Assembly: GCA_903813345.2 (NCBI GenBank)
Contig: CAIIXF020000002.1
Location: 17,615,467 to 17,679,466, forward strand
Reading direction: 5' to 3'
DNA: 64,000 bases
DNA from: Owenia fusiformis
Lineage: Eukaryota > Annelida > Polychaeta > Sabellida > Oweniidae
The notes beneath the pieces are model-generated. The model did no database searches, was not told where the DNA came from, and saw only the letters and a list, made by a program, of their open reading frames with translations. A program made the position numbers and the translations under genes. This document shows, piece after piece, positions 1 through 64,000 of the stretch. How positions within the stretch are numbered: position 1 is the first letter of the stretch; each line of letters opens with the position of its first letter.

Positions 1-490
1 TTAACACATTCTGTTTTTAACTACAATTGTTTTTTGTTCCTCTCTACATGTACCAATTCTTCATGGGTCTTGAATTTATTTCTACTTTATATCTGTCATA
101 TGTTGCCATTGGTGATGATAATGATTATTTGTTCTCTGTTAGGATTCTTATTGCCACTCTTATGCATCAACTTATCAAATATAGCTAGGACAGTTATAAA
201 AATAATATTTCACATTCCTCTAACCGAGAGACTAAAAGGGCATATATCCAGACTCATCCTTTTGACATTACCCAAAATACCTCCTCTCTCGATATACACA
301 TAATTTATCAAAGACCGACTTAAGTTTGTATGGGCAATAGTAAATGAAAATGTTTTTTGTCAAGAATTTTGTCCATCCCATCTGCTGATGAATGTACCAA
401 CTTTTAGTCATTTAATCTATCATGAACCTCAATAGTTACCAGTTACATATCAAAATTGACAAATCAAGTACTGGTTAATAATAAATGCAT

Positions 491-770
491 GATTTGAATC
501 TTTGTGCGAGACCCCCTCCACCAGAACAAAAAATGTTGGCCTGTTAAATTCTCAATCTTATGCCTTCGTCACATTTGCTTTGATTTTCAATACAGCGCCC
601 AGCCGATTGAGTATTCTTTTCAAAATTGAATACAATATTGAACAAAACACTCTGCCGGTGCCGATTGAACAATCGGAGCAAATGTGACCAAGGCATTAGT
701 CATCTACCCAATTGCTTTGTCAAAATCCCCACCCTGCATGGGGGGGGGATCGCACACAAGTCTTTGAATG
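491..770. repeat. Nested short inverted-repeat elements
   Basis: The outer arms start with TTTGTGCGAGACCCCC near 497 and return inverted near 740-765. Inside them a second inverted pair (TGCCTTCGTCACATTTGCT at 561 and its complement ending at 695) is flanked by TTA on both sides. This looks like a small non-autonomous DNA element inside an older one. No coding capacity is seen. The rest of 1-1500 shows nothing I can name. Confidence 0.5.
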
Positions 771-841
771 GTTCATTACTCTTGATCCCTTTCATCTTGT
801 ATCATTCACCAAACAGTAAGAAAAAATAACAGTATATTCAA

Positions 842-857
842 TTTATTGCACTTTATT
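842..857 (-). promoter_or_regulatory. Two AATAAA polyadenylation signals on the minus strand
   Basis: TTTATT occurs at 842-847 and 852-857, giving two AATAAA hexamers on the minus strand about 660 bases past the stop codon of the minus-strand exon at 1515-1660. They could end that transcript. In AT-rich DNA such hexamers also occur by chance. Confidence 0.3.
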
Positions 858-1514
858 TTCATCAGAGACAAACATCACTCCAATAAGCATATACATTATC
901 ATTATTTACACTTTTATGATGTGATTTGTAATTGAGTTCCTTGTGAAAATTTGTTCTTTACCTATCTTAATAGGTAGTATTTAAGTCTATTGATAAAATG
1001 TATTGTATGTACATTGAATAACCTGGTAATTGATTCTAATATATACAAGTTGCTGTCTATACCTTCATAGAGAAGATCATGATCATCTATTATCTAGTGA
1101 AATAAATTAATTTGAAACTGATGTTCCTGTTGATATTTACAATTCAATTCCCTCAATAAGGAAAGGAGGGAAAATACTTTCCTAGTTTCTTCGAGAAATG
1201 GTCCTCCACAGTGGTTTTTTGTCATTTAAAACTTGAAGATGCAATATAAGTTCCCATGAACCTCTCTAAACCAATTAAAGTATAAAAAGTATTAATTATA
1301 GAGAGCTTTCGATAGAAATCCTCACTTGACTTAACTTTTGAGTGACATTGTATATGTAGTTCACAGTTTCTGATAAATGTTCCAGTTCCAAATTCTCTAC
1401 TTAAGTCATTCTTTGTTTTGGGAATGGTGTATTGTCAACCACGTGTACAATCCCATGTGCCCTGCATACTAGGCACAGCATTCACTGTCGCAACCTGATA
1501 TACAAGTTCATTGT

Positions 1515-1660
1515 TCATGAAATCTGCAACATTTTGTGCATTGTTTGGACAACCGGCCCTTCTGTGGCGTTAAAATGTTGCTCCACCCTATCCTGGCAGA
1601 GGAGTGTCTCACTCAGTTCTTCGAAAAGTATTGGAACTATTTCCACTACCAATGACCGCA
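1515..1660 (-). CDS. Terminal coding exon of an unrecognised minus-strand gene
   Basis: The exon follows a strong acceptor (TTATTATTCTTTCAG). It is open for 47 codons in the phase set by the upstream donor at 2012/2013, and stops with TGA at 1515-1517. The peptide is acidic and amphipathic, with pieces reading VRSLVVEIVPILFEELSE and LLCQDRVEQHFNATEGPVVQ, and looks like real protein rather than chance translation. I do not recognise the family. The exon is placed after the exon ending at 2013 because the phases agree (one base carried plus two). The gene would be transcribed towards position 1, with polyadenylation signals near 850. It is interesting because its upstream exon runs directly into the 2-kb tandem array. 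Confidence 0.5.
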
Positions 1661-1724
1661 CTGAAAGAATAATAAATACATGGTTCTGTTAATTCAGAAA
1701 GGATGAGTTCAGTAGAACTGTAGA

Positions 1725-1885
1725 AACTATGTAAGTGGAACACACTCGGGACCTCAAAAAAGTGTTCCACTTGAGACGTGATCCACTTAAAGAGGTTTAT
1801 TAACATGGAATAAATAGGCCTTGGGACTTTAAAAACAATGTTACACTTGTGAGATGATCCACTCAGCAGGTTCTACTGTTATCAT
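1725..1885. repeat. Decayed element related to the one at 28934-29087
   Basis: Several copies of a word like GTGTTCCACTT and its complement are spread through this stretch, as in the better preserved element near 29 kb. It lies in the intron between the two exons of the unknown minus-strand gene. Confidence 0.4.
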
Positions 1886-2012
1886 AACAAAAAAAGTCTT
1901 ACATCTTAATAACTGACTCCCATAAACTCCCATTAAGCACACATAAAACCAATTAATTTTATATCCACTGCATATTTAGGAAATGCAGCACTTGATAAAT
2001 GCACCACCTTAC

Positions 2013-2223
2013 CTGTAATCTTCCATCCTTCCAATGGTTGGTTCATTTTTTCCTCTCTAGAAAGATAACGAATCACCCGAACTTCTTCACTCTGTCTTTT
2101 TGTTCTCTCCAAGGCAAGAGGTATGTAGATACAAATGCTGCAGATAGGTAGCACAAATTGTAGATTCTCTGTGGTTTTCCTTGTGTGGTTCTTCTTGTTC
2201 TCTCCAAGGCAAGAGGCCTGCAC
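2013..2223 (-). CDS. Penultimate exon of the unrecognised minus-strand gene, merging into the array
   Basis: The 3' end is a strong donor (GATTACAG then GTAAGG) and leaves phase 1, which fits the exon at 1515-1660. The unique part, about 2013-2100, reads RQSEEVRVIRYLSREEK then MNQPLEGWKIT and is protein-like. Further upstream the same frame enters the 95-bp element of the tandem array, where the translation no longer looks like a normal protein. Two acceptors are possible: CTATCTGCAG before 2137, or ACTTTCAG before 2223. The start is therefore uncertain. The junction at about 2100 is the left edge of the array, so the array appears to have arisen next to, or from, internal parts of this gene. 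Family unknown. Confidence 0.45.
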
Positions 2224-4935
2224 CTGAAAGTACATTTAAGGAAAAGATCAGCAATGGTTCAATTAAAAAGAAAGAAAACCCCGAAACTAAGCCCACAATT
2301 TTAACATGAAAACCCAAAAGAAAAGACCCTTCAATCTACAACTGTAGCTAAAATGAACACAAGACTTCAGACCTTCAAAATTTAGATCTGGAGTAGTACT
2401 TGAAGTCAACTTTAAAATTGAATCATTACTGAGTAAGTATTGGTCAACAAAATACAATACAATACAAAACAAAACAATACAAAACTATACAATACAATAC
2501 AATACAATACAACACTAAGCACTAGATCCATGATCTTGGTCATCTGGTTCGTTGCTTGTCTAGTTCGTTGGTTGTTTGGTTCTTTGGAGGGAGTGTTGGT
2601 TAGTTGGTTGATTAATTAGTTAGTTGGTTGGTTAGTTTTAACCTATTGGGTGGTCTGGTGGTTGTCTGGTTGGTTAGTTGGTTGGTTAGTAAGTAAGTTA
2701 GTTAATAAATTAAGCCTATTGGGTCATTGGTTGGTCGGTTGGATGTCCGGTTGGTTGGTTGGTTGTCTGGTTGTTTGACACGCCCCCCCCCCCCCCCCAA
2801 GAAAAACTGGAATAGTACTGGGAGCAGCCCCCTGCTAATGGGATGCAACTGATTGCAAGAGATAAAACTGGTCAAAATGTGACATCTACGGTAAGTCCTG
2901 GAAACTCGAGCTAGTCCCCTCGTGGAGAAATGTGATTTCAACGGGACCGTCTTTTCGCAGGGACTTCACCATCTGTGCTACAAATAGATAAAAACATGTT
3001 GTAGTAGTTGTTATTTTACATAAAACTTTAAATAAAACTTTACTCTATACTTTACACTACACTACAAGTTAAAATTTGTTTCTCCCAATTTGATATAAAC
3101 CAGTAGACTTCCATATTTCTGATTTTGAAACATGAACTCTATCCCCCGGAAACCCAACCACCCCCCTCCCACTTTACCTTAGAGTCCAAGTTCCTCCACC
3201 AAAAATATGGGCTGGCCAAACAAAAGTCCACCAGTAAATATCAAACTGGGACTATGCAAAACCAGGAAGGAATACTTAACTTAGGTAGCAGGAACGCAGC
3301 TGTTGTCGACGTTGGGACGTTGGTCATCGGGCTCCTCATCTCCAAGCTGAAAGGGAACCTGAAAACAGAGGAACTAAACTGATGTAATAATTGAATAGAA
3401 AAAAAAGTACTTACTTTGGTGCTTTGGTGACAGGAACACGAACACCTTTCGCCCATGATACTGTTTACGTGGACTGGACCTGATGGCTCAAAGTTGTCGA
3501 AAGACTGATCCAGCTGTCGCCCTAACTTGGTGTGTTTGCTGCATCTCTCTCATAGTTGTACCTGAAAGATACAAGATAAGAAAATGAAAAATACAAGGAT
3601 GCAACTTGGTCGAGTCATTTCCAATACAAGCGGAGGAGGGAATGCCAAGACATTCCTTTCATTGACTCTAGTAAATCTGTCATTGCCTTGTACCCTCCCG
3701 GCTCGAGATTTATATCATCAAGTCAACTACTGTAGAAGTGGAAACTTTAGCGAAACAAAACTTTAGCGAGATGGTTCCTAAAACTCTATTGCCGAATTAA
3801 ACTTTCCCGGACCAGCAATCAAGAAAATGGAAAATTACTTGGGCGAGCTTATAAGCTTATTATTAGGTTATCATGAAGCATTTATTCACCAACACGATTG
3901 GTTGCATTTTTGTAAACCCCGAGTTGTAAACATGTATATCACAGTTATTAGCTCTATATCACCGTTATTAGCCCTAATAAAACTTGCCTTTCGAGGAATG
4001 GCGTGTCATCATCAAAGATAAGTCGTTTATGTTTGTGTGTAATCCCCAATCAATGTGCTCAAACTGTACAGTAGGTATTAATACGCGACAAACAATCAAA
4101 TAAGTAACAAACTCGACTAATTCACTATCAAACTTTATTCTATTTATTATTATTATAAGGAATAAATACTAGTATATTCTCATAAAATAATCGTATCATT
4201 CATGTGAGTGATAAGTTGTCACGTGACAGTAGATATCCAATCAAATAACAGATTTTGTGATCAAAAAATCGAAAAATTATTTCTGTATTGTTTTCATCAT
4301 TTAGGGCAACAAAACATGATTGCAAAACAAAATAGGTATTAATTATGATTGTAAATCGATGAGGAAGCATTGATGTATGTATTATTTACGTATTCGAAAC
4401 GAAATTCAGCAGGATGTCGATCTGTTGTATTCTTCACGGTATTATCGCCCACCAATATTTTTCTACGAATTTTTATATTGGCGTCTCTCCTTAAACGCTA
4501 AATTTCGCCAAAGTTTCCACGTCGTTAAAGTTTCCACTTCTACAGTAACTGCTTGGGCAGATGTAACTCTTTAGGAAGAATGGAATAGTGGAGTATATGT
4601 ATATTCTTTAAGAACACAGACCACATGTGAAAATAATGAAACATGGCTTCATGGTACATTTGTACATTAAGTGAAATCAAGGCAGTCATCATTTAGTGTA
4701 TTTCTTAGAAAAAATGTTTGCCAAACATACATGTGCCCACAATGGGATTAGAAGCCCAATAATTGAAAAATGTGTCATTGTGGAATAACCGTACTGAACC
4801 AGAGAGCAAAATCATCAAATGATAGAACAGATTATGTTTTACAGTACCTTTAACAAGATGGTATGTAGATATAAATGCTGCAGATAGGTAGCACAAATTG
4901 TAGATTCTCTGTGGTTTTCCTTTTGTGTTTCCTTT
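2101..4935. repeat. Array unit 1, interrupted by a MITE
   Basis: This leftmost unit is about 2,017 bp once the insertion at 3730-4545 is removed. It has the longest C-run (about 2786-2799) and the variant TGTTCTCTCC at its start, shared with units 6 and 8. It is the most diverged full unit, as expected at an array edge. Confidence 0.9.
3730..4545. mobile_element. MITE, TA target site, inserted in array unit 1
   Basis: The ends are CTGTAGAAGTGGAAACTTTA and its inverted counterpart ending in CCACTTCTACAG, flanked by TA on both sides. The other eleven-fold units have an uninterrupted GTCAACTAACTGC at this point, which proves the insertion and its TA duplication. TA target sites fit the Tc1/mariner superfamily. 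There is no transposase, so it is non-autonomous. Because it is in one unit only, it arrived after that unit had been copied, or was never spread by unit exchange. Confidence 0.85.
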
Positions 4936-6971
4936 TGTTCTCTTTAAGGCAAGAGGTATGTAGATACAAATGCTGCAGATAGGTAGCACAAATTGTAGAT
5001 TCTCTGTGGTTTTCCTTGTGTGGTTCTTCTTGTTCTCTCCAAGGCAAGAGGACTGCACCTGAAAGTACATTTAAGGAAAAGATCAGCGATGGTTCAATTA
5101 AAAAGAAAGAAAACCCCGAAACTAAGCCCACAATTTTAACATGAAAACCCAAAAGAAAAGAACCTTCAATCTACAACTGTAGCTAAAATGAACACAAGAC
5201 TTCAGACCTTCAAAATTTAGATCTGGAGTAGAACTTGAAGTCAACTTTAAAATTGAATCATTACTGAGTAAGTATTGGTCAACAAAATACAATACAATAC
5301 AAAATAAAACAATACAAAACTATACAATACAGTACAATACAATACAATACAATACAACACTAAGCACTAGATCCATGATCTTGGTCATCTGGTTCGTTGC
5401 TTGTCTAGTTCGTTGGTTGTTTGGTTCGCGTTGGTTTTTTGGTTCGTTGGAGGGAGTGTTGGTTAGTTGGTTGATTAATTAGTTAGTTGGTTGGTTAGTT
5501 TTAACCTATTGGGTGGTCTGGTGGTTGTCTGGTTGGTTAGTTGGTTGGTTAGTAAGTAAGTTAGTTAATAGATTAAGCCTATTGGGTCATTGGTTGGTCG
5601 GTTGGATGTCCGGTTGGTTGGTTGGTTGTCTGGTTGTTTGACACGCCCCCACCCCCAAGAAAAACTGGAATAGTACTGGGAGCAGCCCCCTGCTAATGGG
5701 ATGCAACTGATTGCATGAGATAAAACTGGTCAAAATGCGACATCTACGGTAAGTCCTGGAAACTCGAGCTAGTCCCCTGGTGGAGAAATGTGATTTCAAC
5801 GGGACCGTCTTTTTGCAGGGACTTCACCATCTGTGCTACAAATAGATAAAAACATGTTGTAGTAGTTGTTATTTTAAAACTTTAAATAAAACTGAACTCT
5901 ATACTTTACACTACACTACAAGTTAAAATTTATTTCTCCCAATTTGATATAAACCAGTAGACTTCCATATTTCTGATTTTGAAACATGAACTCTATCCCC
6001 CGGAAACCCAACCACCCCCCTCCCACTTTACCTTAGAGTCCAAGTTCCTCCACCAAAAATATGGGCTGGCCAAACAAAAGTCCACCAGTAAATATCAAAC
6101 TGGGACTATGCAAAACCAGGAAGGAATACTTAACTTAGGTAGCAGGAACGCAGCTGTTGTCGACGTTGGGACGTTGGTCATCGGGCTCCTCATCTCCAAG
6201 CTGAAAGGGAACCTGAAAACAGAGGAACTAAACTGATGTAATAATTGAATAGAAAAAAAAGTACTTACTTTGGTGCTTTGGTGACAGGAACACGAACACC
6301 TTTCGCCCATGATACTGTTTACGTGGACTGGACCTGATGGCTCAAAGTTGTCGAAAGACTGATCCAGCTGTCGCCCTAACTTGGTGTGTTTGCTGCATCT
6401 CTCTCATAGTTGTACCTGAAAGATACAAGATAAGAAAATGAAAAATACAAGGATGCAACTTGGTCGAGTCATTTCCAATACAAGCGGAGGAGGGAATGCC
6501 AAGACATTCCTTTCATTGACTCTAGTAAATCTGTCATTGCCTTGTACCCTCCCGGCTCGAGATTTATATCATCAAGTCAACTAACTGCTTGGGCAGATGT
6601 AACTCTTTAGGAAGAATGGAATAGTGGAGTATATGTATATTCTTTAAGAACACAGACCACATGTGAAAATAATGAAACATGGCTTCATGGTACATTTGTA
6701 CATTAAGTGAAATCAAGGCAGTCATCATTTAGTGTATTTCTTAGAAAAAATGTTTGCCAAACATACATGTGCCCACAATGGGATTAGAAGCCCAATAATT
6801 GAAAAATGTGTCGTTGTGGAATAACCGTACTGAACCAGAGAGCAAAATCATCAAATGATAGAACAGATTATGTTTTACAGTACCTTTAACAAGATGGTAT
6901 GTAGATATAAATGCTGCAGATAGGTAGCACAAATTGTAGATTCTCTGTGGTTTTCCTTTTGTGTTTCCTTT
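4936..6971. repeat. Array unit 2
   Basis: This unit is 2,036 bp and lacks the MITE. It starts with the TGTTCTCTTT variant, and a four-base ACAT deletion is visible near 5876 relative to its neighbours. Confidence 0.9.
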
Positions 6972-9016
6972 TGTTCTCTTTAAGGCAAGAGGTATGTAGA
7001 TACAAATGCTGCAGATAGGTAGCACAAATTGTAGATTCTCTGTGGTTTTCCTTGTGTGGTTCTTCTTGTTCTCTCCAAGGCAAGAGGACTGCACCTGAAA
7101 GTACATTTAAGGAAAAGATCAGCGATGGTTCAATTAAAAAGAAAGAAAACCCCGAAACTAAGCCCACAATTTTAACATGAAAACCCAAAAGAAAAGACCC
7201 TTCAATCTACAACTGTAGCTAAAATGAACACAAGACTTCAGACCTTCAAAATTTAGATCTGGAGTAGAACTTGAAGTCAACTTTAAAATTGAATCATTAC
7301 TGAGTAAGTATTGGTCAACAAAATACAATACAATACAAAACAAAACAATACAAAACTATACAATACAGTACAATACAATACAATACAATACAATACAACA
7401 CTAAGCACTAGATCCATGATCTTGGTCATCTGGTTCATTGCTTGTCTAGTTCGTTGGTTGTTTGGTTCGCGTTGGTTGTTTGGTTCGTTGGAGGGAGTGT
7501 TGGTTAGTTGGTTGATTAATTAGTTAGTTGGTTGGTTAGTTTTAACCTATTGGGTGGTCTGGTGGTTGTCTGGTTGGTTAGTTGGTTGGTTAGTAAGTAA
7601 GTTAGTTAATAGATTAAGCCTATTGGGTCATTGGTTGGTCGGTTGGATGTCCGGTTGGTTGGTTGGTTGTCTGGTTGTTTGACACGCCCCCACCCCCAAG
7701 AAAAACTGGAATAGTACTGGGAGCAGCCCCCTGCTAATGGGATGCAACTGATTGCATGAGATAAAACTGGTCAAAATGCGACATCTACGGTAAGTCCTGG
7801 AAACTCGAGCTAGTCCCCTCGTGGAGAAATGTGATTTCAACGGGACCGTCTTTTTGCAGGGACTTCACCATCTGTGCTACAAATAGATAAAAACATGTTG
7901 TAGTAGTTGTTATTTTACATAAAACTTTAAATAAAACTGAACTCTATACTTTACACTACACTACAAGTTAAAATTTATTTCTCCCAATTTGATATAAACC
8001 AGTAGACTTCCATATTTCTGATTTTGAAACATGAACTCTATCCCCCGGAAACCCAACCACCCCCCTCCCACTTTACCTTAGAGTCCAAGTTCCTCCACCA
8101 AAAATATGGGCTGGCCAAACAAAAGTCCACCAGTAAATATCAAACTGGGACTATGCAAAACCAGGAAGGAATACTTAACTTAGGTAGCAGGAACGCAGCT
8201 GTTGTCGACGTTGGGACGTTGGTCATCGGGCTCCTCATCTCCAAGCTGAAAGGGAACCTGAAAACAGAGGAACTAAACTGATGTAATAATTGAATAGAAA
8301 AAAAAGTACTTACTTTGGTGCTTTTGTGACAGGAACACGAACACCTTTCGCCCATGATACTGTTTACGTGGACTGGACCTGATGGCTCAAAGTTGTCGAA
8401 AGACTGATCCAGCTGTCGCCCTAACTTGGTGTGTTTGCTGCATCTCTCTCATAGTTGTACCTGAAAGATACAAGATAAGAAAATGAAAAATACAAGGATG
8501 CAACTTGGTCGAGTCATTTCCAATACAAGCGGAGGAGGGAATGCCAAGACATTCCTTTCATTGACTCTAGTAAATCTGTCATTGCCTTGTACCCTCCCGG
8601 CTCGAGATTTATATCATCAAGTCAACTAACTGCTTGGGCAGATGTAACTCTTTAGGAAGAATGGAATAGTGGAGTATATGTATATTCTTTAAGAACACAG
8701 ACCACATGTGAAAATAATGAAACATGGCTTCATGGTACATTTGTACATTAAGTGAAATCAAGGCAGTCATCATTTAGTGTATTTCTTAGAAAAAATGTTT
8801 GCCAAACATACATGTGCCCACAATGGGATTAGAAGCCCAATAATTGAAAAATGTGTCGTTGTGGAATAACCGTACTGAACCAGAGAGCAAAATCATCAAA
8901 TGATAGAACAGATTATGTTTAACAGTACCTTTAACAAGATGGTATGTAGATATAAATGCTGCAGATAGGTAGCACAAATTGTAGATTCTCTGTGGTTTTC
9001 CTTTTGTGTTTCCTTT
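6972..9016. repeat. Array unit 3
   Basis: This unit is 2,045 bp. It carries a G-to-T change near 8325 (CTTTTGTGAC) that recurs in the matching segments of units 5 and 7. Confidence 0.9.
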
Positions 9017-11051
9017 TGTTCTCTTTAAGGCAAGAGGTATGTAGATACAAATGCTGCAGATAGGTAGCACAAATTGTAGATTCTCTGTGGTTTTCCTTGT
9101 GTGGTTCTTCTTGTTCTCTCCAAGGCAAGAGGACTGCACCTGAAAGTACATTTAAGGAAAAGATCAGCGATGGTTCAATTAAAAAGAAAGAAAACCCCGA
9201 AACTAAGCCCACAATTTTAACATGAAAACCCAAAAGAAAAGAACCTTCAATCTACAACTGTAGCTAAAATGAACACAAGACTTCAGACCTTCAAAATTTA
9301 GATCTGGAGTAGAACTTGAAGTCAACTTTAAAATTGAGTCATTACTGAGTAAGTATTGGTCAACAAAATACAATACAATACAAAACAAAACAATACAAAA
9401 CTATACAATACAGTACAATACAATACAATACAACACTAAGCACTAGATCCATGATCTTGGTCATCTGGTTCGTTGCTTGTCTAGTTCGTTGGTTGTTTGG
9501 TTCGCGTTGGTTGTTTGGTTCGTTGGAGGGAGTGTTGGTTAGTTGGTTGATTAATTAGTTAGTTGGTTGGTTAGTTTTAACCTATTGGGTGGTCTGGTGG
9601 TTGTCTGGTTGGTTAGTTGGTTGGTTAGTAAGTAAGTTAGTTAATAGATTAAGCCTATTGGGTCATTGGTTGGTCGGTTGGATGTCCGGTTGGTTGGTTG
9701 GTTGTCTGGTTGTTTGACACGCCCCCACCCCCAAGAAAAACTGGAATAGTACTGGGAGCAGCCCCCTGCTAATGGGATGCAACTGATTGCATGAGATAAA
9801 ACTGGTCAAAATGCGACATCTACGGTAAGTCCTGGAAACTCGAGCTAGTCCCCTGGTGGAGAAATGTGATTTCAACGGGACCGTCTTTTTGCAGGGACTT
9901 CACCATCTGTGCTACAAATAGATAAAAACATGTTGTAGTAGTTGTTATTTTACATAAAACTTTAAATAAAACTGAACTCTATACTTTACACTACACTACA
10001 AGTTAAAATTTATTTCTCCCAATTTGATATAAACCAGTAGACTTCCATATTTCTGATTTTGAAACATGAACTCTATCCCCCGGAAACCCAACCACCCCCC
10101 TCCCACTTTACCTTAGAGTCCAAGTTCCTCCACCAAAAATATGGGCTGGCCAAACAAAAGTCCACCAGTAAATATCAAACTGGGACTATGCAAAACCAGG
10201 AAGGAATACTTAACTTAGGTAGCAGGAACGCAGCTGTTGTCGACGTTGGGACGTTGGTCATCGGGCTCCTCATCTCCAAGCTGAAAGGGAACCTGAAAAC
10301 AGAGGAACTAAACTGATGTAATAATTGAATAGAAAAAAAAGTACTTACTTTGGTGCTTTGGTGACAGGAACACGAACACCTTTCGCCCATGATACTGTTT
10401 ACGTGGACTGGACCTGATGGCTCAAAGTTGTCGAAAGACTGACCCAGCTGTCGCCCTAACTTGGTGTGTTTGCTGCATCTCTCTCATAGTTGTACCTGAA
10501 AGATACAAGATAAGAAAATGAAAAATACAAGGATGCAACTTGGTCGAGTCATTTCCAATACAAGCGGAGGAGGGAATGCCAAGACATTCCTTTCATTGAC
10601 TCTAGTAAATCTGTCATTGCCTTGTACCCTCCCGGCTCGAGATTTATATCATCAAGTCAACTAACTGCTTGGGCAGATGTAACTCTTTAGGAAGAATGGA
10701 ATAGTGGAGTATATGTATATTCTTTAAGAACACAGACCACATGTGAAAATAATGAAACATGGCTTCATGGTACATTTGTACATTAAGTGAAATCAAGGCA
10801 GTCATCATTTAGTGTATTTCTTAGAAAAAATGTTTGCCAAACATACATGTGCCCACAATGGGATTAGAAGCCCAATAATTGAAAAATGTGTCGTTGTGGA
10901 ATAACCGTACTGAACAAGAGAGCAAAATCATCAAATGATAGAACAGATTATGTTTTACAGTACCTTTAACAAGATGGTATGTAGATATAAATGCTGCAGA
11001 TAGGTAGCACAAATTGTAGATTCTCTGTGGTTTTCCTTTTGTGTTTCCTTT
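9017..11051. repeat. Array unit 4
   Basis: This unit is 2,035 bp. Near 10914 it has AACAAGAG where units 1-3 have AACCAGAG. The same variant recurs in units 6 and 8-11. Confidence 0.9.
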
Positions 11052-13100
11052 TGTTCTCTTTAAGGCAAGAGGTATGTAGATACAAATGCTGCAGATAGGT
11101 AGCACAAATTGTAGATTCTCTGTGGTTTTCCTTGTGTGGTTCTTCTTGTTCTCTCCAAGGCAAGAGGACTGCACCTGAAAGTACATTTAAGGAAAAGATC
11201 AGCGATGGTTCAATTAAAAAGAAAGAAAACCCCGAAACTAAGCCCACAATTTTAACATGAAAACCCAAAAGAAAAGACCCTTTAATCTACAACTGTAGCT
11301 AAAATGAACACAAGACTTCAGACCTTCAAAATTTAGATCTGGAGTAGAACTTGAAGTCAACTTTAAAATTGAATCATTACTGAGTAAGTATTGGTCAACA
11401 AAATACAATACAATACAAAACAAAACAATACAAAACTATACAATACAGTACAATACAATACAATACAATACAACACTAAGCACTAGATCCATGATCTTGG
11501 TCATCTGGTTCGTTGCTTGTCTAGTTCGTTGGTTGTTTGGTTCGCGTTGGTTGTTTGGTTCGTTGGAGGGAGTGTTGGTTAGTTGGTTGATTAATTAGTT
11601 AGTTGGTTGGTTAGTTTTTTACCTATTGGGTGGTCTGGTGGTTGTCTGGTTGGTTAGTTGGTTGGTTAGTAAGTAAGTTAGTTAATAGATTAAGCCTATT
11701 GGGTCATTGGTTGGTCGGTTGGATGTCCGGTTGGTTGGTTGGTTGTCTGGTTGTTTGACACGCCCCCACCCCCAAGAAAAACTGGAATAGTACTGGGAGC
11801 AGCCCCCTGCTAATGGGATGCAACTGATTGCATGAGATAAAACTGGTCAAAATGTGACATCTACGGTAAGTCCTGGAAACTCGAGCTAGTCCCCTGGTGG
11901 AGAAATGTGATTTCAACGGGACCGTCTTTTTGCAGGGACTTCACCATCTGTGCTACAAATAGATAAAAACATGTTGTAGTAGTTGTTATTTTACATAAAA
12001 CTTTAAATAAAACTGAACTCTATACTTTACACTACACTACAAGTTAAAATTTATTTCTCCCAATTTGATATAAACCAGTAGACTTCCATATTTCTGATTT
12101 TGAAACATGAACTCTATCCCCCGGAAACCCAACCACCCCCCTCCCACTTTACCTTAGAGTCCAAGTTCCTCCACCAAAAATATGGGCTGGCCAAACAAAA
12201 GTCCACCAGTAAATATCAAACTGGGACTATGCAAAACCAGGAAGGAATACTTAACTTAGGTAGCAGGAACGCAGCTGTTGTCGACGTTGGGACGTTGGTC
12301 ATCGGGCTCCTCATCTCCAAGCTGAAAGGGAACCTGAAAACAGAGGAACTAAACTGATGTAATAATTGAATAGAAAAAAAAGTACTTACTTTGGTGCTTT
12401 TGTGACAGGAACACGAACACCTTTCGCCCATGATACTGTTTACGTGGACTGGACCTGATGGCTCAAAGTTGTCGAAAGACTGATCCAGCTGTCGCCCTAA
12501 CTTGGTGTGTTTGCTGCATCTCTCTCATAGTTGTACCTGAAAGATACAAGATAAGAAAATGAAAAATACAAGGATGCAACTTGGTCGAGTCATTTCCAAT
12601 ACAAGCGGAGGAGGGAATGCCAAGACATTCCTTTCATTGACTCTAGTAAATCTGTCATTGCCTTGTACCCTCCCGGCTCGAGATTTATATCATCAAGTCA
12701 ACTAACTGCTTGGGCAGATGTAACTCTGTAGGAAGAATGGAAGAATGGAATAGTGGAGTATATGTATATTCTTTAAGAACACAGACCACATGTGAAAATA
12801 ATGAAACATGGCTTCATGGTACATTTGTACATTAAGTGAAATCAAGGCAGTCATCATTTAGTGTATTTCTTAGAAAAAATGTTTGCCAAACATACATGTG
12901 CCCACAATGGGATTAGAAGCCCAATAATTGAAAAATGTGTCGTTGTGGAATAACCGTACTGAACCAGAGAGCAAAATCATCAAATGATAGAACCGATTAT
13001 GTTTTACAGTACCTTTAACAAGATGGTATGTAGATATAAATGCTGCAGATAGGTAGCACAAATTGTAGATTCTCTGTGGTTTTCCTTTTGTGTTTCTTTT
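11052..13100. repeat. Array unit 5
   Basis: This unit is 2,049 bp. It carries a private cluster shared only with unit 7: a doubled GGAAGAAT near 12731, ACCGATTATG near 12993 and a T-rich TTTCTTTTTG at its right end. Confidence 0.9.
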
Positions 13101-15111
13101 TGTTCTCTCCAAGGCAAGAGGTATGTAGATACAAATGCTGCAGATAGGTAGCACAAATTGTAGATTCTCTGTGGTTTTCCTTGTGTGGTTCTTCTTGTTC
13201 TCTCCAAGGCAAGAGGACTGCACCTGAAAGTACATTTAAGGAAAAGATCAGCGATGGTTCAATTAAAAAGAAAGAAAACCCCGAAACTAAGCCCACAATT
13301 TTAACATGAAAACCCAAAAGAAAAGACCCTTCAATCTACAACTGTAGCTAAAATGAACACAAGACTTCAGACCTTCAAAATTTAGATCTGGAGTAGTACT
13401 TGAAGTCAACTTTAAAATTGAATCATTACTAAGTAAGTATTGGTCAACAAAATACAATACAATACAAAACAAAACAATACAAAACTATACAATACAATAC
13501 AATACAATACAACACTAAGCACTAGATCCATGATCTTGGTCATCTGGTTCGTTGCTTGTCTAGTTCGTTGTTTGTTTGGTTCGTTGGAGGGAGTGTTGGT
13601 TAGTTGGTTGATTAATTAGTTAGTTGGTTGGTTAGTTTTAACCTATTGGGTGGTCTGGTGGTTGTCTGGTTGGTTAGTTGGTTGGTTAGTAAGTAAGTTA
13701 ATTAATAGATTAAGCCTATTGGGTCATTGGTTGGTCGGTTGGATGTCCGGTTGGTTGGTTGGTTGTCTGGTTGTTTGACACGCCCACACCCCCAAGAAAA
13801 ACTGGAATAGTACTGGGAGCAGCCCCCTGCTAATGGGATGCAACTGATTGCATGAGATAAAACTGGTCAAAATGCGACAACTACGGTAAGTCCTGGAAAC
13901 TCGAGCTAGTCCCCTGGTGGAGAAATGTGATTTCAACGGGACCGTCTTTTTGCAGGGACTTCACCATCTGTGCTACAAATAGATAAAAACATGTTGTAGT
14001 AGTTGTTATTTTACATAAAACTTTAAATAAAACTGAACTCTATACTTTACACTACACTACAAGTTAAAATTTATTTCTCCCAATTTGATATAAACCAGTA
14101 GACTTCCATATTTCTGATTTTGAAACATGAACTCTATCCCCCGGAAACCCAACCACCCCCCTCCCACTTTACCTTAGAGTCCAAGTTCCTCCACCAAAAA
14201 TATGGGCTGGCCAAACAAAAGTCCACCAGTAAATATCAAACTGGGACTATGCAAAACCAGGAAGGAATACTTAACTTAGGTAGCAGGAACGCAGCTGTTG
14301 TCGACGTTGGGACGTTGGTCATCGGGCTCCTCATCTCCAAGCTGAAAGGGAACCTGAAAACAGAGGAACTAAACTGATGTAATAATTGAATAGAAAAAAA
14401 GTACTTACTTTGGTGCTTTGGTGACAGGAACACGAACACCTTTCGCCCATGATACTGTTTACGTGGACTGGACCTGATGGCTCAAAGTTGTCGAAAGACT
14501 GATCCAGCTGTCGCCCTAACTTGGTGTGTTTGCTGCATCTCTCTCATAGTTGTACCTGAAAGATACAAGATAAGAAAATGAAAAATACAAGGATGCAACT
14601 TGGTCGAGTCATTTCCAATACAAGCGGAGGAGGGAATGCCAAGACATTCCTTTCATTGACTCTAGTAAATCTGTCATTGCCTTGTACCCTCCCGGCTCGA
14701 GATTTATATCATCAAGTCAACTAACTGCTTGGGCAGATGTAACTCTTTAGGAAGAATGGAATAGTGGAGTATATGTATATTCTTTAAGAACACAGACCAC
14801 ATGTGAAAATAATGAAACATGGCTTCATGGTACATTTGTACATTAAGTGAAATCAAGGCAGTCATCATTTAGTGTATTTCTTAGAAAAAATGTTTGCCAA
14901 ACATACATGTGCCCACAATGGGATTAGAAGCCCAATAATTGAAAAATGTGTCGTTGTGGAATAACCGTACTGAACAAGAGAGCAAAATCATCAAATGATA
15001 GAACAGATTATGTTTTACAGTACCTTTAACAAGATGGTATGTAGATATAAATGCTGCAGATAGGTAGCCCAAATTGTAGATTCTCTGTGGTTTTCCTTTT
15101 GTGTTTCCTTT
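13101..15111. repeat. Array unit 6
   Basis: This unit is 2,011 bp, the shortest full copy, partly because of a shorter AATAC run. It starts with the TGTTCTCTCC variant and has a seven-A run near 14394. Confidence 0.9.
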
Positions 15112-17159
15112 TGTTCTCTTTAAGGCAAGAGGTATGTAGATACAAATGCTGCAGATAGGTAGCACAAATTGTAGATTCTCTGTGGTTTTCCTTGTGTGGT
15201 TCTTCTTGTTCTCTCCAAGGCAAGAGGACTGCACCTGAAAGTACATTTAAGGAAAAGATCAGCGATGGTTCAATTAAAAAGAAAGAAAACCCCGAAACTA
15301 AGCCCACAATTTTAACATGAAAACCCAAAAGAAAAGACCCTTCAATCTACAACTGTAGCTAAAATGAACACAAGACTTCAGACCTTCAAAATTTAGATCT
15401 GGAGTAGAACTTGAAGTCAACTTTAAAATTGAATCATTACTGAGTAAGTATTGGTCAACAAAATACAATACAATACAAAACAAAACAATACAAAACTATA
15501 CAATACAGTACAATACAATACAATACAATACAACACTAAGCACTAGATCCATGATCTTGGTCATCTGGTTCGTTGCTTGTCTAGTTCGTTGGTTGTTTGG
15601 TTCGCGTTGGTTGTTTGGTTCGTTGGAGGGAGTGTTGGTTAGTTGGTTGATTAATTAGTTAGTTGGTTGGTTAGTTTTAACCTATTGGGTGGTCTGGTGG
15701 TTGTCTGGTTGGTTAGTTGGTTGGTTAGTAAGTAAGTTAGTTAATAGATTAAGCCTATTGGGTCATTGGTTGGTCGGTTGGATGTCCGGTTGGTTGGTTG
15801 GTTGTCTGGTTGTTTGACACGCCCCCACCCCCAAGAAAAACTGGAATAGTACTGGGAGCAGCCCCCTGCTAATGGGATGCAACTGATTGCATGAGATAAA
15901 ACTGGTCAAAATGCGACATCTACGGTAAGTCCTGGAAACTCGAGCTAGTCCCCTGGTGGAGAAATGTGATTTCAACGGGACCGTCTTTTTGCAGGGACTT
16001 CACCATCTGTGCTACAAATAGATAAAAACATGTTGTAGTAGTTGTTATTTTACATAAAACTTTAAATAAAACTGAACTCTATACTTTACACTACACTACA
16101 AGTTAAAATTTATTTCTCCCAATTTGATATAAACCAGTAGACTTCCATATTTCTGATTTTGAAACATGAACTCTATCCCCCGGAAACCCAACCACCCCCC
16201 TCCCACTTTACCTTAGAGTCCAAGTTCCTCCACCAAAAATATGGGCTGGCCAAACAAAAGTCCACCAGTAAATATCAAACTGGGACTATGCAAAACCAGG
16301 AAGGAATACTTAACTTAGGTAGCAGGAACGCAGCTGTTGTCGACGTTGGGACGTTGGTCATCGGGCTCCTCATCTCCAAGCTGAAAGGGAACCTGAAAAC
16401 AGAGGAACTAAACTGATGTAATAATTGAATAGAAAAAAAAGTACTTACTTTGGTGCTTTTGTGACAGGAACACGAACACCTTTCGCCCATGATACTGTTT
16501 ACGTGGACTGGACCTGATGGCTCAAAGTTGTCGAAAGACTGATCCAGCTGTCGCCCTAACTTGGTGTGTTTGCTGCATCTCTCTCATAGTTGTACCTGAA
16601 AGATACAAGATAAGAAAATGAAAAATACAAGGATGCAACTTGGTCGAGTCATTTCCAATACAAGCGGAGGAGGGAATGCCAAGACATTCCTTTCATTGAC
16701 TCTAGTAAATCTGTCATTGCCTTGTACCCTCCCGGCTCGAGATTTATATCATCAAGTCAACTAACTGCTTGGGCAGATGTAACTCTGTAGGAAGAATGGA
16801 AGAATGGAATAGTGGAGTATATGTATATTCTTTAAGAACACAGACCACATGTGAAAATAATGAAACATGGCTTCATGGTACATTTGTACATTAAGTGAAA
16901 TCAAGGCAGTCATCATTTAGTGTATTTCTTAGAAAAAATGTTTGCCAAACATACATGTGCCCACAATGGGATTAGAAGCCCAATAATTGAAAAATGTGTC
17001 GTTGTGGAATAACCGTACTGAACCAGAGAGCAAAATCATCAAATGATAGAACCGATTATGTTTTACAGTACCTTTAACAAGATGGTATGTAGATATAAAT
17101 GCTGCAGATAGGTAGCACAAATTGTAGATTCTCTGTGGTTTTCCTTTTGTGTTTCTTTT
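15112..17159. repeat. Array unit 7
   Basis: This unit is 2,048 bp and nearly identical to unit 5, including the doubled GGAAGAAT near 16792. Unit 5 is 4,059 bp away, exactly two unit lengths. Confidence 0.9.
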
Positions 17160-19186
17160 TGTTCTCTCCAAGGCAAGAGGTATGTAGATACAAATGCTGC
17201 AGATAGGTAGCACAAATTGTAGATTCTCTGTGGTTTTCCTTGTGTGGTTCTTCTTGTTCTCTCCAAGGCAAGAGGACTGCACCTGAAAGTACATTTAAGG
17301 AAAAGATCAGCGATGGTTCAATTAAAAAGAAAGAAAACCCCGAAACTAAGCCCACAATTTTAACATGAAAACCCAAAAGAAAAGACCCTTCAATCTACAA
17401 CTGTAGCTAAAATGAACACAAGACTTCAGACCTTCAAAATTTAGATCTGGAGTAGAACTTGAAGTCAACTTTAAAATTGAATCATTACTGAGTAAGTATT
17501 GGTCAACAAAATACAATACAATACAAAACAAAACAAAACAATACAAAACTATACAATACAGTACAATACAATACAATACAATACAACACTAAGCACTAGA
17601 TCCATGATCTTGGTCATCTGGTTCGTTGCTTGTCTAGTTCGTTGGTTGTTTGGTTCGTTGGAGGGAGTGTTGGTTAGTTGGTTGATTAATTAGTTAGTTG
17701 GTTGGTTAGTTTTAACCTATTGGGTGGTCTGGTGGTTGTCTGGTTGGTTAGTTGGTTGGTTAGTAAGTAAGTTAGTTAATAGATTAAGCCTATTGGGTCA
17801 TTGGTTGGTCGGTTGGATGTCCGGTTGGTTGGTTGGTTGTCTGGTTGTTTGACACGCCCCCACCCCCAAGAAAAACTGGAATAGTACTGGGAGCAGCCCC
17901 CTGCTAATGGGATGCAACTGATTGCATGAGATAAAACTGGTCAAAATGCGACATCTACGGTAAGTCCTGGAAACTCGAGCTAGTCCCCTGGTGGAGAAAT
18001 GTGATTTCAACGGGACCGTCTTTTTGCAGGGACTTCACCATCTGTGCTACAAATAGATAAAAACATGTTGTAGTAGTTGTTATTTTACATAAAACTTTAA
18101 ATAAAACTGAACTCTATACTTTACACTACACTACAAGTTAAAATTTATTTCTCCCAATTTGATATAAACCAGTAGACTTCCATATTTCTGATTTTGAAAC
18201 ATGAACTCTATCCCCCGGAAACCCAACCACCCCCCTCCCACTTTACCTTAGAGTCCAAGTTCCTCCACCAAAAATATGGGCTGGCCAAACAAAAGTCCAC
18301 CAGTAAATATCAAACTGGGACTATGCAAAACCAGGAAGGAATACTTAACTTAGGTAGCAGGAACGCAGCTGTTGTCGACGTTGGGACGTTGGTCATCGGG
18401 CTCCTCATCTCCAAGCTGAAAGGGAACCTGAAAACAGAGGAACTAAACTGATGTAATAATTGAATAGAAAAAAAAGTACTTACTTTGGTGCTTTGGTGAC
18501 AGGAACACGAACACCTTTCGCCCATGATACTGTTTACGTGGACTGGACCTGATGGCTCAAAGTTGTCGAAAGACTGATCCAGCTGTCGCCCTAACTTGGT
18601 GTGTTTGCTGCATCTCTCTCATAGTTGTACCTGAAAGATACAAGATAAGAAAATGAAAAATACAAGGATGCAACTTGGTCGAGTCATTTCCAATACAAGC
18701 GGAGGAGGGAATGCCAAGACATTCCTTTCATTGACTCTAGTAAATCTGTCATTGCCTTGTACCCTCCCGGCTCGAGATTTATATCATCAAGTCAACTAAC
18801 TGCTTGGGCAGATGTAACTCTTTAGGAAGAATGGAATAGTGGAGTATATGTATATTCTTTAAGAACACAGACCACATGTGAAAATAATGAAACATGGCTT
18901 CATGGTACATTTGTACATTAAGTGAAATCAAGGCAGTCATCATTTAGTGTATTTCTTAGAAAAAATGTTTGCCAAACATACATGTGCCCACAATGGGATT
19001 AGAAGCCCAATAATTGAAAAATGTGTCGTTGTGGAATAACCGTACTGAACAAGAGAGCAAAATCATCAAATGATAGAACAGATTATGTTTTACAGTACCT
19101 TTAACAAGATGGTATGTAGATATAAATGCTGCAGATAGGTAGCACAAATTGTAGATTCTCTGTGGTTTTCCTTTTGTGTTTCCTTT
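17160..19186. repeat. Array unit 8
   Basis: This unit is 2,027 bp. It starts with TGTTCTCTCC, as unit 6 does, and has a slightly longer AAAAC/AATAC run near 17515-17585. Confidence 0.9.
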
Positions 19187-21215
19187 TGTTCTCTTTAAGG
19201 CAAGAGGTATGTAGATACAAATGCTGCAGATAGGTAGCACAAATTGTAGATTCTCTGTGGTTTTCCTTGTGTGGTTCTTCTTGTTCTCTCCAAGGCAAGA
19301 GGACTGCACCTGAAAGTACATTTAAGGAAAAGATCAGCGATGGTTCAATTAAAAAGAAAGAAAACCCCGAAACTAAGCCCACAATTTTAACATGAAAACC
19401 CAAAAGAAAAGACCCTTCAATCTACAACTGTAGCTAAAATGAACACAAGACTTCAGACCTTCAAAATTTAGATCTGGAGTAGAACTTGAAGTCAACTTTA
19501 AAATTGAATCATTACTGAGTAAGTATTGGTCAACAAAATACAATACAATACAAAACAATACAAAACTATACAATACAGTACAATACAATACAATACAATA
19601 CAACACTAAGCACTAGATCCATGATCTTGGTCATCTGGTTCGTTGCTTGTCTAGTTCGTTGGTTGTTTGGTTCGCGTTGGTTGTTTGGTTCGTTGGAGGG
19701 AGTGTTGGTTAGTTGGTTGATTAATTAGTTAGTTGGTTGGTTAGTTTTAACCTATTGGGTGGTCTGGTGGTTGTCTGGTTGGTTAGTTGGTTGGTTAGTA
19801 AGTAAGTTAGTTAATAGATTAAGCCTATTGGGTCATTGGTTGGTCGGTTGGATGTCCGGTTGGTTGGTTGTCTGGTTGTTTGACACGCCCCCACCCCCAA
19901 GAAAAACTGGAATAGTACTGGGAGCAGCCCCCTGCTAATGGGATGCAACTGATTGCATGAGATAAAACTGGTCAAAATGCGACATCTACGGTAAGTCCTG
20001 GAAACTCGAGCTAGTCCCCTGGTGGAGAAATGTGATTTCAACGGGACCGTCTTTTTGCAGGGACTTCACCATCTGTGCTACAAATAGATAAAAACATGTT
20101 GTAGTAGTTGTTATTTTACATAAAACTTTAAATAAAACTGAACTCTATACTTTACACTACACTACAAGTTAAAATTTATTTCTCCCAAATTGATATAAAC
20201 CAGTAGACTTCCATATTTCTGATTTTGAAACATGAACTCTATCCCCGGAAACCCAACCACCCCCCTCCCACTTTACCTTAGAGTCCAAGTTCCTCCACCA
20301 AAAATATGGGCTGGCCAAACAAAAGTCCACCAGTAAATATCAAACTGGGACTATGCAAAACCAGGAAGGAATACTTAACTTAGGTAGCAGGAACGCAGCT
20401 GTTGTCGACGTTGGGACGTTGGTCATCGGGCTCATCATCTCCAAGCTGAAAGGGAACCTGAAAACAGAGGAACTAAACTGATGTAATAATTGAATAGAAA
20501 AAAAGTACTTACTTTGGTGCTTTGGTGACAGGAACACGAACACCTTTCGCCCATGATACTGTTTACGTGGACTGGACCTGATGGCTCAAAGTTGTCGAAA
20601 GACTGATCCAGCTGTCGCCCTAACTTGGTGTGTTTGCTGCATCTCTCTCATAGTTGTACCTGAAAGATACAAGATAAGAAAATGAAAAATACAAGGATGC
20701 AACTTGGTCGAGTCATTTCCAATACAAGCGGAGGAGGGAATGCCAAGACATTCCTTTCATTGACTCTAGTAAATCTGTCATTGCCTTGTACCCTCCCGGC
20801 TCGAGATTTATATCATCAAGTCAACTAACTGCTTGGGCAGATGTAACTCTTTAGGAAGAATGGAATAGTGGAGTATATGTATATTCTTTAAGAACACAGA
20901 CCACATGTGAAAATAATGAAACATGGCTTCATGGTACATTTGTACATTAAGTGAAATCAAGGCAGTCATCATTTAGTGTATTTCTTAGAAAAAATGTTTG
21001 CCAAACATACATGTGCCCACAATGGGATTAGAAGCCCAATAATTGAAAAATGTGTCGTTGTGGAATAACCGTACTGAACAAGAGAGCAAAATCATCAAAT
21101 GATAGAACAGATTATGTTTTACAGTACCTTTAACAAGATGGTATGTAGATATAAATGCTGCAGATAGGTAGCACAAATTGTAGATTCTCTGTGGTTTTCC
21201 TTTTGTGTTTCCTTT
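19187..21215. repeat. Array unit 9
   Basis: This unit is 2,029 bp. It has one C fewer in the C-run near 20245, which breaks an 85-codon plus-strand frame that is open in the other full units, and one GGTT less near 19866. Confidence 0.9.
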
Positions 21216-23259
21216 TGTTCTCTTTAAGGCAAGAGGTATGTAGATACAAATGCTGCAGATAGGTAGCACAAATTGGAGATTCTCTGTGGTTTTCCTTGTG
21301 TGGTTCTTCTTGTTCTCTCCAAGGCAAGAGGACTGCACCTGAAAGTACATTTAAGGAAAAGATCAGCGATGGTTCAATTAAAAAGAAAGAAAACCCCGAA
21401 ACTAAGCCCACAATTTTAACATGAAAACCCAAAAGAAAAGACCCTTCAATCTACAACTGTAGCTAAAATGAACACAAGACTTCAGACCTTCAAAATTTAG
21501 ATCTGGAGTAGAACTTGAAGTCAACTTTAAAATTGAATCATTACTGAGTAAGTATTGGTCAACAAAATACAATACAATACAAAACAAAACAAAACAATAC
21601 AAAACTATACAATACAGTACAATACAATACAATACAATACAACACTAAGCACTAGATCCATGATCTTGGTCATCTGGTTCGTTGCTTGTCTAGTTCGTTG
21701 GTTGTTTGGTTCGCGTTGGTTGTTTGGTTCGTTGGAGGGAGTGTTGGTTAGTTGGTTGATTAATTAGTTAGTTGGTTGGTTAGTTTTAACCTATTGGGTG
21801 GTCTGGTGGTTGTCTGGTTGGTTAGTTGGTTGGTTAGTAAGTAAGTTAGTTAATAGATTAAGCCTATTGGGTCATTGGTTGGTCGGTTGGATGTCCGGTT
21901 GGTTGGTTGGTTGTCTGGTTGTTTGACACGCCCCCACCCCCAAGAAAAACTGGAATAGTACTGGGAGCAGCCCCCTGCTAATGGGATGCAACTGATTGCA
22001 TGAGATAAAACTGGTCAAAATGCGACATCTACGGTAAGTCCTGGAAACTCGAGCTAGTCCCCTGGTGGAGAAATGTGATTTCAACGGGACCGTCTTTTTG
22101 CAGGGACTTCACCATCTGTGCTACAAATAGATAAAAACATGTTGTAGTAGTTGTTATTTTACATAAAACTTTAAATAAAACTGAACTCTATACTTTACAC
22201 TACACTACAAGTTAAAATTTATTTCTCCCAATTTGATATAAACCAGTAGACTTCCATATTTCTGATTTTGAAACATGAACTCTATCCCCCGGAAACCCAA
22301 CCACCCCCCTCCCACTTTACCTTAGAGTCCAAGTTCCTCCACCAAAAATATGGGCTGGCCAAACAAAAGTCCACCAGTAAATATCAAACTGGGACTATGC
22401 AAAACCAGGAAGGAATACTTAACTTAGGTAGCAGGAACGCAGCTGTTGTCGACGTTGGGACGTTGGTCATCGGGCTCCTCATCTCCAAGCTGAAAGGGAA
22501 CCTGAAAACAGAGGAACTAAACTGATGTAATAATTGAATAGAAAAAAAGTACTTACTTTGGTGCTTTGGTGACAGGAACACGAACACCTTTCGCCCATGA
22601 TACTGTTTACGTGGACTGGACCTGATGGCTCAAAGTTGTCGAAAGACTGATCCAGCTGTCGCCCTAACTTGGTGTGTTTGCTGCATCTCTCTCATAGTTG
22701 TACCTGAAAGATACAAGATAAGAAAATGAAAAATACAAGGATGCAACTTGGTCGAGTCATTTCCAATACAAGCGGAGGAGGGAATGCCAAGACATTCCTT
22801 TCATTGACTCTAGTAAATCTGTCATTGCCTTGTACCCTCCCGGCTCGAGATTTATATCATCAAGTCAACTAACTGCTTGGGCAGATGTAACTCTTTAGGA
22901 AGAATGGAATAGTGGAGTATATGTATATTCTTTAAGAACACAGACCACATGTGAAAATAATGAAACATGGCTTCATGGTACATTTGTACATTAAGTGAAA
23001 TCAAGGCAGTCATCATTTAGTGTATTTCTTAGAAAAAATGTTTGCCAAACATACATGTGCCCACAATGGGATTAGAAGCCCAATAATTGAAAAATGTGTC
23101 GTTGTGGAATAACCGTACTGAACAAGAGAGCAAAATCATCAAATGATAGAACAGATTATGTTTTACAGTACCTTTAACAAGATGGTATGTAGATATAAAT
23201 GCTGCAGATAGGTAGCACAAATTGTAGATTCTCTGTGGTTTTCCTTTTGTGTTTCCTTT
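21216..23259. repeat. Array unit 10
   Basis: This unit is 2,044 bp and shares the seven-A run near 22553 with units 6, 9 and 11. A T-to-G change near 21275 alters the 95-bp repeat. Confidence 0.9.
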
Positions 23260-25288
23260 TGTTCTCTTTAAGGCAAGAGGTATGTAGATACAAATGCTGC
23301 AGATAGGTAGCACAAATTGTAGATTCTCTGTGGTTTTCCTTGTGTGGTTCTTCTTGTTCTCTCCAAGGCAAGAGGACTGCACCTGAAAGTACATTTAAGG
23401 AAAAGATCAGCGATGGTTCAATTAAAAAGAAAGAAAACCCCGAAACTAAGCCCACAATTTTAACATGAAAACCCAAAAGAAAAGACCCTTCAATCTACAA
23501 CTGTAGCTAAAATGAACACAAGACTTCAGACCTTCAAAATTTAGATCTGGAGTAGAACTTGAAGTCAACTTTAAAATTGAATCATTACTGAGTAAGTATT
23601 GGTCAACAAAATACAATACAATACAAAACAAAACAATACAAAACTATACAATACAGTACAATACAATACAATACAACACTAAGCACTAGATCCATGATCT
23701 TGGTCATCTGGTTCGTTGCTTGTCTAGTTCGTTGGTTGTTTGGTTCGCGTTGGTTGTTTGGTTCGTTGGAGGGAGTGTTGGTTAGTTGGTTGATTAATTA
23801 GTTAGTTGGTTGGTTAGTTTTAACCTATTGGGTGGTCTGGTGGTTGTCTGGTTGGTTAGTTGGTTGGTTAGTAAGTAAGTTAGTTAATAGATTAAGCCTA
23901 TTGGGTCATTGGTTGGTCGGTTGGATGTCCGGTTGGTTGGTTGGTTGTCTGGTTGTTTGACACGCCCCCACCCCCAAGAAAAACTGGAATAGTACTGGGA
24001 GCAGCCCCCTGCTAATGGGATGCAACTGATTGCATGAGATAAAACTGGTCAAAATGCAACATCTACGGTAAGTCCTGGAAACTCGAGCTAGTCCCCTCGT
24101 GGAGAAATGTGATTTCAACGGGACCGTCTTTTTGCAGGGACTTCACCATCTGTGCTACAAATAGATAAAAACATGTTGTAGTAGTTGTTATTTTACATAA
24201 AACTTTAAATAAAACTGAACTCTATACTTTACACTACAAGTTAAAATTTATTTCTCCCAATTTGATATAAACCAGTAGACTTCCATATTTCTGATTTTGA
24301 AACATGAACTCTATCCCCCGGAAACCCAACCACCCCCCTCCCACTTTACCTTAGAGTCCAAGTTCCTCCACCAAAAATATGGGCTGGCCAAACAAAAGTC
24401 CACCAGTAAATATCAAACTGGGACTATGCAAAACCAGGAAGGAATACTTAACTTAGGTAGCAGGAACGCAGCTGTTGTCGACGTTGGGACGTTGGTCATC
24501 GGGCTCCTCATCTCCAAGCTGAAAGGGAACCTGAAAACAGAGGAACTAAACTGATGTAATAATTGAATAGAAAAAAAGTACTTACTTTGGTGCTTTGGTG
24601 ACAGGAACACGAACACCTTTCGCCCATGATACTGTTTACGTGGACTGGACCTGATGGCTCAAAGTTGTCGAAAGACTGATCCAGCTGTCGCCCTAACTTG
24701 GTGTGTTTGCTGCATCTCTCTCATAGTTGTACCTGAAAGATACAAGATAAGAAAATGAAAAATACAAGGATGCAACTTGGTCGAGTCATTTCCAATACAA
24801 GCGGAGGAGGGAATGCCAAGACATTCCTTTCATTGACTCTAGTAAATCTGTCATTGCCTTGTACCCTCCCGGCTCGAGATTTATATCATCAAGTCAACTA
24901 ACTGCTTGGGCAGATGTAACTCTTTAGGAAGAATGGAATAGTGGAGTATATGTATATTCTTTAAGAACACAGACCACATGTGAAAATAATGAAACATGGC
25001 TTCATGGTACATTTGTACATTAAGTGAAATCAAGGCAGTCATCATTTAGTGTATTTCTTAGAAAAAATGTTTGCCAAACATACATGTGCCCACAATGGGA
25101 TTAGAAGCCCAATAATTGAAAAATGTGTCGTTGTGGAATAACCGTACTGAACAAGAGAGCAAAATCATCAAATGATAGAACAGATTATGTTTTACAGTAC
25201 CTTTAACAAGATGGTATGTAGATATAAATGCTGCAGATAGGTAGCACAAATTGTAGATTCTCTGTGGTTTTCCTTTTGTGTTTCCTTT
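23260..25288. repeat. Array unit 11
   Basis: This unit is 2,029 bp. One CACTA is missing from the CACTACACTA stretch near 24232. Confidence 0.9.
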
Positions 25289-25710
25289 TGTTCTCTTTAA
25301 GGCAAGAGGTATGTAGATACAAATGCTGCAGATAGGTAGCACAAATTGTAGATTCTCTGTGGTTTTCCTTGTGTGGTTCTTCTTGTTCTCTCCAAGGCAA
25401 GAGGACTGCACCTGAAAGTACATTTAAGGAAAAGATCAGCGATGGTTCAATTAAAAAGAAAGAAAACCCCGAAACTAAGCCCACAATTTTAACATGAAAA
25501 CCCAAAAGAAAAGACCCTTCAATCTACAACTGTAGCTAAAATGAACACAAGACTTCAGACCTTCAAAATTTAGATCTGGAGTAGAACTTGAAGTCAACTT
25601 TAAAATTGAATCATTACTGAGTCAGTATTGGTCAACAAAATACAATACAATACAAAACAAAACAATACAAAACTATACAATACAGTACAATACAACACTA
25701 AGCACTACTG
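25289..25710. repeat. Array unit 12, partial (right end of array)
   Basis: Only the first ~422 bp of a unit is present. It ends within AAGCACTA, and the next base starts CTGGCCCCGATTG, unrelated to the array. Confidence 0.85.
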
Positions 25711-25711
25711 G

Positions 25712-26660
25712 CCCCGATTGTATTTACCATAATCGCCGTAATAAGCGCCCAACCCTAATAAGCGCCTCCCTCGCTTCATAGATATCAAGAAATATTGAAA
25801 CAAAATGGTGGACATGAAATATTTAGAATTCACAATGGTTTGAGCTTTATTATACTCTAACAATGCAAGAAGTGCACATTTTCATGCTCCTTCGTTGTTC
25901 CTGGGAAAGGTAAGATGATTTGTGGAAATGTTAGACTCTTGCAAATGTGTGACTGTTGCAAGGCTACTCCTTGAAACTTTCAAAAATTGGCCTCACTTCG
26001 CACTCTTCATGCTAGCTTTGGGGATCCATGCACCTCCAATTCATAGTTTGGAAAAATGCGTTTATGTGTGATGCTAACTTTGCCTTGTTTCATTAGTCAA
26101 GATACACAATTCATATACAAGGTAAACAGATTTTAAAAACATGTGTCTTAATCAAAAAAATATGGCAGTCATTTTTGTACTTTTTATTTAATATAGCGTC
26201 GCCTTAACATGGCTGAAACTCCCTAAATTACAAAAGGCCACAGCTTTGCTGCACATTATACATTACTATCTGAAATAGATACATTTTCTGAAAAAATCAA
26301 AAGATTCAGTTCATTGACCTTTCCTGAGCACCTCCTTTTAGCTATTTTTCAGTCACATATTCAGAGGGCTGAAAGGGTTATTTCATCATGTTTATGGTCA
26401 TTCTGACCATTTTCATTGTGTTCCTGGTCATGTAAATGATATGTGGAACTAGTTAAACTGACTGGAGGTCCAAACAGAACTCTGTTATCTTGGTTCAAAA
26501 CCCGGGGTTCAAAACATTTTCCAAATCAAGAATTGTTTTGACATTTTTTCTTTTGTCATTTCCTGTTAACTTCCATAGCACCTTAAAAATAAGAGAACTT
26601 TCAAGAGGTCGATGAGAGCATACAAAATGGAAAATATACAAATTTTAAGGGATTTGTATC
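25712..26660. other. Unassigned flank to the right of the array
   Basis: It opens with CTGGCCCCGATTG and two AATAAGCGCC words, which look like the end of another dispersed element. Around 26195-26290 there is a diverged likeness to the interior of the MITE that follows (AACATGGCTGAAA...). No gene is seen. Confidence 0.4.
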
Positions 26661-27055
26661 TAGAGTCCATTTCACTGCTTCATTTCGTCAGTAGAACGGC
26701 AAAAATAAGAAATTGGGAGACCATTGTGCAATAATATATGGAAAAGTATATTCATAATGTACATGAATGACATTTGTATATCTTGGATTGCTTCTAGTTT
26801 GGCTTATAAAGTGTGTGGCCTCTTATATTTGGATGTTTCTCTGCCATGTTATTTTCAATAAGATTAACATGGCTGAAATTCTTCAAATTACAAGACGGCA
26901 CAGGCTTATTGCACAAAAAACTAAAAAATCTGAAATATACAAATGTCATTCATGTACATTATGAATATACTTTTCCATATATTATTGCACAATGGTCTCC
27001 CAATTTCTTATTTTTGCCGTTCTACTGACGAAATGAAGCAGTGAAATGGACTTTA
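26661..27055. mobile_element. MITE with ~125-bp inverted repeats (intact copy)
   Basis: The arms at 26661-26785 and 26931-27055 are almost perfect inverted copies, starting TAGAGTCCATTTCACTG. The total is 395 bp with no coding frame of note. A second copy, split by another transposon, is at 50750-53610. The TA at the ends suggests a Tc1/mariner-type target site. Confidence 0.85.
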
Positions 27056-28930
27056 GACAATATTTGGGACTATATGGCTTTCTTTCAAAACCACATGGTT
27101 TGGATATGGTGATAGAATTCCACCTTTCATTTATTTTATTCCAAACTGTACGCAGTCTCCAATAACATAATACCCATACGTACCATAGAAAAATATCCGT
27201 GTAGTCGTTGTGCTGCATGGTTGTTTGTATTTCCTTGCATAGTTTTTGTGTCTGGAACCACTGTCACTGTAATGGTTTTAGACACATGTTGCAGTTTATT
27301 TCTGTTGTTCAGCTTTATCACTGGTACTTTTCACTCATACTTTGTTTTTTCACTTCTCCAAGCTGGCTATCCAGTCAACAGGTCAATAAATTATCCAGAT
27401 CGAGCATACGCATTATAGTTCGTGCTCTGCATTCATTTGTCTACAACAGCTGATAATAACATCATTTTTATGATATTTTGTATTATTTTCGTTTTTACGT
27501 ATCGACATTTTGAAATTCCAGAATTCCTTTGTTCTTTTTTGTATGGTGAATACTCATAGGGGTCTAATCACGTGATTGGACGTCAGATGGCCTGTTGGCT
27601 GACCCCGGAGACTAACCAATGAAAACCGCCGAGTAATTGCAGCTGCTGTAATCGAACGCTAGTACGAAGCGAGTCACTGTGAAATTTCTGATAAGTGATC
27701 AATATAAATTACATATGATTAATACATCACGCTCTTGATAATCAAAGGAAGAGGTGCGATAATTGGCAAATACCCCCATGGTCAAAATGAATCATTTTTA
27801 GGTGTACCATGATGAATAGGATGTTAGTTAATGAAAACACAGAATGAAATCCTGTGCTAAGGGCTGATGTGAAAAAGTCAGTCCACCCCTGTGGGGAGGA
27901 CTGATTGACTTACGTGTGGCTGTGCACTATTGACTATCTCATAGAGGCCATTGGTTTCCATTGATTATTACAAAAATATACACTACGACCTGAATCGATT
28001 GCAAACTTTATAATTTCACAATGTCATGCCTAACCATCGACAACGTGAATATGACACAAATGGTTTATCTCATAAAATGTCCAAATATGACGTTTGCAAT
28101 CGATTCAGGTCATACTTTAAATGTAAATATTTAAAGATGTGCTTTTTTCTATCCTTTCCCTCCTATAAAATGGCGATAGAAAAATGCTCCAAAAACATTT
28201 TTACACTTATCAAATATCACACAACTTTGTAAAACCAAAGATTTTACTATTATATTTCATTATTTAGTAACATACAACTTGTATTTGGATAAGATGTAGG
28301 GATGTGTAGGATACAAAATGAATTTTGGTAGACACATAATACTTCCTGGTTGTGAATGTAGGCCTTTGCACTTCATAATTGAATTTTACCTATACAACAA
28401 TATTCGACACCAGTGCTGAATATAGCTCAACAAGATATTAGTGTGCATGTTAATGTAATAATAAACGAAGTACAGTCCCTGGGAATACAGTCATTTTGAA
28501 ATATCAGATGAATTAATAGATATGGTATTTTTTCATGACCGGGAAATCATTATGGTGAGCGCACTACTTCCTTTATTTACATTAAATTCAAACCACTTAT
28601 GGTTCATATTACTCCTTGTCATGTCTATTTTTAGACATTTAGAAATTTTTTATATTTCGAATCTTAGTTTGCTTTATCAATTTTTAACATGTTGCAAATC
28701 TTTTGGGAGATAATATACCTGACATCATTAGATTTATAATGTTAGGTCAATTGTTCATGTTGCTTACAATTTTGTCGACCTTTAGATCTGATTCTAGTTA
28801 AGTTATATCTTGAACATATCTTAAAATAATACATCCAAACAGTGCATATATTCCTTTGAGGGTAAATAGGGATGCAATTTTCAAAATGTGAACCAAAGGG
28901 GTTGATATGCTCTATTATCTGACCATCCAA
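27056..28930. other. No gene recognised
   Basis: This is AT-rich sequence without convincing coding frames. It contains a small perfect inverted repeat (listed separately) and short inverted words such as CACGTGATTGG. Confidence 0.4.
27987..28111. repeat. 125-bp element with 20-bp perfect inverted ends
   Basis: GACCTGAATCGATTGCAAAC at 27987 is repeated as its exact complement ending at 28111. This looks like a very small MITE or hairpin. Confidence 0.6.
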
Positions 28931-28933
28931 GAA

Positions 28934-29087
28934 CAGTAAAACCTACCTTATTGGAACACCATTGACACTTTAAAAGTGTATGGAGGTTTATTTACATTAA
29001 GACAGGTGGTCTTGGGACTTTGAAAGTGCTCCACTAACAGAGGTGTTCTACTTCTAGAGGTGTTCCACTTAACAGGTTTCACTGTAT
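28934..29087. mobile_element. Short MITE with CAGTAAAACCT-type ends
   Basis: The ends read CAGTAAAACCT and AGGTTTCACTG, with internal copies of GTGTTCCACTT-like words. A decayed relative lies at 1725-1885. There is no coding capacity. Confidence 0.5.
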
Positions 29088-29164
29088 GTTGATTTTCTAT
29101 GAAAATACAATACAATATGGCAATCTTTGTTACATCTAAAGCAATACTGGGAACCTCTAGCTAA

Positions 29165-29465
29165 TCTAGCTAATCCAGGGGCTTGAAGTGAAACCCAAAA
29201 GCAGCTCAATAGTTTCAAAAAGAAGCCAAAAAGACCCAGTTATGTAATCCATATGAGGATTGCTAAATAGCCACCAAATGATCCCAAAGCCTTTTATTTC
29301 ATTCTCAAGAACTGGCAGAAAGGCACATAAAACTATTGCACTAAAAACAAAAAAATTAACAAAACAGTTACACAAAGGACCGAGTTTTTTACAGAATGTT
29401 TTCAATAATTGGTTTAAGAGAAAAACATTGTTGAATTCAGTTAACCATATCGATACCTATCCTTT
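29165..29465. repeat. Dispersed repeat, inverted relative of 44422-44660
   Basis: From about 29270 to 29465 this matches the reverse complement of 44430-44660 at many points, including GGTTTAAGAGAAAAACATTG. It is probably one end of an unnamed transposon family. From 29470 to 31536 I see no gene and no clear repeat. Confidence 0.55.
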
Positions 29466-30236
29466 ACAACTGAATTGCCAAACGAATAGGCGCAGTGCAT
29501 GGGAAAATATGTTAGTGTTTTTTTCGATAACTATTTCGATATTCATATCTTTGGAGTCTCTATCACAGCTACTAAAATTCTGCACTACAAAATGCAAATT
29601 CTGCAAGAAAAAAGTCAAAATTCTCCAAGCCAAAATGTGAAATTCTGCATTTTATCGCGGCATTTTTGTCGACACAGCGTGAAAATCAAAACAAAACTGC
29701 CATATTTTTGTCAGCAAAATGAAGATTCGGGTTGTGTGGATGCGATTTTTTGAAAAGTCTGAGATTTTTTTATTGAATGACATAACAAAGTTTCTTCGGA
29801 TCAATGAAGGTTTTTAAGATTGTATTTTGTATTTTTGTTACTTTAGTGATAACTTCCAGTAAATTTGATGTAATATTACTAAGGACAATTTAAAGTGTGT
29901 AAAATATCATTTTTCTCTCAAATTTGAGAGTACGCAATGGCGTTTTTGCGTATTTGACGCTACGCCATTATTATCCAAAAATATCTTGAGTAAAGGATCT
30001 CAGAATCCGAAAATTACTTGAGTAAAATCTGTTGAGATCCGACGATATCGTCGATAAATGAGGGGTTGATGATTACTTTGGACAGTTTTCTAGCCTTGAT
30101 TTTATTGCCTTTATTAGAAGGGTTCCTAGTTATTAATACGATTTTCGTTCAAAACTCCCGATTTGTTAATCAGATGCCCTCGCAAAAAATGAAAGCGTAC
30201 GACAGGTTTGGTGATAACACAAAATACAGTAGCTAA

Positions 30237-30554
30237 CTACACACAGACATTTTTTAATTGATTTAAATACAATTCCGCGCTATTCCTATCCTCCAATGTC
30301 GATAGCCTAACTTTTGGTGTGTCAGTCTGAGTCAAAATGTAACAATAGTCACTGGTGATCAACTCGATTACGCTGGTTACCGAAACGGTTCGTTTTGGTA
30401 ACAAAATGTCGGAACGTCGAAGGTACGATTTTTCTTTTTTCCATATTTCACACGTTGGAGGCAGAATTCCCTCGACATTTTTATCACAAACGTGTATCAG
30501 AATTATATGTTTAAGAAAATGTAAATATTTGCGAACAAATAGATCAGAAGACAA
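30237..30554 (-). other. 105-codon open frame, status unknown
   Basis: The minus-strand frame has varied, protein-like composition (for example TVSVTSVIELITSDYCYI and LSTLEDRNSAELYLNQL). No family is recognised, no clear splice partners are seen, and the opposite strand is also open for 86 codons. It may be a decayed exon or chance. Confidence 0.2.
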
Positions 30555-32191
30555 TAGAATCGTCGATTTAATTCCTCACTTAAGTTACATAAACGGTTTT
30601 TCGAAAAACAGTTAAGATCTGCACTTTTTTAGCAAATCGGAAGCTTTGAACGAAAATCGAGAGGGTACCATTTAAAAATCTGGAGTGTTTACTGAAAAAT
30701 CAGGATGTCTCGTTAACCTTGCGAATGTAAAATAATCCCGGAAGCTTGAGATATTAATGTTCCGCACCACCTAAGTTGAAAACTGGCTGCTGGTGTGCAC
30801 ATGTAAAATAAAAAATTCACGTAAACGTATTTTCGTTCGAAAGTAGGGAGGTGTAGCCTAATTAATTTGGTGGTCTGTGGATGTTTTTTGTATTTCCTTA
30901 CGGCAATGCGCTCACCATGTTCCAATCATTTGAAAGTAATTTATGGAAAGCGGTAGATATATCGGTTTAAAAAATTGAAAATGGATCCATAATTGTTTAA
31001 TTTACATAAAAATGTTGTATGTAGCAAAGTAGCAAAGTTAGACTATATATACACGCGTGATATAGTTTAGATTTAAGCAAAACAAAGAATCTGTCACCCC
31101 AAGTTTATAAGAAATGTCCCCATATACCCATAACCATTATCACAGACCGGAATCGAAAAGTCCGCTGTGACGGAGCGTGCTAGTTTGCATAGAAACACTA
31201 AAAAAAACAAAAAAATTATTTTTACTCGCTATACCAAAGAAAATAACTTACTCCGTGCAATGAATATATCATTTGCGGGTAATTTTAACTTCTGTTTGAA
31301 GTCCAACAACGCTAAGAGTAAAAGCTATTGAAGACGGCGCCGGGGTATCATACTCCAAAATGTACCATTTATTTTATTTCTTTTTAATGGTACAATAAAA
31401 TGACACGATAATATTAACATATTGAATTTATCATATGACGTTGTTTTGTAAAATATCTCCAATTCAGATTTCGTTGTCATTGAATATATCGAAGACGCTA
31501 TATTGTGGTGATTCCCGACCCGATTTGATAGAAATTCACTGGGGGGTATCGTGATGCAACAACACCGTGTTGTTGCATCAAGATGGCCAGACTTCCAGTG
31601 ATAGATTTTCGTACAATATTTTCTTTTCCCAATTTAAAAACATTTCTAGGACGAGTTGATCAATAATCATACACATGCAGTTAGCGCATGATCTATATTT
31701 TAAAAAACTGTCATTAGTATACATGTAGTATCATCAAGAAGCGATAAATTCGCGGTTTTAATTCCTCACTATTGATGCAACAACACCACTCTGTTTATTA
31801 TCGATGATGCAACAACACCAATGATCTGATGCAAAAACGCCAATATAATGTATCATTGAACAACAAGAGAAACTGTTTTATGTTCTGTTTCCAGGTGTTC
31901 GGGTCGGGACATGAATAAAACGCGTGTGAGTCAGTGGTCCATGAATGAAACGTATTTTGTTTGGTTTCTTAATGTATTATTTTGTCTTTATCAAAGTTAA
32001 TAGGATATACAAGGCAAACTAAATACACAGGCTAAGTATTGAATCCCCGGGAGGCAACCTCATTGATATTGTATCTTAAATAAAGATTATACATTTTCTA
32101 AATTAAATGCCCTTGATTTACCATATGGAAATTGTTTACAAATAACTAATATAATTATGGAAAGACAACAGATATCAGTCATTTTGTGTTG

Positions 32192-33870
32192 TTAGTACCT
32201 CAATTGAAATACTCAATTCTGATTGGTTGATGAGCGATCAACAATATACAATTGTTGACCTCTCCAGAGGTCAACCGGCAAAATTGTATACCGAGACTGT
32301 AAACCGAGAAACTACTGTTGACAGAGACCGAAGGTCGAGGTCAACAGTGTTTCAAGGTTTACAGTCGAGGTATATGATTTTGACGGTTGACCGAATAGAG
32401 AGGTCTACAATTGTTTTGTTAGTCAGAAGAAACTAATAATATTATACGACAGTCATCAATCATGGCTTCATTTCACAATCTTTTCTACGAACCACGCCAG
32501 CAATAATTTTTAAGAAAATCTGAAGACAGTGGAAGCTAAACTCTCTGTTTTCGGCACACAACTGCGTACTCACCAGTAAATTAATGTTAATTTTGCGATT
32601 CTATTTGTATTGTTGCTATACTCGTCGTGTAGAAAAGTCAAAATATCACTTTCATCAATGTGTACAAAATGTCCGACTACCATGTTTTTTCTGTAAACAT
32701 TGTGACGTCATATTTCCCATAATTCACAAGTGTAGTACAGTAACATACGCGGTCAATAATATGATATCCCATGATGCACAAGTGAGGTACAGGCAAAAAT
32801 GTTGACCGCTAATTGACCAATCAGATGCGAGTATTTACACTGAGGTACTAACAATATGTACTGTTGACCGCTACTAGGTACTGTTGACTGCTACTTTTGA
32901 AAAAAAATTTTTTTGAATGTTGGAATTTTCTTTAATTTTGAAAAAATAAGTTTTAAAAAATTACAAGTATTAATTCGACGGTTTGGGGATTTTTTGATAA
33001 AATATGATACCTTTACTTATCAAATATGTTCACTTGATATTCGATTATATATTCGTCCAATTATTATATTTTTGGACTTACAAAACAATTGTTAACCTCT
33101 CTTTTCGGTCAACTGGCAAAAGTGTATACCTCAACAATAAACCTCGAGAGAACTGTTGACCTTGACCTCCGGTCTCGATCAACAGTACTTTCAAGGTTTT
33201 CAGTATCGGTATACAATTTTGCCAGCTGTTGACCTTAAGAGAGGTCTACAATTTATATTGTTAGTACCTCAACTGAAATACTCGATTCTGATTGGTTGAT
33301 TAGCGGTCAACAATATGCACTGTTGACCGCTACTAGATACTGTTGACCGCTACTTTTGAAAAAAGTTCCATGACGTCATAATATTGTAAACGTTGATGAA
33401 AGTGATTTTTTGAGTTTACTAGACGACAAGAATGGCAAAAATGCAAATAGAAACGTAAAATCAACATTAATTTACTAATGACTCTACCGTGATGTGCCGA
33501 ATATAGAGAATATAGCTACCACTATCTTCAGAATTTCTAAAAAAATATTGCTGACGTGGTTCGGAGAAAAGATTATGAAATGAAGCCATGCCGATTGATG
33601 ATTGCCGTCTATATGATTGTGTATTACTAGTTTCTTCGGACTAACAAAACAATTGTAGACCTCTCCATTCGGTCAACCGTCAAAATCGTATACCTCGACT
33701 GTAAACCTTGAAACTACTGTTGACCTCGACCTTCGGTCTCTGTCAACAGTAGTTTCTCAGTTTACAGTCTCGGTATACAATTTTGCCGGTTGACCTCTGG
33801 AGAGGTCAACAATTGTATACTGTTGACCGCTACTAGGTACTGTTGACCGCTACTTTTGAAAAAATGTTTT
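32192..33870. mobile_element. Compound foldback repeat with GTTGACC/GGTCAAC palindromic modules
   Basis: TTAGTACCTCA at 32193 returns inverted at about 32852, giving a TIR unit of ~660 bp. A second TTAGTACCTCA opens at 33261. A ~165-bp module bounded by GTTGACC and GGTCAAC words is present three times (about 32258, 33090 and 33654), the last inverted relative to the first. Short direct repeats of TGTTGACCGCTACT mark several edges. It lies inside the 31537-40661 element. Confidence 0.6.
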
Positions 33871-35792
33871 TTAAATGTTGATTTTTTTTAATTTTGAAAA
33901 AATATTAAGAGGGATTCAATATTGGTTTTATTCCGAGAGACAATATGATATTTCCCGAGAGCCCGGGAGAATCTGGGAATACTGTACTGTACCCCTATCA
34001 ATTTACATTTTTGGGCCTTAAATCGTATCACTTTTTTAACCTTTTTACTCAGTCGGAGAGAACGAATCCAAAGAGAGCAATACTTCTACATGTGCGCCGT
34101 GCAAGATTTTAATCAAAACGTGTAACTAAACTCCCCTAATAAAGTCAATTAGACGCTTTTACACGTTGGCTCTCCAAATTGGAGGAAATAAAGAATTATA
34201 TCATATCATATCATAGATGAAGCAATCATCACATCAACATGCTTTTTGAACTGTTTTAGTTATATTTTGATAAACAGTGGTAACGTACTTGCATCTACTA
34301 GTTTATCAATGTTCCACAGATTAGTTAGTGAGGTAGCACCGAAAAATGTACCCGCTTCTGAACAAATTGAAATTACTTGTTTCTTATGTATTTTTATGTG
34401 ATACTTCAGAAAAAATTTTTCTGACGCGCCATATCCGGGGCGAAAGTTGTCAAAATTTGGTTTTTGACCCTAAAAAGGAAAATTACAGGGGGTACATTAA
34501 CATCATTGAATAATTCATTCAGTTAGTCTTCAATCACCATAATGATTTTATTGAGAGTTGATGAGATCATTTTAAGGTAGTATGCAAACTTTCAATGGTC
34601 TGTCACTCGTGGTTGCCATGGAAACCACAATTTTTGCTGAGAAAATCCTTACTTTTGGTAAAACCTGTACCTGTACATAATATAGAATGTGGATTATTTT
34701 TCAAATCAACCGATGTCAGAACATTTTAGCACTCTAAAAATCACCAGGGCTGTCCAAACATTTGTTTAAAGAGAAAGAATATTGCAGTTTATATGACTGG
34801 TAAGTGTCAAAGACCATACAATTACATAAGTGGTCAAAAGTGGGCGTCACCCTCATAATAGTAGTTGATTGCCATTCTCTATAAATACAGAGTTTTACTT
34901 GACTTTTGAGATACATTTATATTGAATTTCTTTGGTTATACTTAATATCAAACATTTTTACATCTAAGTGTTATAGTTATTGCATGGGGATACAAGGGGA
35001 GGGGGGGTAGTAACAGAATTGGGAGGGGGCAGAGCTTATCAGCCTTAAGTGTAAATCTCATCTACATGGTTCTAGATTTCATAGGGTACAGCTTCTGGGT
35101 CTTATTATATTCATCTCAATATATAAGATATAAGAATTTACATGGTTGGTAAGTGTCAAAGACCATAGAATTACACATGTGATCAAAAGTGGGCGTCGCC
35201 CTAATCATAGTATATGGTTCATTCTCTATAAATACAGAGTTTAACTTGACTTTTGAAGTACATTTACTTAAAAACATCTTTGATTTATACTTAATGTCAA
35301 GCATTTCTGGTAAGTTATATATGCACATCTAATTGTAATAGTTATTGTCTGGGGGTGGAGGAGGGGGGGGGAGAGTAACAGAATTGGAAATGGGCAGAGC
35401 TAATAAGCATTAAATGTAAATCTCATTTATTTAGTTCTGGATTTCAAGGGGTGCATCTTCTGGGTCTTCTTCACATTCATCTCAATATATGGGATATTCC
35501 AATTTACATGATTGGTAAGTGTCAAAGACCATACAATTACATAAGTGATCAAAAGTGGGTGTTGCTCTAACAATAGTAGATAATTCATTCTCTGTGAATA
35601 TAGAGTTTAACTTGACTTTAAGATTTATTTTTTAAATTAAAACTTCTTTGATTACATTTATTATTGTAGTAGTTATTCCCTGTGGGGGGGGGCAAGGGGG
35701 GTAGTAGCAGAAATGGGAGGGGGCAGACCCAATGGCCAGTCAGTCTTAAGTATTAATATCATAGTCTGATCATTTCCATTCACCTCCCGATG

Positions 35793-36909
35793 TTAATATA
35801 TTAACAATATCATGTGGGAGAATATACCACTACACTTGCAGATTTGAGAGTCATTCAATTGAGTGTATCTATATGGCGCTCCACCTTTGCCTTTTAAAAA
35901 GGTGCTATTGCTATTGCCCCTTCTGCATGGCACTTCATCTGTGAATGTGTGAAGTGCTAGGAAGGCTGCATATATGTCTATATTGGAGGAAATACCACTG
36001 GCATCAGTCTTCATTTGTTTCCAACTCAAGTATCCAGCAGCACACTTTGCTGTATTTGCTTTTTGTTTTCATCATCATACAAGAACTAATTCCAATCTTT
36101 AGGGACTCGTGTTTTTCTACCTTAAATAGGGCAAGGTGTCCCTCTCCTCTTTCAGGTTCCTTTATAGAATTTTTGATGTAATTATCACATACAAAAACTA
36201 ATCAATCTGCAATTGTAGAATCTTGAAACAGTCTCCGCCAGATCCAGAAACAAAACTACCTTTCAAGTTGAATTATGGTTTGGGATAGTTGGGGTTTGTT
36301 TTCCTTATGACTTGTATACATTTAGAAGTTTTCTTTTTCTTGCTGGGTTCTATTACAAATTTTGGTCCTTTCCCTTTGGCACTTGTGGGTACATGTTCAT
36401 GCATAAGAATGCGTTTCTCTGTTCTTGCAAGAAGTCCAGTCAGTGTTTCTAGAGAGCCCAAGGCACAGGGCTCAATAGGAACTGCAGGAGACATTCTAGG
36501 CTAATTTTATGTTCTTAAGCAAGATCAAAGCTGTTCAAAGATGTTTCATTCAGAATGTATTTGTATAACCTTGTTCTGAGTATTTTTTTACTGTCACTGT
36601 CACTGTTGCTGCTGTAGTTTGCTGCTATAGTTTTCAATTTCATATGTTTTATTAGATCATGAAATCTTTTTTTCAACTAATCTCAGATGGTATCTCTTCA
36701 TGCAATTTCCCCTTTTGACTAAGATTAGATGAGATCTGCAGCAACATCATTTGGCACAGATTTTCCTTATGATACACCGTAGAGATGACCTTCATCCTCA
36801 ATGGTAAATGGATCAAGGAAGTCTTTGATTGCGGTTTTTGTCATCTTTATGTCTTTTTCTATACTTGCTATTTGTGCCTTTCCAAGGTCATTGTGGGTGT
36901 CACACTCAT
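35793..36909 (-). pseudogene. Decayed transposon-associated coding region
   Basis: On the minus strand, conserved-looking fragments appear in order. The first (36909 to about 36720) contains KTAIKDFLDPFTIEDEG and KSVPNDVAADLI. A basic 73-codon piece follows at 36494-36273 (GKGPKFVIEPSKKKKTSK). Then comes 36029-35793, with IDIYAAFLALHTFT and STFLKGKGG. The first and last resemble a multi-copy protein of unknown function found in many marine invertebrate genomes, where a segment of the type NPF...SG..VP..VA.DL precedes a segment of the type LH.FTGCDT...F.GKGK. The region is broken in several places and is framed by the foldback arms, so it was probably cargo of that element. Confidence 0.4.
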
Positions 36910-36970
36910 CTCATCTCTAGATAATAGATTGTTGTAACCATCTCATCCATATAAAGCACTTATTGTCTGT

Positions 36971-37138
36971 ATGGCCCATATTGCAAATCCTTGTAGTGAA
37001 CCACCAGATGGACCTGAATGGAAACTAAATGACTCCATATCTTTCCAGTGGGTATTGACTGATATTCTCATACAAGAGATTGGTGATATAGCAACACCAG
37101 GAGATGAATCAGAAAACTCCAGAAGATGTACCCTATGA
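36971..37138 (+). pseudogene. Small open frame, C-terminal-like fragment of the same protein type
   Basis: The plus-strand frame reads MAHIANPCSEPPDGPEWKL then NDSISFQWVLTDILIQEIGD. It resembles the proline/tryptophan segment near the C-terminus of the protein type seen at 35793-36909, but lies on the opposite strand, so a rearrangement inside the element is likely. It runs into the right foldback arm. Confidence 0.3.
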
Positions 37139-39461
37139 AATCCAGAATTAAAAAGATGAGGTTTATACTTAAGGCAGATTAGATCTACACATTCTAATTC
37201 TGTTACTACTCACCCCTGCCCAAATGTAAAAACTATAATACTTACACAGATGTATTTACCAGAAATGCTTGACATAAATTATAATAACAGCAGTTCAGTA
37301 TAACTATGAATGTATCTCTAAAGTCAAGTTCAATTTTGTATTTATACAAAGAACCAATCATCTACTATTGTTAGGGTGACACTCCTTTTGATCATTTATA
37401 AATATGTAATTGTATGGTGTTTGACAAATCCTGTAAATTGTAATATCCCATATATTGAGATGAATATGAAGAAGACCCAGACGGTGTGCCCCATGAAATC
37501 CAGAACTATGCAGATGAGATTTATACTTAAGGCTGATTACCTCTGCCTCCTCCCTATTCTGTTACTACTCTCCCCCATCCTCCCCCAGGCAAGAACTATT
37601 ACAATTAGATGTGCATTACTAACCAGAAATGCTTGAAATTAAGTATAATCAAAGAAGTTGTAATGTAAATGTATCTCAAAAGTCAAGACTGTATTTATAG
37701 AGAATTAATCTATGATAAGGGCGACGCCCACTTTTGATCACTTGAGTAATTCTATGGTCTTTATACTTACCAATCATGCAGAATTATAATATCCTATATG
37801 AATGTGAACAAGACCCAGAAGATGTAACCCATGAAATCCAGAACTATGTAGATGAGATTTATACTTAAAGGTGATTAGCTTTGCCCTCTTCCAATTCTGT
37901 TGCCCCCCCCCCCATCTACCCCCTCCCCAATGCAATAAGTATAACACTTACATGTACATTATTTACCAAAAAGGCTTCATATTTAGTATAACCAAAGAAC
38001 ATCATTATAAATGTATCTCAAAAGTCAAGTAAAACTCTGTATTTTTAGAGAATGGCAATCATCTACTATGATAAGGGCGACGCCCACTTTTGATCACTTG
38101 AGTAATTCTATGGTCTTTATACTTACCAATCATGCAGAATTATAATATCCTATATGAATGTGAACAAGACCCAGAAGATGTAACCCATGAAATCCAAAAC
38201 TATGTAGATGAGATTTATACCTAAGGGTGATTAGCTTTGCCCTCTTCCAATTCTGTTACCCCCCCCCCATCTACCCCCTCCCCAATGCAATAAGAATAAC
38301 ACTTACATGTACATTATTTACCAAAAAGGCTTCATATTTAGTATAACCAAAGAACTTCATTATAAATGTATCTCAAAAGTCAAGTAAAACTCTGTATTTT
38401 TAGAGAATGGCAATCATCTACTATGATAAGGGCGACGCCCACTTTTGATCACTTATGTAATTGTATGGTCTTTGACACTCCCCAGTTATGTTAATTGCAA
38501 TATCCTTTATATTTAAATAAATGTTTGAACTGCCCTGGTAATTTTGAAAATGCTAAAATGTTCTGATATCTGTTGATTTGAAAAATAATCCACATTCTAT
38601 ATTATGTACAGGTAGAGGTTTTACCAAAATTAAGGATTTTCTCAGCAAAAATTGTGGTTTCCATGGCAACCACGAGTGACAGACCATTGAAAGTTTGCAT
38701 ACTACCTTAAAATGATCTCATCAACTCTCGATAAAATTATTACGATGATTGAAGACCAACTGAATGAATTATTCAATGATGATAATGTACCCCCTGTAAT
38801 TTTCCTTTTTAGGGTCAAAAATCCAATTTTGACAACTTTCGCCCCGGATACGGCGCATCAGACAAAAAATTTCTGAAGTATCACATAAAAATACATAAGA
38901 AACAAGTAATTTCAATTTGTTCAGAAGCTGGTACATTTTTCGGTGCTACCTCACTAACTAGATGGATGACAGATAATTTCCAATAGCTCGTCATATTTAC
39001 CGAGAACGAAAGATGTTTGTCCATCATTTTGAATGATACTAACTGGAGTCAGGGTCATCAAGCTATGGAACAGTGGTTTATGAAAATAGATTGGGTAACT
39101 ATAGCTTGCCATGTAAAGGCGATTGAACTATGTCATAGAACAACGTCCAGACATTATGATACTAGTATTTAAAAGAATAAATTTTTGAAAACACATATAA
39201 AAAAACCTTCGCCCGCAGGACGTGTATTTCAGAATGCCTTGAGAAGAACGCAAATGGGTAATGGGTAACGGTGTTGCAATAGTAGCTTTAAAATCTGTTC
39301 CTCTCGAGATTTATGGTCTTCTGAAATTAGTTATTAATTGGTGTTGCTGCATCATTGCTTAAATCTAGAGGAGTGTTGTTGCATCTTCGGTTTGGTGTTG
39401 TTGCATCAATAGTGAGGAACTAAAACAGTGAACTTATTGCTTGTTGATGATGCCACATGTA

Positions 39462-40457
39462 CAGGGTGGTCCAAAAAAAGTGAACCCCTGCAACTGGCCA
39501 TATTTCCCTTATTACTTGCAGGAATTGTTTTTTATTTTGACATGTTGAAGAGGAAGGTCTAAAATTTATGTTGGTACCATACATTTTTCTTAGTCTTGAA
39601 ATTTGCAGAAATTATAAGCCCTAACCAAACATTACTGAAAATGGACAAATTGTGATTTTCAATATCCGCGATTCTTCAACCCTTTAACACCTTTCTCTTG
39701 AGAATCTTTTAAGCTGCAGTCTTAAAGAAGTAATATTTACTGACTTTGTTCAATTTTAAATCCTGCACATTATGGCTTAAAATTAGCATCCTACCTTTGT
39801 TAGTTGCAAAGTTACTGTGATCCAAAGAAATGTGCTTAGCTTCCACAGACGAAAACATTTTCCAGTGAAATCATGAACATACCCCTATATGATCTTGAAA
39901 TGTCAATATCTTCATAAATCAAGGACCAATTCTAATGATATATGGCTCAAAACATTGAATATTGGTTTTTCTTTTGATTTTTAAAGATATTTGATGAAGG
40001 GGTTATCAGATTCCTGGTCGCAGGGGGCAACTTCCTTCCATAAGAGGCCCCCCTCTAACTGTTGGTGTAGGTAACATACCCCTGAACTGTTGAACGGTTA
40101 AAAATGCTTCAAAATGATCAATGAAAGTGTGAAATGTGTTTTCTGCTTGAATAGTGTCCCTTTTGTCATATGGTAGGGTTTTAAACTTGTATCTCTAACT
40201 GAAAGCTGTTTAAGATCATCCAATGTGTTTCAACAATTTCCGTGAATCACATTTTGTAAAATTTTGTACAATATCTAATTTCCAGGCATGTTTGTTAAAT
40301 GCTTGTAATTTCTTCAAAATTTAAGACTGAGAATAAATTATGGCATCAACCAAAATTTTAGACCTTTCTCTACAACATGTGATAATATGAGCCTATTCAT
40401 GCAAGTATTAAGGAAAATATAGCATGTTGCAGGGGTTCACTTTTTTGGACCACCCTG
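39462..40457. mobile_element. Mariner-type MITE (996 bp), TA target site
   Basis: The ends are CAGGGTGGTCCAAAAAAAGT and its inverse, flanked by TA on both sides. It interrupts the right arm of the 31537-40661 element: removing it restores the match to the left arm. It has no transposase frame. Confidence 0.85.
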
Positions 40458-41084
40458 TATACTAATGACAGTTTCTTTAAATATATATCGTGCGCTAACT
40501 GCACGTGTATGGTTATTGAGAAACTCGTCCTAGAAATGGGTTTAAATTGGGGAAACAAAATATCATACGAAAATCTATCACCGGAAGTCTGGCCATCTTG
40601 ATGCAACAACACGGTGTTGTTGCATCAACACGGTGTTGTTGCATCACGATACCCCCCAGTGAAATTGGGATTTCCATATGATACATCATCACAAGAGCTT
40701 AATACGTGCACAGAATTAGCGACAATAAACCCCAATGAATCGAGGACCAAGTGATTGAAGAGTTGAAGCGACGGTTAGTCCGCCATTTGTGACAACAGTA
40801 TCTGACATTGCGTTGTCAGGCTATTCCGGGGTGACCAAATAACGTCTTCGAAAGATGCGCGATCTTCGGCCACGCAAGTTATTTACGCGCCATTATCTGG
40901 AAAACGCAACCCCTCCTTTTCAAATATGGTCCGATGATTGTACAAGGTGGAGAATCAAGATGGCACATCCGCGGACAACAACTCGCTTAACTGTTTAACG
41001 CAGTTCAGCGCCAAATTGAGGGACATCCGACAGTGCCTTTCACATCGATAGACAAAACTGATAGTACAATAACGTCATTTCGAA

Positions 41085-41151
41085 GGGCAATATAGTGAAA
41101 TATTCGACCAAGGGCCGAAGGCCCAAGGTCCAATATTTCACTATATTGCCC
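41085..41151. repeat. 67-bp hairpin with 20-bp perfect arms
   Basis: GGGCAATATAGTGAAATATT is followed by a GC-rich loop containing GGGCCGAAGGCCC, then by the exact complement. It is probably the folded end of a small transposon. Confidence 0.6.
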
Positions 41152-43181
41152 GCAGAAAGAAATGATGGTCCCCCAGGGATTATGGTCCCCTTTCTTTACG
41201 GCCCTTACTGGCCCTGATTGCGTATAAGATAATCAGGGAAAGAGTTGTATTTAAGTCACCATATAAATCGATGGAGAGTAGGTTGACAGGACCTCCTACC
41301 CTTTTACACCGGTCTGAAATGCATTCTTGACCACCACTATGACGTCACATATTGCTTAGGTCGATATCAAGGAGGATTGGAAGCCAGGGTTCCAACTCGA
41401 TATTCTTTAATCTCCACGCATGCGTCATTTGCTATTCGTGTCTGTATAATTTGTACGACTGCATGGAGAATGACCCGATACTCTCCAACAGACTATCGCT
41501 AGGTGATTGTTTTGCAGAATATCGGTGTTGCATTCTGGGTCGATATAATAAAATAAACGCCTTCTAAACTAGCACTAAATCCCCTAGAACTGGTCCGGCA
41601 AGGTGGTAATAATATAATTGTTTATGTACTGTCTTAATCTAGTATCATCCAGACACTTGAACAGTTTCCCAAATTAATGAAAGAAATCCGAGATATCATA
41701 TTTTCCTTGAAAGTATACGACTTCCAGGGAATTAAATATCTACAAAGATATGTCGTCCGTCGTATACTTACAAAGAAACAATAATTTCTCGGAATTCGTA
41801 TAAGATACTTTCAAAGAAAAAATAATTTCTCGGAATTCTTATTAGATTAGATTGCACGTTTATTCTATTTTAAATCACACTTGTTTTCACGCCTAACCAT
41901 ACCCATAAAATGAACACCACACCATCATCATAAACCATGACATCTCAAATCTTCTCAGGCCCTGAGATGCCAAGATATAATGAGCTTGATTTGGCGATCC
42001 AGGAGAGCCCAAAATTGAGGATTTTTGAGATCTTTCACTCCAGCTCATATATCATCTAATTGGGGTCATAAAACTGGAGTAACTGTGCCTGTTGTAATAT
42101 CTGCTGTTAAATACAATGCCTAGTATCCCATAAGAGGAGGGAAGCCCCAGAGTTTAAAGATGACAGACATAATTACGTCTCTTGCTTACCACCTTCGTTC
42201 GTTCGAATTTTCATCGGCTAGTTATCCAATGCTACACTTCGATGGGATGTTTTTAATTGATATAGGCATATTCCGTACACCTTTCTTTATCTTGATGTGA
42301 AATGAGAAGCTATATTGGTTAACACACTAGAAATGAACATAACATTATTCGAAGCGTATTTCGTAAATTTTGAAACCGCCATTGATGACATCATTTGTTT
42401 GTCGACTTTTGAACAATCAGAGATGTATGTCATCTCAATAAAGGTTTACATTATAAGCGTATGTCATCTTTGAACTCTGGCGTTATTCCCCCTCTGGCCT
42501 ATTGTGTAATGTATTGATATTAGGTAGATGATTACATGATAACAATCACACTTATTGACAGTAACTTATAACTCTTCCCATCTGATGTGTTCAGATGACA
42601 GAATATGCCTCATAATATCAGAGCATGTTTCAGGTGAAACAGAAAGATTTGACATTGAAAAAAATCATTTTGTCCCGCCCAACTCCGCTCACAAAAATCG
42701 TATTCACCTTCCAATTCCGCTCATGAATGGTATTCACCCCCTGGAATTGTTTTAGCTTTCCATTTCGTTCAGTTGGGTCAATAGAGCGTGCAATAATGTT
42801 GTTCATGTCTGAGATTTTGAAACGTAAGGAGAACGAAGCTATAAAAGCCTATTAAACGAATATAGAAGGCGAATGTAATTTCATCATCATGCTCGAACAA
42901 CGTCAACGCCATAGAAAACTGAGCAATAAGTGAATGTCCCGATGACCATACTGTTAATTTTTATATTGATGTGTTAAAGTTTATGTTATACAATAAAGTT
43001 TTTATATTTCAAAAGGTCATAAAGTTAGGCTAAGGCATATTAAAGTAGACTAAATATTATAGTCTGGGTTTCTTTCATAGAAATTATAAAACTATTGATA
43101 TTAAACTGATGATTTATGAGGAGTTATGAATATCATGGGATAAAAAAGTTTATTTATTGCATACTAGACGATATGTATATA

Positions 43182-43205
43182 CAGGGTGTCCCGAAAGTAT
43201 ACCTC
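43182..43205 (+). mobile_element. Single mariner-like end (CAGGGTGTCCCGAAAG)
   Basis: CAGGGTGTCCCGAAAGTA follows TATATA and looks like a Tc1/mariner terminal repeat. No matching inverted end is seen downstream, so the element is truncated or diverged. Confidence 0.35.
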
Positions 43206-44144
43206 CCCCCCCCTAGGCAGACATAAGTCACATAAAACTTCTTGAAAAATACCTTTGCATTTTTTGTGCATGTTCCTTAATGCTATGTAATGCTGTGATT
43301 TCAGAATTGTAATGATAAAGCTCTCCCAATTTTAGATAATAGTTTGTTTTTTCTCCCGCTCCACCGTTTTTTCAATTCCACAAAGTCGATTTATATTCCG
43401 TTGCTATGTGGTTGCTAGGGAAAATCATGGACCGAAAGTATTTTGTAATAATAATGGTCGAGCATTTATCTAATATCTCGGAAGCACCTATTCTTATTTG
43501 TTGTACTTCTTGAAATATGAATGTTGAAGACAAAAACGAGCTAAACTTCAAATTGTTAATAATTCAATTACGCGTTCCATTTATTTCAATGAGTTTTCGC
43601 GATACCTGCTATCTTTGGAAGTACATAATTACTTTAGTTCTAGAAAAGCTATTACCTTAACTTTTATTTCTTTTGAAAGACAATAGTTTATTATTTTAGG
43701 AAATATAGCATTTGGGCACCAACAATTATATTAAACAGGAAATTAAGAATTCATCATCAAATAATTTAAAAAACTTGAGTAAGTAAGTGAAGTTAGTTTA
43801 TAGTTCCATTTAAAAATTTCACATATCGCGAAAAATAAGGGGAGTACATATAATTACATAATTATAATAATATAAATATATACAAGTGTGAAGACTTCTA
43901 GAATATTGTATATTGTGTATTTAGCAATACAAGTGTATGTATATAAATAGCCTATAATCCAATAAATATTTTAAATAAATTAACAAAAAATATGAATATG
44001 AACGTGTTTTTGCTTTTGACGACTTAATGCAAATACAATATGGCACGTTATCAGAAATTTTAGAACCGACTGAACACTACATTCTGGAACAGATAAAAAT
44101 AGTAACATAGGGCTAACCTCATAACCAATAAAAATAAAACCATA

Positions 44145-44345
44145 CGAAAGAGGAAGAAAAGAGCTTTAAAATGCTTTTCATTTAAAGATTCTAGCTCAAT
44201 TTTGAAGGAAGTTGCATCAATGTTTGTAAAATTCAAAATAAATCTTAATTCTGGCTTGTTTATGCCACAGTCGCACGTGACCTCCCCTCCCCGGACTAAA
44301 AACCGAAGTTTTGGGCGATCGCACCCCCTCCCCCAGACTTAAAGC
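44145..44345. repeat. Diverged relative of the interior of the 54116-54992 element
   Basis: AGCTCAATTTTGAAGGA and the neighbouring AGGAAGAAAA...TTAAAAT pattern match both arms of the inverted element at 54.1-55.0 kb. The CCCCTCCCC-rich end matches its CCCCCTCC segment. Confidence 0.5.
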
Positions 44346-44421
44346 TGGCTGTGCCCCTGACAATTTGCAACTTTGCAAATTCTTTCATTCATTGTAGATT
44401 TATCTTGTCTAAAAAGATTAG

Positions 44422-45038
44422 AAAGGAGTGGTATTGATATGGAGAACTGAATTCAACAATGTTTTTCTCTTAAACCAATCATTGAAAACAATTCTGTAAA
44501 AAACATGGTATTTTATGTAATGTTGACTGATTGACAACAATTTAATGTGAAAATTATTGAGAAATATTTTACATAACTGTTTTTGTTAAAATTTTTTGTT
44601 TTTTGAGTGCAATTGCTTTTGCTCCTTTCTACCAATTCTTGTGAATGAAATAAAATGTCTTTCAGAACCTTGTTGGATAGCATATACAATATGTTTTAGA
44701 CCTCTCAATATTACAGTTATACAAAGGAATTTTTGGTTGATTTTAAAAAGGTATTCAAAAAATGAAAACAAAATCCCCCCAATATAGATAAAAATCAAGA
44801 TAAACCTTTTATTTCATAAACAAGATACTTTCTTGAGAGACCTAAACATGTTGTGTTTATGTTGTTTTGTTCCAATGAGGTTTGGAAAGATGTTTCATTT
44901 CACTCTGGAAACATGATACCAAGAACAAAACAAGTGACCAGAATACAGTATATGGATGTGTTAAATTTTTAGATTTTTTATGACTGGTTTAAGAGAAACG
45001 TTTGTTCAAAAAGTTCTCCATATCGATACCACTCCTTT
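44422..45038. mobile_element. ~617-bp element with inverted ends
   Basis: AAAGGAGTGGTATTGATATG at 44423 returns inverted as CATATCGATACCACTCCTTT at 45019-45038, and the arms extend about 60 bp inward through TTAAACCA. A partial inverted relative is at 29270-29465. Between 45039 and 45682 I see no gene. Confidence 0.6.
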
Positions 45039-45682
45039 ACCAGTTCATTTGTCAGAATGAGATGTTGTTCATTGTCACGGCCTGACATCACATGGGGAGC
45101 ATTATAAAACAGCAAGATTTCTAACTCCATTTGCAATACATGTACATGTACAGTTTAACAATCAATTCAGATCCATAGCATATTTATGTAAGAGGCAGAC
45201 AACGAATGTTAAAATTTTAAAAAATTCAATCTTCTCAATGTTTTAAAATTACTTTAATTTGTTAATAAACAGCTAGTTTGATCATATATCTTTTCTATAT
45301 GTAGTTACCCTGTCATTGTAAGTAATGTAAAACAGCCAACATACAGACCAAAACTTTAACTTGTAAACAAGTGGTCCTTCAGGTCTTATTATACAAATGG
45401 GGCTTGGTTTTTTACTGTTCCACATTCTTACAGAGAAGTGCTCCATTCAGCAGGCATGGCACATTAATTCAGATTATTGCTAAATAGTCATTCCATTCTA
45501 TCCAGAGAACCTTTCACAAGAGATTGACTAATAGAGGTCTTAATCAGCATGAATTTAGTTATCTATAAGTTCCACCATTATATGAATGTGAATCATTCCA
45601 TTCTATCCAACTCTTCGCAAGTGATTGACTGTGGAAATATATGTATACCTAGCCGATGGGGATCAGATCAGATTGTCATCAG

Positions 45683-48600
45683 TTATTTCCCTTTTGCAAG
45701 ATCTTCAGGGTATTTCTCTTGCATTTCCATTGTATACTTCAGTTTTCCGGGAGTGAGGCTCTGATCTACGCCAGACTTGAGATGTAATGTGAGGGGTGAT
45801 TCCGTGTAGCCATTATAGTAAAGGCAATACCTCTTACTAGCTTCAAATGTCACAAACATCAGGCCTCCATAGGGTACAATCTAAAAATACATGTACATAT
45901 ATAAGAGTTCTATAAGTTCCATGTGGTTCAATCTAAAAATATAGAACTTCTTTTATGGTATAATCTGATAACATATTCACTTAGAAGCATGAGACTTTCA
46001 CCCCCTTATACAGCCTTTAAAATATGAACCCTACATTAATATATATACACTTTACACATCTTTCTGCGTAGCATATACATGTAGGCATACATTGACATTT
46101 GATTATCTTGAATAATAATGTCACTATAGGATTTTTATTCTTAACAATGAATAATAGAAAATTGCTGTCAATTATATCAAACCATGTATTGTACACATAT
46201 AGAATCTTGGTCTTCATCACCATTTAAAATTTACTAAGCATATATAAGGACATCATTTAAAGATCAGATACCTTGATAACAGCAGGGATCCAGCCAGACC
46301 ATAAGCCAAATATACCATTCCGTCGTACAGTCTGCCGAAATGCATCTACCATGCCATCAAACTCCACATTCACACCACCTCTGTCAGGTAACACTGTACT
46401 ATGAGCCTGCAATGAGAAAGGAGAAGCTCATCATTACTTATGTATCATTTCCTCTGTCAGGTAACACTGTACTATGAGCCTGCAATGAGAAAAGAGAAGC
46501 TCATTATTACTTATGTATCATTTCCTCTGTCAGGTAACACAGAACTATGAGCCTGCAATGAGAAAAGAGAAGCTCATTATTACTTATGTATCATTTCCTC
46601 TGTCAGGTAACACAGAACTATGAGCCTGCAATGAGAAATGAGAAGCTCATTATTACTTATTGTATTGTATTTTGTTTACCACCAATGAAGGTGAGCAATA
46701 CCTCTTGGGTATATCCCGTATATATACGGTCGTAATTTACGTAATTAACCTGGAAGATAGACCCAGAAACCCCTCCTTGAAGGAGCCCTGTGTTCTTTCA
46801 TGTGCACTTATACATAGACATACAAGTACACACCACAGCCTTTTGTACGAGTTGCGGACCACTCAGTCAAACACCCTGAAGTACTTCACTCAAACAAGCA
46901 AATTTAGTCTTGCCTGAACCGGGGATCGAATCCGGGACCTATTGCGAAAGAGGTACATGCGCTACCGCTGAGCTACACGGGTGGACTTTGAGAATGAGAA
47001 AGGAGAAGCTCATTATTGCTTATGTATCATTTCCTCTGTCAGGTAACCAAGAACTATGAGCCTGAAATGAGAAAGGAGAAGCTTATTATTGCTTATGTAT
47101 CATTTCCTCTGTCAGGTAACACAGAACTATGAGCCTGCAATGAGAAAAGAGAAGCTCATTATTACTTATGTATCATTTCCTCTGTCAGGTAACACAGAAC
47201 TATGAGCCTGTAATGAGAAAGGAGAAGCTCATTATTGCTTCATTTCCTCTGTCAGGTAACACAGAACTATGAGCCTGCAATGAGAAAAGAGAAGCTCATA
47301 TTACTAATGAATCATTTCCTAAAATAAAAAATGTGAGACATGTTACTCACACACTCAATCAAATATGATAAAATAAATACTGAAGTGAAAAAAATGACTT
47401 GCATAGAAATCAGTATTTGAAGTTCAGAGATTGAAAAAAGCTTATTACCACTTTTCACAAAGTGTATGTTTAAAATAACTCTTGTGTTATCCAAAAACCA
47501 ATGAATAATGTCATGCAAAAACTTCGCCATCTTTCATTGGCATTGCTTAAAACTTGACATATAAATTGGTAGATAAAGAATATTTTTTTGATAATCTAGT
47601 GTCAACCCTGATGTGGTCTGTTTGAGATGTTTTTGGTGTGAAGATCAAAATTAAAACTTCAATTCGCGATAATACGCATTTAGTTCCTTTAATTCATTTA
47701 TGTAAGGGAGGGAATGCTACTGTCATTATGACTTGCAATCTTGAAATCTTGTAGAGTGTATTCAACACTCGTTTGCAGGGCAAGCAACACAATTGCTTTC
47801 ACCACTAGTCTTCTATAAGACAATCAACATGATGACTTGCAATTGTTCTATAGGTTATGCAACATAATGCCATCTTTTACAAGGCATGCAAGTACATGGT
47901 TTGCATTCTTCTCTATGGCATGCAACAACACAATAAATTGGAACACACTGACCAGTTATCTTCTTCAGGGCACATCTGTATTCAGCATATCGTCCCATTA
48001 TTTCCACATTGTTACAATTGCATTTTCGCTGATATTGAGAAATCAGAGGTTGAAGTTTAGGTCTTCATAACTTTTGAGTACTAATTTTTAAAAAACTTAT
48101 TTTTTCGTTTAGGTAATCCTGTGTATATGTAGGCCTTGCAGAGCAAAAATCACTGATTAACAATAAATAAAACACATCTTTTTTTATGGTTTCTTGTTTT
48201 TGAAATATCAAAATAACCCTGAAAACTGAATTTTTATTCACTTCCATTTTGTTATTGTCTCGTATACCATTATTCTGCCCATCTAATTATGAAGAATATG
48301 ACTCGTGTTCCGTTTTGACTGATAAGGTACTGGATGAGCTTGGTCCATGTTTTTCTTACAGGATTGCATTTTTCTAATTATGTTAATTTTGTGAAATATA
48401 TCATTTCTCATTGATTTTGAAAATGATAGGGTCTAGTTTTTCAGCATCTGCGAATTATTGCCATTTATATCCCCCTGGTTACTTTTATGAGGGAGTACTA
48501 TGATAATCATCAATAATTTCTGTTATATATCTTCAATCACATTCATATTTCTAGGGATTATGTATCTATATTTAATCAGTCGCTACAAGTTTGATCATGA

Positions 48601-50227
48601 TTGGTATAGTGGTTGCCAAAACAACACAACTTACAACTTAAGTGCAAAAAATTGTAAATATTTTGGATAAATCCACCAGATCTTTAAAAGGTACATGACA
48701 ATGATAAAAAGGCTATAATAGGGTCAGTAATTGATTAAGTTCACTGAACGAACTTTTTTTTGTTACAAATAATATCAAATCTGCTTTCTTTTGTTTTTAC
48801 TACATGTATGGTGTCATGATTTATGATCTCCTTTCTTACCTGCAAAGTATACTAGTAAGAGATTGTCCCATTATTTCCACATTGTTATAACTATAAGTCA
48901 CATGATTAAAATTATGTATCTGATTGGCTCTGCTGCCTACCCAAATGGATATGACAAGGTGGGCTTAAATTTTTTTCCCTCATTTTGCACTTATAACAAT
49001 GTGGCACGGGATACCTCTAAAAGGAGATGAGATCCATTGAAATGGACCTCAGAAATGAATTCCTTGTGAAAAATTGAGAAAGATAGTATACTTATCCCAA
49101 AAACCTGTAAAAAGTGAGTTATACAATGTGGTAATAATGGGACGATAGTATTCAGACATTTACAATTCAATTATTTACATACATCCAACCATGCAGGTGT
49201 ACTGTATAGTAACACAAATGCATTGATTAAAATAATAATGTGTGCAATTCACATTTGAACTTACGTACTTGTAACTTTTTCCTAATGGTATCGAATGGGA
49301 ATGAAGCTGTCAGTGCTACTGCAGATGCTACACTACCATTGATGAAATGCTGGAGTGGGGATAGTTGACTTCTCGATACATGCCACAATCTGTCCAGGAG
49401 CTCATATGTTACAAATGTTGCCCCAGCAAATGGCACAACTCCTGGAAATACAATAACAAACATGTACAAGCCACATGAGTTCAAATTTACAATCATTTCA
49501 AACTTACAGATTTACAGTAAAACCAATTGGTGTCTCAAATTAACTGTTTACTTGGAATGTACATGTACATGTACATGTATTCATTCAACAGGTCACCTGG
49601 AAGTATATCTCGAGTTGTGTGATTTCAGTACATTAAATAGTGATGTAGATTTAGCATGAAGTCAACAAATGAGGCATTGATGCTGAATATAACGAGAATG
49701 AGGCATTCACCTAAAATGGATGTAGACATCCCCTTGTAAAATGCAGCGATACCCTCTCTCGCATAAATGACTCGAAAGGCGTCAATAATTCCTTGATATG
49801 GTGCAACATTTCTGTTCATGGTCTGAACAATAAGCCTTGTTTTCACCATATCTGTTGGATAAATGGCTACAGTTGCAATAATGCCTGCACTTGAACCTGC
49901 AATCATAGCGCTAAATGGCGACAAGCGACCTTGGTCATTTGCAAGTAACAGTTTGATTTTCTGAAATGCTGCAAACTGAATCGCTGAATATGGGAGGAGA
50001 CGCAAGCATCCAACAAGGTTCCCTTTCCAGAAAGCTCCCAATCCTTCTTGTTTATATAAATTTGGGAATGTTCTCAAGAAGCCTCTCTTTGTTGTAAGAG
50101 TTCCAACTTGGGAGAGGATTTTCACAACATCAAGAGGAGCCGTCAATGTACGACTGGAGACTCCAGCAAAAGCTCCACATATGAAACTCTGCGAAAATGT
50201 TATGCGGTGGTCCTTCTTGGATCTCAT
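45683..50227 (-). CDS. SLC25A43: Mitochondrial carrier, solute carrier family 25 member 43 (complete, four exons)
   Basis: The exons are 50227-49711, 49441-49269, 46406-46272 and 45880-45683. All have GT-AG junctions in matching phase, giving 340 residues against about 341 in vertebrate SLC25A43. The three carrier repeats carry PLDVVK (31-36), PTDMVK (124-129) and PFDTIR (221-226), the PX[DE]XX[KR] signature of inner-membrane mitochondrial transporters. Further matches specific to SLC25A43 are WKGN...CLRLLPYSAIQ and, in the last exon, IVPYGGLMF...YYNGY..SPL and GVDQSL. The family exchanges small solutes across the inner membrane. The substrate of member 43 is not established. The start is the first ATG of the first exon, followed by a basic stretch. 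Intron 1 contains an ACATGT run, intron 2 a 1.16-kb MITE, and a minisatellite abuts exon 3. The gene is head to head with UFSP2. Confidence 0.93.
46378..47315. repeat. 73-bp minisatellite containing a copied splice acceptor
   Basis: CCTCTGTCAGGTAACAC recurs at 46378, 46451, 46524, 46597, 47033, 47106, 47179 and 47246, with 73-bp spacing except for the last step (67 bp) and a SINE-filled gap. The first copy is itself the 5' end of SLC25A43 exon 3 with its acceptor. Every further copy in the intron repeats that acceptor (CATTGCAG on the minus strand) plus about 28 exonic bases. Confidence 0.9.
46661..46985 (-). mobile_element. tRNA-derived SINE
   Basis: Read on the minus strand, the 5' part has an A box (TAGCTCAGCGGTAGCGC) and a B box (GGATTCGATCC) at tRNA-like spacing, about 46984-46920. 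The acceptor and T stems do not pair properly, so this is a SINE head, not a tRNA gene. A non-tRNA body of ~240 bp follows. It splits the 73-bp minisatellite. Confidence 0.75.
47990..49145. mobile_element. 1.16-kb MITE, TA target site, in SLC25A43 intron 2
   Basis: TCGTCCCATTATTTCCACAT and its inverse lie between TA dinucleotides. A second TGTCCCATTATTTCCACATT at about 48867, with an inverse near 49005, shows a related copy nested inside. There is no transposase. Confidence 0.7.
49557..49579. repeat. ACATGT microsatellite
   Basis: Four repeats of TGTACA/ACATGT type lie in SLC25A43 intron 1. A shorter run is at about 45139. Confidence 0.7.
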
Positions 50228-50538
50228 TCTAGTTTTATGCCATATGTCTCCATATTTTATGCATTATCTTCGAAATAATACAAATTCGTCTGCATTTCAA
50301 TATTTTGACGACCGAAGAACACTTTTTTCAGGTCCTTCCGCTAAACAATAAAACATTTTATTTTATTGATTTTGTCACTATACTATGCAATTTGACAAAA
50401 TTGACTCAAATGAAATGAAACATATTGAATTGGTACACATAAATATTGAGAGTTATTTGTATTTATGCAAGATTTGTGTAACAAAATAATATAAATATCA
50501 CTCCGCATAACCGGAAGTGTAAAAATTAGAAAAATATT
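50228..50538. promoter_or_regulatory. Bidirectional promoter between SLC25A43 and UFSP2
   Basis: Only 311 bp separate the two divergent start codons. ACCGGAAGTG at 50510-50519, about 20 bases before the UFSP2 ATG, is a textbook ETS/GABP site. CTTCCG at 50335-50340 is a second ETS core, facing SLC25A43. There is no good TATA box at a fitting distance. ETS sites are typical of animal bidirectional housekeeping promoters. That both genes use this region is inferred from position. Confidence 0.6.
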
Positions 50539-53500
50539 ATGGACCAAATATTTGTTTTAAAAAGCGTAAAGCAGGTAAATTCTTTTATGTAGCCATTCGC
50601 ATTTGATATATATTCTAGAACAATACATAATATTCACACAAGTGTTGTGATTTGTCTGAATTATGTTTGAATTAGGTCAAATTTTGTAAACATATGTTGA
50701 AATATACATATTATCGCCCATGAATTTACTATTTAATTAAAATTTTTATTAGAGTCCATTTCACTGCTTCATTTCGTCAGTAGAACGGCAAATATAAGAA
50801 ATTGGGAGACCATTTTTCAATAATATATGGAAAAGTATATTCATAATGTACATGAATGACATTTTTATATCTTGGATTGCTTCTAGTTTGGCTTATACAC
50901 GCGGTAGTATCTCTTCGGGACGTATCGAAACCACTCCGTCCCGAAAAACCGTTAATTTGAATTTAAAACCTACCCCAGTGTTTGAAAATCAAGGATTGTG
51001 AGTCTCACACTTCACCGTTTTTCTTCAAACTTGTTCCGTACAAAGCTTCACAGAAATACCTTTCAGTCGATACATTGTTTTCGTGTACAAAGTACCTCGT
51101 TTTAGCGGCGTTTTGGTCCCCAGCTGCGAGATAAAGCAAATTTTCATAACTTTCAACTGTAAGTCAAGTTATCTCGCCAGGCTTTTACCCATTCTCGCTC
51201 ATAATTTCAGAATGGACTCCCATTACAACCTTCCATCGCTACGTTTTGGTTTTTGGGCATCAAACGCAGCAGTTTCTAAATCATCCACACATCTCTTAAA
51301 ATTTGACAAATACGTCCCGTCATCTTCCACTACGCCCCGCCGAGTCTATGACTACAAACGTGGAGTTTTCATGGGGAGGCGGTAATAGAATCTGAAACAG
51401 GTCCTTTACCGGGATAATAGTTTCAATAATGCAGTAGCAGGTTTCGTGTAATTGGTGACAAAATATACTTTTACATGATACTGTCCCCTCCATAAGTTTG
51501 GCAACCTTAGCATTGTGTTAAAGCCTATTTATGTTTGAATTTTTATCTACATAACCTGCGGGGGAAATACTTATAAAATCGACGGAAATATAACTTGACT
51601 TTATTCCCAATACCTCCAAATTTTCTTGATGTTTTTCCTCAATTACAATAGATCGGATATGGAAGATAAATCTGAATTTTTGAAAATCGACATTACCATG
51701 TAAACCCATGAGAATTGATATGTTTGTCGCATGTCATACGACAGAATATCCATCAATCTGAGTACTAGCAAAAAGTACAAGTTAGGTACAGTAGACAGCT
51801 GAATTTGCTATCTTTATTTAACAAAAAGTTGATACGTTTCTTCAGGTTCAACAAAGTTATAGGTTAGGGTTGTCCAAATCTGAAAAATTTTCCAAAAATC
51901 TGTCATCTGATAGATTCTAGTTACAAATTGACTCTTGGTACAAATATTTCCACTCTAGACCCCTGGGAAATTTTGCCACGCGTCTCACTTGAAGTTTTGG
52001 TAATTTTGACAAATATGCCGTTTTCATAAATGGTTTATAACTCAAAATTAAACTGTTGTATTTCAGGAATATGTATTTTTTCTTCATCATGTATGATTTT
52101 CAATAACCCTACAGGCACCACTTTTTTTAGCTAAATCCATCGGGAAACTTTGCCACGCTTAATTTCAAAATAACGGAGATGTTATCAAAATTGAGCAATA
52201 TTGGCACAAAAATGTTTCTAGATTCATATAAAGAATGCATCATCATACAACACTAATTGGTATATAAACAACATCTACTGACTTGGTCTGATTATTATTA
52301 TTATGTTTATTTTATCCATCAGTTTTGATGAGTACATAGTATGAGAGTATAATTTAGTACAACATTTGTACAATATTTTATGTAGTTTTGTAATTTACAG
52401 TTTTTATCTATATACAGTTAAGATGTCAGAAATATAATGTTATATAAAGATTTTAACTGTTGTGTGTCGACCTTTCTTCTGTATGATTCCATTGGATTAC
52501 ATTATGAAACGTGTACCATATAAAATGATACATGTTTCTAACGTTATGCTGAAAATAATATAATTGACATCACCCATCCTTTCGCATTTTAACATTTTTT
52601 CAAGGATAGGGCACTTTAAACGTTTCTTAAAAATATTTTCAATTGTTCAGTAATTAAAATACTTATATTGCAATATCGGGAAATCTAAATTTTAGGGAGA
52701 TTTTGGACCACCCTATTATAGGTATATTGAAAATGGACAAGAATGGGTAAATCTTAAAACCATGGGCTTTCAACTCTAGTTGAAAGCCCATGTTAAAACA
52801 CAATCCGATTGGTATTTAGAATCGACAATGACAATGGCAACCTACAAACGGACACATCGATGGAAAAATTGTTTTAGAATGCAACTCTACGTGTATAGTG
52901 ATAGACTCGGCGGGGCGTAGTGGAAGATGACGGGACGTATTGGTCAAATTTGAAGAGATGTGTTGATGATTTAGAAACTGCTGCTTTTGATGCCCAAAAA
53001 TCAAGACGTAGCGATGGAAGGTTGTAATGGGAGTCCATTCTGAAATTATGGGCGAGAATGGGTAAAAGACTGACGAGATAACTTGACTTACAGTTGAAAG
53101 TTATGAAAATTTGCTTTATCTCACAGCTGGGGACCAAAACGCCGCTAAAACGAGGTACTTTGTACACGAAAACAATGTATCGACTGAAAGGTATTTCTGT
53201 GAAGCTTTGTACGGAACAAGTTTGAAGAAAAACGGTGAAGTGTGAGACTCACAATCCTTGATTTTCAAACACTGGGGTAGGTTTTAAATTCAAATTAACG
53301 GTTTTTTCGGGACGGAGTGGTTTCGATACGTCCCGAAGAGATACTACCGCGTGTTATAAAGTGTGTGGCCTCTTATATTTGGATGTTTCTCTGCCATGTT
53401 ATTTTCAATAAGATTAACATGGCTGAAATTCTTCAAATTACAAGACGGGACGGCACAGGCTTATTGCACAAAAAACTAAAAAATCTGAAATATACAAATG

Positions 53501-56500
53501 TCATTCATGTACATTATGAATATACTTTTCCATATATTATTGCACAATGGTCTCCCAATTTCTTATTTTTGCTGTTCTACTGACGAAATGAAGCAGTGAA
53601 ATGGACTCTAGACTACAGCAAAGAATATTTGACATTTTTAAATCGACACAGTTATCATAGTCATACAACCTTTATATTAATTTAAGATCAACAAAATCTA
53701 ATTACAGAGCTGTCAAGTGTCCCGCGAATGGCGGGATTATCCCGCGAATTTGATCAAAATTAGGCTAATTCGCGTGTCCCGCAATGTCCCGCGAAGTCCC
53801 GCAAATGTGGCTTTGACCTCCGCAAATTTCCGAAATTGTTGCAATCCCCTATATTGTGATTATCTTATCTTATATAAGAAGCTAAGTTTTTGCACTTTTG
53901 AGAAGTTTACCTAATTTTAAGCACCTAGCATATGCTGTTGTTTGGTATCAAAATAAAGGGGAAGGGTTTAACTTTCATTTTAATTACGAAAATAGGGACG
54001 TAGGTCACAAATAGTTCCAACGTTGCCCTTTTTACTACCCGTGTGGCCTTCATCTCAGAACTGAGCAAATGTTAGCAAACGCGAGTTACAATAAATGGAC
54101 GCTGATATCTAGAAAGGTTTGTAGAAAAAACCGGGTACCGGGTAGTAAATCCTCCATGCTGAGTTCAAACTTGGTACCCGGTACCCGGTCAAAAAACGGG
54201 CACCCAAAAAAACGAAATATACGAATAATTATAACAATTAGATTATGAGAAAGCGTGTAAGATTTGTTTTGAATTTACAAAAATGTATGTAACATCCTTC
54301 AAAATTGAGCTAGAAGCTTCAAATAAAAAGCATATTTTAAGGCTCTTTTCTTCCTCTATCGTCATGGCCATATTTTCATTGGTTATGGGGGGGGGTGCAC
54401 TATCGCACCCTTTCCTGGCTACGCCTATGACATTGTAAGACATAACAATTTACAATTCAGTGGACATTTTGTCGGAAATTGGGATAACTTAAATTATGAT
54501 TAATAATCAAAATCTTACACGTTGAATCATGTAAATTAACACACGTCACCTATCTGCTAAAGCAACGATAGCTATTTACAGATTTAAATCATAATCAAAA
54601 CAATTCACGTACCAACATACGAACTATTGAAAATAGAGTAAGATTGATTTGTCTTGTTTTTCAAATCGTCTTACAATGTCATTGGCGTAGCCAGGAGGGG
54701 GATCGCACCCCCCTCCCCTTCATTACCAATGGAAATATGACCATGATGATAGAGGAAGAAAAAAGCCTTAAAATATGCTTTTTATTTGAAGCTTCTAGCT
54801 CAATTTTGAAGGATGTTACATACATTTTTGTAAATTCAAAACAAATCTTACACCTTTTCTAATGATCTAATTATGCTGTATATTCGCATATTTCATTTTT
54901 TGGGTACCCGGCCCGGTTTTTTCGACCGGGTACCAAGTTTGAACCCAGCATGGAGCATTTACTACCCGGTACCCGGTTTTTTCTACAAACCCTATCTAGA
55001 AAAGTAACCTCATTCCCTATAATTTGATGTAGATTAATTGAACCCCTATATCATTGTTCCGAATTTTTGAATTTCGTGTTACGGTACTCACACCTGAAGC
55101 ATGGTTTTTGTTTTTGATAAATTACAATAAAGTTTAATAATATTCCTATGCGTATTTTGTGAAATTGTGTTGACTTTTATTTAAGTTACAATGTAAAGGT
55201 GCATTATATTTGATTAATCAGTATCTGAAAGTTTGATTTAAGTACTTTTACACGGTTTTACATTAGTCCCATTCACGCAAATCCCTTGAATGTCCCGGGA
55301 CATCCTGCAAATTTAGGTGGATGTCCCGCGAAATCCCGCAAATTTAGGTGGATGTCCCGCGAAATCCCGCAAATTTAGGGCACTTTGTCTAAAAAATCTG
55401 TCCCTCTATGAAGTTTTTGGTGGTACACCTGTCAACTGTCCCGCAATTAGGGTGTTTGTCCCTCGAATGGTCCCGCGAATTTGATAAAAAAAATGGCCTA
55501 TTAGCGCAATCACGCAAATCCCTTAAATGTCCCGCGAAATCCCGCGAATTTAGTAGATGTCCCGCAAAATCCCACGAATTTTGGGCACTGGGTCTAAAAA
55601 ATCTGTCCCGCGAGAAAATCTTTAGGGGTTGACAGTACTGTAATTAAACTTAAATATTTTTTCCAGAGCTTGGAAAGAGTTCTTGTTGGAACCACAGAGC
55701 CATCTGTTGGATTTTTGTTAGGACAGGAGCACAGAGATGGGATACAAATCGTTGGTTGTTGTCGCTGTACTAAACCTCTCATTGATGAGATAGAAGAGGT
55801 TTCACTTTATTATCCTGGAGGTAAATGCATTTGAATAAAGTTGAGTTTCAGCTTACTGTATGTACTACAGTTTGGAACATAAATAAATGACAGGTGGATT
55901 TTTTCTCACCATTTCCTAACCATGGTCATCTGAAAGCCCATAATTAAGAAATATAGACCGAAGAGCAGGGCTACTATTTTCGAATACACCCCGCAGGACT
56001 TAGTACAGAGGCAGGGCATTGATCTCGTCTCGAATATGCCCCGGGTGAAACATTGACTTTGTTCACAGTTTATAGAAGGCGTGAATACAGTCATGTTCGA
56101 TTTAAGAAATATAGACTGAAGAGCAGGGGTAATATCGTCGAATTGACCCCACAGGGCTACATTGTAGGCACAAAAAAAACTGAAAACTCACCAAATGTTA
56201 CGAATATTCATTATGGTCCGCCATTAATATGGCCCGCCGTTATGACACATTATCACACATTACTTGTATTACCAGGGGTATTGCTCGCAAATATGCCCCG
56301 GGTGAAATGTTGACTTTGTTCACAGTCTATAGAAGGCACGAATACAGTCATGTTCGAATTTCCAATATTGTCTAGATACATATCACTTAAAATGTGCATA
56401 TCTTACATTTTGTATAATCTCATCCACTGATGTATGGCCTCTTGAAAATACTCTCAATTTTAACCATAGGAAATCCTCACTTTAGCAAATCCACCTGTCA

Positions 56501-59500
56501 TTTATATGTTCCAAACTGTACATCTAGTTCAGCACTTCAAAAAGAATTGAAAGCAAAGAATATTGGAGAAATGTTATTTGAAAATTTAAGATAATTCAGT
56601 AGCGATTGCTTGGGCTAATTCATAAAAAACTTTACATAATATGATAAAGTTTTGCTGACTGTCATCTCCAGTTTAATTATGGCTTGCCCCTGCTGATGAT
56701 GTCTGTAAGGCATCCAAACATCAAAATTAAACATGTTTTTTGGAAGTGTAATGAGACAATTCAGTTATTCGCTATAAATATTTAAGGTAATTTGTGCATT
56801 ATCAGAAAAATTGAAAATGTTCTTCATGTTATATAACATTTCTAAAATATTCTCATCTCAAACTTTGCATACCATAATTTGATTTGCAAATAATTGGTGA
56901 TATATTAAATGACTCAATGAATTGTAGGATGATTTAACAACAAATGAGCCCGGCCATAGGAAAACTGGTCTTATCACAAAAATTAAAATTGTGCTACAGA
57001 GCCAAAAATGTGCCCAAGATTAAGAAAAGAATTGCTTAATTCAAATCCAATTTTTGGTCTATATATGCGAGGAAAAACTGTTAAGACATAAGCCATGACT
57101 CATTTTAAAGGTGAGTCTTTGTGATTTTTAAGATAAACAAAATATCAGTATATTAAAAAAAGCTGTGATAAGACCCCTTTTCTTGTGGCCTGGCTCAAAT
57201 GTCTTATGTCAAGACTTTTATACAAAGTCTAGGATACAAAACACAAGTGGATTAAATCATCCATATGTTTATTTTTATGACACATTGCAAAATATTTTGT
57301 ACAGTGTCACTTCATTGAAAGATTGAATTTTTGCAAGGAAACTTTGAAACTGGGTTTTTGTGAAAAACCGGGTGACCGGGTAATTAATGTTCCTAGCAGG
57401 GTTAGGATTTTTTTTTATTATAACGTTGGATCTGGGCGATACATGTACGTTATTTTCGACGTCACGTTTTGAGGTTATTTCACATCGTAAGAAAGTTTTG
57501 ACAACGTTAACTTTTAACGTTAAAATAACATCTATAATGAACCGATTTAGTGAGAAGATATTGACGTCTTTGTAACGTTTCCTTAACTCACAAATATTTT
57601 GAAGCCATTTCCACAATGTTGAAGTTCAACCAGCCATCGACGTTTTGCTGAATATTTAAATAACGTCAGATCAATAATTCAGTCCACAAACGACATTATT
57701 GACGTCACGTTTTGAGGTTATTTCAAATAGAAAAAACGTTTCGACAACGTTAAATTTTAACATTAACAATACGTCGGAAATGAACCGACTTAGTGAGAAC
57801 ACAAAGTTGTTGTCATGTTTTTTTCCACCAACAAATATTTTGCTATTAAAAGCCTGTTTTGACAACGTTGAATTTTAACGTTTGAGTTACGTCACATATG
57901 GACCAATGTAGTAAAAAATCAAACGTTCCTGTTTGTTATGTTTTCCACTCTAACGAACTTTACGGACACGTTGCAACAACATTCTTTTTATACCATCAAT
58001 AGATGTCTCATGTTTACGTTGCCTCGATGTGTAAAGAACGAAAATGTGCAACGTCTTCTAGGAACTTATATGCTACTTATGAACAACGTGACATGGGTCA
58101 CGTCACTGTTTGCTGGATGGATAATTTTTAAAAGTGCTCTGTCTCGTATAGGGTGAAAATATCGAACAGCAGTGCACTCCGTAGGCTAAGTCTGTCAAGT
58201 CAATTCGCTACTATATATCGAGGGAAATGTGGAACTTTGAAAGTTGGTAACCCTGCTAGGAAAGTTAGGTACCCGGTCGACTGGCTACCCGGTTACCCGG
58301 TCACCCGGTTTTTTACATAAACCCTTTGAAACTAAATCAACACTTAGCACCTGTCTTCATATTCCTTATGCCACTCTTTTATAGGTTTTTCATTCATCTG
58401 CCAACTTGAAATGAGGGTAATCAATTTCACCAAATCTAAAAATGGCTTGAACCTTGAATTTGATACAGTCTGTTCAAAGGCAACTGTAATGCCTAGCAAT
58501 GTGACATGTAAGAATGTATCATAATAAACTTTAAAATTTCACATATGTAATAAAGTAATACTAGAATGGACAGGTTCTTTGTTCATCCAATGTTAAAAGC
58601 CAATGAATGAGAGTTACTTTTGTGTAACAGGTAATTGTCACCCAAGATTTACATGTATATTTCCAGGCATCAAAGTGTATGGGATATTCTACAGCTCTGC
58701 TACCCCTCCTGGTGGAGAGAATGTGAACAAGGCCTGTTCCAAGCTCCTACATCAGGACCTAGTTGTAAGATATGTTTAGTTATTTCAATTATGACTCGAT
58801 ACAAGTTCATACAACTGCATTATCGGTTAGTTACATGAAAACATCCATATAAACAAGTCATTAACATGCAAAATGTCACCACCTACCATTTGTGTCAAAA
58901 GTGTTTCTGTTTAAGTAGGAGCAGAAACTTTATAACAATAATCATTTTGTTTTTACAACTTTTAAACAAATGTCTTTCACCGTACCCTTGGGTGCTATAC
59001 TGTGATCAGTTTTTTAAATTATATTTTTAGGATAAAATTGACTCTGAGAGTATTTTGTTGTGTCACTCAAAGATGAACACTGAAAGAGTTTCTACTGACA
59101 GCTTTTATTGGCAAGTAGTGGATTGATTATTTATAATTTCATCTAACCCCCCTATCACACCAAACTCGTTCTTACCCGTTCTTGCCAGTCCTACGAAAAC
59201 GTCGTAAAACGGGCTCAATCTGGCTGTGGTCGGGAAATATGTCTGAAATAATTAGCTTCTTCGTTCTTAAACAGTCTTCAATACGTCCATCTCGTTCGCA
59301 GTTCGTTCAGGTCGCACCACGTCGGTGTGCAACGCCGTGGAACGCGTCCCTTAGTCTAGAAGGTCATCATGACCTGATAACAGAACGGTATGGTCGCAAT
59401 CGAATTTTGAATCGATTCAAAATTCTAAAATCACATTCCCGTCTGAGAACGTTCATAAAGTTCGTAAATAGACCTTAGAAAGTTGCAGCTACGTTCATTC

Positions 59501-62500
59501 CGTTCGCACATAGTTTAGAACCAGTTTTGAAGAACGCAGTGGCAACTTGTTTGGTGTGATAGCTATATTTTTGCTAACTCGTTCATAAGCAGTGTTAAAT
59601 ACGTTCTTAATCAGTTTAAACCCGTTTGCAATGAGTTCTACCTCGTTCTCAACACGTCCTCAGACAGTTCAACTCGTTGTTAAAACGTCCCTAGTAGGAT
59701 TGAAGTACGACGGTTCCGTTCGTAGTACGTCCAGCTCGTCGTTAGTACGTTGTCACTCGTTCTAATTGTAGAACGTGACGACCACGAGAACATTTTGAGC
59801 ATTGTCTAAGTTCTAGAGGACCTACCCGTTCGAGTACGTTCGATGAAGTTTGTAAATAGATCCCAAACGGTTCTTAGTACGTCCAGTCCGTTCGTACACA
59901 GTTGAAGCCCGTTTTCGAGAACGTAGTGAGAACTAGTTTGGTGTGATAGTAGGGTTACAGAAATACCTTTGTTAAGGGAATAAACGTCTTTATATGATAT
60001 TGGCTTTGATTAATATTGGATGGAGTGTTACAGTAGACATCATTTGTTTGTATGCTACATCACTGTTAGGGATGCTTGCAATTTTTCTGGTACCTAAATA
60101 TTCCTTTTTTGCCTATGTTTGTGAATACAGTGTACATTTTACTGCTTAACCTTTATGGCACTTTTGCTTACGTTACACCACATTTGAATTTTTTAAAAGC
60201 CAGTTTTAGTGAGAGTATAACCATCTATTATTAATGTATATATTTACAACAAATTTACAACAACAACCTAACAATATTTATAATATACATGTATTACAGG
60301 TATAGCATTGAAGAACGGACTCCTAAGTTAGCCGAAGTAGAATGGAGGGATGAACCCAAGGAAACAATAACACTGCGACTACAGGCAAACATCCCCCTTG
60401 CCTTTGAATACATGCTTTCAAATAGAGGTTAGTTACAAATCTTTAAATTGTAAGGAGTATCCCATTCCCCAAAGGTCTGATCAAATAGTTCAAATTATAA
60501 CTTCTGTAGGTGGGACTCTTTTAGTTTGATTTGGTTTTAAATGAAGAATAAGACTAACTTTACCTTCGATGTCATCTACAGTGTATATGGAAATCTTTTA
60601 TGTCACCAACTTTTTATGGTCTATGTCCGGTAGTTGGTGGTTTCTGTTCAGCATTCAGCAGTTGGTGTTTGGCAGTTAGTGTTTGGCAGTTGATGCTGTA
60701 ACAAATGTCAGGTGGTGACATTTTGCATGTCTAATGCCTTGTTTCTTATTACAGTACAGTGCTTTTCAGCTGAACACTTTCTGTTCAACTTTGTATATGT
60801 ATTCTAGATGTCTTAAAGGGAATGCGAAGTTTCATGTTCTAATTTACACGCTGGCTACTTATAACCATCATCTATCACTTCAGCTCACTCATGGGACATA
60901 TCGTGTTTGAACTAACATATAATTCAAGTTCAAAGTACCCATATCTGGATCGCTGCGGATGCCGCCATTGTTATGTATCAATGACGTCATTGATGCCTTA
61001 AAATTGATGCCTCGGAAATGTCGCTATATAATCACGTCATACTCGGATCGCAGAAATATAACACATTTCACTGATATTTTATAACTATTTCTGTCCGCTT
61101 AACATTGTTGCCGCATGTTCATGTCCATATCATATCATATATTTGAAAAAGTTGTTTCAGTATATTCTTCATAGAAATTGAATTGTTGCAATGTCTTTTT
61201 TCAAATGTTTGTATTTATTTTCTCCAATGTGATATAGTAAGTTTATAGGCTAGGTAGAAAAATCACTAAACTTACGAGATATCGGCTGCGCGATTCAGAA
61301 GTCATCGCATTATATTCCACTTGAAAAATATCCACTAGAATTATTTTATATAATGATAACACTGGGTCAAAAAGGATAAATCTGTTCAAATCCTGTAAAT
61401 GCTTTCTTGTATATTTAACCAATAAATGAGGTAAATGCATTAAAATATACAAATGGCATTTACACATAAATGCATTACTGTGCATCAATGGGGATTTATT
61501 AAGATAAATGTGGCTAATGTGTTGGCGTATTTGTGGTGAAAATAAGTAAGTTATATCATCAGCTGAACCAATCCAACAAATAGTTGCATTTACCATATTT
61601 ATGTAAATACACTACATACCATTTAAAATATCAAAATCTATGCTAATGTTCATTAATGCGCTGATGAGCATTTACGGCACATCACTATTAACCTTAGGTT
61701 TACGTCGGCAAATAGGCATACCGCAATTGCTTTCTTACCTAATCATAAATGGTAGATTTCTTCAATCTGTAGTATTCTATTCAAATATGAATAGGTGCAT
61801 ATTGGAGAATGAAAGAAATAAAACAAAAAGTAGTAATCCTATGAAACAGTAACTCCCTAAAGTGTTTAGCCATTTAAATGCTGATGAAAAACGCAAACAA
61901 AAAAACGAAAAATCGATGTCGTCTAAATGATACGTATGTAAATGTCAATCTCCTAAATATTAAGATTGGCAATTGCTTTACAAGGACATGCCACTGTCAT
62001 ATTTTCAAAGAATAATACGTAATGTTTAATTTTTCTCAGTTGTTAAACGAACAATTTCAATCATCATATCACCGTAGCGACATTCAATATGACAAAAAAA
62101 GCTTTTCAAAATTCAATGGTATTTCACCTTGGATCATGACAAGAGAAAGCTCATAACATTCAGTGATGCGGGGAGACGATGAGGTCGATTGTAGTATGAT
62201 ATTTCAATTCAACGACTGCCGTATTGATAGTACGCCAATAGTTTAATATTTATTTTATTATATATTTATTTTTAAAAACAATTCCTGATTTCGAGCTCGA
62301 ATTTAATTATATAACATCCGTGGTAAGTACAGTTCTACAGTATTTTCGGAATAATGATTTTCAATTTAATGGCATACAATCTTTTATTTTTCTATATCGG
62401 AAAATAAGTGGAACTTTAAAACCTTCAGTCACATTTGTTCAATGCGACCACACATCGATCGTATTTCCCTGAAATCAGTAAAAAAACATAGGGAAACTAC

Positions 62501-63854
62501 AGTCGACTTAAGGTCACCTTGCTGTCTACGTACACGACATATCCAGTTTTTACAAGGCGTAGAGTCGGAGTTATAACTTTTTCTTTCCTTTGGTCACCAT
62601 AGATATCAACAAGACCTAGGTCTCACGACGGCCATACGTCGGGTTCACGGTCGACTTGCGACTGCGCTTGGATTTCATAGGTTACAATTAACCTTTCCGA
62701 ACCATAGAACCCCTTGTGGATGCCTTCAAGAAAAATTACGCACGTCGTAGGGCCGCCCTACGCTGATCGTGCGTCATCATTTATCAGCATTTATCGTAGT
62801 TTTTCCTCATAATCAAGATACGCCGTACGGCTATCTTAGCAAATGTGACTGCTAAATTATCTGACTGGAGAAATACTTAGGCAACCGTAGAAATCCTACT
62901 TACCACAGAAATGATAGACCGTACGGTCCCCGTAAAAATGTGACGTGAGGCTAAGAATCCATGATAGTAATTGAATACAGTTTTAAAATTTAATTTTAAA
63001 ATCTTAATTTCTTTGAATACCTGTGTTAAAGATAAACATAAATGCAATGAATATTAAAGTACGAACACGTATTTTTGTAATGAGACTAGCAAATTAAACC
63101 ATTGCATTCTTGGAAATTCAAGATGGGTTGGTTGAATTAATTTTATTATGTTTTATTCAAATAGTTTGCATTCGCCTGATATAATTAGCATTCTCTGTTT
63201 GCATTTAGCGCTAGACCTTATAAAAGTTAAAAAGTCACGAATCCCAGATTGTTTCAAGTGTAAATAAAGAATAAATCTAACCCGCATTCCATGTCTAGAT
63301 AGGTAAAAAGCAATTCCGAAAATGCCGGCGTTAATATTCTATTGAAATCGTTCTTTATTATGGGTGGTATATACGTATTCTTTTAGTTCCATTGAAATGA
63401 TTTCTTTGGCTTTGGAATGGCAACAACTCGGCATTCATTTTTTGATTCAAAAATGGCGCCACAAAACTTTTGGAATGCCAAGGCATCAATCTGGCATCAA
63501 TGACGTCATAACAATGTCGTAAAGAACCACTTTACGGTTGAAATGGCAGCTCCGTGGTCCAGTTCATATGCAAAACCCGGGGCTTAATAACAATTAAAAG
63601 GATAATGATAGAACAATAAAACTAATTTGGATTGAAAGATATATCTTTATTCTAACTTATTATGAAGTTTAAGGGACAAAACTTCGCATTCCCTTTAAAT
63701 CAGTAATTGAATAATTTTTTTATTCACTTTTAGCATTTGAAGATTTTGTCTCCCAGTTTCTTGAGCTCCAAGACAAAATAAGATCTGATGTAACAGCGTT
63801 TCACATTGATGACACAAATATACTTCTTTATGATAAACCACCAAAGGAATCAAG
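50539..63854 (+). CDS. UFSP2: UFM1-specific protease 2, N-terminal part (six exons, continues past the window)
   Basis: The exons are 50539-50574, 55667-55820, 58667-58764, 59031-59110, 60300-60427 and 63734-63854, giving 205 residues in one frame. Residues ~25-80 (SVGFLLGQ...IQIVGCCRC...VYGIFYSS) have the pattern of an MPN domain lacking the metalloprotease HxH. Residues ~147-205 (LRLQANIPLAFEYM...DVTAFHIDDTNILLYDKPP) align with the start of vertebrate UFSP2 (FRIRGGLDLAFQL...ALVFRICHSSVYIWP). Invertebrate UFSP2 proteins are known to have an extra MPN-like N-terminal domain. The enzyme matures and removes the ubiquitin-like UFM1. Its cysteine protease domain would lie beyond 64000. Exon 1 is chosen because its phase and strong donor fit and it follows an ETS site. 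Intron 4 seems to be GC-AG (TATTG/GCAAGT). Introns hold at least eight transposon-like repeats. Confidence 0.75.
50750..53610. mobile_element. Second copy of the 26661-27055 MITE, split by a nested element
   Basis: 50750-50897 and 53359-53610 together match the intact 395-bp copy, so the element is whole apart from the insertion at 50898-53353. It lies in UFSP2 intron 1. Confidence 0.85.
50898..53353. mobile_element. 2.46-kb CACGCGG...CCGCGTG element with ~480-bp inverted repeats
   Basis: It begins CACGCGGTAGTATCTCTTCG and ends with the inverse. TTATA is duplicated on both sides (50893-50897, 53354-53358), and the empty site is visible in the intact MITE at 26.8 kb. The inverted arms run to about 51375 and from about 52876. 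A ~100-codon frame appears in each arm only because the arms are copies of each other. The centre has no long frame, so it is non-autonomous. The 5-bp duplication and 5'-CAC end recall Transib-type transposons, which is a weak inference. Confidence 0.85.
53705..53830. repeat. CCCGCGAA-rich short repeats, left cluster
   Basis: GTCCCGCGAA-type words recur six or more times, starting from CTGTCAAGTGTCCCGCGAA. The same family is found at 55255-55635, on the other side of the 54116-54992 element. Confidence 0.6.
54116..54992. mobile_element. Mutator-like foldback element, 10-bp target duplication
   Basis: GGTTTGTAGAAAAAACCGGG at the left returns inverted at the right, and TATCTAGAAA is duplicated exactly (54106-54115, 54993-55002). 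The arms are several hundred bases long, with repeated GGTACCCGG words, so the element is nearly a palindrome. A 9-10-bp duplication with G-starting ends fits the Mutator (MULE) superfamily. No transposase is present. A related element is at 57352-58324. Confidence 0.75.
55255..55635. repeat. CCCGCGAA-rich short repeats, right cluster
   Basis: A ~32-bp unit (GGTGGATGTCCCGCGAAATC then CCGCAAATTTA) is repeated in tandem near 55310-55380, and looser copies follow to AAATCTGTCCCGCGAG. It ends with GGTTGACAGT just before UFSP2 exon 2. With the left cluster it may form one element of about 1.9 kb, split by the Mutator-like insertion. Confidence 0.6.
55868..56518. mobile_element. 651-bp MITE, TA target site, in UFSP2 intron 2
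   Basis: CAGTTTGGAACATAAATAAA and its inverse are flanked by TA. Inside, a ~257-bp segment is duplicated (ATACAGTCATGTTCGA at about 56086 and 56343). Confidence 0.8.
57352..58324. mobile_element. Mutator-like element, 9-bp target duplication, with internal AACGTT repeats
   Basis: GGGTTTTTGTGAAAAACCGGG-type ends (given as start GGGTTTTTGTGAAAAACC) match in inverted orientation at the right. TTTGAAACT is duplicated at 57343-57351 and 58325-58333. The ends resemble those of 54116-54992. The interior is three diverged repeats of ~150 bp, about 242 bp apart for the first two, rich in AACGTT and GACGTCACGT. No transposase is seen. Confidence 0.75.
59144..59957. mobile_element. Element with helically spaced GTTC-like words, in UFSP2 intron 4
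   Basis: The ends are TAACCC..CTATCACACCAAAC and its inverse, and a further GTTTGGTGTGATAG lies in the middle (59550-59563), so it may be two MITEs end to end. The interior is unusual: GTTC, GTCC or GTTT words follow one another every 10 or 11 bases over long runs. There is no coding capacity; a 98-codon frame at 59182 is just this repeat. Confidence 0.7.
60817..63694. mobile_element. 2.88-kb Kolobok-like non-autonomous element, TTAA target site
   Basis: AGGGAATGCGAAGTTT and its inverse lie between TTAA at 60813-60816 and 63695-63698. Subterminal segments near 60965 and 63500 (CATTGTTATG...ATGACGTCATTGATGCC) are also inverted copies. TTAA targets occur in piggyBac and Kolobok; the AGGG end favours Kolobok over piggyBac, whose ends start CCY. 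No transposase frame is recognised; the longest frame (117 codons, 61596-61243, minus) looks like chance. It fills most of UFSP2 intron 5. Confidence 0.7.
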
Positions 63855-64000
63855 GTAATAACTGATTGATTTTAGTACATTAGTTATAATATTTTAGTAA
63901 AGTCATAATATTAATAATACAAGCCAAAGGCAATTTTCCAGAAGAAAAGATGACAGAAAAAATTGTATTAGACATTCTTTCAACTCATCCTTTTATTCCA

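Follow-up and report, generated by a model that had tools for sequence, protein, structure and literature searches.

Does the tandem array in this stretch of Owenia fusiformis DNA belong to a living gene that runs through it, with exons repeated eleven-fold, or is it a set of dead copies of that gene's exons? The window, by which we mean the whole analysed stretch of 64,000 nucleotides, lies at C2:17615467-17679466 in a genome of 498 Mb. An earlier note, made from the sequence alone, had proposed both readings and had placed, to the left of the array, two minus-strand exons of a gene of unknown kind. The left-hand pieces are indeed derived from genuine exons of a gene on the minus strand and encode its C-terminus; they are exons 4 and 5 of a P-element-like transposase, which is broken here:

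1441-1660, minus strand: decayed C-terminal exon (exon 5, with the RNase H C-terminal region) of a P-element-like transposase, found by tblastn with exon 5 of the relative L085
1661-2012, minus strand: remnant of intron 4-5, at the same intron site as in L085
2013-2094, minus strand: 3' part of exon 4, cut by the array edge, found by tblastn and full length at sister loci

The reference for these exons is L085, the relative on C11, of which 3 kb was read; the transposon ends and the greater part of the first half of exon 1 lie outside this fragment. Its exons (the end of exon 1, ..DVPHLLKTSRN.., followed by HGHEIRWGHV.., VLSSSVAHY.., WLTDDFLGW..GWKIT and VRSFVEL..PLPKKRR) match PF21787 (72.4 bits), PF21788 (E=1e-14) and PF21789 (25.0 bits, above the cut-off), the TNP-like domains, which we take to be domains of P-element transposases. 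Because the exons read are open, we call this type of relative an apparently intact P-element-like (TNP-like) transposase. A genome search with the open-frame copy returned four near-identical relatives, at C2:10.98, C4:29.37, C10:19.10 and C11:2.20 Mb, at 73% identity, as well as longer open frames on C7 and C9.

Exon 5 of L085 matched the window by tblastn at 1661-1572 and 1575-1441 in two frames (E=5e-15 and 2e-14), with a change of reading frame near 1573, and the stop after MLQIS is a product of this frameshift. Positions 2085-2014 matched codons 16-44 of exon 4, a match that is weak alone (E=0.005, or 0.045 over the whole window); the identity of exon 4 is backed by the junction ACA G/TG CGG, which is the exon 4/exon 5 junction of L085 (..GWKIT/VRS..), and by the sister loci. 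The window therefore holds C-terminal exons that share a transposase junction, and the matching phase of the two exons was read correctly. The splice sites, described as strong, are so at the donor, CAG/GTAAGG at 2013/2012 (12.4 bits), but not at the acceptor at 1661, which scores below the listing threshold of 8 bits. The acceptor AG at the end of intron 4-5 is present in 14 of 14 aligned rows, against a background of 292 invariant columns in 581.

Elsewhere in the genome the transposase remnant is in places longer. Exon 4 is complete at five loci (L065/L037, L038, L014/L039, L044 and L048), and exon 3 is present at four (L040, L041/L068, L044 and L048). At L065 (C2:16.42 Mb) and L068 (C11:16.61 Mb) the flank extends beyond the equivalent of 2092 and carries the missing 5' part of exon 4, indicating that the long "exon" of the window, once thought to continue straight into the array, is a chimera, half transposase and half array. 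The C-terminal peptide of the window matches five further places in the genome, and the DNA of the left flank has many matches. The PF21789 profile (TNP-like RNase H C-terminal) picks up three of five peptides from sister copies at 17.9-18.9 bits, short of its 24-bit cut-off, with a best E of 0.0015. The RNase H-like catalytic N part (PF21787) gave 27 genome matches at E≤1, none of them in the window or within 25 kb of the listed arrays, and the exon 2 peptide of the relative, used to search the array loci for the GTP-binding insertion domain, gave no match at E≤0.001.

The transposase copies have decayed without coding constraint. For exon 5 we compared 12 rows (66 pairs, about 5,700 sites per codon position), dropping L045 and L038, which have near-identical partners, and keeping L013 and L039 despite their close likeness. 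Differences among the copies at codon positions 1, 2 and 3 number 734, 738 and 637, compared with 18, 17 and 55 between the open-frame copy L043 and the relative; the copies have evolved as dead DNA. Relative to L043, none of the 11 other exon 5 rows is free of gaps whose length is not a multiple of three. Pointing the other way, exon 5 still matches in one frame with no stop across 91 of 94 codons at C2:11.54 Mb, and across codons 6-74 at C5:20.85 Mb, though both places carry non-triplet gaps. Neither the intact frame nor the coding constraint expected of a transposase gene was found in the exon 5 copies. Judged by these codon patterns, the ancestor was a working transposase.

The array begins where exon 4 is cut, and the following features were distinguished in it:

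2095-25695, no strand assigned: tandem array of units of about 2.03 kb with partial ends, noncoding, defined by unit anchors and by a unit signature found 354 times in the genome
2800-2964, no strand assigned: KSLQ/KSLR peptide segment of about 165 bp, tandemly repeated within units at L065 and L066
3415-3561, minus strand: exon-A-like segment of unit 1, with acceptor TTTCAG/GTACAAC and donor AAA/GTAAGT, all frames stopped past the acceptor
3730-4545, no strand assigned: MITE-like insertion confined to unit 1, bounded by inverted ends CTGTAGAAGTGGAAAC and a duplicated TA

The existence of an array of repeated units was borne out, the exon-A anchor being counted 11 times and a second unit anchor 12 times. 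Pairwise divergence between units is 0.15-0.8%, and unit 1, at the edge, differs from the rest by 0.8-1.1%; divergence is lower within loci than between them and the edge copy is the most diverged, as in a satellite under concerted evolution. The junction of the insert of about 0.8 kb is uninterrupted in the ten remaining units.

Coding constraint was sought in exon A and in the KSLQ segment by comparison of variants, and neither shows any. Exon A has a stop codon in every frame past its acceptor, although a later acceptor would free one frame, and its variable sites fall 5/5/6 by codon position among 12 gapless variants; weighted by count, the differences are 5/5/23, with two sites contributing most. 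The protein-like piece reported in each unit is indeed there, as KSLQKDGPVEITFLHQG in 8 of the 11 window units, as KSLQ..HEG in two and as KSLR..HEG in unit 1, but it shows no coding constraint. Among 36 copies of the KSLQ..HQG stretch from 22 sources, which comprise 16 distinct variants, frame-breaking insertions occur in 12 variants (nine of one base and three, in four rows, of two bases), and the four gapless variants are three from the window and that of L033. We caution that a peptide recurring in all units of a 99%-identical array is no independent evidence of coding. The acceptors and donors repeated in every unit stand at fixed positions because the units are near-identical, and their number on the sense strand of one unit does not rise above that in dinucleotide shuffles (2 donors against 2.5 expected, 4 acceptors against 2.7 ± 1.6). 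An intron-like stretch of equal quality, GTAAGT..TTTTTGCAG, spans 70 bases of the plus strand at 5749-5818.

The suggestion that the array consists of dead exon copies came close in taking it for dead DNA, but nothing points to the array being made of such copies. Dust-filtered blastn of the unit against the left and right flanks found no match at E≤1e-3, comparison with the 3-kb transposase fragment gave matches of 12-15 bases and nothing longer, and tblastn of the unit against the five exon peptides of the relative gave none at E<1, nor did the RNase H exon in coding frame. The array unit appears to be noncoding, and these searches detected no homology between it and the parts of the transposase that were read; it might still derive from the first half of exon 1 or from the transposon ends, which lie mostly outside those parts. 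In the full window no Rfam family reaches its gathering score, while one unit has five sub-threshold matches, and a tRNA search found none. A hairpin scan in 206 windows of 100 bases, covering one unit on its two strands, gave a best z of -4.7 for a short stem on the sense strand at the exon-B acceptor. Seven peptides from the locus, the window's own C-terminal peptide included, have no Pfam match at E≤1; in a PDB sequence search two peptides returned no rows and exon 5 one chance ferritin row (E 1.2).

The array belongs to a family with a recurring order and strand. The unit signature, 36 bases from exon A with at most three mismatches, occurs 169 times forward and 185 times reverse, and its backwards control 0 times. 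Among the copies listed, 234 distinct ones fall into 48 groups when gaps up to 9 kb are joined, or about 47 loci, and 45 of the 48 listed groups lie on C2 (about 11.5-17.7 Mb) or C12 (18.3-23.9 Mb). A pair of groups close to C12:21.18 Mb could in fact be a single group. The listed arrays are dispersed and occur in both orientations. On the far side of the array from the transposase exons lie:

25705-28543, minus strand: right flank, on the upstream side, common in pieces to other array loci
27388-27666, minus strand: promoter-like block upstream of the array, with an inverted CCAAT, a TCACGTG E-box and AACAAAGG

The promoter-like block is found at 40 places in the genome (47 rows, with seven secondary pieces merged). 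A same-strand listed array lies within 25 kb downstream of 33 of these 40, the window included; none of the 40 has an opposite-strand listed array within 25 kb or a same-strand one on the wrong, upstream side. Among the seven unpaired blocks, one has an array at a distance of 27.4 kb, and two are on the same contig and strand as a remnant of the terminal exon. Counted from the array side, the block accompanies 34 of the 48 listed groups. At the other end, 13 of 17 terminal-exon places, chosen from matches of the C-terminal peptide and the left-flank DNA, have a same-strand array within 12 kb upstream, again including the window. The unit array of the window sits between the promoter-like block and exons 3-5, in the expected place of exons 1-2. 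Array edges fall at differing unit phases in the window, L065, L068 and L069, and flank homology between loci has ragged ends. The decayed outlier L084 (C2:18.63 Mb) contains no gene but fragments and a retrotransposon reading; its exon A is 94.7% identical over 76 bases, compared with 81.6-84.6% across the unit match of about 600 bases, an excess that would be consistent with a degree of constraint on exon A.

Substitutions were counted in three pairs of loci. In the transposase-side (left) flank these amount to 16.7, 14.4 and 15.2%, and in the units of the same pairs, in order, to 4.2-4.4, 5.4-5.6 and 5.4%. With units at 4-6% beside a flank at 14-17%, the arrays have been homogenised between loci, and the dead transposase exons serve as a neutral clock beside the arrays, making interlocus homogenisation measurable at tens of loci in one genome. 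Indels aside, unit divergence across loci is fairly even between exon-like and intron-like parts, in an alignment that used a fuzzy anchor and to which L065, L066 and L068 contributed no usable full unit. The promoter-side flank shows 7.3 and 6.4% substitutions in two pairs, values closer to those of the units than to those of the transposase-side flank; this low divergence, which the simplest account does not explain, may reflect constraint or wider conversion tracts.

We regard the locus as probably a composite noncoding repeat locus in one orientation, in the order promoter-like block, array of 2-3.3 kb units and dead P-like 3' exons, which has been passively copied and homogenised; transposase decay without coding constraint, the recurring order and strand and the homogenisation in three locus pairs are its observed parts. 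An ancient P-like insertion would have lost its 5' coding half, and a noncoding segment, either neighbouring or internal, would have been amplified in tandem at the insertion. The composite may then have been copied as passive DNA to about 47 places by segmental duplication, mainly in two chromosomal domains, where the arrays would still grow, shrink and homogenise through unequal exchange and gene conversion, both inside a locus and from one locus to another. Array turnover in the window would have removed the 5' part of exon 4. Any transcript started at the promoter-like block would be a noncoding RNA. An apparent gene of unknown kind becomes, on this account, a datable repeat system, with the caution that exons which agree in phase and have good splice sites may nonetheless be fossils.

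The best surviving alternative, although a doubtful one, is a family of long noncoding RNA genes in which the block drives transcripts whose repeated exons, supplied by the array, are joined by splicing to those of the former transposase; what is maintained would be the RNA itself or piRNAs derived from it. The uniform order and strand across loci agree with it, as do the motifs of the block (TCACGTG and AACAAAGG retained in 15 of 15 aligned loci and the inverted CCAAT, ATTGG, in 14 of 15), the strong donor at 2013 with its conserved acceptor AG, and the lower divergence of the promoter-side flank in two pairs. Pairwise identity of the block per 20 bases, however, is 0.80-0.94 over 15 loci (0.57 in the first 20 bases), about that of dead exon 5 (0.87-0.89) in locus sets that differ, so no selection on the block is demonstrated; nor do the splice-like sites of the unit exceed shuffles, or the window reach a gathering score in Rfam. 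The stronger claim, of a noncoding gene family with a selected promoter, was dropped, the block being no more conserved than dead exon 5.

It is unlikely, somewhat more so, that the composite itself moved as a non-autonomous P-like transposon, mobilised by a related transposase rather than duplicated with its surroundings. Near-identical related transposase copies do exist at four places on four contigs and the array loci are dispersed in both orientations, but the near confinement of the listed groups to C2 and C12, rather than all chromosomes, and the ragged ends of flank homology argue against mobilisation. P-type transposons have terminal inverted repeats and an 8-bp target duplication. 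Element ends of this kind were not found at the locus, the sole candidate, a 52-base inverted pair around it, being rejected as a dispersed repeat.

The 24 listed loci on C2 are separated by gaps of 142-519 kb with a coefficient of variation (CV) of 0.39, and among 20,000 random placements 0 reached this evenness. On C12 the 20 listed loci have a CV of 1.01 (P 0.71), and the 19 from 19.79 Mb on, a cut chosen post hoc, a CV of 0.39 with 0 of 20,000 as even. Mean spacing of listed loci is 230-265 kb across the two megabase domains, a regularity for which the passive composite does not account. That the arrays have a function as a chromosomal element placed at regular intervals, serving as domain-marking noncoding RNA sites or as pairing or boundary elements, derived from a dead transposon and kept uniform by interlocus conversion, seems to us improbable. 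Least credible is a living protein-coding gene through the array with exons eleven-fold repeated, as the earlier note had entertained: the true, phase-matched junction 1660/2013, the protein-like look of the peptides and the count-weighted exon A differences, which rest mostly on two sites, stand against a frameshifted exon 5 without coding signal, an exon 4 cut by the array edge, an exon A stopped in all frames past its acceptor with evenly spread variable sites, one- or two-base insertions in most KSLQ variants, the lack of Pfam matches among seven locus peptides and the failure of any open conserved frame to run through the repeats, as it would in a repeated-exon protein gene.

The literature on repeated-exon noncoding RNAs, Firre, piRNA promoters, transposon-derived satellites, P-like transposases and 1.688 supplied analogies only. 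The 1.688 satellite of Drosophila consists of dispersed X-linked short arrays. This satellite (PMC7642928) resembles the present family in its short dispersed arrays gathered in particular chromosomal territories, while the unit here is several times longer and has fixed flanks in a fixed order. The lncRNA Firre (PMC4820808) likewise has local repeats inside a locus, confined there to that one locus; the repeats here occur at about 47 loci, whose transcription is hypothetical. In the Tetris foldback transposon and TIR-220 satellite of Drosophila virilis, tandem repeats of about 220 bp lie within terminal inverted repeats (PMC4079207). Both cases tie a DNA transposon to satellite-like arrays in a restricted chromosomal environment, but here the unit is 2-3.3 kb, is unrelated to the transposase parts read, and stands between 3' exons and a promoter-like block. 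With P-element-like (TNP-like) transposases the window shares homologous exons 4-5 (3-5 at some loci) and the same exon 4/5 junction, and the RNase H C-terminal motif is found in sister copies and the relative; unlike them, the array loci keep the 3' exons only, frameshifted, and the RNase H N and GTP-binding parts were not found there. The locus is best read as the fossil tail of a P-like transposase attached to a family of noncoding arrays that have been homogenised, a case of transposon-satellite composite.

The listed array loci, places in the Owenia fusiformis assembly that carry related unit arrays, are more evenly spaced than under random placement on contigs C2 (11.5-17.6 Mb) and C12 (19.8-23.9 Mb), with mean spacings of 265 and 228 kb, respectively. 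Because array loci on different contigs form very similar pairs (C2:16.42 with C12:20.12 Mb, and C2:12.06 with C12:23.61 Mb), their sequences point to recent interchromosomal duplication behind both pairs.

Within the window, the following features were recorded in and beyond the array:

3730-4545: MITE-like insert of 0.8 kb, with inverted ends CTGTAGAAGTGGAAAC and a TA duplication
5749-5818 (+): intron-like stretch of 70 bases, GTAAGT..TTTTTGCAG, within an array unit
26660-27056: repeat of ~400 bases
37710-38473 and 46378-47320: tandem repeats, one 355-base doublet and two adjoining 73-base arrays, respectively
49233-50263 (-): exons of a mitochondrial carrier gene (PF00153 matches at E 8e-44 and 1e-8)

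Among the units of the window array, the MITE-like insert is confined to unit 1, the left edge unit. The intron-like stretch has splice-site scores of 10.4 bits (donor) and 11.3 bits (acceptor).

The ~400-base repeat shares ~85% identity with its reverse complement and has more than 30 scored copies, at 98-100% identity, scattered across contigs C1-C12; it resembles a mobile element that is young and palindromic. Since 51002-51382 (+) and 52877-53248 (-) give the same reading on opposite strands (identical over the 58 residues compared), this pair is, judged by sequence, an inverted repeat. The mitochondrial carrier gene is an ordinary host gene.

Fragments of the array's transposase-side flank recur in 13 spaced copies at C2:18.59-18.96 Mb. 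The single copy read, L084, contains a fragment of a decayed unit, together with a reading of non-LTR type that resembles reverse transcriptase.
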